Part shown: piece after piece, positions 1 through 64,000 of the stretch
Layout of the letters: each line of letters begins with the position of its first letter
Numbering within the stretch: position 1 is the first letter of the stretch
Assembly: GCA_010094025.1 (NCBI GenBank)
Contig: ML991783.1
Span: 372,001-436,000, forward strand
From: Viridothelium virens
Lineage: Eukaryota > Ascomycota > Dothideomycetes > Trypetheliales > Trypetheliaceae
Length of the DNA: 64,000 bases
Direction: 5' to 3'
Program-made: the position numbers and the translations under genes
Notes under the pieces: model-generated
What the model was told of the DNA's origin: nothing
Database searches by the model: none
The model's input: only the letters and a program-made list of their open reading frames with translations

Positions 1-956
1 TTTCATTCCCATCCCTTCCCCTTCGCTCCCTTCATCCACTCCACTCCATCCTCCCCTTCTCCCTCCAAGCCTGGGTGGATTGCTACCACATTCATCCACC
101 GATCTCCCTCTTTCTCCCTGACAGGGCGAAGGCGTTCCCCCTTGCCGGCTGTGAACACCTTGTGCGCAGGCACCAAGCCCCGTTCATTATCCGCCGCTGC
201 CGACTGAACCCTCAATCCCTCGGCTGTCAGTACACCCTCACCTTTTCGACACCTCGACCATTCCTCTCATCGTCGACGTTCATTGCCAATCCTCACAGGC
301 GATGCTATACCCTCATCAGTCGTCGTGTTGAACTGAGTGAATGCGCATCACGCCGCCTCCCTTTCCCTGCCGGAGATCCATTGGGCCGCGCAACGAGGTT
401 GCAGAAAGAGTCTACTTTGCAGACGCACACAGCACTCGATCTTTTCTAACCTCGCGCGCGAGACGTATCTATTCACTTAGCCGCGTCTCACTGGCAGAAT
501 TTTCGCCTTGGTTGCAGCTCTAAGTTGGCAGTGCCAATCAAGAAACTGGCCAAACCTTAATGAAGGGAGCATCACTGATGGCTTGATTCACACCATCGGC
601 CTCCAAATCTCCGCCTGGCAAACGACTCACATCGCCACAACCCTCCTACTTTGGCTCTCACCGACCTGCTTTTCATTCTCGATACTCAACTTCCGCGGCA
701 CGCCACGATTGGTTCACGACCTCCAAACAGCATCTTCGCCTAGCAGTCCTCCTATTCGAAACAGACCTCCCTTGACTACAAATCTGGCATCCTGCTTTGC
801 ATGGTGACGCGCTGAGGACTCCATCTTGTGCGGTGCTTCGCCGAACTCTGGGCTCACCGAGAACAAGAGGAACGGATCGGCCAACGATTTTCTTGTCACC
901 CAAGTCGGCTGATCTAGTAGTCCAGCTTCTTGTGGCATTCTTTCGCTGGGTAAGAG
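1..956. other. 5' flank, pyrimidine-rich, no supported gene
   Basis: The first kilobase is C/T-rich, as is usual for fungal promoters and 5' untranslated regions. Open frames here are short, overlap on both strands and show no domain or splice logic. It most likely holds the promoter and leader of the cyclin gene that follows. Confidence 0.5.
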
Positions 957-2395
957 ATGCCCTCTTCTGCCCCACGCGCAGCAATGTCAGGTCAACCTTC
1001 TCCTGCACCGTCTGAATTTGTGCCCTACAATGCCACCAACACCAACGGTCCCATAGGCCAGCCTCAGTTCCAGCCATCTACCTTTCCTACGTCTTTCAGC
1101 GCCGCTGGTTCGGAAGGAGGTGGATATGGAACTGTCGATCGCTTCAATCATGGTTCCGCGCTTCATCATCAACTGGGCATCCGCGAAAAGTTCCATGACG
1201 CTGCTCACTTCAATGACGAGTCCAACAGGCTTGCCCCGCTGACCGGCTATCACGAGCCCATGGGCGCTCCGCTGTTGCCACCCATGCAAATAGTTGGGCG
1301 GGCTTCGGGTGATGCTGGACCTCAGGTTCATGGCCTTCCAGAGCAGCGCCCACAATCCGACCAGGAGCTGAATGAAGAGAGCGCTGCTGGTGGAGTTTCG
1401 CCAGTCCTTGACTATGAGATGGCAACTATGGTGACATATGTGACTGAAATGGCCCAGAAACTGTACGTCTGTGTTCGCCCCCAACATATCAATTTCGTAA
1501 TGTTGACATGCCTTGTAGGATCAATCCCGCTGCACCTTCGTCAGCCTCGTTCGAGAATTGGGTTCGCCAAGTATTGGTAGCCACTAGATTGCCGTCTGCA
1601 ACGATCTCGATGGCTTTCTTCTACCTCGCCGTCCGCATGAGTAGGATGGACAAATCACAGCACGACCTTACCGATCAAGCGCAGCTCTACAGGCTAGTCA
1701 TCGTGGCTTTTATGCTGGGTAGTAAGTTTCTCGACGACAACACCTTCATCAACAAATCCTGGGCCCAGGTGAGCAAGATCGACGTCCACGAACTGAGTAC
1801 TCTTGAACGGGAATGGCTTCGGGACATCGTCTGGACTCTTCACTGCGACCCTCACGCCGAGAACGGCTACAATGTGTGGCGTGATCACTGGAAGACATAT
1901 GAGAAGGAGCTGGAGGCCCAAAAAGCATTATGGGCGCGGTGGCCGCTATACAATGCCCCTGTCCAACAGGCGCAATTAATGGACAGGGCTTGGCCCAATC
2001 CATCTTTGCATGCTCAACGATCAGGTAACTCGTCTTTCTCTGACTACGGAAACGCAATTTCCCAGCCGCTGTACCCGGCCAACAGCCTCGATCCCTGGTA
2101 TCGTCGTTCTGAAAACCCTCCTTCGTCAACCATGTCTATGGGCTCTACGGGTCCTGAGCAATATGGTGGACCTAGTGTATGGGGTCCCCCTGGTTCTCGA
2201 TACGGTGCTTCCCGATGGCCACAAGTTCAGTCTCAGCAAAACCGTGCCTACTCTCAATCGGCGTCTACGAATTATTCCCACCTGAATTCCTGGTTCGGCC
2301 ACAGAAGTGGTTACAACAGTATGTACAGCTCTTCCAGACAGCCGATTTCCTATTTTGGCAATCCTGGGTATCGTATGCAGAGCGTCATGGGTTAG
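957..2395 (+). CDS. Clg1/Pho80-like cyclin (partner of a Pho85-type kinase)
   Basis: Two exons, 957-1462 and 1519-2395, are joined in phase across a 56-nt intron (donor GTACGT, acceptor TTGTAG), giving about 460 residues. The N-terminal 165 residues are low-complexity. A cyclin box follows at roughly residues 165-280, starting in exon 1 near YVTEMAQKL and running through FENWVRQVL, SATISMAFFYLAVRM, LVIVAFMLGSKFLDD and LSTLEREWLRDIVW. This is the pattern of fungal Clg1-type cyclins that activate Pho85-family kinases. The tail is rich in Ser, Tyr, Gly and Pro. A second ATG at 984 is also possible. A further 3' exon at 2767-3131 is a candidate and is described separately. The cyclin assignment is firm; the specific partner kinase is inferred from the family. 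Confidence 0.8.
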
Positions 2396-2766
2396 CTTCC
2401 AGCAGAAGCTTTAGGCGCGATCGTGAATCCGGTTTGGGGCAATGCTTCAGCGAGGGAAGCCTTGCTGAGGCATGATTACTACATTCACATCATCACGACG
2501 AGGCTTTGAGTCTCGAGAAAACCATTTACCCTCCCGAAGGGCCTTTCTTGCATCGAGGAAAAAAAGTCATCGCTTTATATTAATCTCTCCGTTTCGTACC
2601 TTTCTCGGGCCAGCCAGGAGGAGCTTTGCGGCCGCTCGGGTCGCTATTCATCGGCCAGTCCAACGACCAAACCCGTCTCATTTCTACGCCGCAGATTCTA
2701 CGATACGTTGCTATTGTTTTGGGTACCGATAGACGAGAGATACTAACGTTTTCCTTTTCTTTTTAG

Positions 2767-3131
2767 ATCCTAAGCGCCGCTCCAAGTGGACGAAAAATTC
2801 CAGGTCTGGTGTTTCAGGAGTCCACAAAAAATCTGGCTTTGTTTCGCGCTCTAAGCGAAGTGGATGTGGTTCTGGGGGTCAGGGAGGTTATCGCAAGCGT
2901 CGGAAGTCTCGTCGCAATGCTTACGGCAGCTATGGCAGTCACGCGGATCTTTACCGCTCTGATTGTGGAGGTCATCAATGGCTTTCGCAGCTGGTACCGT
3001 GTTTGCAAGCACCCTCGCAATGGCTATGGCAGCAGGTGCCGTGTCTCCTAGTGCCCTCGCAATGGCTATGGCAACAGGTGCCGTACTTACAAGCGCCCTC
3101 GCAATGGCCATGGGGTCATTGGAAGAAATGA
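2767..3131 (+). other. Possible extra 3' exon of the cyclin gene, or decayed coding tail
   Basis: A strong 3' splice signal (ACTAAC at about 2742, a T-rich tract, TTTTTAG ending at 2766) precedes a 120-codon open frame that begins KRRSKW and is rich in Arg, Lys, Gly and Ser. A GTTAGC donor at 2391 in the last codons of the cyclin would join it in frame and remove the stop at 2393. Its second half runs into a 42-bp tandem repeat, where the Arg/Gly-like reading moves to the next frame, suggesting decay. It could equally be a 3'-UTR exon. Confidence 0.3.
2977..3113 (+). repeat. 42-bp tandem repeat (minisatellite)
   Basis: Two full 42-bp units (3012-3053 and 3054-3095) are flanked by a 35-bp partial unit at 2977 and a shorter partial unit from 3096. 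The shared core is CCCTCGCAATGGCTATGGCA. Because 42 is a multiple of three, each frame reads as a 14-residue repeat: one gives an Ala/Met-rich peptide, another RPRNGYG-like units. Confidence 0.8.
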
Positions 3132-4908
3132 GACTACCGCTAGATAGGGGGATGAGTTTTCTGATCATCTGATTTTTCTCAATTTGTTTACCTGTCGGGT
3201 TTATGTTACATTGCGACTACCATTTGCTGCTTCTTGCTCTTGCACTTCCTTCTCATTTCTGCATCTTTGGGGTTCAGGAGGCTTTGGCGACACTTGTTTC
3301 TTCATCAATATTTCACATTAGCACGGGAAACTCCAAGGGACAGGCGTCAAAACATCATGGATGGATTAGTTGTTTCACAATTGTAATTCTTGGGGGCTTG
3401 CACTACGTTTCTTTATTTTCTTCATTCGTTGGGATTCCCCGATTAGACTTTGCTTTTTCATGTCTACAAGCATTTACGAGCATGGCGATGATATTGAGCT
3501 TTTTGAGATGGATGCATTTGGCAGTACTCTAACTCGGAATTATGCCATGAGCATTGCGGAGCGCTAGATATCTACTTATCACAAATCAAAGTTATTGTGA
3601 TAGGGATTATTCTTGTCTTCGCGTGTTTTGTAGTCCTACCCCACATACAAAGGGGTTGTCGCGGCATTGATCCCACTTTTGTCCTTATAATATATATGTC
3701 TGGTCAAGACAAGATCCCTCTACGAAAGATGCCTTTTCTTGTAGGTCGTACAGACGTCAGTGCGTGTACACATTTCATCCTGGTCTCTGGCTTCAATTGC
3801 AAACACGATGAAAAAGATGACGTATCCTGGTCCCTATGGATTGTTTCAATTGCCCTGAGATCTCCCCGTTGTAGCCCTCTTTTCGTCAACGTTTTGTAGA
3901 TCACGGTGCACTACGGAGTATTGTTCAACTTTTTGATCGTGGAAGCCAGTCAAGGCCACATAGTTGGGCTGTTGCTAAGCAAATTAACTTTTGGGGATCC
4001 TTCGACGCCGGCAATTACCTTTGGAATTTCAAGATGTTGTACTCGCAGTGATTTGATAGGTATCCTCTAAAACGATCGAACATTGGATTTGAAGAGATTA
4101 CCGTATGCACGTATAACCTTAATATTTACTCGATATTATACAGAAATTTCCTTGATGAATCTTCAGAAAAGATGAGAAAAGAATGTAAATTCGAGTAGAC
4201 AATCGTATAGGAAAGGGTGTTGAAGTAAAGCTTCACCACGTTTTAACTACCTTTAATTGATCCAAATACGGGCCTCGAAATCCGCAAATTGTTAAACTCA
4301 TCACTCAGGTTCAGATGTCCAGATGCAGATGACCTGGTGCCACTGAGCGCCTAGTCTGCCTTGTGTGATTTTGTCCACGTGCATCGAAGCGCTTTATGAA
4401 ATTCTATCGGACATCTGCTATGAGTGTAGGGAGTACAGTGCAAGGATTCACCATTAATTTCCAGACGCGATGGGCGATCATTGCAAGTAGTATTGCGATC
4501 ATCTGATATCGCTTGATTGAGGTACCTTGTTCAAGTAGGATCCTTGGAGCGCGTTATCAAAAGCAAGATCAAAGACTGTGGGGTTTGCGTCTTTTTACAA
4601 GCTGGTGGTGGTGATGGTAAGTGTATGCCGTTGCTGGGCCCAGCCACATATTTTGGTGGCTGGGGACCAGGGTGCGCCACTTTCAGGTGCCCTTCCCAAC
4701 CACCCTACAACCACCTCAATTCAGCATCATGACGGTTACGTCCAGCCATTACGAAGCCCTGTAGGCTGGGAGATAAGTTCATAAAACTACCATGACTGTC
4801 CGGGTAAGTGCAGCTTTCCTTCTTCACAATCATAACAAACTCCAACAAACAAAGGCCGTAATCCACGAACAAACACCTTCTCTTACTTCTACGTCAAAAC
4901 ACTCTACG
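3132..4908. other. Intergenic, no supported gene
   Basis: About 1.8 kb without a convincing gene. Open frames are short and lack splice-compatible partners. The stretch just upstream of 4909 probably contains the promoter of the secreted-protein gene; an ATAAGTTCATAAAA element lies near 4773. An upstream ATG at 4792 is in frame with that gene, but it would put non-hydrophobic sequence ahead of the signal peptide. Confidence 0.4.
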
Positions 4909-5910
4909 ATGCACACAGTAACATCTGTTGTGTGTCTCATACTTTTCTTTTCTGCATCAGTTCGAGCGCTGCCATTTGCGGAGCAGAAGCGTCAAGCACC
5001 AGCGTACTCAGTCGTGCCTGTTGATGGCGGAGCGTCGACAGAACTGCCCAGCACCATTGTGCAAACTCTTCCCGCCAGCACTCAAACGATAGTGTCGACA
5101 TCGATTGTAACAGAGTCCGAATCAGAATCCACGATTCTAGTCACCTCGATAACAACTGCTTCACCATCGACCGAGACAGTGGAAACTACGATCACCACTG
5201 AAGCATCTGAGCCTATTCCAACTGTGCCAGGCTTCACCTACTCGGCGACGGAGACTTCGGTCTCCTCTTTAACTGCAACTGCAACTGACTCGTACACAAC
5301 GTCGTCGATTGTTTATTCAACTGTCACTGAGTCTCCGGCTCCATCAACTACGCAATATTACGACGATGGACTCTGGCACACTTTCTATCCTGTGAAGACT
5401 TTCGCAACACCCTCTGCCTGGAGTGGCACGGTGACGATGGAGAAGCGAGCTGGAACAAATTGGACAGGCTATGCTACTGCGACTCCAGTGTATGCAAAGC
5501 GCGCCGCTACTGGTTATGCTGCTTATGAGGCTGCCAGCCCTGCAGTGCCCACATATGTCAAACGTGCTGCTGCTGGATATGCTCGTCCCGATTCCCGTGC
5601 CTCTGCCATCGGAAAGCGTGGATATGCTGCGCCAACGCTTGCCGCTCGAGTTGTCGCTACCCCACAGTCGTCATCCTTGCCTCTGCTGCAGAAGTACGAG
5701 AATGGAAAGTGGGAGATCATGTACAGCAAGCCTGTCAATGATACATCTGCATTGCCTGTGCGTAGGTCTGCAGCTACCTATAACAGTGCACCACAAGAGA
5801 CTGAAGAGACTTCGCCCTTTATTCCGGCTGTGCCTGTCTCATCGAAGCCTTACCACGTCGTGAGCTATGACTCTCCAAGCTATAACGTTACCAAGCCATG
5901 GAGCTCATGA
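4909..5910 (+). CDS. Secreted Ser/Thr-rich protein with repeated Kex2 sites
   Basis: A single exon of 333 residues. A signal peptide is clear at residues 1-20 (MHTVTSVVCLILFFSASVRA). A Lys-Arg site follows at 27-28, then a Ser/Thr-rich, probably O-glycosylated stretch to about residue 150. The central part has Lys-Arg at 179-180, 197-198, 218-219 and 236-237, with the motif GYA recurring after or between the sites, and Arg-Arg at 285-286. Kexin (Kex2) cleaves after KR, so secretion should release several short Ala/Tyr-rich peptides. Two related DG/NG-x-W segments (YYDDGLWHTFY and KYENGKWEIMY) flank the repeat block. I do not recognise a named family. It fits the class of fungal Kex2-processed repeat proteins, which includes wall proteins, pheromone-like peptides and RiPP precursors. 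The start at 4909 was chosen because it places the signal peptide at the N-terminus. Confidence 0.75.
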   Translation: MHTVTSVVCLILFFSASVRALPFAEQKRQAPAYSVVPVDGGASTELPSTIVQTLPASTQTIVSTSIVTESESESTILVTSITTASPSTETVETTITTEASEPIPTVPGFTYSATETSVSSLTATATDSYTTSSIVYSTVTESPAPSTTQYYDDGLWHTFYPVKTFATPSAWSGTVTMEKRAGTNWTGYATATPVYAKRAATGYAAYEAASPAVPTYVKRAAAGYARPDSRASAIGKRGYAAPTLAARVVATPQSSSLPLLQKYENGKWEIMYSKPVNDTSALPVRRSAATYNSAPQETEETSPFIPAVPVSSKPYHVVSYDSPSYNVTKPWSS

Positions 5911-6330
5911 TGAATGGAAACGAACCAATGATGTAGCGCGGACGACGACAAGAAATTGCATTCATGAAGATAATTTGGGATGGATAATGGTTTCTACATG
6001 TACTTCAGCGAATGCTTGGGTTAAACGGTCATTAGAGGGAATTTGCATGGGATGGAGTTAAAATAATGATCAGAACTTGGGATCAACACGATAGAATATT
6101 TTTACTGTCATAGACTTCTAATGCTTAAAATACAAAACTTTCGGCTGCCTCTCTCACACACACTCCAATTCTCGAAAATTTCTGATAATTGTCGTATGGA
6201 TAGTTCTCGGTCGTGAGGTTTTGTCCTGAGTGCATCACTGCCCCACGGTTCCCGCGGTGTTCAGCGTGCTCTTGAGCCACTTCTCTTCCTGGCCGCACCA
6301 CCGCGAAAGCATTGAAGCACTACTCTCGCA
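5911..6330. other. Intergenic, promoter of VPS35
   Basis: 420 bp with no gene. It contains the 3' end of the secreted-protein transcript and the upstream region of VPS35. No specific element could be assigned. Confidence 0.4.
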
Positions 6331-9294
6331 ATGTCGTCGCCGACGCCCGGAGAAGATCAGTCTCGCCTTCTTGAAGATGCCCTGGCTGTCGTGCGCCAGC
6401 AAAGCAGTCTGATGCGGCGGAACCTAGAGACACCAGGCAAGCTTATGGATGCGCTCAAATGCAGGTACGGCGGCGCCAGGACTCACTGAAAGGCAATTAA
6501 GCAGATAGCACGCTGACGACTCTTCTATCTAGTTCTACACTAGTATCGGAGCTTCGTACAAGCAGTCTGGGACCAAAGCAATATTATGAACTGTATATGT
6601 CTGTTTTCGATGCCCTTCGTCATTTATCCGTATATTTGCGCGACAGCCACCCGACGAACCACCTAGCAGACCTCTACGAACTTGTACAATATGCCGGCAA
6701 TATCGTCCCTCGCCTTTATCTCATGATCACGGTTGGCACAGTCTACATGGCGATCGAAGACGCTCCTGTCAAGGAGATAATGAAAGACATGATGGAGATG
6801 AGTCGAGGAGTACAACACCCTGTCCGAGGGCTGTTTCTCAGATACTACCTCTCCGGACAGGCAAGAGACCACTTACCCACGGGGAGGGGCGACGGACCAG
6901 AGGGCAATTTGCAAGACTCAATAAGCTTTGTACTGACAAATTTCGTGGAGATGAATAAGCTTTGGGTCCGGTTGCAGCATCAGGGACACTCGCGAGAGAG
7001 AGAGCAGAGGAGCAAAGAAAGACAAGAGTTGCAATTGCTTGTTGGAAGTAACTTGGTTCGACTGAGTCAGCTTGTAGATCTGGAGACCTACAAGACTGTG
7101 ATACTGGCACCACTGCTTGAACAGGTAGTCCAATGTAGGGACGTCTTGGCTCAGGAATACTTGCTTGAAGGTGGGAGACAACAAACCCTAATTTGAATGG
7201 TGTGCTAATTTCGGGTTCAGTTATCACCCAAGTATTTCCAGACGAATACCATCTCCACACTTTGGATCAATTCCTCTCAGCTACCGCTCGACTCAATCCA
7301 CAGGTCAACACGAAAGCAATTGTCATCGGACTTATGGATCGACTTTCGGCCTACGCCGCGCGGGAGGCGGAAGCCGAAACGCCTGAGGAAAAGGTTAAGA
7401 ATGAGGAGGATGCTACAGTGAAGCTCTTGGAGCGGCTGAAAATACAAAAGGAAGAGAAAGAAGCCAAATCGAAAGCTGCAGAGCAAACGAATGGTGAAGC
7501 GGAGGATGGAGAATCACATAATGAACCACCATCAGAGCCAACACCTGCAGAAACAGAGCCATCAGCCGCCACAGACGGAGCGACTGAAGTCAATGGGGCT
7601 GCGAGTAAAAGACGCAGCATTCCCGAGAATGTCAAGCTGTTCGAGATATTCCACGAGCAAGTCATAAGCTTAGTAAAGATGCAAAGATTACCGATCCAGG
7701 ATATTACTGCTCTTCTTGTGTCACTAGCAAATCTTGCCTTGTAAGTACCCATGAAGCCCGATCCTTCCGTCTTCAATTACTAATGACTTCAGAAACATCT
7801 ACCCTGAACGCCTCGATTACGTCGACCAAGTTTTCTCGTTCGCTAATGAGAAGGTCTCACAATTTGCTAATAGTGCCGACCTGCATTCCCAAGCTTCTCA
7901 GACAAATCTTCTCAATTTAATACTTGCCCCTGTTCGATCCTATGTTTCTCTTTTCACAGCAATGGCGCTGCCAAACTTCACCTCTCTTTTGCACTCTCAA
8001 ACCTACCCAACTCGGCGAGCGGTCGCAGGCGAGATCTCGAAGAGTATACTACGTAATCAGACAGAAATCTCAACACCAGAAAACCTTGAGGGCGTCTTGG
8101 AAATATTGAAAGTTTTGATTAAGGAGGGTACTCAGCAACAAGGTGGCTATCCGGGAGGACCTGCAAGTAGGAGAGTGGTGGAGACCGAGGAAACAATAGA
8201 AGAGCAAGGGTGGCTTGCGCGGATTGTGCATCTCATCAAAAGCTCCGACAACGAAACCCAATTCAAGGTATGCTCAGCGACTACAAGTCGGGCGTGTTTA
8301 AGCTTATCAATATATCCAGCTCCTTCAGACTGCTCGCCGCGCATTAGCGGACGGCAACGAACGTATCAGATACACCAGCCCGGCTCTTGTCACGTCCTCG
8401 CTCCGTCTTGCTCGTCGGTACAAAGCTCGTGAACACTTTGACAACACAGACTATGCCTCGGCATCTTCTTCCCTCTTTAAATTCATTCACTCGCTCCTAT
8501 CATCCCTATATACACGAGTCCCGAATAGCGCCGACCTCTCCCTCCGTCTTTTCATCTCAGCAGGTTCAATTGCAGATCAATGTAATCTTGAAGAAGTCGC
8601 CTACGAGTTTTTTGCGCAGGCTTTTACTGTGTACGAAGAAGCAATCAGCGATTCAAGAGCCCAGTTTCAGGCTGTCTGTTGCATTGCAGGTGCTCTACAT
8701 GGCACGCGAAACTTTGGAAGGGAAAACTACGATACCTTGATCACGAAAGCGGCACTGCACGGCAGCAAGCTGTTGAAGAAGCCGGACCAGTGTCGTGCTG
8801 TCTACTTGGCGAGTCATCTTTGGTGGGGAAGGGACAGGAGGGAGGAGGAAGAGCCAAAAGAGGAAGAAGCAAAAGAGGTGAGTTGAGCCCTGAGATTGCG
8901 CTTGCTCGCGCGCTGACCATATGCAGCCATACCGGGATGGCAAGCGCGTCCTGGAATGCCTGCAACGTGCATTGCGAGTCGCAGATGCCTGTATGGATAC
9001 AGCGGTATCAGTCGAGCTCTTTGTCGAGATTTTGAATCGCTACGTGTACTACTTTGACCAGGAAAATGAAGCGGTTAGTCAAACCGTCACTCTAGCCGTG
9101 GATTTGAGGGGTTAGAGACTAACAGAAGCCAGGTCACGACGAAATATCTTAACGGTCTCATTGAACTCATTCATTCCAACCTCAATACCAACGAGAACGC
9201 AGGTGCACTCGATAATCCGCGCCGGCATTTCGACCGAACATTGGAGTACATAGCTTCAAGAGAGTATGAAGGGGTTGAAACGAAACCCAAGTAA
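6331..9294 (+). CDS. VPS35: Vacuolar protein sorting-associated protein 35 (retromer core)
   Basis: Seven exons join in phase: 6331-6464, 6533-7170, 7221-7740, 7793-8267, 8320-8877, 8927-9073 and 9133-9294, giving about 877 residues, normal for fungal VPS35. VPS35 is the alpha-solenoid scaffold of the retromer, which returns sorting receptors such as Vps10 from endosomes to the Golgi. The N-terminal half contains the conserved block around [23 protein letters not shown] and [12 protein letters not shown], the part that binds Vps26 and Rab7. Further family blocks are [19 protein letters not shown], the segment [15 protein letters not shown], and the C-terminal helical repeats that bind Vps29. 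Between residues of about 310 and 400 there is a long charged and Ala/Glu-rich insert, a variable linker. The intron boundaries all follow the fungal consensus and restore the family alignment exactly. Confidence 0.95.
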
Positions 9295-9815
9295 ATGCCA
9301 CATGGTAATTTCATTCACACCCCTGTGCTATGCTTCTTGGACTGGTCGAGACATCTCATGCTTGTTTTTCAGACCCCCTGTACATTTATTTGTTCTCTGT
9401 TAGAGTCCAGTTCTGCTTGCAAAAGGCAATTTGAGCGAATCGCCGTTTTCTGCATCAGTCACTAGTCGAAATTATTTCCATCCATCCATTCTAACAGGCC
9501 TCATTCACCGCCCTGACGTCAGGCGGCAGAACTCGGTTCTCCATCCCCTACCCCACATCTGAGGAGAGCTTTAGGGAACGAGGGGCGAGCCTCTCTGGAC
9601 CGCTAATACCTAAATGATTTGAGTTACGAAGAGCAAGTCTGTCTAAGCCAAGCTTTGAGTTAAATTAGACAAGCCTCTGGCGTAACTTTGAACTATATAT
9701 CTTCATTGGCCCGTCGTCTCCGCATCGGCTTCTATCTTCATGATTGAATTGCCTCCTTCCCCTCAAGACTTCTGACATATCAGGATTCTGGCTGACATTT
9801 AAATACGACGCAAGG
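9295..9815. other. Intergenic between VPS35 and the dehydrogenase gene
   Basis: 520 bp with no gene. It separates two genes on the same strand, so it holds the VPS35 3' end and the promoter of the next gene. No distinct element was recognised. Confidence 0.4.
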
Positions 9816-11692
9816 ATGGCTTCGAACGCAGTGAATGGTGGAAGCCATACCGTCCCTTTCACCGTACGGTACTCTCAAAAGCTAGATACTTGTTCCCCTT
9901 ATCTGACTGAATCGCCTCTAGCTCAAAGATCGGTCACTCCTCCATCAACAATCCTATGTGAATGGGAACTGGGTGGAATCCAAATCCGGCAAACGCTTTG
10001 ATATCATCGGTACGCTCGCGCTATCTTCACCTTTTCCACGCTCATCTTCTAGGCCTCTCTGCTAATTGAGTATCTAGATCCTGGCAGCGGCAAACCCTTC
10101 GCATCGTGTCCCATTAATGACGTTGCGGACGCCGAATCCGCACTCCAGAGCTCATACGATGCATTCCAAGTGTACAAGAAATGGACACCCAGACAGCGAG
10201 CACAGACACTCATGAAATGGCATGAGCTATGTGTGGCAGCAAAGGAAGATCTCGGTTTGTCCGACTCCCTCATTATCCCCTTTTCCATTTCCCAATCTCC
10301 CCAGTAAATTATATTTCTATTTATGCCATTCCCATCCTGCGTCTAACACTCTCCCCCCCTTCCAGCCCAAATCGTCACCTACGAAACCGGCAAACCCATC
10401 TATGAAGCCCTTGGCGAGCTGGACTACGCTCTCGGCTTCACCTGGTGGTTCTCCGGCGAAGCAGACCGCATCCAAGGCAGCGTGTTCGCGCCCTCCGCCC
10501 CCAACCGGCGCATCCTCACCATCAAGCAACCCATCGGCGTCGCCGTCGCCCTCGTCCCCTGGAACTTCCCTATCGCGATGGTGCTGCGCAAAGCCGGCGC
10601 GGCGCTCGCGGCGGGGTGCACCATGCTGGTGAAGCCCAGCCCGGAGACGCCACTCAGCGTGCTGGCGCTCGCCGACCTCGCCAGCCGCGCCGGCTTCCCG
10701 CCGGGTGCGCTGAACGTCCTCACCACCGATCTGGACGCGACGCCGCGGCTCAGCGAGTCGCTGTGCACGCATCGCTTGACGGCGAAGGTCAGCTTCACGG
10801 GGAGCACGGGCGTCGGCCGCCTCGTCGCTAAGCACTGCGCTGTTTCGGGCCCGAAGAAGTGCACGCTCGAGCTCGGTGGTAATTGTCCGTTTGTCGTGTT
10901 TGACGATGCGGATTTGGAGAAGGCGCTTGCGCAGCTGATGGCGCTGAAGTGGCGCCATGCGGGGCAGGCGTGTATTACGGCGAATCGAGTGTATGTGCAG
11001 CGAGGCGTGCTGCAGAAGTTCGAGCAGATGCTTGTCGCGAAGACGAAGGGGCTGAAGGTTGGGCATGGCGCGACGGATGGGACGGCGATGGGGCCATTGA
11101 CGACAGATCGTGGGGTGGAGAAGGTGGCAAAGCAGGTCGATGATGCGAGGTCCCGTGGCGCACGTATCCTCATGGGCGGCAACAAAGGGACAGGTGCAGA
11201 TGGGGACGCCAAGACCGCGAATGGATACTTTTACGAGCCGACGGTCATCAGCGACACCAGACCAGACATGCTGGTGAGTCGGGAGGAGACCTTCGGTCCG
11301 TTGTGCGCGCTGTATGCGTTCGATAGCGAGGAGGAAGCGACTAGTTGGGCCAATGATACGAGTATGGGGCTCGCAAGTTATGTCTTTACGCAGGATGTGG
11401 ATCGGTTGTGGAGGATGTTTGAGAATCTGGAGGCGGGCATGATTGGCTTGAATACTGGTAAGCCCTCTTCCCTTCATTTTTGCTTTCCTGCCTCTCGTTC
11501 CTCTCCCGGCTAGCATCGACGTGTGAGTTCTCAAGCGAGCTAATTGGGAATGTAGGGAACCAATCTGCAGCTGAGAGCCCATTTGGTGGTATTAAGGATT
11601 CGGGGTATGGGAAGGAGTCTGGGAAAGATGTTGCGGTATCCGAGTACCTAGTCACGAAGACCGGGACATTGACTTTGGGCGGGCATTTCTGA
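9816..11692 (+). CDS. Succinate-semialdehyde dehydrogenase (aldehyde dehydrogenase superfamily)
   Basis: Five exons join in phase: 9816-9863, 9922-10009, 10078-10254, 10366-11457 and 11556-11692, giving about 513 residues. The enzyme oxidises succinate semialdehyde to succinate with NAD(P)+, the last step of the GABA shunt. Visible motifs are VPWNFPIAM (with the conserved Asn at about 171), the cofactor-binding VKPSPETP, FTGSTGVG, the general-base Glu in LELGGN (about 273) and the nucleophilic Cys in GQACITANR (about 307). The C-terminus has SPFGGIKDSGYGKE, which is characteristic of this subfamily. There is no clear mitochondrial presequence, so a cytosolic enzyme is likely. Exon 4 is strikingly GC-rich at third positions compared with its neighbours. 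Related aldehyde dehydrogenases of other specificity cannot be excluded. Confidence 0.88.
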
Positions 11693-12644
11693 AAAATTTG
11701 ATATCCACTTGGGCTTGCATCTCCTTCAGACTGACTGAATGAATCGTGAGTTGGGCCCACTCTGATTGGCTGTATATTACTACCGGTGTAGCAATTTCTA
11801 TTTAGATACATTGAAGCTTCCTTAAGGTTATGTTTATTCTATTCTCACAATCACAGCGATGCATTGCCTGGAGAATTGCTTATACTCAAGACATTGAATT
11901 GATTATGATGATAGTTGTGTGTTGGAGATTACACAATCAGGACATCCGTTCGATGCCTGTTCCTAAGCTCGACTCGCCCAAACTCATCCGTACCACACAC
12001 GCAAAGAGACCGAACTTTTGTCTTCATCCCAGATCTAAGTCTAGTCGGACCAGGTACACTTCTTTCCCCCTCTGCACCGGAAAATGGAACGAAGCCCACC
12101 TGGTATCACAGAGAAATTTTTGGAACAGCAATAAACCAAGACAGAAAGAAGAAAAAGAAAGAAAGAAAAGACATAGACAAGGCAAGGCAAGGAGAAACAT
12201 TCGATGTCGATCAAAAAAAAGTGTATTGATAGGCGAACGTTAATCGTCTGATAGGAGGATGGGTCCAGTGTGCACGAACGGCACGAAAGACAATCAAAAC
12301 AACAGTACAGAACGCATACACAACAAGGAAGCAAGAAGCAAACGCACAACTGGGTATCCGAGACTCCCCTACACTCAAAACTCGAAAAGACCAGACTTTT
12401 GCGCCAAGTTCGGGGCTTCACCGGAATGAAAGTCCTCCGAATCATTCAGCCGATAACGGCTGCCGTAGCTCGTAAAATCGTAAATGAAGGCGAGATGAGT
12501 GGTGGCAGGAGAAAGGAGGACATGAGCCGGACCCGCGACTCGATCCCCATAGGCTGAGCGAGCGGAGGAGGCAGTGAGGGGATAAGGGGACGGGCTATGA
12601 GACATGTTCATCTGAGGGTCTCGTGATGTGGCGGAACGGCATAC
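11693..12644. other. Intergenic between convergent genes
   Basis: 950 bp between the 3' ends of the dehydrogenase and the Ifh1-like gene. It contains purine-rich stretches (AAGAAAGAAAAAG-type around 12140-12180) and no supported gene. It probably holds both 3' untranslated regions. Confidence 0.4.
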
Positions 12645-14923
12645 TTAGGTCTGCAGAGCAACAGACTCAAGCCCACGGTCACTTCGGCGTCGGCGGGGCG
12701 GCGTGATGAGGGAGTCGCCTACAGAGTCGTGACCTTGGCGATACGCATTGGCGAGGTCTGCAGCGCTGCGGAGCGAAGGGTGCTCTGGCATCCGCGACAC
12801 CTGTTGAGCACGGTCTGAATTTCGACGAAACGAGGTGATGGTGTTGCTATCGTAACCTTCGAACCAGGCGTCACTGCTGGCAAGTCGATCCGCCTCTGCC
12901 TGCTCTTGTTCGCTGGTGCTGGGACTCTCCACGGCGAATTCAGTCTCCATCTCTTCGTAGTCAGAATTCTCATCACTGTAGCTGATAAAATTGTTAATAT
13001 CGATGTCCATTTCTCCGTCGTCAAGTTCGAACCCGTCCAAGTCCAGAGAGTCAAGTTGATCCTGGGTTACAGTGCCGTCTGGCTCAACACTATAGAATGG
13101 AAAGAAGGCTTCGAAGGGCCCGACTGGCTGATTTGGAACCGCAACATTCGATTCGTCCTCGACCAAATTGTTGAAAGTCATGTTCATTGACTCTGCAGGG
13201 GTATTTGGTGTTTGAGGGAAAGGCATAAAAACATCGGGATTTTGCTTAAGTTTGCCACTAATGCAGTTTAGATCCGAGTTGCAACTGCATTTTGGCTCCC
13301 CCATATTGTACATTAAAGTCTTTTGACCCGTCCAATCAGTCATAGCAACACGCTGATGAATACTGACACGAAAGGTCCCACGAGGCGGTAACTTCGGAGG
13401 AGGGCGTGCAGACGATTCACTTTCACTTCCACTTCCGGGAGACCCAGCAGTATGCGTCATTTGACGGTTCGCTCGTTGTTGGCGCCGGGACGGACTGAGT
13501 GACTCGTGAAGAAGGGAACGTGGTCGGCTGATGGTTTCAAGGACAAATGTGTCTTCCTCAGTGGTTTCACCATCATCGGTCGAAGTATCAGCTGAATAAT
13601 AAATTAGCTTAACAACGCATTTTTAGATGCGTGATTTAGCATACACTCGTAACCGCTTGACCCAGGCGACTTGCCTGGAGCATCAGACCTGTGGGCATTG
13701 GCAGGTTGATAAGTACCGTCGGTGACATCCCAGAAAGAGCCGTCACTACCGACCGGGCTGGGGAAGCCTCGGAAAGGATCATTGGCGCCGAGGGGACCTC
13801 GAGGGAAAGGTGGTACATCAAGGTTGTCTTGTGAGAGGAGGATGTCCGGATAGTCGCGCCTAATCTCCGAGGAGCTAGTTGAGCTAGCTTTGCTGCTCAC
13901 TTGGACTTGATCCTCAAAGCGCACTTTCCGAGCGCTGCCAGTCGAGTCCTTTCTCGGGTGAGACTGATGATCATCTGCTTGTGAGGACAATGGCGCGTTG
14001 CTGGACCCTTCAAGATTGGCTATACCAGTAAGATCTGTTCCCAAGAAGTCGAAAATCGTATCAGGTCTCGGTAGCGCTTTGTGGATATCGAGGTCGGAGT
14101 CAAAGTCCGACTCGGAAGCTGCAGACGCGGCTTCGATATCAAGTGTCTCAATGAGCCTGATATGCCGAGCCTCGTCAGTGTCACTAATAGCATCAAGGCC
14201 ATCGTAATTATCATCATCCACAAAAGCATCATCATCCTCGCACTGGGTGGCACGTTGTAACATCTCGATGTCTTCGTCATAACCATCGTCGTTTACGTTC
14301 TCGGTATGGGAGATAGCGTGTGCGATAGTCGAGTCGTTGCTGACTGCATCCTCACGAACCTTTTTGCAAGGCGTTTCGCCGTCGTCCAATGGGTTCGACG
14401 AGTCATATTCGCTAGGGATGGATCGAGCGAGTTGACTGAACGTCCGCTTCTTGCCTGACGAAGATTGCAGATGATTTGGAAGTGAGTCATGTCGGAAACC
14501 CGTCCCATGCTCTTGTTCAGCCACGAACTGGAGAGCATTCTGCAAACCTGCAGTCGCAGTTTGAGCTCTGCTCAGATTGGTATATGCCTGGTCCAAATTA
14601 TTGCTATGGAGCGGGGCGTTGACTTCTGGCTCTTCATCAACTTCCTGGTCTGGATCGGAATCACCGTCGTCCTCATCCTCGTCCTCATCGTCCGCCTCAA
14701 TACTGGCGTCGTCATCGCGCGAATTGTGGACCGATTTTGTATCTTCCAATGTAGAATCCGTGGTGGTTGGCTCTTTCGCGCGGATTGTCTTGAGAGACGG
14801 GGGCCTTTTCCCTTTACGAGGCGATGAGTCTCCTATATCATGCGATCTGAGAGGGCGGCTGTCACGTGAAGAAAGCGTAAAGGCGGATGCGCCATTCGGG
14901 AAGGTTGCTGCGTGGGACGACAT
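12645..14923 (-). CDS. Ifh1/Crf1-type transcription coregulator
   Basis: Two exons on the minus strand, 14923-13645 and 13591-12645, are joined across a 53-nt intron (GTATGC...TTCAG), giving about 741 residues. The first half is disordered, with an acidic run of Asp/Glu near residues 70-95 and several later acidic patches. The splice junction creates the signature GYESDTSTDDGETTEED, followed by RPRSLL and then RGTFRVSIHQRVAMTDWTG. This order resembles the forkhead-binding and CRF1 region of fungal Ifh1/Crf1 proteins, which tether TOR-dependent control to ribosomal protein genes through Fhl1. The tail is again acidic and Ser-rich. An ATG at 15058 is in frame and would add 45 residues. I chose 14923 because the sequence after it (MSSHAATFPNG) looks like a true N-terminus. 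The family call rests on recognition of one motif block. Confidence 0.6.
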
Positions 14924-17058
14924 TGAAAACGGTCGTAACAGGTGTGGGCGAGTGCCGTAAAAAAAAGTGGGTCCGGTTGGAAAGTCTATTTTTGAGGAGG
15001 ACTGAGGGGTAATTTGATGCGAAAGGAAGCGAGGGACGGGTGAGTGAGTGGGATGCAAGATCGATGAGTCTTCTGGTGTTCTGGTCTAGGCTCGAAAGGG
15101 CGTTGACCCTTAAGGAGGTAGAGATCGAGCCTCTTCTTCGTCGCCGTGTCGGATACCTAGTCAGGTAGACGGATGAAACACTGCTTGGATAATTGGGACT
15201 CCGAGGATACTTCAGAGCGCCGATTCTTTCAGGAGCGTGAACTGGACAGACTGCTAGAAGGCGAGTGCTTCGTGCAGTCGAAAGAATTTATATCGTCGTA
15301 GGAATCTTGGAAACTCGGTGAACTGACCAGACTGGAGGACCCCCAAGGCTGAGGGTCCTCCAGTGGGACTTTACAGCTCACAGACGGCCGGAGGCATGTT
15401 TCTCGACGAAGAGTGGAAAGGGAGTATTTGATGAGTCTGTATGCGTTGTAGTGCGACTTCTTCGTCTTTGGGTGAGTGGTATGGTGGAGAGGAAGAGGGA
15501 GAAGAGAGTGGGCGGGCGCGCAAAAGTTCAAGGTTGCTTTGCTCGACAGCAGACACGCTAGTGCGATGGTGGGGCATTGCATCGCTCTGATTCGCCCGTC
15601 CACACCGACTTCCCGCAAAGCAAGAGCGATGATGCATTTGCTCCAGTGCCTCCCGCGGCTCAGTGGCTCCTTCCTCGACACAAAACCCCAGACAGGAACC
15701 CAAGCACGAGAGCATCTACAATAACCCTCATCCCCTTTCCTGTTTATCCTTGGGCCTCTGAGTCTCTGACCATGCCTTGCAGGCTGTGAACATGTATTGA
15801 AGCTCTTCGTCATCTTGATGTATGGCCAACCGACTTAGGCATCCTCAGGCACGATCGTACTTTTTTTTCTCTGGCACCGGGCGACGTGAGAAACACCAAC
15901 ACCCCCTTCACCAATCGCCTGCTCAAGGCGAGACCTTTCCAAGCATACCCCTGCCTCTACTACTTCATCTGACCATCATGATCGAAGCCATCGTCTAGTG
16001 GCGCCTCCACCATGTCGGACTTCCTTACTGGGGTCTCCCACCCTAGTCTCTCGTAAAACCTACTGCTATGCCAAGCCGTTTGTGATTGTAATGATTGACG
16101 GGAAACCAAGGCAAGAGATTGCCTGCTCAAGGGACTCTCGATACCGGGGAGAGAATGAGATCAGGCGTCCAGTTACACGACGCCTCAAGCCCCTGAGTTG
16201 CCATTCGACAACTCATCCAGATTCCCCGAAAGCGGCGGTGTGCTGACGCTTGCATGAGTCGTTTGCAAACCGCCGCACTATTCCATGCGGCCCGTCGCGG
16301 CTGCGGTAGTATACATCATGTACGTTCCTCCTTACCCCGGCTTCTCCTTGCTGCTATCCCTCATTTCTACCGGCAAATCAGTCTTGGCTGCAGGTGAGAT
16401 GGATTGAAGCTGTGGGTCAGCGCTATGATGCCACACCGTAAATGACGTCTTTAGCAAAGAGGGACATGAGCACAACACATCAAGTTGAAGCAATCTGCGA
16501 TGCACATAGGCATACCGTTAGATAGGTAGGTACCTTAGCAAATCGGGTGAGGGGCAGATGAGGAGGCTGGCCGACAATCTGCGGATAAAAAGCTTGGCTG
16601 GTCGACGGAGGAAAAGATTTCTCGGCCGAGGGGTAGATCTTGAGATCTTACAGTTCGATGGAGCGCTTCTTAAAATACGGAGTACGGCAGTCATTATACA
16701 AATAATGTGACCGGATCTAAGAAGCTTAAATGCGAATTCAGCCTGGAACGAAAGCATCAAAGACCGCAGATCTCTGCGTTGCCCCATAGTGTGGGGAAAT
16801 GGGGCTTCTAATGCACGACATCTTACTCCGTATACTCTACGTCAGACGCTCGGCCCAAAAGAGAGATTTTTTTCTTCCAATCGTACTGTAAGTCATGAAG
16901 TGGGACCTGGCCTCGGATAATTTGAAGTGGTGCACAATTGAGAGAATGGACGGTTCGTAAGGAGGTGTGAAAGCGTAGACAAGTTTTTTTTGATGAACAC
17001 CCCCATTGAATCAATCTGGTATTCAACTATAGCGTATCACCAACACGAGGCAAAGATA
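14924..17058. other. Intergenic, no supported gene
   Basis: 2.1 kb between two minus-strand genes. A 194-codon open frame at 15229-15813 (minus) has no recognisable domain and an unusual composition (Ser, Cys, Arg), so I treat it as chance. The region close to 14924 is the likely promoter and leader of the Ifh1-like gene. Confidence 0.4.
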
Positions 17059-20000
17059 CTATACACCTTCTACCTCCTTCGCAATCTGATCTTCCTCCAT
17101 ACCAAGCTTCCGAAATGAATTTCTTATCCATTCAAAGACCGCCTTCAGCTCCTCTTCAGTTCCGTCCTCGATAGTGTTGCCCTCTTCCCATCGGATCTCC
17201 ATCTCATTCCATTCCGTATGCGCAGCTCTTAGTATAATCCGCAGAGTCAGAAAATTAGATGGGCTTCTTCCTCGGAAGCTGATGGTCACTCCGAGCTCCT
17301 CGTAGATTTCAACCCTGATAGGCTTCATTTCCAACCTGTTGGCCAAACTCCAAGGTGATTGCCCCACTGGAGCCACCCCCCCAGCTGTTTGAATAAGGTC
17401 CTCGTCAAGGCTTGTCGGCTCCATAGAAATCTTCGTACCTTCAGCGTCCTTGCTTGTCTCATCATCTAGGTCATCTGCACAACATGGAACGCTTGATGTG
17501 TCTTCCTGTGACTCGTCTTTGACTTTGTCCTTTTCGGAATCTCTTACCTCCTCTTCATTTTGGCCCCCTTTACTCTCGCTCTCCTCCTCAAGGCTTTCAT
17601 TTGCGTCTCGGTTCCCTGAATAATATGGCCTCAGTAACCTGAACTCCCCACACCACTTATCTATCAACTGAATCCCTGCTGCCGCTCCTCTGGCCCCAAC
17701 CACCCCCTCAAGCACGGGATTGAATAACACAAATGGCAGGTCCAACCTCTGACTAGCCCTAAATTTCCGCAAGCTCTTCACCACGGCGGCCCACGAGTAT
17801 CCCAAATCCGCCAGCAGCCCCAACAGCGAATTTAGTTGCAGAAGCCCGGTGGCAGGTTGGGCTATTTTCGCGCGGCCCCATCGCCCTTTTACAAGGTCGA
17901 GAAAGATATGCGTTGCCCACAACAGCGAGCGTGCATTCTCATCATGCTGCAGATCCTCATTCGGTTTAAGACGGAATGAGTATTCATCTGAGCTCAGAAT
18001 CAAATCGCCCATATCGGTGGGATGGTGGAGTAGCATCTCCCGCGCTAACTGCGCAAGCTGCACGTTTGTCCAGCTTAGATCTGGTGCACCGCGTATATGT
18101 TCCAGTAGGCTTTCAACTGCTTCCCATTTCCGATTGCGGATCTGATTTTCCAGAAACGTGAGGATGACTTCTTCTGGCAGGAATTGGTTGACTGTCTCTG
18201 AAGTGTCCTCCTCAGAGAACCCCCTAGTGTTGTGGCTATTCCGCAGCGCATCGACGATCTGGACGAGAAGATTGCGGTCTTGTGTTGCGGTGGCGAAGCG
18301 GATTAAGGGGCCAGCAAGAGAGGGTTCACAGTACGTGGATGGTGGTAGGGTGGGACCATCGATATCTTGAGAGGAAATGAGGTAGGTACCGAAGTTAAAT
18401 GCCTTTGAGGCAGTTATCAGGTCAATGAGGGCGCCTGAAAGTGAGTTCGACATCCTAGGGTAGAAGGCTGTGAAGTCCGTCTCGACATTGGCTGCGCTAG
18501 AGTCGCCATTTGTGTCGTCGAAGGGGACACTCGAGTCTAAAGAGAGCGTCCTATTCGGTGAATAAATTGCCTTTCCAGACAGCTCGGCTGACTCCTTGTC
18601 TCTCAAGATTCTCCCCAACTGTTTGAATGCCTTCTGTTTATTGCGGTCTGTGTAGTCTTGAAGGAGCACGAAGGTTCTGAATGCTCCATCAACGTCACCG
18701 CGTGTAATGAAAGCGCGCAGGACTCTATGATAGAATCCGAGAATCACGGCGGTGCTGTCAAAGACGTATGTAGGACTGTTCGGGTCAAGTAGATCATGTG
18801 CTCGGGCGTTCTGAGCATCATGCTCGTCACCGTAAACAGGGCTTAGTCTTTCAAGGATGTGATTCATAAATCCAGGGTCTTCCTCAAGATTGATTCCCTG
18901 AGACTCAACAAGCCTGACAATGAGAGCGTCCCATGCTGCTGCTCCTAGATTCATGTGATTGACATTAAGAAAGTCTTTCAGCTTCGTGATGCTTTGGACG
19001 TTGACTCCAGCGGAAATCCCGCGATTGCCAACACCTACACGAAAGGCACTCATCAGGGCATCAATGTAGGCAATGACTACCTCACTTGAGATGGTCCGCT
19101 CGACACGGATGCGTCCCTTGCGTTGCTCCTGCTTCGAGATTCTGACAAGTGGTACATCTATTCGGGTATCTAAGTTCGACCAATCGATGGTATCATTGTC
19201 CCCAGACCTCTGTTGAGCGAGGACATCTTGCCAACAAATCAGTCTCCAGCGACATTTTTTCTCTCCCTCATACGCAGCTTGTAAAATCGCTGCGCCATCC
19301 TCAACCCAACCGCCGTGGAGGCATGACCATAGGATTAGCTCGAGCCAGACCTGTGTACCCAATACGACAGGGCGCACTCGATATCGAGAACCTGGGATTT
19401 CATGGCCGAGAAACGTATATTGCGCTCCGGCTGCCCTTTTCTCCTCTTGAACGTGGAGCTCATGCGCCTGCCAAGCAGCGTCTGAGATGGCCGTGAGGAT
19501 TCGAGAGGAGAGAATGTGAAGTAATGGAGGCTGTTTTAAGACATAATCATCAAGCGTGGATGGATACTCGTAAACGGAATCCGATATCATACCCACATGG
19601 TGCATGTGCGCGAGAATCTCTAACACGAATGGCATGATCGAGCTTTTGCTAGGATCCTGCTCCGCGGCAGCAGCCAGTACCATGCTCCCCAGACTGCGCC
19701 AGACCTGACCGAGGGCGCTCTTACGAGTGGTAAATAGACTCGCATCCGTCATGGTATCCATCCTGTCCGTTTCGACGTGCAAAGGCTCGCTTTCTGAGTA
19801 AGGCTGCTGTTCATTTTTTTCTAGCCAGATTGGTGCAGTTGAAATCTCTCCTAGGGGCGTCCTGAATGGCCATGGCTGTCTACACGATTCAGAGCCACCT
19901 GCTACCTCATCACGACGCGGCTCTTCTGCACTAGCGAAGCACCATTGAACACCGGACGACTTTGAGCTTGAAATTGAGCTCCTATCCGTAGCGAATGTCC

Positions 20001-20493
20001 TGTCGATAACTTCTTTGACCAGCCAAACGACGGCCCGCCACCTTCCCTTTTGAAGGCCCAGGTAACTCAGAATATCAACACTGTACGCCCTCCTTGCCCT
20101 GACAAGTATCTTGGGCAAGTATTCCGTGAATGTTTCCTCTTTGATGAAGTCTTGGTGAGAAACTCGTAGGCGTCCTGGTAGGGTAGGTTCAATAATGTCT
20201 AGCCAGGAGTCCGGATTCTGAGGCTGTGAGGGAATGCATGACTTGGGGAGGTACCCCTCGTATGCAGCTGCTCGTCCTTCACGTTTTGCGGCCTTGTCTC
20301 GATGCAGCCTTGCGTGCTGCTCGTCTCCTGCGCCATGTTTTCCGGCATCAAAGGTAGACGCCCGTCGGGAGACACAAAAGGCTAGCTTGCTTGCTGTAAA
20401 ACTTGATGTTGGCCTGAATATGAGCGATTCCGTTGATCTAAGCTTAGTGAGGAGATACTTTCGACTGTGATTAGCGCGAAAGCAAATAAGCAT
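17059..20493 (-). CDS. Large conserved hypothetical protein, probably mitochondrial
   Basis: One uninterrupted exon of 1144 residues. The first 45 residues are rich in Arg, Lys, Ser, Thr and hydrophobic residues with almost no acidic residues (MLICFRANHSRKYLLTKL at the start), a typical mitochondrial presequence. The body is helical, with segments such as EYLPKILVRARRAYSVDILS and, near residue 595, a stretch reminiscent of PPR helices (HRVLRAFITRGDVDGAFRTF). An acidic Ser/Glu/Lys-rich low-complexity insert lies at about residues 955-1015, before a more conserved-looking C-terminal 110 residues. I cannot name a family. A PPR-like mitochondrial RNA factor is one possibility, by inference only. 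Its start is 445 bp from the divergent zf-PARP gene, with which it probably shares a promoter region. Confidence 0.75.
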   Translation of the reverse strand: MLICFRANHSRKYLLTKLRSTESLIFRPTSSFTASKLAFCVSRRASTFDAGKHGAGDEQHARLHRDKAAKREGRAAAYEGYLPKSCIPSQPQNPDSWLDIIEPTLPGRLRVSHQDFIKEETFTEYLPKILVRARRAYSVDILSYLGLQKGRWRAVVWLVKEVIDRTFATDRSSISSSKSSGVQWCFASAEEPRRDEVAGGSESCRQPWPFRTPLGEISTAPIWLEKNEQQPYSESEPLHVETDRMDTMTDASLFTTRKSALGQVWRSLGSMVLAAAAEQDPSKSSIMPFVLEILAHMHHVGMISDSVYEYPSTLDDYVLKQPPLLHILSSRILTAISDAAWQAHELHVQEEKRAAGAQYTFLGHEIPGSRYRVRPVVLGTQVWLELILWSCLHGGWVEDGAAILQAAYEGEKKCRWRLICWQDVLAQQRSGDNDTIDWSNLDTRIDVPLVRISKQEQRKGRIRVERTISSEVVIAYIDALMSAFRVGVGNRGISAGVNVQSITKLKDFLNVNHMNLGAAAWDALIVRLVESQGINLEEDPGFMNHILERLSPVYGDEHDAQNARAHDLLDPNSPTYVFDSTAVILGFYHRVLRAFITRGDVDGAFRTFVLLQDYTDRNKQKAFKQLGRILRDKESAELSGKAIYSPNRTLSLDSSVPFDDTNGDSSAANVETDFTAFYPRMSNSLSGALIDLITASKAFNFGTYLISSQDIDGPTLPPSTYCEPSLAGPLIRFATATQDRNLLVQIVDALRNSHNTRGFSEEDTSETVNQFLPEEVILTFLENQIRNRKWEAVESLLEHIRGAPDLSWTNVQLAQLAREMLLHHPTDMGDLILSSDEYSFRLKPNEDLQHDENARSLLWATHIFLDLVKGRWGRAKIAQPATGLLQLNSLLGLLADLGYSWAAVVKSLRKFRASQRLDLPFVLFNPVLEGVVGARGAAAGIQLIDKWCGEFRLLRPYYSGNRDANESLEEESESKGGQNEEEVRDSEKDKVKDESQEDTSSVPCCADDLDDETSKDAEGTKISMEPTSLDEDLIQTAGGVAPVGQSPWSLANRLEMKPIRVEIYEELGVTISFRGRSPSNFLTLRIILRAAHTEWNEMEIRWEEGNTIEDGTEEELKAVFEWIRNSFRKLGMEEDQIAKEVEGV

Positions 20494-20937
20494 GAGTTCA
20501 TCGTAGAGAGGGAATGTTGATGAGCTTCAGACAGCACAAAGGGAAGACGAGAAAAAAGATGGATGACGTTGACAAGCGCAGGAGGCGACTAACCGCTTCG
20601 AGCTCCCTAAGCGAGACACGTCTGCTGGGAGCTTAACGCGACGACCTTTGTTTGACTTGCGGGAGCTTCTTGAACTCTACCTGACCACGCCAGGCAACCG
20701 TACCAACCCCAATTTTCCTCACATCAGCTCAACGGTGACAACTCTTAAGCACGTCAACTCCAGTCGTGCTCAAGCCGGCAGTTCTGCGGAGTTACCGTCC
20801 CTGCTAAAATATTGCGGAGCTCAAGCTTGCATAAGGCTTCTTTACTTTGCCATTTTCCGCTAAGATAGCTTCAACAAGCTACGAAACAAAACAGACCCGC
20901 ACAGACGCAACGTAATCACTCGAGGCCGTCTTTCACG
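20494..20937. promoter_or_regulatory. Divergent promoter region
   Basis: 444 bp between the start codons of two divergent genes. No gene fits inside, so both promoters must lie here or overlap the leaders. No specific factor site was assigned. Confidence 0.5.
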
Positions 20938-22150
20938 ATGCCTTCGTACAGATTTGGTATGTTGAACTGTTCAGAGATCGTCTTCACTGTCTTTCACTTA
21001 TCACTGCTGTCTCATGATTATTTTCTCGTCCCTTGATCACAGCTGATTCTGTTTCAGAATCGGCATCCAGTGGACGCGCAGTCTGCAATGTCGCTGAACA
21101 CAAGAAACAAGGCGTCAAGATTGGCAAGGGTGAGCTGCGGATGGGCGCTTGGGTCGAGTTCGGCGATTCCGGCAGCTGGAAGTGGCGCCATTGGTAAGTC
21201 AAGATGTGACGAAGTGGACTTGACTTTTGTTACACTGCACAGTCGCTCATCGCCTGATCTAGGGGATGTGTCACTCCCCAAGTCCTCCAAAATATCAAGA
21301 ACAGCATCGACGGCGATTACGAATTAGTAGACGGGATGGACGAGCTTCCAGAGGAAATGCAAGACAAGATCAAACGTGCAATCGAGCAAGGCCACGTCGA
21401 TGATGAAGATTGGCAGCATGTAAGTCGCGACTTAGCCAATGATCTCTGATCGCCGCTAAATCCCTGTAGGACCCCGCAGCGAACACGGTCGGCGCCAAAG
21501 GCTTCAAGAGCCCAAATGCCAAAAAGTCTAAGGTGAGAGCAAAATTAATGTTTCTATTCAATTCGATGAGATCAGCCTCCTCATCTGAGTCACGGCTGAT
21601 GAAAGCATATATCGGCGGCTCTGCTCTGTGTTCACTGAAGTCACGTCCTACATGAATCTTGCTGACAAGTGGGCAGAAGAACGACGACGGGGAAGATGAT
21701 GAAGCTGCTGAAGACGGCCGCAAAGCTCCCACAAAGGCTGGAAAGAAGCGCGGCAAGGCCAAAGGTGACGACGATGACGATGAGGAAGCACGTCCAGCAA
21801 AGAAATCTAAAGCTCGTGCTAAGAAACAGGAGCCCGAGGCCGAAGACGAGGATGAAGCACCCGAACCGACTAAGAAAGGGAGGGCCAAGGCAAAGAAGGA
21901 CGTCAAGGAAACTGCGAGCAGTAAGACTGCTGAGGCTGCAAATACCAAAAAGCCTCGTGGTCGCCCCAAGAAGGAATCGGCCGAAGATGACGGGGCCAGC
22001 AAGGAAGCACCAGCCAAGAAACCTCGAGGCAAGAAGGCCAAGGCGAAGGAAGAACCCGCGGACATGGACGAGAATGTCGAAGAGCCAGGGGTGGAGGCTG
22101 AGGAGGCTCCTAAAGCCAAGAAGGGTCGAGGTCGCAAAGCTAAAGCGTAA
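20938..22150 (+). CDS. Free-standing zf-PARP zinc finger protein with AT-hook tail
   Basis: Five exons join in phase: 20938-20956, 21043-21193, 21263-21419, 21470-21532 and 21677-22150, giving about 287 residues. Residues 4-65 form a PARP-type zinc finger, the nick-sensing DNA-binding module of PARP1 and DNA ligase III, with the hallmark KIGKGELRMGAWVE...SWKWRHWGCVTP. The rest is Lys/Glu/Ala-rich with several AT-hook-like RGRPKK and KPRG motifs, so the protein should be nuclear and bind DNA. There is no PARP catalytic domain, which is usual for this class of fungal protein. Oddly, the second zinc ligand is His26 (C21-x4-H26...H56-x2-C59), where I would expect Cys. The acidic/basic tail shows no premature stop. 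Confidence 0.88.
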
Positions 22151-22703
22151 ACGAGTTTTGCTCGATTCGGAACTCACCCTGTTGGCAACGTGTCGTAGGC
22201 GACTGGTTGCTCACGTACAAGCTGGACGGCGTTCCCTGTGAAATGGAAATGAAGCGATGATGGAGGGAGATCTTTGCTTCAGGCTTTCTCGTGGTTCATT
22301 CGATATACCAAACTCTTGCTCTGACTGCCCCGTTGTGAGAGAGCTTGTGTTTTTTCCAGGACTCCTTTACTTAACTACGAATCACGAATGTACATTAGCT
22401 GGGAGATAATAGAATAGCCTCGATGTTTCTTTCAATGAAAGGGGGAAACAGTCGGGGCAGGTCCAAGCGCTGCTGGCTCACACTCGTCCTCATGAGTCAC
22501 CAAAATCGGTGGCTGGTAGTCCTACTGAAAATCTCTTGGAGCCCGTGGTAAGGCATAAGGACCACATTCCACTTCGCGACCAAATCGATCTGTCGCCTTC
22601 ATACTTACGTTTGCACCTTTTGATTCAACAAATCTATTGGATTCCTTTGACACCTCATCACCGTGCCACTTCTCAAGGGAAAGTGCAAAAGCATTTGGAC
22701 GCT
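22151..22703. other. Intergenic
   Basis: 553 bp with no gene. It contains the 3' end of the zf-PARP gene and the promoter of the F-box-like gene. The frame of the next gene is open back to 22509, but without an ATG. Confidence 0.4.
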
Positions 22704-23429
22704 ATGATGTCGTTTCTTGACTTACCTCCCGAGCTCAGGCTCGAAGTTTACACGTACTTCCTTGACGCCGACCGCTTCCTTCTTAATGCTCGATCATCTC
22801 TAGTGGATAGCATCCACAGTCTACGTTTTTCTTGCAGAACCATCAACGACGAGGTAAAGGCCGAGCTACGCAAACACACCCGCTTCCATATTGTTGAGTC
22901 CGCGCAACATGAATCGCTATACCATCGTTCCATCGAATTCCAATGTGGGACCAAGCGACTGCTGGTACCCTTTGGCCAAATCACAGATTTAATGCTCACA
23001 ATTCATTGGACAACCTTCCGGGAGGCTGCTCCCGACTTGAAGTTCCAATTTCTCTTGAAGGAAATGCAAAGGTTGAAGACGCTCTCGATTGAGTTTTGGT
23101 TCGCTAAAGCAATGGAAGGGGAAACAACGCAAAAACTGTTAATAGGAGCCAAGAACAGTGTCATGACGGTGCAACAGAAGTGTATGGTAGTACGGATGAT
23201 CAAGCGAGGGTTTGTAACAACGCTGGCAGCAGCAATTCGAGCGGCACCACCAGGCTGTTTGGTTAAGATTGGATATACACATGACGACCTTCCTTTCGAA
23301 CCGGGGAAATTAGAGTGTTTGGTGCGTGACGACCTTCTGAAAGAAAAGGGTGCCTTTTTCAGGATCGATTCAAATCTGATGCAAGAAGTATGGGGGGATT
23401 TCAGCCATTTGGTTTGGGATCTGCTATAA
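22704..23429 (+). CDS. F-box-like / 2EXR-type protein
   Basis: A single exon of 241 residues starting at the tandem ATGs at 22704 and 22707. It opens with MMSFLDLPPELRLEVYTYFL, the F-box-like LPxELRxxVY helix found at the N-terminus of a very large family of ascomycete proteins. Such proteins may recruit substrates to SCF ubiquitin ligases, but most are uncharacterised. The rest has no recognised repeat. Helical segments such as FQFLLKEMQRLKTLSIEFWF match the usual layout in which residues after the F-box describe leucine-rich-like strands. Function is inferred from the family only. Confidence 0.65.
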   Translation: MMSFLDLPPELRLEVYTYFLDADRFLLNARSSLVDSIHSLRFSCRTINDEVKAELRKHTRFHIVESAQHESLYHRSIEFQCGTKRLLVPFGQITDLMLTIHWTTFREAAPDLKFQFLLKEMQRLKTLSIEFWFAKAMEGETTQKLLIGAKNSVMTVQQKCMVVRMIKRGFVTTLAAAIRAAPPGCLVKIGYTHDDLPFEPGKLECLVRDDLLKEKGAFFRIDSNLMQEVWGDFSHLVWDLL

Positions 23430-23577
23430 CAAGAAGATAGAGAGAGGATAGAGAGTAACTCTAGCCTAAAAAGAGCCATTAAAAAGATCTACGAGAAAAT
23501 GCTAAATGAATCAACGGACGCAGATAATTGGAGGTCTGGGTGAAACTTTGGTGAATACATTACATATATTGATCCTC

Positions 23578-24953
23578 TCATGAAGCAGGAGTAGACTCCT
23601 CTGTGGTTCCACTCTCGGACGTATCCTTCTTCTCACTACCATCCTGGCTCTTCTTCGAGGCCGACATCTGCCACGCTGGAATCGCAGCACGGCCCGGGAA
23701 TCGATTGTACGGAATCGAGTGAGAAGTTCGATCCGGGAGACTCGACATTGAATTCGCCCTGCCTTCTTCCACAGCAATACTCGGCGTACCCGCAACTCCG
23801 CCTCCAACTGGGGTAGAGCTTGCAGTCGAGGAATTCCCATCCTGCTGCTGGGCGTTTGGCGTCGACATTCCTGTCCCAACCCCACTTCCAAGCGCCGTCA
23901 CCGATCCTGTAGTCGCCCGACCTTCCAATCCATTCACCCCACTTCCCGGTCTACTCCCTGTCGTAGGCCCAGACGTTCCTGCCCCAGTCCCTGGTGCCGG
24001 CCCTGCACCGCCAACCCGATTTCCCATCAATGTCTTCAAACTCTTCAGCTCCGTCCCTAACTCCCTCAATCTTTCGTCCTTCTCTTTCCCTTGCGCCTCC
24101 AGCGCCCGAGGAACCAAGTCCTTCAGACCCCTCACCTCATCCCCTAACCTCCTCCCTTCCTCCTCTCGTCTACGACTTCCTTCCTTGAATTCGCCGATGA
24201 CGGATTCCAGTTCGCCAAGTGCGGTGTCGAGGCGCTGGGTGCGCGCCTCCTCGGATGCTTTCAGTGCCGCGGTATCGGTCGAGAGCTGCTCGATGAGAGT
24301 GAAGGCGCGCGCGAAGGATGCGTCAAGAGAGGCCTTGTCCGTTTCGAGTTGAGGGGGCGTTGGTGGTGCGATGAGAGGAGCGATGTACCGCTGTGTGGGG
24401 AGGAATTGAGTTAGCGAAGGAGAGGCCTCCTGGGAAGCTCGAAGGGGGGAGATGGGCAAGGTGAAGAATCAATGTACCTTGGCGACGAAGTAGACGCCAT
24501 AGCTGACACCACCCATCACGGTGGCCATAATGAACCAGTCGCGCCAATCGCGTTTTGGGGGTTCGGGCGGTGGAGGAGGGGGCCAGTAGCCGGCTTGGTA
24601 GGGGCCATAAGGTGGAGGTGGTCTCATCGGTTGGTGAGAATATGAGTAGGGCGAGTTGGTTGAACTGGGTGGAGTTGCTGTGTTCGACTGTGAGGCATCT
24701 TCGCTGGCTCGTGCTAATGAGAGGTCTATCTCTTCCTGGGTGAGGTTTTTGGACTGGAGGAATGCTATCCGTTTCTCAAGAGGAGCTGAGGCGACGGAAG
24801 GATCTTGCAAGACTGAGAAACTTGTGTCAGGTCAGGTTTGAAGAAGGCTTTGACAATTTGCGTACAAGAGACCTATGAGTATTATCAGAGATATGCGTTC
24901 TTTTCACGTAGGCGATTACCTACGGCAGATGATATGATGTCTTCGCGGGCCAT
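23578..24953 (-). CDS. PEX14: Peroxisomal membrane docking protein Pex14
   Basis: Four exons on the minus strand: 24953-24924, a 7-nt exon 24872-24866, 24812-24478 and 24390-23578, giving about 394 residues. Pex14 docks the Pex5 and Pex7 receptors at the peroxisome membrane. The spliced N-terminus reads MAREDIISSAVSFLQDPSVA, followed by APLEKRIAFLQSKNLTQEEI, the conserved receptor-binding domain. The tiny exon supplies the Val-Ser-Phe junction that the family needs. A Pro-rich linker leads to the hydrophobic segment DWFIMATVMGGVSYGVYFVA (near residue 115), then a coiled coil rich in Glu, Arg and Leu at about 150-235, and a Gly/Ser/Thr-rich tail. All splice sites are canonical. Confidence 0.92.
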
Positions 24954-25439
24954 TTCGGCCGGAATGGATCTAGAGGCTTAGAAATATTTGACTCGATCCA
25001 TGAAGTCCCTTTCTTAATCGCAAATGTGGGAGGTTGGAGTGGAAGATAGCTTACCCTGCCTTGCCTGGCAAGCTCGGCCATGCTGCTCTGGTCTGTACCT
25101 CGGTCCCAGCCACAGATGCCGATGTTTTGCCGCGGAGAGAGGCACGGAGGGTGAGCGCATTACGTCTATAGCCTATTCTTTATTCGACTAGCGCCGATCG
25201 CAGCACGACACAAGCTTCGGTGTTTCCAACGTCCGCGGTGAGACGCCCAGCCATCTGCAGGTTCTCAGCACCTGGGACTTCCCATCCTCATCTCGTCTCC
25301 TCCTCCTCCCTCAATTCCTGCGCATCAATTCTATTGTTGCGCTTTCTGTCGCCGTCCTCCTGCGACTCCATCCGTGCCACTATTTTTTGGATCAGCAGAT
25401 TTCGCATTTTGAACCCGCTTTTCAGCCGGTCATTGCATC
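24954..25439. promoter_or_regulatory. Divergent promoter region of PEX14 and the HVA1-like gene
   Basis: 486 bp between two divergent start codons with no gene inside. C/T-rich tracts just upstream of 25440 resemble fungal core promoters. No specific site was assigned. Confidence 0.5.
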
Positions 25440-26131
25440 ATGGCTGACAAGGATATTAAAGAAGGTGATGAAGGTGGGTTTACGCGCAAAAAACGCGCCT
25501 TCACCAATGATTCTGGCAACCTGGAGCTCTAGTCTCACTTTCTCTTATCTGCTGCAACCTTCTTACAAGCCAATTGCATATGCGACGCGTCAAAATATAG
25601 ACTAGCAGCCAATGTAGATGATACATCGGACCTGACTGACAAGCTCGTATAGTCTCGTGGCAATGGTCCGGAGGTCGCCCCGGCGGCACTGCTGCAGAAG
25701 TCGCCACGGAGGGGAAAGTTGCTGTTGAATCTCACCGTGGCAACACCATTGCCAAGAATGCCGAGCCCGATAACCCCGCCGTACACGTTGAGCGCCCCGG
25801 CAACGACGTCGTGAAGAAGGCGAGTGAGCTTGAGGTCGACGAAGAGGGCCCCAAGCACAAGGGCGACGCTAAGAAGGGAGAGAAGCGAGAAGCCCAGGAA
25901 AACCCAGATGGAGAAGACGACGCCAAAAAACAGAAGACAGACGCTGTCAATGGCGAGAACGCTAAGAAAGGAAAGGCCTCAGGCAGAGGTCGACCTAAGA
26001 AAGGTGGCTCTGAAAGCAATGGTGCTGCTTCCAAGCCAAAAGCTGAGAAGATGGAAAGGCCAAAGAAGGAACCGAAGAAGGCTGCTACTGCTGATGGTCA
26101 GCCGAGACGGAGCGCGAGGAACAAGTCCTGA
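25440..26131 (+). CDS. HVA1-type Tudor domain protein (hypervirulence-associated family)
   Basis: Two exons, 25440-25473 and 25653-26131, are joined across a 179-nt intron, giving about 170 residues. The junction restores DEVSWQWSGGRPGGTAAEVA. The first 70 residues carry the family pattern: SHRGNTIAKNAEPDNPAVHV followed by a GNDVVKKASEL helix. This is the HVA1 Tudor-like domain named after Cryptococcus Hva1. The tail is Lys/Glu/Ala-rich with RGRPKKGG (AT-hook-like) and ends in RRSARNKS, so nuclear localisation and nucleic-acid binding are plausible. Molecular function is unknown for the family. The protein was called from its motif pattern. Confidence 0.8.
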
Positions 26132-28438
26132 GGACGGACAAGAGCAATGGCTATCTTCAAGGCCTGACCTTCTCCTGATCTGGTCGAAACTGCCTTTACG
26201 GGTATTGGTCTATTTCTTACTCCCTATTTTCCTTGTTTATCAGCGTCTACACGCCAGGGCTGAAAAGGCAACAATTAACGATAAGGTCGGAAACCTAAGC
26301 ATTTGGCTAAGGTACGGAATGGGTGGTAAGAATTTCACGCGGGCGGCTCAAAAGTAGCATGGCTGGAATGTGTTCGACAATGATCATTTTGTACAGTAGT
26401 CCGACACGTTATTGATTTTGCGTATGAATCAAGTTTGTTTCACTTGATATACAGACAAAGTCCTGTGGCATACATCATGCCAGTCAGTAAGGTCGTCATC
26501 CAAAAGCTGGTCCTCACCGTCCGCACGGGCTTTGCGCAGAAGGACCCTCTGGGTGGCGGTCGTCTTCTTATCACGATCTTTGGTTCTCAACTTATTCTGG
26601 TTCTAGAAGTACCAGAGAACCCATTTTGACCCCTACACAAAAGGATGCTTTCTCCAAGCCAGAGCTTTCTCCGACGCCAACTGAGATTTGATCGGCTAGT
26701 TGTTGTGGTAATGCAGAAGCCTTAAAATGTGCATCGAGTTCATTGCTGTACACAACGTCTAGAAGACATCTACAAAGCTAGTGACTTCGGCCAAATGTCA
26801 AACCAGGTGGATGTGCTAAGAATTGGAGCGTCAGCATTTTCATCAGTCGGAACCGACTAGCTTTAGAGATAGAGTGTGCGGTCATGTTTTGTTCGACGAT
26901 GGTATGAAGGTGTCGACTTTGGTCTAGTCGGTGCTTGTTCGAATATTTTTGCGCTGAAGGCTTTCTCGGTTCCGGCCTGTCACAATGCTAGATATTCGTG
27001 CATTGCCTTGACTTCTAAGCCAACTAGATCTTGCATAGCACCAGACCGGACCATGAATGTGATGCTCGAATCAGCCAAGAAACTTGTATTAGGGTGTACC
27101 TAGAGATGATCGTAAACGTGCTTGGATAGAAGTTTGTGGTAGACTGTCCTTCATCCATCTGCCAGAGTGCCATGTCGTTGCCTACCTCATAGTGGTGTCT
27201 GCTGTACTAACCACTGGCTTACAGTGGCCTCGCTTTCACCAATCGCAACAAGGCGTAGAAGTTGCTAGGTTGTGCGTCCTCCTAAGAAGCTCGTTTAGAC
27301 TAATGTTGAAAGATACCTTGAAGCTGTGAACGAGTAGGCTGGCTACGGCAATTGCGTTGCTGTTCCTTTGTTCATAAATGCCTTTCTAGAGATGACAAAT
27401 TTAAAAGCGTCGTATTCCATAACGCCCAGTATGAAAATGACAAAGAACTCAGCATAGGTTTACATTGTCATCACGTCAATGGGAGCTTTGTCTAAGAATT
27501 GTTTGCCGACCGCGCTTGTCTATACATTCAGTCAGCAAGCACAAACTCAGAAACTCACGAGTGTAGATAGTCATAGCATCTCGCTTGTCGCGGAGTTCAA
27601 TCATCCATTAGTAAATAAGCCTCATTTCACCATCTGTGACATAGCCCAAGCATTGAAAGCAAAATTTCGCAGCCTGCCTTATCTACCATGCCAGACTGCC
27701 ACCGCAAGCTATTTCAATATCATTATTCGGGCAACAATATTACTCTTCTCAAACCTTGTCTCCGCATAGACTGCAAGACATGTCGCCTCAGCCTCAATAA
27801 ACGCTGTCTTCGAGAGATCGTGAGTCCCATTTGGCCAGACGTCAAACAGCAGTTAGTCCCTGGTGGGAGGACAGCAGGCAAGACCGAGTTAATCCGTATG
27901 GAGCAGCTGAGTGAAGAGGCAATGCAGACAGAAGTGACAGAATCCGTGCAGCAGGAGGAGGGCAGAAGCCTTAGCAGGAGACCGAGGTTTCGCAAGAGGA
28001 TCGTGCTGAGATTCCAGAACAAAAGGCCAGAATTCATCGAATGGGCGAAGAACCGGCGTAAAGTGGGAGTTGGAAGAGATGTCAGATTGCACTTCCGGAA
28101 CAGAAGAACCTGCTTCGCAGCCCTTGTCGCGAGATTAAGTAAAGAGCGTACAGAAAAGGCGCAAAAGACGCGGTGCCATCGAATTGAGGAGTCCGATGAC
28201 CGGTAGTATGTAGAATAGCAGTCCGCCGGAGAATCTGCTTCGATTTAGGAGCTGAGGATACGTCGGATGGTATCTGTGTAAATTTCTAGATTGAAAGATA
28301 TGTCAAGAGTCTAATGGCTTCACGATTCCCAGAAGCTCCTTAATGGGGTCAAACCGCTGCGAGCGATGCTGCTGATATATTTGGTTCTGAAGTTCTTCCT
28401 TCGGCGCCGAACAATGATGGTTACAACAGGCTGGACTG
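26132..28438. other. Long intergenic stretch with one weak open frame
   Basis: 2.3 kb without a supported gene. The best open frame, 27688-28206 (plus, 172 codons), has a charged C-terminal half with Arg-rich runs, but no domain, no clear splice context and a competing minus-strand frame. I leave it unannotated as a gene. Confidence 0.35.
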
Positions 28439-29063
28439 CTAATTCGAGGGCAGATGTCGGGGATGTCCTTCTGAAACTTTTTCACTGGGACTGCGCAAAG
28501 GATATTTCATGCCCATCTGATGTTCCCATAGCACACGATCGAAAATTTCCTCCTCGTAAAGCCTCGGCATCTCCGGAATACATGAACGTCTTCCCTAGCG
28601 CTTTAAGCGGTACTTGGTCGTCTGTGAACTCAATCGAGCATGGTGTCACTTTGTAGGCGCTGGTTTCGTAGTGTGCGAGCTTGTCTTCATCTTCTTGAGA
28701 TTGCACCACATACGCGTCGCCCTCGACGATGTTTCCAGCTGGGCCATCAAGGAGAGTACGGTAAGGACCCCAATTCGATAGTGGCCATCCCCAAATACGA
28801 GCCGGTCGATATTTGGGTGGTTGCTGCAATTCGAGTATTCTTGTCAATACTTCAGGCTGTCTAAGAGTACCGTAGAAGAAATAATATTTAGGGCTGTATC
28901 GTTCAGGCTCTGGAGGGTTGCGGTCCAGCTCTGCCTGAAGATTTTCCAAGTAGTTTTCCAGTGCCGAGGCAAGTTTTGCGAGGAACGGAGACTCTGTCTC
29001 AATTTGTGGGCGAGGCATCTTGCGGTCTGGCGGAAGCGGAGGTGCAAATGGGGTAGTCTCCAT
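28439..29063 (-). pseudogene. AIG2 / gamma-glutamylcyclotransferase-like gene with a C-terminal frameshift
   Basis: From ATG at 29063 the frame reads to a stop at 28482 and gives about 193 residues. The fold is shown by YYFFYGTLRQPEVLTRIL (the glycine-loop YGTL of AIG2-like proteins), LLDGPAGNIVEGDAYVV and DEDKLAHYETSAYKVTPC. The frame then reads the family-typical KTFMYSGDAEAL and goes off. In the next frame the expected continuation (FDRVLWEHQMG) is found at once, ending at a stop at 28439. One extra base near 28551-28558 would explain this. Either the gene is broken or the read has an indel; a C-terminally altered but active protein is also possible because the core fold is complete. Family members act on gamma-glutamyl amines or peptides. 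An in-frame ATG at 29198 would add 45 residues that do not resemble the family. Confidence 0.7.
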
Positions 29064-29996
29064 GTTCAAGTTTAGTTTATGCTTTTTTCTACCGTTTACT
29101 TTGCATGTCACGATGGAGTTAGTGGAATGTGTGTGACAAAAGTGCGGCACAGCCTCGAACTGGTAGACTTCCAATGGCTTACGTAAGACGGAATTCAAAG
29201 ACTCGCGAGACTCATCGCTTTCATTATGGAGTATTGAGGCTGAGTGGACTTACCAGCAAGACCTGGTGGCAATAACAGCTGGCCGATGCTCTTGCTTCCA
29301 CGCATTTAGGAACCACAGCGAGAGCTTTGAAACACAATGGACGAGCCGGGTACTCTACTGATTCTCCTGAAGCTCAGAAGATTCGAAGGATAAGTAAATC
29401 AGAACAGGAGCCATCTGGTGAGCATGGCACTCCATGGCAATATCGTGTTCCCTTTCCATCAAAGCTGTAAGGCTCCCGGAGAGAGATTCGTTCTCTCCCA
29501 ATACCGTTCAGCCTCGCAAGCTATGCCAGGCTCAACACCCGCTCACGATATGTAACCCCATCTCTCACCACTGGTTGGCTACGAACCCACGCTGTCCCAC
29601 GGACTGAGACAATTAGCACTGAAGTCTGGATGTGGACCACTTGAAGGTTCTCTATAGACGCTATCCATTTTCTGGCGCCGCCTTGTTTCAGGCTCCAACT
29701 ACACCCTAGCCGCTGCTGCGGCACAGCTGGAGTTGTATGTAAACTTGAGCGACGAGCGATATCACAGGGCTCGCTTTTCAAGTTTTCGCAAGTTTCCAGT
29801 GCTTTCTGTCAATTTCTTCTATCAAAGCTTATGTCCAAGTCAAATATAGAGAGGAAACAATGACAATCTCCTGAAGCAGCTCTACTTTATCGTGCCCAAA
29901 TTGGTCGAACGATATATCTTGGGAAAGGGGCTTCCGGAATAATTCCTACGTATCTCTTTGATCACCGCATACTCTAATTCGCCACCGACTGCGAAG
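29064..29996. other. Intergenic
   Basis: About 930 bp between two divergent genes with no convincing gene. An 86-codon minus-strand frame at 29521-29781 has no recognisable features. Confidence 0.4.
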
Positions 29997-31390
29997 ATGT
30001 GCTTCGAGAACGAAAAAACAAACGCAGATCAGCCTGCGCCTGCCAGACCAACATGACTATCAACAAGGTCGAGAAGGTCCGACATCAACTTGGAGAATAC
30101 CAGTCAAGGCGGAGATGATCCGGCTCAAGTCCCTTCGTCTTCTGTGAGAAGATCGAGAAAAGTCAGCGAACATGGCCAGACGCAAGTGCCGGCGCCGCCA
30201 CCTCCACCTCCACCCCCACCCGCAGTTCCGATTGTGCAACGACGATCTCAACTTCCATCCACGGCTTCTGGGTCCTCGCGACCACGAGCACCAACTGGCA
30301 GCCTTGCTATTGGGATTGAAACGGAACTTATGCTTCAAGGTCGTCAGCCGGGCACGGCATCAAATTCTTTAGGGTCGTTCACTCAAAAATTTACCAAGGC
30401 GTACAATGAACTAGTTCCGGAAAAGCATCCACGCATGCAAAGCCGTCTACCCGGTACTCCATCGGGCCCTGCCCATACTCAATGGTGTTTGCATCACGAC
30501 CCCACCGTTGAGACGCGTAAAGAGCCTTGTAAGTATACCTTAAAGTATTTGGCCCGCTTTTTACGTTTTTATGCTTACCTGACATAGGGGGCGTTGAAAT
30601 CGTTTCTCACATACTTCTGCTATACACAACGTCAAAATGGCGGGCCGACGTCGAAGCTCTGTGGTCCTTCCTCAACGGTGAATACATAGTAACTGCTAAT
30701 AACAACTGCAGCACGCATGTCCATATATCTTTAGCTAAGGGCTATTCCGTGTCAGATCTGAAAAATTTGGCCGCCTCTGTCATATACTTTGAGCCTGCTC
30801 TTGAAGCGTTGGTCCCACCGAACCGACGTGGAAACGAGTATGCGAGAAGCAACTGGATTGACAATGCGAATTTCGGTTACAAGAAAAAATTAAGATCTGA
30901 GTCGATTGCCATGATCATGAAGTGCGGAATCGATGAGGAAGTCATCAACCTCATGAATCCTCGAGGCGAAAGATATTTTGGTTGGAACTTCCTCGCACTC
31001 AGGAAATATAAAACAATCGAGTTCCGGAGGGGGGCAGCTAGTTTGAGTGTTCGCGACGCCTTTATGTGGGTGGAACTAGCAGTTTCTTTTGTGCTGGCAG
31101 CTCTCAGGCTAGGTTCGGCGCAGGAGCTCACAGCCATTCCTGCAACAGTAGGAGGTTTGAGAGCCTTCATGAGCCAGGCCAAACTCGAAAATGCGCTTGG
31201 TCAGAAGAATCCTCCTCACGTGAACCGATTGTTTCAAGACAGGGTAAAGGATGAAAGGGTTGATCCAATTCCTGTTGGGGACCTGACCCCGGAAAAACGA
31301 TTAAAGCTCAAAAAGAAGATCGAAGCGGATGCCAAAAGCGATCCGATGCTAGACAGACTCAAATCAGCCCAAGCTTCAGGTACCATCTAA
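29997..31390 (+). CDS. Amidoligase_2 domain protein, start region disrupted
   Basis: Two exons, the first ending at 30528 and the second 30588-31390, are joined across a 59-nt intron (GTAAGT...CATAG). The open frame from 30090 is about 413 residues. Domain evidence: GIETELML (about 75-82), the splice-created WGVEIVSH (147-154), STHVHIS (188-194) and EFRRG (291-295). These are the motifs of the fungal Amidoligase_2 family, related to COOH-NH2 ligases of the glutamine synthetase superfamily. The substrate is unknown. A Pro-rich run precedes the domain, and a charged Lys-rich tail ends the protein. The frame has no ATG near 30090. The only suitable in-frame ATG, at 29997, is followed by a TGA at 30054. 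This may be a nonsense mutation, an undetected 5' exon, or a different start. Confidence 0.65.
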
Positions 31391-32133
31391 AGACTGGCAC
31401 TTTAGATACAACAAGCCAAATCTCCGTGTGATTATGTCGCGGGGCTTGCATTATACCACTATGCTGGGAGAGGTTGACGATCGGAATTTATTGAAGCCAA
31501 ATGAGTAGTTCTCTGAACGCTTCGCAGTACATCAATACGTACAACCAAGACCTGGTGACTGTTTATCGCGGTCTGTATACCGTGTTTTTGGGAATAGTAG
31601 CTGAGGTTAAAAGAACTTGACGCATAGCTTCGGAACTTCAAGGCCCGTTGATTTGAAGTATCCCACAGACCGCTACAAGATCTTCACCCGATACCCGTCA
31701 TTCAGCATCACTGAAAAGTCTTGTTGGCCACAAGACGCTCTCAAATGAATGCTCATACATCTTGTACGTTCTTCATTGCTGGCTTGTTGCACGGTCAACA
31801 TGGCGGAGTATGTAGCAAAAATCTCGATGCAGCTTCTCTTATCTCAATTGGATTTGTTAGGTTTCCTCGACAAAATCTATCCCGAATCTCTGAATACATC
31901 AGGCTGAGGTAGAAACATTCGTACGGAGTAGTGTAGTCCCGAGAAGGAGCAAAGTTCCGCCTTCCCTCCTCGACGGAGGCACGGACACAGTGTTCCGCTC
32001 ACTCCTACGTACCTAGGAGGTGGTAGGTAGCGTAGCTTTGGCTGTCTGGCAACATCCCAGCCAGCCGCATCAATCTTCTTAATCGAAGGACCACTCCATC
32101 ATCTACGCAGCCATACGTGCACCCAACTCAACA
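31391..32133. other. Intergenic
   Basis: 743 bp without a gene. It contains the 3' region of the amidoligase-like gene and the promoter of the next gene. No element was recognised. Confidence 0.4.
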
Positions 32134-32962
32134 ATGTCGAACTTTGCGCCCTACCAATCCGACACCCCAGAACATGTCCGCGCCCTCTCCCCCTCCCCAC
32201 CTCCATCCACGAACCACAACCGCATCGCCTCCCCCCGACGCTCCCTCTCCAGCAGCCCTCAACCTGGCCGCAATCGCAATCCCGACTCCGCTGCACGCCA
32301 ACCCCGCAATATCAGCGAAGTGCTCCCGAGTCCGGGGCAGTATGCCGACGGCGCGAACGACAGCTACCAGAATGGGTCCGGGCAGTATTTCGACGACCCC
32401 GCTGCAGCGGAGGAAGGGCGGGTCACGGGAGAGGAAGAGGAGGCGAGCGGTTTCGGGGGAGGGGGAAGTGGGATTGGAGGGGTGGGGAGAGGGTGGAATG
32501 GGAGGGATGTAGATGTGTTTGAGACCAGTCTGCCGCTGCGGATGGATTATGAGGCGTGCGTGCCGTATTTGCTGCTGCCGCCGGCGGGTGGGGTGTTGAT
32601 ACTGCTGTTGGAGCACAAGAGTGACTATGTGCGGTTTCATGCTTGGCAGAGCTCGTTGCTAGTATGTGCTGTCGAGATGAGAAGTGATTGGTGATTCAGG
32701 CTGACAATTGCGCAGTTTACTGTCATTTTCGTTATACACCTCGTTTTCTCGTTCTCGGCGATCGTTTCTTGGATGCTCTTCGCCTGTGACTTATTGTTGA
32801 TTGGGTGGCTGTCTTTTCGGGCTTATCGGGATGGTGAGCTCCTGTCACGGTGCTAATTAAACCTTGCATGAATGCTAATGATCCGGCATAGCTGAGACAC
32901 TAGATCGATGCCAGGTACCATTCTTCGGACCATTAGCGTCGTCGATTCTGGACGATGAATAA
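32134..32962 (+). CDS. Tic20/DUF4870-like multi-pass membrane protein
   Basis: Three exons, 32134-32661, 32716-32833 and 32892-32962, join in phase and give about 238 residues. The first 130 residues are disordered, rich in Ser/Pro then Gly/Glu. A conserved core follows: FETSLPLRMDYEACVPYLLL, then a PPAGG turn, EHKSDYVRFHAWQS and three further hydrophobic segments across the junctions (FTVIFVIHLVFSFSAIVSW, MLFACDLLLIGWL). It ends with AETLDRCQVPFFGPLASSIL. This pattern matches a conserved fungal membrane family of the DUF4870/Tic20-like type. Its function is not established. Splice sites are canonical, and the junctions fall inside membrane segments and restore them. Confidence 0.8.
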
Positions 32963-33216
32963 TGGCATATTGTGCGATCGGACGGTGTTCGTCACGTTTG
33001 ACTACAATAATCGTGGACTCCTACGGACCCACCATGTAAGAGCATATATATGGCGTTTTATGGTGCATGATATCGGAGTCAGGGTAGAGCCAAGTCTTCG
33101 CTCGGAATGGGTAAATAATACAGCTATCATAATCTTAATCGAATGATTGGTCATATTCCGCCGCATCTCAAGCAGGTCTCCTGGAAGTTTTCTGTGCACT
33201 ATCGCCGCGATACTCA

Positions 33217-34204
33217 TCAGCCAAATCTTTCCTTTGCAAGAGCCCTGAGCATTTCCATTGTCTTCTCCTCTTTTGCCTTATGCTCCTCAAGCCTCTCCTC
33301 CCGCTCTTTTGCCCTAGCTCTCCAAATTTCTTCTTTCCTCAGCTCTCTCTCATTCTTCTTCTTCTCTATTTCCTGTTTCTTCGCCTTGTAGGCTTCAACT
33401 CCCTCGTCACCAAACATTTCGCCTTCCCCCGCCTCTGGAGCCCCTGGTGACTTATCACGGAAAGACCGCATTTGATCTGCCTTCTCTCGCTTCTTCTCCA
33501 GCTGTCGCTCTCGTGTACCTGGTTCGGCGCGAGTGACGAGATCGTCAAGGCGCTCCTTTTGTTGCTTGCGATCCATCTTGCGTTCGTAATGGAGATCTTC
33601 CTGCTGATGATGTGCATCCTTGACAGCCATCTCGTTACGCATTTCTAGATCCTGTATGCTTGGGACGGCTGGCCCTGTCGCATGCCTCACACTGCTTTCT
33701 GGAAGTACTGGACCATACTCGTCATCCTCATCACTATCCACATCCTTTTCTGCACCAGATCGACGGCTGAGGGAACCTTGTGTTACACTAGTAGAGGGCT
33801 CTGAAATATTCAACGGCGCGGCGGTAGAGAGCGCTTTTCGTTTCGTCTCAGGATCGTACCAACCTTCTGCTAGCTCTCCACGGTTCCTGCAATGTCAGCA
33901 ACGGTCCCTGTAGAGTAGGTTACGCCTTGTAAATGGCATATACTCACCATTTCTTAATGAAGCTCTTCCACCGTCCTTTTGCCTCTTCCGGGCTTATATT
34001 GTCTATGTCTAATCGCTTTTGTATGTCCAGGTATAGGGCAAACATAGGTTTGTACTCGTCAAACTCGTGCTTGGAGAGCTCAGGAGCACTGAAAGGAAGT
34101 CTTGGCGAGGTCTTTGGCTTAGCATTCCTAGAATGACCAGAATACGGTTGCGAATCCGATATACGTCTTCTCTTTTGTCGATGCTCATTCTGGGATAGCG
34201 CCAT
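33217..34204 (-). CDS. Conserved fungal coiled-coil protein (nuclear type), function unknown
   Basis: Two exons on the minus strand, 34204-33948 and 33886-33217, join in phase (GTGAGT...TGCAG), giving about 308 residues. The N-terminus is basic (QKRRRIS), followed by the conserved block LYLDIQKRLDID...AKGRWKSFIKKW, and the junction supplies WNRGELAEGWYDPETKRKA. The middle holds acidic DSDEDDEYGPVLPE. The last 120 residues are a highly charged Glu/Lys/Arg coiled coil. Proteins with this layout occur widely in ascomycetes, some annotated as RNA helicase HEL117, although no helicase motif is present here. The basic start and acidic/coiled design fit a nuclear role, by inference. It is convergent with the membrane protein gene, 254 bp away. 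Confidence 0.7.
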
Positions 34205-35257
34205 AGCGATTCGCGCAATCTCAATTCCTGATTTAGCGTTTGAAAGCGTACATAGGGATGCGGCAACCTGCGGCCCTCCGGGGAATGATTGCATCTGAAG
34301 GCAACTCATCTATATTGGCATGGACAGACAAATTATTGGCAATCTATCTGACGTCGACTTGGGACCTCGTGCTTTGTCTCTCGTATATATATATATACCT
34401 TATGTATGCGGATTTTAAGCTTCTTATCATGCTTTTGAAAGATGCGCCATGCGACTTAACGTCGCATATCTTTGAGCGTGCAGGCTATCTTCTGGCGTGT
34501 TTCTAACATCGAAGACCCGGATCTAGAGTTTGATGATATCAGAGCTCGAAATCCGACCAAGCTTGTAGTAAGACTCGGCCTTACTGAAAGGATTGGCCCC
34601 AGCTCTCTAGTAGGGCTGCAAAAACTGCGATTGCATAGATTTTGTGTCGTGGTAGAGGCTATTGCAGGACTTTCACAGCGATATCCCCGGAGTCATACAC
34701 TAGCATTTGGTATTGTAATATTGGCCGAAAGCTGTGGACCACCATGTATCAATACGTTCTGGACTCATGCTTGGCCCTTTCAGACACTGACTTCAATCTT
34801 GACCTGGCTCTCTTTCCCTGAATGCAAAGACCATGAGGATCTGGCTAGACTCCTAGGGACAGACAAGAATCTTAATATCGTGGGCGGCCCGTGTTGTAGT
34901 ATTACACGCTGAATGTAAAGTCAAAGCGTAGAGGCATGTTTGTGAAAGATTGCTTTGACATCCCATTGGCGTCCTGAGCGCATGAATTTCACGAAAAAAA
35001 AGCTACGAAGGAAGACACCGACAGTCAACGGGTCGCTGTTCCGTTGAAGAAAGCAAAAAGAAGGAAAGAGAACCTCTGTTCAGTCGCAAAAGTTTCTGTC
35101 ACTCATATCTTGCACGTAGATCACATGAATTCCATAACCAATAGCCTACACGTTTGCAGCATCTCCCTATCCAGCTGCTCTCAACCTGGCAAGGGTCTTG
35201 CATTAAGTGTCTTCAAATTCTCTTTCTTCAGCCCATCAGATCTACTGCTTAGACGCT
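34205..35257. other. Intergenic
   Basis: About 1.05 kb. A short TATATATATATA run lies near 34385. A 146-codon plus-strand frame at 34472-34912 shows no domain. No gene is supported. Confidence 0.35.
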
Positions 35258-36223
35258 CTACTCTCCCTCTATCTTCTCCCCACAACTTCCGCCCTGCCAC
35301 TCCATCAGTCTTCGCAAGAATCTCGTCCCTCCTCCTCCCTCCCACTCTCCGACCTTCTCGCACCACTTTCCCCACGTCGACGCTCCCGTAACAAAGTTCA
35401 CTCCAACACACCAGTCTTCCTGCTCGCACTTATCAATGCATTCATATACGTCCTTGACCACGATCTCCGTCTCCTGCACCTTCCCCAAACGCACGGTATC
35501 AGCGCGCACCCGCCACACCGTGCCACTGGCCGAGGTGTAATTGACAGTGCGGTCGTGGCCATGCGCGAGGTATGTGTTCGTGTGGACGGAGAGAGAGTTT
35601 GGAGAGAACCAATCAGGCTGACGGTAATGATTGATGATGGAGACGAGGCTAGTGAAAAGCGTGTGGAATAAGGCTGCAAGCAGCATGCCAAGGAGGACGA
35701 GGACAATGAATCTAGTGAGTCCGAAGAGGATGCCTGAATACTGGGACTCGTCTTTCGCACGCTTACGGCTCTCGTTTGCTTTGGATTCAGGAGCTTCAGT
35801 GGGTGTTGTTGGGCACTGGCTTGTGTCAGCGTTCGGCGGTTTCGCTGTCGATGCATCGCTTGGTGAAGATGACGGCTTGAGTTGAGGAATATCGTTAGTC
35901 TGCGGACGCCATGGCCAGGATTCAAGCGCGCTCAACGATGATGTCGGACTCGGTGCCTGAGACCTTTGACGCTCAAGATTAGAAATCCACAAGGGGGTGC
36001 CGTACCCGTAGTCGTCAGATAAATGCTCGCTATCTGGTAATGGCAGGTAACTAGGGCTCTCCCCGCCATGGTTTGCGAGTGAACTTCGGGTTGAAGGTGA
36101 ATATCGGTCGGCTGAGTTTGCACGCTTCAGTGGTACTGACAAGGGATGAGAACTTTCTTTGGCCATTTCGCTGGATGCAAGTAAAGGCTTCGACGACAAA
36201 AGGTGATCGTAGACAGAAAACAC
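35258..36223 (-). CDS. Single-pass membrane protein with Cys-rich luminal region
   Basis: A single exon of 321 residues from ATG 36223, or 302 from ATG 36166. The N-terminal 160 residues are Ser/Pro-rich and probably cytosolic. One hydrophobic segment lies at about residues 166-195 (FGLTRFIVLVLLGMLLAALF at its start). After it, about 125 residues with Cys at 262, 266, 272, 288 and 314 include VYECIDKCEQEDWCVGVNF. The spacing (C-x3-C-x5-C) resembles PAN/Apple-type or similar small disulfide domains, but the match is too short to assign. No signal peptide is present, so a type II topology is likely. I do not recognise a named family. Confidence 0.6.
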   Translation of the reverse strand: MFSVYDHLLSSKPLLASSEMAKESSHPLSVPLKRANSADRYSPSTRSSLANHGGESPSYLPLPDSEHLSDDYGYGTPLWISNLERQRSQAPSPTSSLSALESWPWRPQTNDIPQLKPSSSPSDASTAKPPNADTSQCPTTPTEAPESKANESRKRAKDESQYSGILFGLTRFIVLVLLGMLLAALFHTLFTSLVSIINHYRQPDWFSPNSLSVHTNTYLAHGHDRTVNYTSASGTVWRVRADTVRLGKVQETEIVVKDVYECIDKCEQEDWCVGVNFVTGASTWGKWCEKVGEWEGGGGTRFLRRLMEWQGGSCGEKIEGE

Positions 36224-36462
36224 TGCATTTTATACGAAAGCTATAGAGTATCATCGCGTAGCTATAGGTACATGAATGGAGATATCACAGCAGGCAGGCT
36301 TTCCCAATCAGGCATCACCCTGCAGACGTCACACCAGATCACGCGCCAACGACCAATTAATCCACTTAACGACTCATTCTGGCGTCTCTCACAAATTCCT
36401 TGACGACAAAGCATACCCTGATTTCACAAAGAACAACACCTTCGTCCGCGGCCTCCACGCTT

Positions 36463-37602
36463 TCAGCCAGAGCACGGGTGGAATTCCGCACAATCCGGGT
36501 AGCCAAACTTCCCACGATTTCGGTTGTGATTCTCAGGCTTGAATCTAGGATTCAATTTCGACTGTAATGCAGTCGTATTATGGGGTCGTACACGACGGGC
36601 TGGAGCCATCCCAGCCAGGTCTGCTTCAGACCGTTTCTTGTGCCCTCCTCCTGGCGGAAGCCCTGTCAGATCTTCAGCTACCCAGTAGAACCTTTTTTCT
36701 ATGCTTGAATCCGTGATGGTACCACCTTCGTCCATGTCTCGAGCCAGGAGCGGCATTTCCGACTTGACTCCTGGATGGCTTTGTCTTAAACCTTCGCTCG
36801 AATCTGAAATGGTACCGGCTTGATCTTGGTCCTGAGTCAGCACTTTTGAGTACAGCCCCCTTTTTCCTGTGCTTGAATCCTTGATGGTGCCGCCCTGATC
36901 TTGGTCTCGAACTAGCACGTGTGGCGACATTTCCCTTTTCTTTATGCCCAGACCTGTGCTGGAACCTGTGCTCGAATCGGAAATGGTACCACCTTGGTCC
37001 TGATCCCGAGCCAGCACGTGTGGCGACGCCTCCCTTTTTCCTATGCCCGAACCTGAGCCCGAGCCTGTGCTCGAACCTGTGCTCGAATCGGAAATGGTAC
37101 CACCTTGGTCCTGATCCCGAGCCAGCACGTGTGGCGACGGACCCCTTTTTGCTATGCCCGAACCTGAGCCCGAACCTGTGCTCGAATCAGAAATGGTGCC
37201 GCCTTGATCCCGATCCCGAGCCAGCACCCTCTGCAACTCCTCCTTGCTGTCTACTACACTAACATTCTTGAACACGGGTGTCGCCGCTTCGGCTCCCGAA
37301 TTGCCTCTGTGTGACACCTCCTCGGAGATAGCAGATGCAAGACTACGAAACGCTATGAGGACAAACACAATGAGAAGAAGAAGAGCCACGAGGGCGCAAA
37401 CATATTGGGCATGCCGATGACGGTCTTGGTGACGGCGACGATACGCCTCGGCCACTGATCGATCTGAAAGTGTGGATTGGGACGGCGAACCAAGGTCGGC
37501 GGCGGCTGCTTCCTCGGCGGGCAGGGCGCTTTCGATGTCGCAATTAGACTTCTTGGTAGAGGATCCGATGTCGTAGGTAGACGACATTTTGTGAGAGTTC
37601 AA
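36463..37602 (-). CDS. Membrane-anchored repeat protein with six repeats and Kex2 sites
   Basis: A single exon of 379 residues from ATG 37602, or 374 from ATG 37587. The N-terminal 65 residues are charged and cytosolic. A signal anchor lies at about 66-86 (YVCALVALLLLIVFVLIAF). The luminal part then carries six copies of a motif close to VLARDQDQGGTISDSSTG, at about residues 126, 158, 196, 228, 255 and 285. Dibasic sites follow or separate them: KR at 152-153, 188-189, 247-248 and 303-304, KKR at 221-223 and 322-324. Kexin cleavage in the Golgi should release several near-identical acidic peptides. The C-terminus is basic and ends YPDCAEFHPCSG with two Cys. I know no named family. It belongs by design to fungal Kex2-processed repeat proteins. 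A MITE sits 140 bp upstream of the start. Confidence 0.7.
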   Translation of the reverse strand: MNSHKMSSTYDIGSSTKKSNCDIESALPAEEAAAADLGSPSQSTLSDRSVAEAYRRRHQDRHRHAQYVCALVALLLLIVFVLIAFRSLASAISEEVSHRGNSGAEAATPVFKNVSVVDSKEELQRVLARDRDQGGTISDSSTGSGSGSGIAKRGPSPHVLARDQDQGGTISDSSTGSSTGSGSGSGIGKREASPHVLARDQDQGGTISDSSTGSSTGLGIKKREMSPHVLVRDQDQGGTIKDSSTGKRGLYSKVLTQDQDQAGTISDSSEGLRQSHPGVKSEMPLLARDMDEGGTITDSSIEKRFYWVAEDLTGLPPGGGHKKRSEADLAGMAPARRVRPHNTTALQSKLNPRFKPENHNRNRGKFGYPDCAEFHPCSG

Positions 37603-37741
37603 GATGTTTTTTTTTGAAAAGGCGGATCAAAGATGGGAGGTGCTGCTTATATAACGGAGAATAGAATAGAATTCTGCCTGTGGGAAAGCCGCTTAGGTCC
37701 TCACTGACGTGGCCATTAGTTAAAGATTAATCAGGTACTTA
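37603..37741. promoter_or_regulatory. Proximal promoter of the Kex2-repeat gene
   Basis: 140 bp between the start codon at 37602 (minus) and the MITE. Read on the minus strand it holds a TTATATAAGC element (at about 37646-37655), a good TATA box about 45 bp upstream of the first ATG. The MITE therefore borders the core promoter. Confidence 0.5.
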
Positions 37742-37922
37742 CCTTACCGCGGCTGGGGGGTTCCTCAACTGGTAATTAATACAATGTAATTTCGACTTTA
37801 CTGTTATGACATTGTTGGCCTGTGTTAACGCCGCCTTAACATGGGCCAACATGGTCATAACAGTTAAACTGAGGTAACATTGTATTAATTACTGGATGAG
37901 GAACCCCCCAGCCGCGGTAAGG
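37742..37922. mobile_element. Palindromic MITE, copy 1 (181 bp)
   Basis: The ends are perfect terminal inverted repeats starting CCTTACCGCGGCTGGGG, and most of the 181 bp folds back on itself (about 85 bp arms with an inner mismatched part). TA dinucleotides flank both ends (37740-37741 and 37923-37924), as in Tc1/mariner-type target-site duplications. No coding capacity. Two related copies occur at 59026 and 61680. Confidence 0.88.
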
Positions 37923-37924
37923 TA

Positions 37925-38430
37925 GGTAGTACAAGATTGGTAGACTAATACGAGACAGGTTGGGGGGGGAGTGGATGAGTCGTCCAAGTCAACAGAAAAA
38001 CTATCCGAAAAAAGGTCTGAATGTGGATTTTGATACCTTGGTATACCATCGATCCGCCGTGATATATGGAAAATGCGTCCAGTATGACATGAAAATGCGC
38101 CCAAGGCGTCAAACAAGAAAACGAAGAGTGATTCGACAAGAATACAGGATGTCGAGAAAATGTCCAATAGAGATGGTGTTCCAATCCCACCTGATTCCTC
38201 GAGTACGAAGCAAGCTTGAGCGGCGGAGCTCACAGTATGCAGCAGAATTCCTCCCTTCAGAGTTCCATTTTTCGGCCTCAACTCACGTAATCCAGCCAAA
38301 TGCTGCCTGCTCGTAAATCTTCATATCCACTTTTTATTAGCTCCTCCCAAGTCCTCATTTTTAGAAACTCTCCATAGCCCCACCCACCTCACGGAGTCCA
38401 CGAAATTCACCGTCCGTCCATCCAATACCC
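37925..38430. other. Intergenic
   Basis: About 500 bp between the MITE and the 3' end of the next minus-strand gene. Two overlapping open frames, one per strand, have no features that support a gene. Confidence 0.35.
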
Positions 38431-39483
38431 TCACCGAATCTTCCCAAACAAATCCAACCCTCCATCCTCACCCGCAAACTGGCCCTGCCCAATCCCCATG
38501 CCGAAATCCGGCAATCGTGGCGGCGGCGTCCTCTGCTTCTCCTCCTCCCGCTCCTCCTCCTCTCCCCCTTCCTCCTCGCCCTCCCCCTCCTGCACCCGCC
38601 GCTCCAAATCCGTCACATACCCCCCATGTCGAAAACCCCCCGCATCAAGCCTCCCACTCGCCACATCCATACTATCATGCGCCGCATCCTCCTTCCCAGG
38701 GACCTGCACCTCGTCCACCGTCTCGACACCAACCCCCAGCGGCATGCCGCTCATGCGCCTCCGGAACCAGCTGCCGCTTTTCTTCTTCCGTAGACCGTAG
38801 CCCTGGCGTCCGCTGATGCTGCCGCTGGCATTGCTCGCGAGCTCCTCCGCCGTGCTCGTCCCCGTATTCAGGCTGCTGGTGCGGGAGCGCGGCTTGAAGC
38901 TCGAGATGAAGCCGCCCACGGGGCTGAAGGGGCGGATCGGCCGCGGGCTCGCTACCTCGGTCTCGTGCGCCTTGTCGTTGGGGCTGTTACTACTGCTGTT
39001 GTTGTTGTTGTTGTGATGCTGCTCCTCGGTGCGGTCGTAGCGGATGTTGCTGTCGAAGGCGCCGGAGAGACGGCGGAGGCCGAGGAGGCTGCGCTTGTTT
39101 TGGGGGGTGATGCCGGGTCGGGTGGATGCTGCGGGACTGGATACGGTGGTGGTGAAGGTGGAGGCGGTGGGAGAGAGCATGTCGTAGCTGCTTGTGCGTA
39201 GGTTGCTGCCTTTCCGTGCACGTGGACCTGGTGGAGGGGAACCGGCTGGCGTGTGGTTCTGGCTTGCGGCTGGGGATGCAGGTAGATTGTCCAGGTCGAC
39301 AGGCGTGGTAGGATGTGAGTTGAGAGGGCCGCGGCCAGGAGTTGGTGGGCGAGATGGAAGACGAGTAATGGGCTCTTGCTTGGGTGGAGTGGCTGGTGGC
39401 GAAGGGATTGAGGTACCTTTGGTGAGCGAGAAATCAATGGGCGAATATGGTGGGAGAAAATTTGTTTGGGAAGCCATGACCAC
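38431..39483 (-). CDS. Disordered low-complexity protein, function unknown
   Basis: A single exon of 350 residues. An in-frame ATG at 39477 gives a start MASQTNFLPPYSPIDFSL that looks like a conserved N-terminus. The rest is dominated by Ser, Pro and Thr with SPxxTP-type sites, an Asn/Ser run near residue 155-167, the basic block GLRKKKSGSWFRRRMSG at about 228-244, and an acidic Glu/Gly run at about 299-317 before a C-terminal LPDFGMG...DLFGKIR. Homologous composition is common in ascomycete proteins of unknown role, and many Ser-Pro sites suggest control by proline-directed kinases. I do not recognise a domain. The nucleotide composition is skewed by the repeats, but the frame is fully open over 1 kb. 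Confidence 0.6.
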   Translation of the reverse strand: MVMASQTNFLPPYSPIDFSLTKGTSIPSPPATPPKQEPITRLPSRPPTPGRGPLNSHPTTPVDLDNLPASPAASQNHTPAGSPPPGPRARKGSNLRTSSYDMLSPTASTFTTTVSSPAASTRPGITPQNKRSLLGLRRLSGAFDSNIRYDRTEEQHHNNNNNSSSNSPNDKAHETEVASPRPIRPFSPVGGFISSFKPRSRTSSLNTGTSTAEELASNASGSISGRQGYGLRKKKSGSWFRRRMSGMPLGVGVETVDEVQVPGKEDAAHDSMDVASGRLDAGGFRHGGYVTDLERRVQEGEGEEEGGEEEEREEEKQRTPPPRLPDFGMGIGQGQFAGEDGGLDLFGKIR

Positions 39484-40684
39484 GGTTGAGTGGGACGTAA
39501 CCTAGCAGTTCCAGATGGGGGAACACGGTCTCGGAAGGACTGGGTAGGAAAGTAGTATATATGGTAGTACAAATCAAGTACAACCTCTCAAGCGAATGAG
39601 AAGCAGTTAGATAATTGAAGTAAGAGCAATGGAACGGCCTCTCCTCAGAAAGCGATTGGGATGTGTTGCTGAGTGGGTGCTGACACTCAACGTTCCGTAC
39701 GCCGAGCAGTGAAACTAGCAAAGCAAGCGATTGTACACGGCGAAAAAGGATGAAACGACGGTTGGTGTACGCCGCAAAAGAAGAAGGGTCGGGTAAGTCG
39801 CAAGCAAGTAGGAAGCAACAACAGAGCAAGAAAGAGGAAAGCACAGAAAGGCAGTCGGTGGAGCGAGTGGATGAGAAGGTGAGAAGGTGGAAAGGTGTCG
39901 AGGTCGGAAGAGGGAAAAAGGTGGAGTGGGGCCAAACTGGCCAAAATCACCAGCTGCAGAGAGAGTGAGAGGCTGCAGGAAAGAAAGCTTGACATGGACC
40001 AGGGGTCGACGAGGTCCAGCTGGACGCTTTGGTGCTTTGGTCTATTACTTTGGCCTACTTTGCTCAGGCCAGCCAGAGCTTGGCTTTTGGGCCCTGCCCC
40101 AGCTTTCCGTTTGCACAGACCGTGCTCCACAGAGCTCCAAACTTGGCTCCTCGCCTGTCTCCTGCCAAGACGGGTTAAGGTCCAACGCTTTTTGGGGGTC
40201 TCTTCGAATCATCTCGGGCCGTCGATGCTATTCTCGCGACGCACGCTGAGCCAGGTTCGGCCGCCACGACAGGAAATTCACCGTGACACGTCTTCGACAC
40301 CTCTGGTCATGCACCAATACGACCGACTAGGTAATGACGGGCTTCTGGTTTATGCGTGTTCGAAGGCGTATGCAAGGGTCGGGTGTGGCCGAGTGCAGAC
40401 ACCATGCAGCACCCCTGCACCCCTGCATATGTGAAGAAGCACGCGGGGTGACTGCAAACCGCCCTCGGAATCGCGGCTGCGTTTCACCACCAGAAGATCT
40501 TGATCCCAAGCCAGAGATGAGATGAGATATCTACAGTCTGGAAGATTATGAGGCTGAGATGCCGCAATCCTAGAGCGCACATGCTGTCATGCTTGCAGGA
40601 TGAAATGCCATTTAATCTATTCTAATTACCTGTGTATGCATCGTCGATCGAGATTCGTATCCTCACCACCGCTACGTGCCCTTG

Positions 40685-40685
<1 letters not shown>
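39484..40685. other. Intergenic between two minus-strand genes
   Basis: 1.2 kb without a convincing gene. Open frames on both strands overlap and lack domains. It holds the promoter and leader of the disordered-protein gene and the 3' flank of the phosphofructokinase gene. Confidence 0.4.

Positions 40686-40733
<48 letters not shown>
40686..40733. repeat. (CAT)16 microsatellite
   Basis: Sixteen uninterrupted CAT units. It lies 20 bp beyond the phosphofructokinase stop codon, inside the 3' flank. Read on the minus strand it is (ATG)16, just after the stop. Confidence 0.95.
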
Positions 40734-40752
40734 TGTAAATTTCGCCACCTAA

Positions 40753-43199
40753 TTAGGTCCTCTTCGGATGCTCCAGTGGCTTCAACATCACATTCTGTGC
40801 CGTCGGGCGCCCACTCAATGTATCCACCACGTCCTTGTAGTCAAGCCAGAACTCATTCTTGGGTCGACGGTCCTTCCAGTCCGTCTCCTCCTTCTCAATC
40901 TCGTCCATCGGGCTGAACTTGACCTTGGCTCCTCTGATACCGATGACTACTGCACTCATATTATCTGCCGCGATCTCCTCCTTGCTGATTCTTTTCCGTC
41001 GGAATTCCTCAAGATGTTGCAGACTCTTGACCCCGAATCGCACCGCTCGGACACGATCCATAGGGCTGGGGGTCCCACCCTGCTGAACATGACCAGGCAC
41101 TGCACTGCGCGATTCGAATCTACCATTTGCTTCCTCTTTAATCATGTCGGCAATCATCTGGGTAGTGTAGGTCTGGCTAGCCTTCTCATTCCTGAGAATG
41201 ATTTTGCCCGCTCGGTTCTGTCCCTTGTCTTTGGAAAAACTGTCCCTGAGCCACTGAATATCATTTGCGAGCATCCGAATGTTAATTCCTTCCTCGGGAG
41301 TATACACGGCGAATGCCCCAATCCCGAGACCTGCTAATGTGGCCACATATCCGCTAGCACCGCCTTGCGTCTCAATAATGAATATACGACGACGAGAAGC
41401 AGAGGCTGACTGTCGAATGGCATCGCAATACTCGATAAGTGCATTGAGACATGTGTCGCTTCCGACCGAGTATTCAGTCCCGGGCACGTTGTTGCTGATG
41501 GTCGCAGGTAGCACCACCATGGGGATTTTTAATGACGCGTATTTCTGCCTCGCCTGCCTCAATTCGCTGAGCGCAGTGAATGCTTCGAATCCACCAATGA
41601 TGAATAGCGCATCCAATTTGTAAAGTTCGAAGCAGTTGGCAACCGTCTCCATATCTTCCGAAGGTAAGCCACGGTTGGTTCCAATTTCTGAGCCTCCTCG
41701 GCTGGCCCATTGCTCCGCATCGAGCCACTCTACCTCACGAACAGAGCCAAGAGGTTGGTCATCATGATGTCGAATCAAGCCAGGGAATCCGTTATGAAGC
41801 GCAACTGGAGTATGACCACGAGTGAGGCAGTACGCTACGGCAGCCCGAGTTGCTGCATTCATGCCTCCTGCAGGAGCGCCAACGTGTATGAGACCGATTC
41901 GCATTCGCTGAATTTGTACTATTAGTAAGTGGACATATAAATTCAGAATAATATTTGCCCACCTCGTCCTCTGGTAAGAGCATGTCCTGCTTGTCGGTAG
42001 CCGTCGTAATGTCAAAGGCCTGCATATATTCCGCAAACTCCGCATCCCGCATTGTGATGGCTTCCTCGAACTTTTTGTTCTCTATAAGTTCTGCAACCTT
42101 GTTTGTGGCCGCGACAGCCTCGACAAGAGGCCTGCGGACAATCTTGTTCTCGATGATGGAGATCATCGGACTAGGGGTACTGGGCTCTGACTCAAGAACG
42201 GCTTTAACGGCCTCAACACCTTGTAGCGTGGAAAGGATGCGATCATAGGCACAAGCATTCCCACCTCTTTGAACGTGCCCAAGAGTTGTGATTCGAGTGT
42301 CCAGTCCGAGGTCGTTTGAAAGGAGGTCCTTCACTCTGGAGGCTTTGATGGGTTTTAGCTGTCGATCGTGGGCACCTTCGGCGATGATAACAATCGTCTT
42401 CCGTTTTCCCAATTTCCGATGCTATGTTGATAAGAGGAGAAAGATTGAAATAGGACTTGCGGAGACTTACCTTGGAGACAATGCTGCACATTTGCTTTTC
42501 CCATTCGACTGGCGGCGGTCTCTCGGGCAGAAAGACGAAGTCTGCTCCAGTGCTGACTCCAGACATCAAGGCCAGCCATCCGCAGTGCCTTCCCATAACC
42601 TCAATTACAAATGCTCTTTGATGTGATGAAGCGGTTGCATCAATGTAATCCACCATCTGACAGATTCTTCCCAAACTCGAATAGCAGCCAATTGTAGCGT
42701 CCGTGAGGGACATATCATTATCGATTGAACCCACCATGCCCACTATGTTGAGATGTTTATGTGATTCTGCCTGCTCTTTTCTGATTTCGCCTTGCTTTAC
42801 CAATTCACTGAGTAGCTCCGGCCACTCCGATCTAAACTTGTCAGCTCCTGTCAAGCTGCCATCACCTCCAATTATCACCAGCGCGTCGATTCCCTTCATG
42901 ATCATGTTTTTAGCGGCCTTTCGTCTGCCATCCCGTTCTCTGAAAGCAGGACACCGAGCGGTTCCAATCAGAGTTCCACCTTCAGATAGCCATCCACGGA
43001 CGTCATCCCAGCTCATTTTCTTGATGAGGTCACCTCCTTGTACTAGGCCCTCGTAGCCTTCGTAGACTCCATAAGCTTCGCAACCTTTGGCGATAGACAT
43101 CCTCACTACAGCACGTACAGCACCGTTCATGCCTGGCGCGTCGCCGCCGGAGGTCATCACCCCGATTCTGCGCTTTGGGGGGCTCTCTGTCGTAGTCAT
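40753..43199 (-). CDS. ATP-dependent 6-phosphofructokinase
   Basis: Three exons on the minus strand, 43199-42471, 42421-41963 and 41907-40753, join in phase and give about 780 residues, the normal size of the duplicated eukaryotic enzyme. It phosphorylates fructose-6-phosphate to fructose-1,6-bisphosphate, the committed step of glycolysis. The N-terminal catalytic half has [11 protein letters not shown] (15-25), [11 protein letters not shown] (109-119), GSIDND (157-162) with the catalytic Asp, and [10 protein letters not shown]. The second intron falls in the linker between halves. The C-terminal regulatory half repeats the fold with [21 protein letters not shown] and [16 protein letters not shown]. 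The open frame extends upstream past a long inverted repeat to an ATG at 43481, but family alignment supports 43199 as the start. Confidence 0.96.
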
Positions 43200-43416
43200 G
43201 TTGCTTCGTGTTGTGTGAATATGGGAAAGGATCGGCTTAAATGCTGGTTGATAAAGAGCTGAAACGGTGGGGCGCGCCTGTTGAGAACTTACGAAATCCA
43301 ACCAGGACGTGCTCAGCTGGTTTTTATGGGGATCGGTCGGGCTTTTCGATGAGCTCACGTCACACAGCAGCTTCTGCTTATCCTTTTCAGAGCTATTATT
43401 GTACTCAATATTCGCA

Positions 43417-43652
43417 GCACGCGGTTGACAAAAAAACCCGCACAGCGGAACTGGGGGGTGCCTCGCCAGAAAAGCAGCCACACCTGTAGATCACCTCTAC
43501 GGGGTACAAATTATTATTCGACAATCTCTTGAGTCTAAAAGGTGGTGACTGTGCAACAGCAAACGAGCCTAATATACATGTGTGATCTTTTCTGTCTACC
43601 TTATGAAGCACCCCCCAATTTTGGTGTGCGGGTTTTTCTGTCAACCGCGTGC
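43417..43652. repeat. 236-bp element with long inverted repeats
   Basis: Arms of about 48 bp at the two ends are inverted copies with about six mismatches; both begin GCACGCGGTTGACA and contain a G-run GGGGGGTGC. The inside is about 140 bp. This layout is that of a MITE or a remnant of a DNA transposon. No target-site duplication was obvious. It lies 218 bp upstream of the phosphofructokinase start codon. Confidence 0.7.
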
Positions 43653-44493
43653 CCAGTTGGAAACCGCGTCCCATTGCAAGGTGCAGAAGCTCCGCTGCCC
43701 TTTGACGTCAGAGCTCGAGTCTAGAACCACTGTTCCATTTTCTCCACCGCCCTCTGCTGAAACCAGTGCTAATTTCGCTAAGGAACCTCCTGAGTTCCGC
43801 AATCCCCCAAGACTTCAAATCTATTCGAGCAACTATTCTCGATGATTTCGCCAAGTTCCAAAGAGTAAGATAGAATATTTCGGGTGCCGGTCACCGATTT
43901 TGGTACCTGCAGCAGATCAGCAGTGTCATTAGGGTCTTTCTACTAGTTACCTAAAAACATGCCGCTACTATAATATCCTAGCTACAGATCCGGTAATTCT
44001 CACAAGTAATGGATGCGGACTTCCTATTAGAGTCACGGCGTTTCAGAGCTCCTCGAGAATTAGACCATTACTACTGGAATCACAGCTATTTGCCTCGGGA
44101 TCTAGGCTCTCATAGGAGAAGTACCACATTTCCACTCGAGAGGACCTTGTCTTATTGTTGGCCTTTAGTATTGGGACGGAAGCTTGCAAAGGATGTAATG
44201 ATTCTAATAAAAGAAAATCTCGTTACAGATTTTAATACGTCTTTCAAAAAGCAATCAATCACGGGAACGTAATTCCAGAGCTCCTAACATTATTGGCCGG
44301 TGCTCGCTTGATTCCAAACTTGCTGTGCCTCGGCATCGGTGGTGACGTCGTGAATGTGCAGGGACTCGGGCTTCACAGCTTCAGCATCCAAATCACATTG
44401 CATTCACCCATACGATCTCCTCTTCCTAACATTCCTTTCCTTTATTGGCTGCTCTCTTTTTTTCATAGATTGCATGTAGCATCTCATGTTAGA
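43653..44493. other. Intergenic
   Basis: 840 bp without a supported gene. A small plus-strand frame at 44009-44272 (87 codons) has no feature beyond its length. The esterase promoter must lie in the 3' part. Confidence 0.35.
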
Positions 44494-45954
44494 ATGGATC
44501 CTTCTCCGACAGCATTGGTGAAATTGTTGGCTCCAAAACTACCGTATCTTCTAAAGAATGCCGTTTTTCATACTTTTGGCCTCTCCGAAAATTCTTCAAA
44601 ATGGGATCTTCGTACCGACCTTACTGTCAAAGTCTTACGGTCCATTATGAAGAATCCACAACCGCAGTCATTAGAGAAGCTTCAAGAATCAACTTTGAGG
44701 GATCCTGGTGTCAAGGGCAAGCTCTGGGTCAGCAAGGTTGAAATACCCTCGCCACCAGAGGATGAAACGCGCCAAGCACTCTTCAGAGCTGTTGATGATT
44801 TAAAAGATGACTCGCAAGCCTACATAAGGCCCTCCTGCGTGCCAGTCGGTGCAGAATGGACTGGGTATCGGGCCAGCGCTGACAAAGATAGCACGCTCCC
44901 CTCGATATCTGAAGAAGAGAAATACAAGTCTCTTATGTCTGAGACCAAGTCAACAACCACAATACTCTATTTCCATGGCGGTGCCTACTATCTCATGGAT
45001 CTTGCTGCGCATCGCCCCCTAAACTCTCGTCTTGCTAAGCTCACCGGCGGCCGGACGCTCAGTGTCCGCTATAGACTCGCCCCTCAATCCGCCTTTCCCT
45101 CTCAACTCCTTGACGCCCTCTGTGCCTACCTCTACCTTCTCCACCCACCTCCCGGCTCCTTCCACTCCCCCGTCCGCTCCTCTGATATCGTCCTCGCCGG
45201 CGACTCCGCCGGCGGCAACCTTGCCTTCGGCCTCCTCCAACTCCTCATGCAGCTGCACCGCACATCCCCCACCAACCCCCCCAAGATTCTGTACCACGGC
45301 ACCGAAATCGAAGTCCCGCTCCCCGCCGGCATCGCCTGCAACTCGCCCTGGCTCGACATCACCCGCTCACCGCCGTCTCTCGAATCCAATGCACACACCG
45401 ACTACCTGCCGCCACCCTCCAAATCCAGCAACGTCCAGTTCCCGACCGATCGGATCTGGCCAACGGACCCGCCCCGTGGCGACATCTTCTGCGATGCCAG
45501 CATGATGGACCATCCGCTTGCGTCGCCCCTTGCGTTCGGGGAGGCGGACTGGAAGGGGGCGCCGCCGATTTTCATCTGCTGTGGGCAGGAGCTGCTGACT
45601 GATGAGGATGCCATTGTGGCGGGGCGGGCGGCGAGGGCGGGGGTGAAGGTCAGGTGGGAGCAGTTCGAGGCGATGCCGCATTGTTTTGCGATGATCTTGG
45701 AAGGGCTGGACGCGTCGAGGAGGTGCTTGGAGTTGTGGGGTGAAAGCATCAAAGAGATGGTGGAGAAAGGAAAGGAGGGATTGGAGACGAGGGGTACTTG
45801 GTGGGCTGCAAAGACGATGAAGGAGAGTGCGTTAGACGTGAAGGGCTTGGGAAGTGGGTGGACGGAAGAGGAGGTACGTGGGTGGATGAAGGCCGCGAAA
45901 GAGAAGAGGAGGGAAGGCTGGGAGAAGGAGGGTAAAGATTTACCGAAGTTATGA
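44494..45954 (+). CDS. Hormone-sensitive-lipase-type alpha/beta hydrolase (esterase/lipase)
   Basis: A single exon of 486 residues. Catalytic signatures are HGGAYY at 161-166 (oxyanion hole), GDSAGGN at 236-242 with the nucleophile Ser238, the Asp in the TDED segment at 370 or 372, and His396 in EAMPHCF. These define the alpha/beta hydrolase 3 (HSL) family, which hydrolyses carboxyl esters. The segment between the Ser and the Asp is longer than in bacterial relatives and Pro-rich, a likely lid or cap region. No signal peptide is clear. The N-terminal 20 residues are moderately hydrophobic, so membrane association is possible. The C-terminus is a Lys/Glu-rich helix. The open frame continues 67 codons upstream without an ATG, so 44494 is the first credible start. 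Confidence 0.85.
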   Translation: MDPSPTALVKLLAPKLPYLLKNAVFHTFGLSENSSKWDLRTDLTVKVLRSIMKNPQPQSLEKLQESTLRDPGVKGKLWVSKVEIPSPPEDETRQALFRAVDDLKDDSQAYIRPSCVPVGAEWTGYRASADKDSTLPSISEEEKYKSLMSETKSTTTILYFHGGAYYLMDLAAHRPLNSRLAKLTGGRTLSVRYRLAPQSAFPSQLLDALCAYLYLLHPPPGSFHSPVRSSDIVLAGDSAGGNLAFGLLQLLMQLHRTSPTNPPKILYHGTEIEVPLPAGIACNSPWLDITRSPPSLESNAHTDYLPPPSKSSNVQFPTDRIWPTDPPRGDIFCDASMMDHPLASPLAFGEADWKGAPPIFICCGQELLTDEDAIVAGRAARAGVKVRWEQFEAMPHCFAMILEGLDASRRCLELWGESIKEMVEKGKEGLETRGTWWAAKTMKESALDVKGLGSGWTEEEVRGWMKAAKEKRREGWEKEGKDLPKL

Positions 45955-46102
45955 TGATTTGGGAAAGGGAGTTGGCTTTGGATAAACTGGGAAAGATACC
46001 AGATAGAGCTTCGACTTTGAGTCCTTTTAGATTCCTGACATAATTGCCTCCTGGTCATAGCCGTTGCTATATAGCATTACTTCGATATCGAGAAATAAGA
46101 AG

Positions 46103-46465
46103 TCAGAAAAAGGTAAAGGTATCGCTTATTCTATCACGCGCCTGGCTCTTAGATCCGCTGCTCAATGGGGTTAAGAGTTTCTCTTCATTTAATTGGACCG
46201 ACCTTCTGCGTTCCAATTTTGGTGATGTTTCTTGAGGCCTCAGGTATGCTGGCATGTAGTATAGCTCCGGGTAGTATAGGTCGAGATCCGCCTCAAAATC
46301 ATCTCGTGCATCGCACAGCGCCGTAAGAGATTGGCATGAATCTCCTTCAGGGGGCTTCAACGACGTACTTTTTGCTAGCATCCTTCAGCGTTTGGGACCC
46401 TTTCCATCATTGCTCCTGCCTCGCGCGTGTCTTTGAGGGAGAGAACCTCCTTCGTCGTTGAGCAT
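46103..46465 (-). pseudogene. Small open frame interrupted by one in-frame TGA
   Basis: From ATG 46465 the frame reads MLNDEGGSLPQRHARGR and on for 26 codons, meets TGA at 46387-46385, then continues for another 93 codons from an adjacent ATG at 46381 to the stop near 46103. The second part is rich in charged residues and contains DADLDLYYPELYYMPAYL-like sequence with several Tyr. No family is recognised. It may be a relic, or a real small gene starting at 46381. Confidence 0.25.
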
Positions 46466-47502
46466 AAACGTTTGTTAAGTGAAATGCTGCTGAGGCTTAT
46501 TAAGTGAAGCTAAAGTCTATGGCCCATGATAGGGCGATGGACTGAAGTACGATAGGAGCGCGTGGATTCGTAGCCATAATTTGAGGAATAGCAGAATAGA
46601 TAAGACTATCCTTAACAGCCTTCGGATGGTGACCAGTTGTTCACATCTTGTGCCTAGCAGAAAGTTGTCCGTGGCAGCGATTCCAATGTATTGACTTTCG
46701 GAACCCACAAGCATTCTCGGAGGTCCGAGAGCGGCAACCAGTGGCACAGTCATTGCTGAGAGGTCAAGAAACTCACCGCCGGATTGAATGCTCATGGAGA
46801 CGATACATAATTAATTCCGTGAGGATCTGTAGCCTTTGATCTACAACCGCTACCGTAACAGGGGTCAAGGACCGCAGTGATCGCCCTGTGCCGTAGAGTA
46901 CAGCTGCAGACACACGAACATCATGCTTACGGACCTACAGCTTACAGATCCCGGGAGCACATTGCCGTACAGATTACAGTACTACAAAGCAGTGATACTG
47001 TCTCGATTGGCTAAATTACTGACATTTTAGCACGCGGTGCCGTGCCGCCCACCTTGCAGAAAACTCCAGGCTGTGCCACTCCTCCTTCACATCGCCCTGC
47101 GCATCCCTTCCATCAGTTGGAACTCATCTAGAGCCAGCAAGAGGAGAACAGCTGGAAGATTGAGAGCTTAGCCTACTTGGGCCCATAATACTCTGACATT
47201 ACATCCTGAGCAATGGGAAGACAGGTCTACGTCTACTGTTTCGCTGACTATCGAGACTGCCGCTACCGTACAGGAAGTGTAGTTTGGCAGGCTAGCTTCC
47301 AGCATTTTGTGACATGTATGGGATCGAGTATCTTTAGAAAAAGATCCTTATCCTAGCCTAATCGCGATCCTGTCGGCATGATTACCATCTGTGCCGGACG
47401 TCTTGCCATCTTGACAATCGATACAATTCCTACAGCCTGATGGCCTCTACGACTGATCATTCCCATGACGAAGGCGATGAAGCATCGGAAGACTTCCTGC
47501 CA

Positions 47503-47510
47503 TATATAAG
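47503..47510 (+). promoter_or_regulatory. TATA box of the GH43-like gene
   Basis: The sequence TATATAAG is a good TATA box. It lies 310 bp upstream of the start codon, so transcription probably begins around 47530-47560 with a long leader. That leader contains three copies of a GCCTGGTGC motif. Confidence 0.5.
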
Positions 47511-47585
47511 GGTATCACTCAGTGTTCTTCAGGTGACTATCTTTCCGTACCCACCATTATCCTTTATTTCCAATTCTTGACATCA

Positions 47586-47732
47586 GCCTGGTGCTGTAGT
47601 CTTTGTTCATCTCATTCTCACTTTCTTTCCATTAAGGGTTGACTATTGGCCTGGTGCGATAGCCCTAACTCGTCTTCCCACAGAAATTTTGTTTTTTCTC
47701 TCATCTCAAAGTCCTAAACTTCAGCCTGGTGC
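47586..47732 (+). repeat. Three spaced GCCTGGTGC motifs in the 5' leader
   Basis: CAGCCTGGTGCTG occurs at about 47586, a variant GGCCTGGTGCGA at about 47650, and CAGCCTGGTGCTG again at about 47723. The spacing is roughly 64-73 bp. Each copy lies in a similar C/T-rich context, so this looks like a degenerate local duplication in the leader. Confidence 0.45.
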
Positions 47733-47819
47733 TGCACTACTCATCAGTGAATCAGCTATCCTAACATAATAGGATCCGTTTCAGCTCTGCCTTGGATCTG
47801 ATACCCTCAATCTTTCGAA

Positions 47820-49003
47820 ATGTTGTCTCAAACATCTCTGGTCAGCTTGGCCATGGCTCTGGCCCTGTATTCCCAGTCCACAGTCGCGAAACCTATGTCT
47901 CCGCCAAGGAAAGCCATTGACGGCCCAATCGAAATTTCAGGCTTCCCAGATCCAAACATCTTGGGCACCAAAGGATCCGGCTTCTATGCCTTTGCCAACG
48001 AGCATCACATTAAGGGAAAGAACGTGAGCGTTCCAGTGGCTCATTCCAAACAGGTCGACGCGGGTTGGAAACTAGATAACGGCTCTGGTCTCGAAAGTCT
48101 CCCAGAATGGGCCAAAGGTCCCGATACAGTCATCGGAAGTCCTGACGTCAGTCAGCTGGTGAGTCTTGGAATGATCCTTTTACGTGTTACCGAAATGTAT
48201 ATCTCGCTAACATCATTCTGTTGCAGTCAAATGGGAAGTATGTGATGTATTTCTCCGTAGCGCGTCCCGAACCGAAGCCTGAGCAACCTCAGCCCACCGT
48301 ACAGTCGCTAAGCCCCATGGAGAGCAATGCACCCGACAAGCAAGGAAAGCACAAAGAGCACAAACAACACTGTGTTGGCATTGCGTACTCTAACCATCCT
48401 GCTGGCCCGTACGAACCCACCAATCAGCCATTTCACTGCACAAAAGGTGAAAAAGAGGATGACCTGATCAATCCAAAGAGCGTGATCTTCAATAACACCC
48501 GGCATCTTCTATACAAGAATAACACTTCCGCTGATGCGGCGAAGACGAGCCGTCTTCTCCTCCAAGAAGTCGACCAGAACGAGGGCAAGAACCTCGTCGG
48601 CAAGCCGCATGATCTCATCCACCCATACCCTCAGGAGAAGACTGGCCAGAACGGTACTAAGCACAGCGACCACCGCACCCAGGGCCATGCCATCCTCCAG
48701 AATCCTCAGACGCAGGGGTATGTTCTCGTCTATGTGACAGGCGAACCGAAGAAGAATGACTTCCAGATCGACTACGCGACTTCGGCGACGCTGACCGGTA
48801 AGTTCGAGCACCAGGGTACGATTGTGAAGACGGGTGACTACGCTGGAGTCAAAATCACGTCGCCCGGTGGCCCGCAGTTTATGGATGGCAACCCTACTAC
48901 GATGCTCTTTACGTCCGAGCAGCAGGGGGATAAGAAGAAGCACAGGCAGCTTTTCGTGGCTCACTTGAAATTTGATGGTCAAAAGGTCGAGTTGGATAGC
49001 TAA
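47820..49003 (+). CDS. Secreted GH43-like glycosidase (five-bladed propeller)
   Basis: Two exons, 47820-48158 and 48227-49003, are joined across a 68-nt intron, giving about 371 residues. The N-terminus is a signal peptide (LVSLAMALALYSQSTVA). The mature part begins with FPDPNILGTKGSGFYAFANE, in which the Asp of the PDP motif is the expected general base of family 43 glycosidases (arabinanases, arabinofuranosidases, xylosidases). Blade motifs are KYVMYFSVA, CVGIAYSNHPAGPYEP with the usual small-Gly-Pro pattern, and QGYVLVYV. The predicted secretion and family point to plant cell wall hydrolysis. Active-site Glu residues cannot be fixed without alignment, so a non-catalytic lectin-like role is possible. 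An upstream TATA box and long leader suggest a regulated gene. Confidence 0.7.
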
Positions 49004-49471
49004 GCTGGGAGAATACGTTGAGGCTTTTCTGGCTTGCTGGAGGATATGGATGTCCGGGGTTGGCGTTGGTTGATACGAGGCGCTTGTACTGTACTGAAAA
49101 GTCCGGGACTTCTATCAAACACAAAATAGGAACACTCATTCAACATTTGATGATGGCTGTCTTACTTGGTTCCTGGCGCGCGTAATTACGTCAATAGGCG
49201 ATTGCGAACTTGCACAGGGACTGAGGTACGTAGCGCGAAGAAAACCGAGTATGTTTTGTTAGAATACTAACGCAGGGCTTTTACGGTGTGTGGTATTGTG
49301 ACATTAAGCTCGAAAAAGTAGGCCACTAGTGATGAAGTTCAGAGCCATAAGGGAGGGCATTTTAGAATCCTTAATCATGACTTGAATGTAGAGATATTCG
49401 CTCTCCTCCATTAAGAACTCTGATAACAGACACCGCGGCCATGGACCAATAATCGTGGGTACCCCCGAGTA
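49004..49471. other. Intergenic between convergent genes
   Basis: 468 bp between the 3' ends of the GH43-like gene and the F-box-like gene. No gene or element recognised. Confidence 0.4.
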
Positions 49472-50822
49472 TTAATCCTTCCCCATTATGGCAGCTGCAG
49501 GGGATTTGTGCTTAGAGAACAGATTTTTAAGCACAGGATCTCGGGCAGCATGAGTCCTCAGCTCTTCCTCGAATTCCTCAGGGCTATGCTCATCCTGCCT
49601 TTGCCACAACTGTCCTATTTGTACGCTGCCTTCTACAGTAAGGATATCGAGAGCTGCCTTTTTTTTCCCACGCGCCAGTGCAAGCGTGTAGATCCAGGGT
49701 TTGGCATCTTCATATAGTTCTCCGGTCTTCTGCCAGAGGGTTCCGACGAAATCATAGGTCAAACAGAGCCGTTCTAGCCGCGTACAGTCCACTAAGGCCC
49801 TGAAGAGTGCATTCATCCTCTCGTCACGGCCAGGGAAAATTTGAAGTTGGCGGAGGTAAATCCGGAGGTCTTGTAGTCTGCCAATGAATGCGTGAAAATG
49901 ATAGATTTTCGGGAAGAACCAGCGGGTATTTCCGAGCACAATAGGCATAATTTCGCGTCTGATTTCTCGTGAAACTTGCGTAATCGCAAGGTGCTCGTTG
50001 GAAAAGAACTCCTCACGAGTCATGTCGATGAGGTCGTCAAACTTGTCATTATAGTCAAAGTCGTCCTTATCTTCAGCCTCGTCCTCGTCCTCATCCTCAT
50101 CGTCGTCCTCTTCCTCACCCTCATCCTTGTCCTCGCCCTCTCCCTCGTCCTCGCCGTCGTCCTCGCTGTTGTCCCCATCTAGTTTATAATAGGAAACATT
50201 GATGCGGGGAAACAGATGGTCGTAAACCAGATTGCGGACCTCTGGAGGTAAACAAGTGAATGGGAAGGGTTGGCCTTGACGGATGATGACTGATGGAAGA
50301 CCATTTGCAGATCCAACTTCGTGTTCCCTCTAAGAAAAAAAGGTTAGCAATAATCACGAGCAATATGTCTTGTGGAGCACCTACGAGTTCAGCTTGAAAT
50401 ATCTCATCATTTTCGACTGTAGTGCCCAGAACATCGAGTGCCCATTTGCCTCGTTTTTCGTTGTACTGGAGTGCTTGTTAGCCATCATTAGTCAACTTGA
50501 GAATGGTAGTGCACTTACAGAGGAGACGTGAACCGAAAGCGGTTGGGTTTCTTTCGGGGTGATCATGGCGAGATACGATTTGTAAGAACAAATGACACCA
50601 GTGGGGCGAGATGAGGATTGTTGACGCTGGTCAAGGTGACCAATTTCTGTGACCTCTGCACGTTCTTGGGGTCCAGCAACAAATTCCACCTATATCAAAA
50701 CAGAGAGGAGCTTCGTAGGATTATTGAATAAGAACGGGTAGAGTTTTTCCTGAGCCTTCTATCTCAGCATTATAAGACCCGAACCCGAGCGAAATCACAA
50801 GCTCCGTGTGCTTTGCCGACAT
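49472..50822 (-). CDS. F-box-like / 2EXR-type protein with a long acidic insert
   Basis: Four exons on the minus strand, 50822-50736, 50689-50519, 50465-50385 and 50329-49472, give about 398 residues. The first intron uses a non-standard GTTCTT donor, so exon 1 (MSAKHTELVISLGFGSY) is less certain. The F-box-like helix is FTCLPPEVRNLVYDHLF. It is followed by an unusual run of about 45 residues that are nearly all Asp/Glu with a few Gly and Lys, and then by the domain beginning ITQVSREIRREIMPIVLGN, typical of this ascomycete family. The acidic run is encoded by an interrupted GAC/GAG repeat. Function is unknown. The next gene, about 540 bp away, is a relative with the same layout, so a local duplication is possible. 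Confidence 0.6.
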
Positions 50823-51358
50823 TGTGAGGGAGGTAATAGAAGAGTGAACATCTCCAAGTCACACCAACGCGTTCACCCTCGCTCACAATTCTACACTTGC
50901 TCACCATTCACAGGCATCCCCAAGAAGGTCCATCACACCTGAAAAATTTGCTGGCGCATGAGGAGGAGAATACCTAAGCTAAAAGGAGTTGAAATGAACC
51001 TGAAGTGGAGATAGCCATCAGGTGAATGAAGTCGAATTGTTTGCACTCGTGAATTCAGAAGTGTTCAATCTTCGTCAGCCTTTGCCCGTAGACGCCATGC
51101 AGAGGTACATCGTCCTCCAGCGGAAAGCCGGTCGGAGCCCTTAGAATTGGCTGCAAATCGGAGCCATCACATGGGCTGCTGGCAGCTTCCGACTCGTCGT
51201 GATGATGTTGTGAGTGAGTTCCTTGAGCGTTGTCTCTCTTTGACTCTATAAAAGGGCAAAATACCTTGAAGCATGTCTAATTAAATACCCGCTGATCTGT
51301 ACACATAGACGAAGGATGAGCTTGTCCACATTGAGTGTATTGCCGATGTGAACCATCT
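50823..51358. other. Intergenic
   Basis: 536 bp between two minus-strand genes. It holds the promoter of the gene that ends at 49472 and the 3' region of the next. No gene. Confidence 0.4.
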
Positions 51359-52345
51359 TCACCGGAAGGACTCCTCGTCCATCACAACTCGGATAATGGC
51401 TCTCAGCCTACTCCCGCCATTGTCATTCCAATCGCCGCCAGGCCAGCAGTCCGGCAAGTTGCTGAAGGATACCATGTCCAACGCCGAATACTCCTTTCCG
51501 CCGCGTGAGCTCACAACGTTCAGCCAAAGCCTGGCGCTCTTGTAGAAGAATTGAGCGTATTCTTCCGGTGTTTTACAGATAGCATGTACGTGAAAGTGTA
51601 TGTGCCGAAGGTTAGGGCATGCCAAGAAACGATTGAACATATCCGGCCGTGACCAATGACTGTTCGCATATCTCCCAACCTTTAGGAAGCGGAGATGCTT
51701 GCGCAAATCTCCGATATGGGCAAGAAACTGGTCAACCACGAGGTCAGGGACATGAGGACTGTCGATCTGAAAAGTCCGTTCGCCATAGATGATCGGGAGG
51801 ACTTCAAATCGAACCTGGCGGCACACAGCGGCGATTGCAAGGTTCGTCCGAGAGAAAAAGCGCGATGGAATGATGGAGAATGTCGGAGGTTGCTCGGAGC
51901 GCAGTACGATGGTATCGCTGTCTTCGTACAGCATCTGATAAATCTTGAGGCGAAGTTCGGTTGGGAGCTTCAAGAACTCGAAACGACCATGACGTTTGGC
52001 CGCAACTTTCTGTTCTTCTACTTCCTCGGGCTCAATTATGATAGCTTGACGGCCACGATGAGGTCCGCTAGGAATGATCACCTGGGCTTTATTAGTGCAA
52101 GATGGTCGTACCTGGGAAATGACATACCTTTCTGGCTGAAAATGGGCTGTCAGATAGCAATCTGATATCGTGCCAATACAGCCTCCCTAGTTTGGTTGAC
52201 TTCGTTGCATGATGAGCATAGCATAATAACTAAAATTACGATTACGTACCTGCGGTACAGCGGTCTTTGACGGTATCCAATACTCAACGGAACTCGTCAC
52301 ATTTTCCATCACCGAAACCGGGAGCGTTGGACATTCTGTAATCAT
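51359..52345 (-). CDS. F-box-like / 2EXR-type protein
   Basis: Two exons on the minus strand, 52345-52250 and 52081-51359, are joined across a 168-nt intron with good sites (GTACGT donor, CCCAG acceptor), giving about 272 residues. The key segment is FEFLKLPTELRLKIYQMLYE, the F-box-like LPxELRxxIY helix, followed by the usual strands: FSRTNLAIAAVCRQVRFEVL (the second family motif, IxxVCRQIRxExxP), FYGxR-like YGERTFQI and a long helix around LAHIGDLRKHLRFLKV. Such genes are numerous in Dothideomycetes. The role is unknown. The exon 1 call rests only on phase and splice signals. Confidence 0.6.
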
Positions 52346-53460
52346 GCTTTTCGTCTCCTGCGATGTGCAATAGGGCTGAAAATCAAGAGATGGGAATCAT
52401 AGAAAGCAAGAAATTGCCATAGCAAGGGGATTGATATATGCAGGTTCGGAATAAATATAATCGATTCTCCCAAACCAGTAAGATTGAACGGGCAAGGAGC
52501 ATCCATGGATCAGAAGCTTACAACTCACACTTGAGACCAGCGCAAACAGCCATCCTGCCTAATAGATTGGGCATCATCCTGGACCAAGGACGAAAGGGCA
52601 CGTGGATCGCCCGAGTGCATCTGCTTGTGCGCCATCTTCAATTTTGTCCTGTCAGGGAGTGGCCAGGCATCCTATAGAATCGAGCGAGGGTCAGGAACGC
52701 GCCTACGCGAGATGCTGCAGAGGATAAACACTTAGTTTATCGTACGATTTGCCCTCGTGCTCAGCTGATCGGGCTTGAAGGTGTCGCAAGGGCATTGGAC
52801 GAAAAGGAGACGGTCCTAGGAGCATCCTGGCCGCCCGGTGATTGTTTCTGTCCACGTCTCGGCTGATACCCGGGCCGAGGAGCTCTTCTCATGTAATCTT
52901 GTCGGCAGTTCAAGAGCTCTAAAAAAGATTCTTTCTTCTCTGACAGTCAGCCATCTCTGCCGCGTCTCTAACCACGATTTAGGGCATGCAAAAAAACAAT
53001 ACAAACATGTGGCTGCAGTCTTCTGCTAAAAAAGCAAATCTGTCTGCACGAATGCTAAGAAATGTACAGTAGCTTCGAGGGACTCTATCTTCATTGTCCA
53101 GGTCTCCGCAGCTCTTGTGGCACTTCAAAGAAGGTCTGATCAGGTACTCTATGCTGAGCGTGCCGTGTTGAGAAGAGTTTGACAACTATTCTGTCGGTAC
53201 CTTTCATTTGACAAAGCTCAGACGTGGAGCGCCTCAATCATAAAAAGCGAGGTACACTTACACATACTCCCGTCCTCTCATTCCAAATTCAATGCCAGTA
53301 TTCTAGTAGTGCCCACATAATGAGGCGAACTCTACCAGTGGGTGATACATCCTTTGGCATTCCATCACTCTAGTCAAGTAAGGTGAAATAAATTTTCTTG
53401 ATCTATTTTTCAAACTCCGCAAGGTCATCTACAATCTTGTCTGCCTTTCTATTAACTCTC
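52346..53460. other. Intergenic
   Basis: About 1.1 kb. Open frames are short and none is supported. Confidence 0.4.
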
Positions 53461-53817
53461 CTAGTCATGCGCTCGATTCCCCTTACGCTCAACAGCAGTC
53501 ACAGCTTCTTCTTCTTCTCCTCCCTTGGCTGAAGCGACTTGCTTATTCGGCACAAACTCATCCAATTTGTCATCCGACTCCCCTGTCTCACCGGCCGCTG
53601 AGGTGTCGACTGACTCCACCGCCTCACTCTACACACCAACCCCTCGATCTTCCACGACCACAACCTGATCGCGAAGCCGCACCGCTGGCCTCAAAGCCCA
53701 CAGTACACCTGGACGGAGCGCCTGCACGCGCAATGCAGCGCCTTCGCAGCTGCGATTCTTGCATACCAGTCTCGACAAGGGAGCACGGCCAACGAGTGCG
53801 GGGAAAGAGTAATGCAT
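53461..53817 (-). pseudogene. Coding-like frame broken by one in-frame TAG
   Basis: From ATG 53817 a frame of 118 codons is open to a stop at 53461 except for a TAG at 53629-53631. After the stop it reads SEAVESVDTSAAGETGESDD and continues in a charged style (DKLDEFVPNK, GGEEEEAVTA) that looks like a real disordered tail. The part before it has basic and Cys-containing residues. The TAG would be CAG (Gln) with a single C-to-T change. No family recognised; a missed intron is also possible. Confidence 0.3.
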
Positions 53818-54863
53818 TTAGTTATGTACTGTGCCATGGTGGCGCTTCAGTTTCCGAAGCGCGGAGTGGCTAATGTAGATCGGATCTGTATTAGATGTTA
53901 GGCGGCGGGAGGCGGCGGGAGCGAAATATTAGGGCGTTGCCGGAGGGGTGCGAAGTGCGGTGGGGGCTAGCGGAGGGCGCCGATGCGCGGAATTGGACGT
54001 CAGATGATATATCTTATTCATAAGGTAGGATGATTATGAATTTGTTGGAGGAGCGTGAGAAATGTAGAAAGGTGGAGGAGTTGGGACTATTAGGTAACAT
54101 GTCAAAGTGTACGAGAGTAGGAATGGGCGAGAGTGAAAGTTACCAAGAGAGGACTTTGTTAACATTCCTAGCACAGTAAAAAACTACAAGAAGCTGCTCA
54201 CAGAAGTTGCGCTTTCTCTATGTATTACAATGATCATGCCCCTTCCCATGACCCGCATCCATTCTTGAAGATAGGTCACATCTGGATGTTCTTCCATAGC
54301 GAATGGACTTTTCCATGTAATAAGTTAGCGATATTTTATTGGCCGAATAAAACCGAAAGCCGCTTAAATAGAACCCCGATTGTGCCCGTTGAGTTTGACA
54401 TGACCTTAGTCTTACATTTGAAGTCTCTCATTATCAACTTATTAATTGAAACATCATGGGTATGGCGTCGAGAGATCGCACTTTATTTCCGGCTAGCGTC
54501 TTTGACTTTCGCATCGTCCCAGGTGCTCAGGCTAAGCCGGTCATGATAACGCTTCTTAATGCAAGATCCTGAATCCATTGACCGGCAATTGGCAGATTGA
54601 ACAATAAACATGACGTGTTACGAGAGAGATTACGAGAGTTCTTGATGTGATGTTGATTGAACAGGTGAAATAACAAATCAGATTAGATGGAAACGCCTAT
54701 TCCATGCACTGGCAAGTATTTCAACACCAGGAAATGCTAATTAAGCCCCCTCGTGAACCCTAAGGAAGCAAAAGAAAAGAGAAAGAAAAGAGAACCAGAT
54801 ATTCTCACGAAGCGAATCGTATCACAGCTACAAACCAAGTAGCTGATCCAGCAGCCACTTCGT
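53818..54863. other. Intergenic
   Basis: About 1 kb with a GGCGGGA direct repeat near 53900. No supported gene. Confidence 0.4.
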
Positions 54864-56846
54864 CTACCTCCTCCTGCCCTTCGCCGCAGCTCTTTCCTGT
54901 CGACATAACGGCTCTGTCGGCATCACCCACCCACGATTCCGGCTCGCCTCACGCATCTCCGACTTCTGCGGCGTGGGAATCCACTTGTCCTTCTCCAGAC
55001 ACATTTGGCGCGTCAACGCCTGCGGCGTCCCGATATCCAGCTTCCAACCCAGCTGGCCCTGCAGTGGCGCCTCTTTTGCAAGCATATGGAGATACCACAG
55101 CGCAAGCGACGCCGTCATCTGGATATCCTCACCATTCGACACGTTCGCTCCTACCACGCCAGGCGCAGTGTTCTCACTGAACGGGTCCAGCGGCGCCGGA
55201 GGCGGCGGATTGAACTGCGCATTGGCGGGCCGATGCCGAGGGATGCGCCCGGCGGTGCTCATCTGGATTGGCCTCGCGACCTCGAGGTAGCCAAACAAAG
55301 GGGTGTCCTCGCCACCGCCGACGACGCCGCGCTCCTGCTCGAAGGCGTTGCGGGCGTCGCGGTCGCCGCCGTAGCGCACGCAGACGAGCTCGACCTCGGT
55401 CATGAGGAAGCCGTAGCGGGTGCCGTGCTCGCGCATGAAGCGGTGCAGGTGCGCGAGGCCCTTGAGGTACTCGACCTGCCGGTTGGGCGTCTCGGTGCGC
55501 ATGTTGCTGTTCCAGCGGTTGTAGGCTTTGACGAGGCCGACGACGCAGCCGCGGCGGGAGGTGGGGAGCTCGTTGCCGCCGAGGAGGATGGTTTGGCTGC
55601 CTTGGAAGTCGGAGTCTTGGGCGTAGTTGGATATGAATTCTGGGTTGGAGGCGATCTTTTGGCTGCGCATGCGGATGTGGTGTTCACCTAGCGCGACACC
55701 AAGAGCAGCATTGACAATGTGTGCGTGGTGTTCGCGCCAGATGTCTTGAAGATGAGTTTCAGTTTCTGGGGTAGGGTGGCCGTAGAAGCGCTTGGATGGC
55801 GGGAGCATCTCGGAGGAGACGGCAGCGTTTAGAAGTGGAAGCAGAGACGGAATTCCACACATGGTACTGACATTAAAGTCGTCCCAAGGGCGGACATTGC
55901 GGATATCCCACCAGAAATGCTGTGGTCGAAGCGACGAGTCGTAAATGCGAGAAACAAGCGCAGGGGCAGGATTAGGTGCTGTGAGGTAATCTAAAAGTGT
56001 GGTGGTCGGCGCCGTGGCATCAAAATTCATGTCCATGGCCATGGGACACTCCGCAATCGGAGGTTGAGGAGTGACAGAACGGCTAACAGAGCGACTGCGA
56101 CTCGAATCATACTGCGGCTGTGCAATATTGAGAGCGGAGCTTGACAGTGGATTCAGGTGGCTCAATGCAGTTGGTGCAGGGATACTTGGTTGAGCTGAGC
56201 TCGTCAAGGGGGTCAGGTGACTGAGCGCATGAGCTGATGGACCGTTGCTACCGCCAGACAGATAGCTGGGTCGATATGTCGGAAACCCGAAACGGGAGAG
56301 CGTTTCCTCGTCAATACTTGAGGTCGAACCAGAACGGGAATGGGGGTGAACGTTAGTTGCGGAAGTGGAACGCGAATGGGGACCAAGGGATGGACGCCTT
56401 GCTTGCCCAGAGAAGCTCAAAGGAGAGTTGAGTGCTGAGTTGATGGGTGCCTCAATTGGAGAAGTTGCCGCTGAGGATGACGACATTAAGGTTGACTGCT
56501 GTGATGGGCTCGTCCCACGTCGATCCAGACTTGGTCGCTGAGAATATGGAGCCCAGCCATGTCCGTGATTGCTTGAAGTAGAAATGGTCCTCCTGTGACT
56601 TCGAATGGGGCCGGCCTTGGGTTCGAGTTCTCGCTCTGCCCTTGGTTTGGGCAATAGCATGGGCCCATATAGTCGGATAGGTGACCTCTCTGGGGTAGTC
56701 AAGTGCGTCTGGACTGAGACAGGAGAAATATCTTGTGACATGAAAGAACCATCAGAAGCAGTCCTGCTGTGAACACTCGTCGCGCTGCCTGGTTGGAATA
56801 CGTCCTGCGCAATAGTACCAGGGGGGGTATTTTGTCTATGATACAT
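54864..56846 (-). CDS. Conserved fungal protein of unknown function
   Basis: A single exon of 660 residues from ATG 56846 (MYHRQNTPPGTIAQ), or 689 from ATG 56933. The first 300 residues are Ser/Pro/Thr-rich, disordered and probably phosphorylated. A folded domain follows from about residue 305: LDYLTAPNPAPALVSRIYDS, QHFWWDIRNVRPWDDFNVST, then KRFYGHPTPETETHLQDIWR, a helical block VGLVKAYNRWNSNMRTETPN and a strand-helix unit HRFMREHGTRYGFLMTEVEL. The last resembles the core of PD-(D/E)XK nuclease-like folds (E...F...E-x-V-C-V-R), but I would not claim activity. Close relatives occur across Pezizomycotina as hypothetical proteins. The C-terminus is basic (AAAKGRRR). Confidence 0.65.
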   Translation of the reverse strand: MYHRQNTPPGTIAQDVFQPGSATSVHSRTASDGSFMSQDISPVSVQTHLTTPERSPIRLYGPMLLPKPRAERELEPKAGPIRSHRRTISTSSNHGHGWAPYSQRPSLDRRGTSPSQQSTLMSSSSAATSPIEAPINSALNSPLSFSGQARRPSLGPHSRSTSATNVHPHSRSGSTSSIDEETLSRFGFPTYRPSYLSGGSNGPSAHALSHLTPLTSSAQPSIPAPTALSHLNPLSSSALNIAQPQYDSSRSRSVSRSVTPQPPIAECPMAMDMNFDATAPTTTLLDYLTAPNPAPALVSRIYDSSLRPQHFWWDIRNVRPWDDFNVSTMCGIPSLLPLLNAAVSSEMLPPSKRFYGHPTPETETHLQDIWREHHAHIVNAALGVALGEHHIRMRSQKIASNPEFISNYAQDSDFQGSQTILLGGNELPTSRRGCVVGLVKAYNRWNSNMRTETPNRQVEYLKGLAHLHRFMREHGTRYGFLMTEVELVCVRYGGDRDARNAFEQERGVVGGGEDTPLFGYLEVARPIQMSTAGRIPRHRPANAQFNPPPPAPLDPFSENTAPGVVGANVSNGEDIQMTASLALWYLHMLAKEAPLQGQLGWKLDIGTPQALTRQMCLEKDKWIPTPQKSEMREASRNRGWVMPTEPLCRQERAAAKGRRR

Positions 56847-59025
56847 GACTCTAAAAGAGATTGGCTTTTGGATAGAGATAGAGAGAGATAGGAGAAAGAT
56901 CGTCTGCGCCGGGGGGAACACTATAAAATGCAAAGTCGATTGGGTATCAGTAATTCAATTAGACAGTGGCGACGGATTAGGATGATGGATTAGGAACGGG
57001 AGTCCAGCTCCGAGAGTCTGCGCCAAGCTGAGAGAAGATCGGAACAGAAAGGAACCGCCAAAGAATGGAGAGACTGAGGGAAAGATGCGCTGAGAGCCCA
57101 AGGAACACCTGAGGGTGAAGTGAGGCGGAGCAAGAGATACTTATGGTTGGGAAGAGAAGGTCAATTGTAGCCAAACAAGCCCGGTCGACATGCAAGCGCC
57201 CAATTTAGCGAAGCCCATCTTGAAACAAGGGTAAACAGGTACAGAATGAGGTCACCTTGGCCCTCAAGAGGGCCATTTTGGGGCAGTTGGTAGACGCCCG
57301 GCGGAGCGTCGAGAACGACGAAACATCTGGGGAAACGTTTCATGGGTCTAGGGCCAGCCCGGCTGGTGTTTGGGCCGGGTGGCAGGGTTGCTCACGACGG
57401 ATCCGTCCATGAGAGCGAACCTCCGGCTGAGAGAGGAAGAGGAGGATGGCATGGAGGGGTAGACCGGTGGAAGCGCTCTGCAGCGAGACGCTTGTACCCG
57501 GGCCTGGCCCGTTTCATCTCAGCAACCGCCGAGTCTGCCATGGCGCTGAAGTATTTTGGAGGCAGTGTCGCCGGGCAAGGCGATAGTTTCAGCGCGTAGT
57601 CGATGTGGGGGAGATGCAGAAGTCGTGGGCGGGTCGTGGTTGGATCGACGTGGGCGCTTCCACCTGGCGACGCGCTCTGCCCCGCTGATTGGCCCCATGT
57701 TTATGCCGGTACATGCAGCAGGTATCTTAGCCTGCATTGCACCGAAGAGTCATACTTCTCCCACCACGTCGATTGGGAGCGAGCCTCGCTCATCGTCTAT
57801 GGTCGAAACTGGGTGGGAACTTTGACAATGAGTCACCTTGGATATAAACACCAACGCGCGATGAACGCGTTCAGGTCGTGGTGGTATAAACAGTTAAGAA
57901 AGAAACGAGACCTCAAGATTGATGCTCCTCAGCTTCGCAGCGCTTGTAGATGAGCCTTGTCAAGCTGAATTCCCGGCAACGGGTTCAACCGGTCATGCCT
58001 ACAGTTCCGAACCTTGTACAGGCGCCTGATGGAGACCGCGTACTCATCCCCTCGGCGCTATATTTAATGAGAGAGAGCTAATAATATCAACAGTCCATAC
58101 ATGCCACAGGCGCTTTTCTAAGCGACGTATGAGATACGCGCTGCACGGATGAGGCTCCCCGAGCACGCGGGGACAATCATCAGGAAATGACCCCAAAAAA
58201 GACGGTTTCAGGACTAGCGGATCGACATGAGGCTCTGTCGGCGATTCGCATTAAAACAATCGATCGAATCAATCGCCTTCTCGAAGAAACTTCCACTAGC
58301 CGCGAAATGCCTTCATTTTGATGCAAAATTTTTCCTCAGATACCGCCTGGATCACGATCGCATCCTGCTTGCTTCATTCGCGTCTGATGACGCGCTCAAA
58401 GGTGACGTATAGCAGTTACCACAAATAACCCCGATTCTGACCTGGACGCACGGTCCGGTCCACTTACAATTTCTAATTCAATCGATATTAGAAGCGCCAA
58501 GGGAGAGTCTGTCAATGAGCCACGCAGACAGAGTCGAACGGTCGGTCTCAATAGGTGCACGAAGACTAAACTCTCCCATGTAGGGCAGTCCAAAGACTAT
58601 CAATTCCTCCGAGAATGCTTGTAGATCTCGCCCACCGCAAGTCTCTTCGCAAATGGCCACATCGAGGTCCACGTGTTAGGCATTGAATTTTCCAGTGGAA
58701 AGCCGATGCCATCAATCCCGTCTTCGTCACCAAAGCATTGTATCTCGCAGATGACAATGAAGTCGGAGATTCCAGATGCCCCGATCTCTTGGTTAACAAC
58801 GACAATCGCCAACTTTCTATCTCAAAAACCTCGCCTACCACACGTGAGAGAGACTAAGACATGGTTCCAGGAAGCGAAGGCTTCATACTATAAGTTAGGA
58901 CTGCAACCCATAAAAATTGAACCCCAGAATGGGTCCTCTAATTCAAAGCTATATCAAGTCGTAGAACTCCTACCGTGAGCGCGAAGAAGCGAATTCAATG
59001 CTGAGATTCTACCTCAAGGCAACTA
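56847..59025. other. Intergenic with one decayed frame
   Basis: 2.2 kb that holds the promoter of the 54864 gene. Several overlapping short frames occur. Only 58478-58812 (minus) looks coding-like and is given separately. Confidence 0.4.
58478..58812 (-). pseudogene. Two overlapping coding-like frames, possible decayed gene
   Basis: On the minus strand one frame reads AIVVVNQEIGASGISDFIVI and on, down to about 58680 and further to 58600. A second, shifted frame from 58672 reads DLDVAICEETCGGRDLQAFS and ends at 58478 with LIDRLSLGASNID. Together they look like one hydrophobic/acidic domain crossing a frame change near 58670. No intron fits well. I cannot name a family, so this is a tentative relic. 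Confidence 0.25.
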
Positions 59026-59206
59026 CCTTACGGCGGCTGGGGGGTTCCTCAACAGGTAATCAATACAATGTTACCTTAGTTCAACTGTTATGATCATGTT
59101 GGCCCATGTTAAGGCGGTGTTAACATGGACCAACAAGGTCTTAACAGTGAATTCGAAATAACAGTGTATTGATTACCTGTTGAGGAACCTCCCAGCCGCC
59201 GTAAGG
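59026..59206. mobile_element. Palindromic MITE, copy 2 (181 bp)
   Basis: Same length and layout as copy 1. Terminal inverted repeats begin CCTTACGGCGGCTGGGG and the flanks are TA on both sides (59024-59025 and 59207-59208). It lies 54 bp beyond the stop of the subtilisin gene, so it may be part of that transcript's 3' end. Confidence 0.88.
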
Positions 59207-59260
59207 TACTTTCAAAGTCCATAGAATGAGCCTCTTAGATGACAACAATTTTGTACAGCT

Positions 59261-61058
59261 CTAGGCCCCACAGTCTACCTCCCTTGACTGGTTGTACGGG
59301 GCCGGACGGGTAAAATTAGCCTTTGTAGACGTGCGCGGCTGTAGACATCCCGCAAAGATTCGCCTGTTTCTGGGCGCACCAACGTAAGGAAGTCCACCGA
59401 GCCTATTGCGGTAACGCCAACTGTTAGTAGGGATATTGGCCAATCGATTCGGAGTCCCGGTCCTTCTATCAATTCCGTCAATGATGCCTTCAAGAGCATT
59501 GTCAAACAAACGCTGACGGATCACGCTCGTGTCTGTTATGAGACCTTCGTATCCAATGAAGTTCGAAAGTACGCTTGCAACGAGGGGAGCCGAGAGTGAT
59601 GTGCCTTAGTTCATAAGCTATCCACATACCCAAAAGGTAACATCGTAACTTACCACTACCTACGAGTGTGTAATCGATATCACTTATATGACTTGCACGG
59701 ATAATTCTTTCGCCCGGTGCTATAATGTCAACATCATCACCGAAGTTTGAGAACTCGGATAGTGTGTAGCTCGAGTCACAGGAGGCAACACATATCGTGG
59801 TATTCAAGCCGCAAAACAATCCTGGTCTGTCTGATACTCTCATTCGACTATCATTATATTAGTTTCAGAAAGTGAACAGTAAGAGTAGACCTACTTGTTA
59901 CCAGCCGCAGCTACTACGGTAATACCCGCGTTATTCGCTGCATCTACCGCATCTCTTAGTATTGGTGACAACGGGGAGCCTGTGCCCAAAGCTAGAACAA
60001 TTATTGAGCCTTTGAACCAATCGGGTCGCTGGTTAACGAGGGCTTCATGTTCAGCTATAACATCTACGAATGCCTGCACCATAAGAAAGGCGGGAGAAGG
60101 TACTCTACAATTTACTTTCACACTGAGAATATTGGCCAATGACATACTAACGCCACTGCCACTGGCGAGTACACTTGCAACCTAATATTGATCAGTATGG
60201 TATTTATGACGCTAAAAAGTGCAACTTACACTTGTGCCATGACCTCTCATATCACTAATACCCTCATTGCCTGGGCAGTACGGGTTGTTCCGATTGGCAA
60301 AGATTGCTGCGCGACCCTAGTCGAACTTGTCAAAAAGCTGGATAGATAAGACATCTGGATAAAGGTCTTGGTACATCAAAACTTCCATGTGAAGTTCTAA
60401 CACCTGCTCCAATTGTTAGCACCCATATGTACGAGTTTCCTAGGGGATCACCCATCACCTGTGTCAAAAATGTATGCCCGTACCCCTCGGCCTGGATTCC
60501 TCACTGTTTTCACACGACTTGTAGCTCCAATGTCTATATTATCCAATTTTCGTGGAGTCGTGCTCATAAGAACCTGCCAATGAGCTTCTCTGATGACAGC
60601 ATCGTTTCTGCGTTTGGTGTGGGTTACGGGACTATGGCTAGAGTAGGTCTCGTCGTCTTTATCGTTCGTAGAGTCTGTTTCACTGATGTAAAACTCGTGT
60701 TCGATATATTCAACCCCAGGATCGGTACGAACTACATGCAGAGTATTGTTATCTAGCTGCGCACGGTAACTATGTTTCTAGAATTAGTGAGTACTCTCAA
60801 TTCGATACACGTTAGAAGCTTGTACCTCCTTAAACTCGGAAATGCCTTAAAACCGGGACACGTTTGAGACAGATTAACTCCACAGAACCCGTAATGTTGT
60901 TGGAGTGTATAGCCCTGAGTAAGGCGGACAATATAATGGTCTGGCACTAGGTTCTCGCCGGCGTCGTAATATGGAGCGAATGTCCTTTTCTGTACTCGAT
61001 CCGAGAATTCTGTGGCACCACACGCGCCCAAAAGAAATAAAAAAGCTAAGAAAAGCAT
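59261..61058 (-). CDS. Secreted subtilisin-like serine protease (peptidase S8)
   Basis: Seven exons on the minus strand join in phase: 61058-60826, 60769-60459, 60403-60375, 60316-60230, 60181-59895, 59847-59654 and 59604-59261, giving about 494 residues. A signal peptide (MLFLAFLFLLGACGA) is followed by an inhibitor_I9 prodomain (VPDHYIVRLTQGYTLQQHYG through DPGVEYIEHEF). The mature catalytic domain has the triad Asp180 (FDTG), His217 (RGHGTS) and Ser383 (GTSLSAP), with the oxyanion Asn315 in AAAGNN. Exon 3 is only 29 nt and completes the DTGVRTSHGSFD block. Such enzymes degrade protein outside the cell. The mature domain is slightly short and ends REVDCGA. Every junction restores a family motif, so the gene looks intact despite the MITEs on both sides. 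Confidence 0.85.
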
Positions 61059-61679
61059 GTTTGAGTTCGGTCAACGAATTCAATAACGGAGGCACATGTA
61101 TCTGCAAGATGAGAGGGTATTTTTGTAGATTGCTTGGAGACTCTTGGAGACGCAGCGGACTTCTCCGGCAACACCTGTCACCTCCAAACTTACAATCTAG
61201 CTACATCTAGTCTTGATGCTATCCAGTCCATTTCCGCTGGTCATTAATGGTCAATGTATCAAATGATATAGGTTTCCGAAGACCTGGACGAGTACCCTAC
61301 GTGTGATCATCCACTTTACCGCTGTCCCTCTCGAAGCCCGAAAAATCTGCTATCATATTTGATGGAGTCCTGAAACTCGAGTATCAGCTGTCTCCGAGAC
61401 CGGCACCCAAGTATTTCATGGAAGATCAAGCAGAGGCTTTCGGAACCGACAACTTTGTCTTGTAACACAGCAGAGGCATGCTATTGACATCTCACTTCGA
61501 CAGGAGGCAAGGCACTGGCGAAATATGACATCATACAGTCTTTGATCGGTCCGTATTCTGATGCAGTAGATGCGGCAAACTTTGATAAATCGGTTGCCTT
61601 TGAGTCTGTCGTCTGTGTCGTTGGGGACACTTGAGGCGGATGACCCGCGGCTTTTGACGTCATTAAGTACGATACGGTT
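61059..61679. other. Promoter region of the protease gene
   Basis: About 620 bp between the protease start codon and MITE copy 3. No gene. Confidence 0.4.
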
Positions 61680-61846
61680 GGGGGGTCTCTCAACTGGTAA
61701 TTAATACAATGCTACCTCAGTTTAACTGCTATGACCATGTTGGCCATGTTAAAGCGGCGTTAACAGGGACCAAGAAGGTCACACCAGTAAAGTCGAAATA
61801 ACATTGTATCGGTTACCAATTGAGGAAGCCCCCCTCCGCAGTAAGG
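61680..61846. mobile_element. Palindromic MITE, copy 3 (167 bp, diverged)
   Basis: Related to copies 1 and 2 by the shared inner sequence (TGGTAATTAATACAATG-type arms and the central GTTAAC part) and TA at both sides (61678-61679 and 61847-61848). The left end reads CGATACGGTTGGGGGG and the right end, in complement, CCTTACTGCGGAGGGGGG, so the inverted repeat has decayed. It is 14 bp shorter than the others. Confidence 0.75.
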
Positions 61847-62826
61847 TACCTATTACGGTAGAGCGCCAACTGCCGGTACTTTCCACTCATTTCTATCACG
61901 TCTCCAGTTCATTCTTGATACTCGGCTCTCTCCTATGCTACAATATACCATTCAGTCGCCAGACACCAACCTAACGTGGTCTCCATTACAACCACAAAGG
62001 CCGCGAGAAGACCAAATATGCTGGTCTCGGTCGGGCAAAGCTTGTTTCTCAGCTGGCCTTACCTGCGATTAACTCGGAGATCGCGTACGGTATCTTGGTC
62101 GACTCCTGCGCATAACCGCTGGTCCGCTGCTACCTGACCTTTTATCACAACGTTGAGCAACAACGGTAATACAAGAGTATACCAGCTAGTTAGACGGAGC
62201 AGCGCTAGAGTACAAGGAAAATTTAAAGGGACGGATTGAAACTATATCACTTGATAATAGCCAAATTCGTCGAAGAAAGGATCTTAGACACTGACGTTCA
62301 AGGCTTGAGTTTCCAAGGTCTTCTATTCGGGAACGATCTGTATAGATGCTTGATGCACCGATCCAAAGGTAGGGAAACATTGTGCTTTCGCGCAACGAGA
62401 ACAGCAACCCTATAGATTCGAGGCACTTGATACCACTCAAAACCAGTGATACTGGAGTTCAGCAAACATGCAGCACTTAACCTATGGTCGAGTCATCTGA
62501 AACACATCAAATCTTCTCGGTACGTTTCTGAGACTCTCCTAGATGGAAGTGCGCCATCGAATTTTTTTTTCGATAGCAATCTTCTAATAGACTAGGGGAG
62601 TTATTGGAAGTGCTATCATACGTCCAGATATTTCAACAGGAAAGAGACATAGCGATTCGAGGACGCGAAGGTGTAGCGAAGGAGGACGAGGAAGGAGATC
62701 GAAACGAGAGAAATTCGGGCAGGCTCCTGTATAAAGGGGTAGGAATACGTCAACGCACGTATAGCTACAGACAAACAAGATCCTTTGCGACGGACTACAT
62801 GTACTAACTGCGCCATTAGTTGACTT
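61847..62826. other. Intergenic
   Basis: About 980 bp with no supported gene. It contains the 3' flank of the last gene in the window. Confidence 0.4.
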
Positions 62827-63897
62827 TTAAGTGCTCCTATGAAGCGCTTTTACAGATGCCCAAGCCTGCACAACGGAAGCAACAGAGGATAGAAGGCCAA
62901 AGAAAATTGTAAGAACGAGAACCGCAACAGCGACCCAGAACGTATATAGCTGCACCTTCTTCCGTCGGTCGTAGTACCACTGTGATAGATCTGCTGGCTC
63001 ATGCTGATCGAAGGATTCTTCGATAATTAGGAGACGATCACGCCAGTACGTGTAAGCTTCGACATCTCGGGGAGCGGATGGGAGTTGTCGTATTCCAGGG
63101 TCAAGGTTCTGCGTCTTTTCTCTGATTTCAAGCCATTTGCTGCATGCTGCGTCGGCGCTAGGGAGTAATAAGGCAACCGTTCGCAGAGTCTCGTCGATGA
63201 AGCCCGGAGGAAAAACGTCGCCTGCGGAGTTTCCAATAAGACGCAAGGTAGATGCTGTATTGAAGATAGCTACGGCGTTGTCGTCCTTCAATGCGAGATG
63301 ATCGAGAATGTTGTTTGTCCACAGAATGCGGTATCCGCCAATCTTTTCAAGGCTGTGGACATTCAAGTCTTTGCTAAAATGGCTCTTCCGAACAGCGTAT
63401 CTATGGTCCTCCTGCTTGAAACAGTTTCCAATCACTTCAGTTATACTGAGGTGGTTGGGCCAAGCCAAAGATGTTCTGATTGAGGTATAGCCTTTGATAT
63501 TTGTTTCTGTACTATTGATATTTATCATGAGCCATAGTCTCACAGCAGCTTCAATAGAACTGACAAGACCTTCAGTGCTAACATTAATCGGACTCAGTAT
63601 TTCCTCGATTCGGGCCTGTAGTTCACTCTTTGGCAGCGTTTTATGCAAGCAGACTTGCTTTATTATGTTCGCAAAGTGTTGATGCGTCTTCGCAGCTTGC
63701 AACTGATGATCCAGGTGGTGACACTCATCCCGGTAATATGGGTCGTAAGCTAGCAAAGCCTTCTCCAGTTCGATAGACGAAATTTGACAATTCCACAGCG
63801 AAGCAGCAAACTCTAGTATCATGTGACGAGAAGTGAGCAGGCTGTTCGCGTATGAAGTCTCCAGAGTTGGAGATGATATGTTTAGTGTAGATTGCAT
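62827..63897 (-). CDS. Fungal protein with C-terminal membrane anchor, function unknown
   Basis: A single exon of 356 residues. The first 280 residues are helical, with the family-typical blocks ASLWNCQISSIELEKALLAY and DPYYRDECHHLDH. Near the C-terminus comes PRDVEAYTYWRDRLLIIEESFD, then LSQWYYDRRKKVQLYTFWVA followed by one transmembrane segment (about 322-344) and a short tail. This N-domain plus SQWxYDRRxxVQxxTFW plus membrane helix is a widespread ascomycete family, expanded in many species, with no established function. It lacks a signal peptide, so a tail-anchored protein is likely. It is the last complete gene before the window ends. Confidence 0.75.
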   Translation of the reverse strand: MQSTLNISSPTLETSYANSLLTSRHMILEFAASLWNCQISSIELEKALLAYDPYYRDECHHLDHQLQAAKTHQHFANIIKQVCLHKTLPKSELQARIEEILSPINVSTEGLVSSIEAAVRLWLMININSTETNIKGYTSIRTSLAWPNHLSITEVIGNCFKQEDHRYAVRKSHFSKDLNVHSLEKIGGYRILWTNNILDHLALKDDNAVAIFNTASTLRLIGNSAGDVFPPGFIDETLRTVALLLPSADAACSKWLEIREKTQNLDPGIRQLPSAPRDVEAYTYWRDRLLIIEESFDQHEPADLSQWYYDRRKKVQLYTFWVAVAVLVLTIFFGLLSSVASVVQAWASVKALHRST

Positions 63898-64000
63898 TTT
63901 GCACAGCTCATCTTTGAGGGGTTGTGACTATCCTGCAGTATAAATGGCAGTCGCACACCGATAAGATGGGGGCTGGAGCCTGATGCGACACCAGCCACGA

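Follow-up and report, generated by a model that had tools for sequence, protein, structure and literature searches.

The window analyzed here is a 64,000-nucleotide stretch of the Viridothelium virens genome (assembly GCA_010094025.1, contig ML991783.1, positions 372,001 to 436,000 of the forward strand), and all coordinates below are positions within it. Its minus strand carries a gene of 374 codons plus a stop, free of intron candidates matching the scanned consensus, whose product combines one hydrophobic segment with a series of short repeats and dibasic sites. The likely start is the ATG at 37587, the sequence context of which, CACAAAATGTCG, is a good one for fungi; the end coordinate 37602 given in an earlier sequence-only reading belongs to a TTG lying 5' of this ATG, which the list of open reading frames had used, and should be replaced. 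The features of the locus, in the direction of transcription, are as follows.

37646..37653, minus strand: TATA box, TATATAAG, 66 bp upstream of the precursor ATG
36463..37587, minus strand: the repeat-precursor gene
37405..37587, minus strand: N-terminal segment, aa 1-61, presumed cytosolic, terminating in the basic stretch RRRHQDRHRHAQ
37348..37404, minus strand: hydrophobic, signal-anchor-like segment, aa 62-80, by hydropathy
37180..37215, minus strand: motif core R1, aa 125-136, 5' of the first KR; would remain on a membrane stub
37144..37149, minus strand: KR after R1 (AAA AGG), followed by GP
37081..37116, minus strand: motif core R2, aa 158-169
37033..37038, minus strand: KR after R2 (AAA AGG), followed by EA, a Ste13-type dipeptide
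36970..37005, minus strand: motif core R3, aa 195-206, identical in core DNA to R2
36934..36939, minus strand: KR after R3 (AAA AGG), reading KKR
36871..36906, minus strand: motif core R4, aa 228-239, with strong synonymous divergence from R2
36859..36864, minus strand: KR after R4 (AAA AGG)
36796..36831, minus strand: motif core R5, aa 253-264; the site after it reads GLR instead of the KR of other copies
36703..36738, minus strand: motif core R6, aa 284-295
36691..36696, minus strand: KR after R6 (AAA AGG)
36631..36636, minus strand: KKR in the C-terminal nonrepeat part (AAA CGG)
36592..36597, minus strand: RR, a weaker kexin candidate

The sole intron candidate of the scanned consensus, at 37704-37747, lies upstream of the gene. 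A fold-back element (37736-37928) is made up of two 96-nt arms, 83% complementary and 1 nt apart, and recurs elsewhere in the genome in at least 40 near-full-length places at 86-94% identity and in one partial copy; the count is a lower bound, 40 of 220 candidates having been scored. The element stops 82 bp short of the TATA box, on its upstream side, so it may affect expression of the precursor gene.

The segment at aa 62-80 is the only strongly hydrophobic one in the protein, its best 19-residue Kyte-Doolittle mean being 3.2, compared with 0.23 for the next best elsewhere. The 15 residues that precede it include five lysines or arginines, the 15 that follow it just one, and because of this asymmetry the positive-inside rule would place the repeats in the lumen. 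Hydropathy and flanking charge together suggest that aa 62-80 is an N-in signal anchor, in line with the N-terminal signal anchor proposed earlier.

After the anchor, the protein contains six copies of the motif D-x-D-x-[GA]-G-T-I-x-D-S-S, with cores starting at aa 125, 158, 195, 228, 253, and 284 and with 8 of the 12 core positions invariant. All six copies of the sequence-only reading were recovered in the precursor frame; its term “near-identical” suits R1 to R3 but not R4, R5, and R6, which differ from R2 at 1, 1, and 3 of 12 core residues, respectively. The 12-residue DxDxDG loops of EF-hands and dockerins carry a ligand at position 5 and an acidic residue at position 12. The motif resembles them in having D at positions 1 and 3, G at position 6, and I at position 8, but all six copies have G or A at position 5 and S at position 12. 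With these two positions wrong and no Pfam match to either family, we reject an EF-hand or dockerin identity.

The copies differ mainly at synonymous sites. Of the 36 core bases, 11 separate R2 from R4, and 9 of these 11 are at third positions; when an equal number of differences was drawn neutrally 20,000 times, no draw gave so few nonsynonymous changes. The draws, made for 6 of the 15 copy pairs, gave moderate corresponding counts of 50 for R2-R5, 255 for R1-R2, 326 for R5-R6, and 442 for R4-R6, each in 20,000, and a nonsignificant 1,681 for R2-R6. Over the 12-codon core, pS was 0.655 and pN was 0.091 over all 15 pairs, the identical pair R2-R3 included. Over a 20-codon stretch, pN/pS was 0.36 in the gene frame and 0.41, 0.86, 1.30, 1.37, and 1.83 in the other five, the value of 0.41 coming from an antisense frame that is thus nearly as low as the gene frame. 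We read the copies as old duplicates in which the peptide has been kept, with R2 and R3 recently duplicated or converted, since their core DNA is identical. Because selection has kept the motif peptide, D-x-D-x-G-G-T-I-x-D-S-S is probably the active part of the precursor.

KR dipeptides occur at aa 147, 184, 217, 242, 298, and 318, and RR occurs at aa 331. KR is present in four of the five gaps between motifs and again after R6, so the earlier placement of KR or KKR between copies stands for those four gaps and fails for that between R5 and R6, where GLR (GGT TTA AGA) takes the place of the GKR (GGA AAA AGG) found at the R4 site. Because R5 lacks a KR, strict peptide units would not be required everywhere. 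KR nevertheless follows the diverged copies R4 and R6 and not just the similar copies R1 to R3, which counts in favor of a precursor. From aa 85 on, the protein has six KR compared with a mean of 1.17 in shuffled sequences, and 4 of 10,000 shuffles equalled it, a test that is generous because R1 to R3 look like duplicates and their KRs are not independent. The window has 148 stop-to-stop open reading frames of 100 aa or more, and two of these gave KR/RR/KK fragments with a common 6-mer, namely, the precursor gene and one that reads the same repeat DNA in another frame. KR is encoded by AAA AGG after five of the six motifs (36691-37149, minus strand), while synonymous sites in the cores vary greatly; this uniformity beside variable cores is a puzzle.

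Predicted cuts after each KR or RR from aa 85 on give fragments of 64, 37, 33, 25, 56, 20, 13, and 42 residues. The 64-residue fragment holds R1, ends at the first KR, and would still be joined to the anchor, and the 56-residue fragment holds R5 and R6 together. Full cutting would thus produce three single-motif peptides, one double-motif peptide, one tethered motif, and three nonrepeat C-terminal pieces. The set of six similar peptides described in the sequence-only reading is therefore overstated, the C-terminal pieces being unrelated to the repeats, and its size range of about 25-37 residues applies to three of the products (37, 33, and 25) but not to those of 56, 20, 13, and 42 residues or to the membrane stub. 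Three fragments begin with G-P, E-A, and E-M, each followed by a common S-P-H, and the first two of these starts fit Ste13-type dipeptidyl trimming. The label “acidic” is only weakly borne out by the single-motif peptides, which after trimming would have three or four D/E to one or two K/R; the R5-R6 piece would have 10 to 4.

The genome encodes candidate enzymes for such processing. It contains one P_proprotein match over the cut-off, within an 864-aa open reading frame on contig C12 whose best match among PDB sequences is named kexin (E = 2.4e-168), and one DPPIV_N match, an identification at the domain level. Within the window, Pfam matches over the cut-off among 27 open reading frames or exons, the precursor included, comprised phosphofructokinase, Vps35, a cyclin, an amidoligase, a gamma-glutamyl cyclotransferase, an alpha/beta hydrolase, and a 2EXR protein, with a GH43 match below its cut-off; no peptide-modification cluster was seen among them. 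The next gene downstream (35258-36169, minus strand) encodes a protein with a long N terminus and, as judged by eye, one apparent hydrophobic segment; its C-terminal part weakly matches a PAN domain (E = 0.005, below the cut-off), and no second copy was found in the genome at an E value of ≤0.1. A functional link between this gene and the precursor is possible. The window also has simple-sequence arrays of CCTCGT-type repeats at 50061-50165 and of about 16 TCA units at 40685-40733.

Searches for relatives returned nothing convincing, in keeping with the earlier statement that no homolog could be recognized. The whole protein matched no Pfam family at an E value of ≤1, and when it was searched as five pieces at E ≤10, three gave no match and two gave one weak match each, below the cut-off: Serglycin (E = 0.3) on a Ser-Gly spacer and DUF1218 (E = 0.069) on the anchor region. 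Among PDB sequences, one weak match was found at E ≤10 (TMH4C4, E = 0.075), covering aa 38-96 around the anchor. Apart from the precursor itself, its own genome gave a sole match of 13.2 bits (E = 0.45). A short pattern occurred in 35 stretches of prokaryotic contigs and in 2 viral contigs, with none confirmed in searches able to detect only close relatives, and the precursor had no match in plasmids. Because these collections were not built for fungal genomes, the missing matches are no evidence that the gene is an orphan. Four letter strings of the motif were absent from the open-licence literature searched, and no type II or otherwise anchored kexin repeat precursor was recognized in the titles and abstract openings of that literature.

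The architecture closest to that of the precursor is that of the fungal Kex2-processed repeat proteins (KEPs), which the reports, in the portions drawn on here and below, define by two features, a signal peptide and the presence of repeats with Kex2 sites (PMC7329392, PMC6339444). The precursor shares with them short repeats spaced by KR, presumed lumenal exposure, a kexin gene in the genome, and KR-EA and KR-GP starts that fit Ste13-type trimming. Measured against the published definitions, it has internal, nearly identical repeats (six copies), Kex2 sites in all the intermotif gaps but one, and eight fragments from aa 85 on, compared with the four or more fragments on cutting at KR/RR that the pipeline of Le Marquer (2019) demands (PMC6339444). 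It departs from them in having, by hydropathy and charge, no N-terminal ER signal peptide, its first hydrophobic segment starting at aa 62, and in having one anchor-like segment where nonmembrane proteins are called for; it also has one motif 5' of the first KR, a double-motif unit, and a long nonrepeat N terminus. Because it fails the signal-peptide criterion by hydropathy, we stop short of classing it as a strict KEP, although it appears to work like one. Umemura (2020) filtered with SignalP 4.1 (PMC7329392), Le Marquer applied SignalP and discarded TMHMM positives (PMC6339444), and a study of Agaricomycetes left out proteins without a signal sequence (PMC9769878); because each required a signal peptide, all three would probably miss the precursor.

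Two further systems offer partial parallels. Like ascomycete alpha-pheromone precursors of the MF-alpha type, the precursor has repeats with KR, and KR-EA once, but it lacks a canonical signal peptide, its predicted single-motif fragments are longer (25-37 aa), and no pheromone-like core was recognized by eye. The cuticle collagens of Caenorhabditis elegans are likewise of the type II membrane class, with furin/kexin relatives as their proteases, and, in the text drawn on, share with the precursor a cytosolic N terminus, an anchor, an extracellular repetitive part, and a proprotein-convertase site (PMC11304992). Their site lies near the anchor and would yield one structural chain, whereas the several sites of the precursor would chop its repeats apart; the likeness is one of analogy, not homology.

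On balance, we think it probable that the gene encodes a KEP-like peptide precursor that enters the secretory pathway by an uncleaved type II signal anchor. In this model, the repeat part would face the lumen, and kexin would cut at the KR sites in the late Golgi, freeing the one-motif peptides with R2, R3, and R4 and the two-motif peptide R5-R6 and leaving R1 on the membrane stub. The C-terminal KR of the freed peptides would next be lost to Kex1-type trimming, which would bring the single-motif ones to 23-35 residues, and the X-P or X-A starts (KR-GP, KR-EA) would be lost to Ste13/DPP-IV-type trimming. Consistent with such a route, lumenal domains of integral membrane proteins are among the targets of Kex2 (PMC2515848), and KEP-derived peptides have been detected in supernatants, with XA/XP trimming reported (PMC9769878). 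The original reading of the locus as a kexin-cut repeat precursor agrees with the anatomy, with selection on the motif, and with the presence of a kexin gene, apart from the number of like peptides. We infer the topology, cleavage, trimming, release, and role; as to role, we consider a secreted ligand, acting on the fungus itself, a partner, or a host, more likely than a wall component. A bolder and rather doubtful version holds that the gene represents a class of type II-anchored fungal precursors missed by KEP surveys, with one copy of the ligand tethered and the others released. If so, the cell would both carry and secrete the same selected D-x-D-x-G-G-T-I-x-D-S-S signal.

The most durable alternative, in our view still unlikely, is a membrane-tethered and largely uncut surface or wall-contact protein, such as a sensor stalk or an adhesin-like protein, in which the KR sites are unused or partly used. 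Ser/Gly/Thr-rich spacers, N-glycosylation sequons at aa 108 and 337, and the absence of KR after R5 would suit such a protein, but KR follows the other five motifs, diverged R4 and R6 among them, and exceeds the number in shuffles. An ordinary secreted KEP, in which signal peptidase cuts at an ASA-type site after the hydrophobic segment and the anchor is a long signal sequence, is also improbable. KEPs are common, averaging 5.25 per ascomycete strain (PMC7329392). The small residues SLASA after the hydrophobic stretch would also allow such a cut, but 61 residues precede the stretch, which runs for about 19 residues and is followed by R. A lead of this length and a stretch of this kind followed by R are atypical of signal peptides.

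A dikaritin-type RiPP precursor, whose released peptides would be cyclised or oxidised by UstYa-type enzymes, is very hard to credit. The KEP-like repeats, a genome-wide total of 49 UstYa matches (E ≤ 0.001, each exon being counted separately), and the aromatic residues in the R5 unit and a C-terminal piece (GLYSK, FYWVAEDL) speak for it, but no UstYa match at that threshold lies in the window and the contig's only one is about 160 kb from the precursor, the Pfam matches among the 27 window frames scanned are housekeeping or unrelated, and the repeated core lacks Tyr, Phe, and Trp. We reject a RiPP cluster at this locus on context, no UstYa match lying beside the precursor; the earlier reading had likewise found no UstYa (DUF3328) gene in the window and doubted a RiPP role on that account. 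A young, nonfunctional repeat frame kept by DNA slippage would suit the lack of relatives in the sets searched and the identical R2 and R3 core DNA, but is similarly remote given that the old copies differ far more at synonymous than at nonsynonymous sites and that the gene has a 374-codon frame, a TATA box, and a good ATG context.

A precursor-like gene under selection on a repeated peptide is well supported, and the predicted anchor is what sets it apart from known KEP-type precursors. If the precursor is processed, signal-anchored fungal peptide precursors would be a blind spot of the KEP surveys, because these, in the portions drawn on, kept proteins with a signal peptide, and one of them additionally discarded membrane proteins; scanning the available proteomes anew could then open this blind spot at once, and the selected motif provides a concrete peptide to look for.
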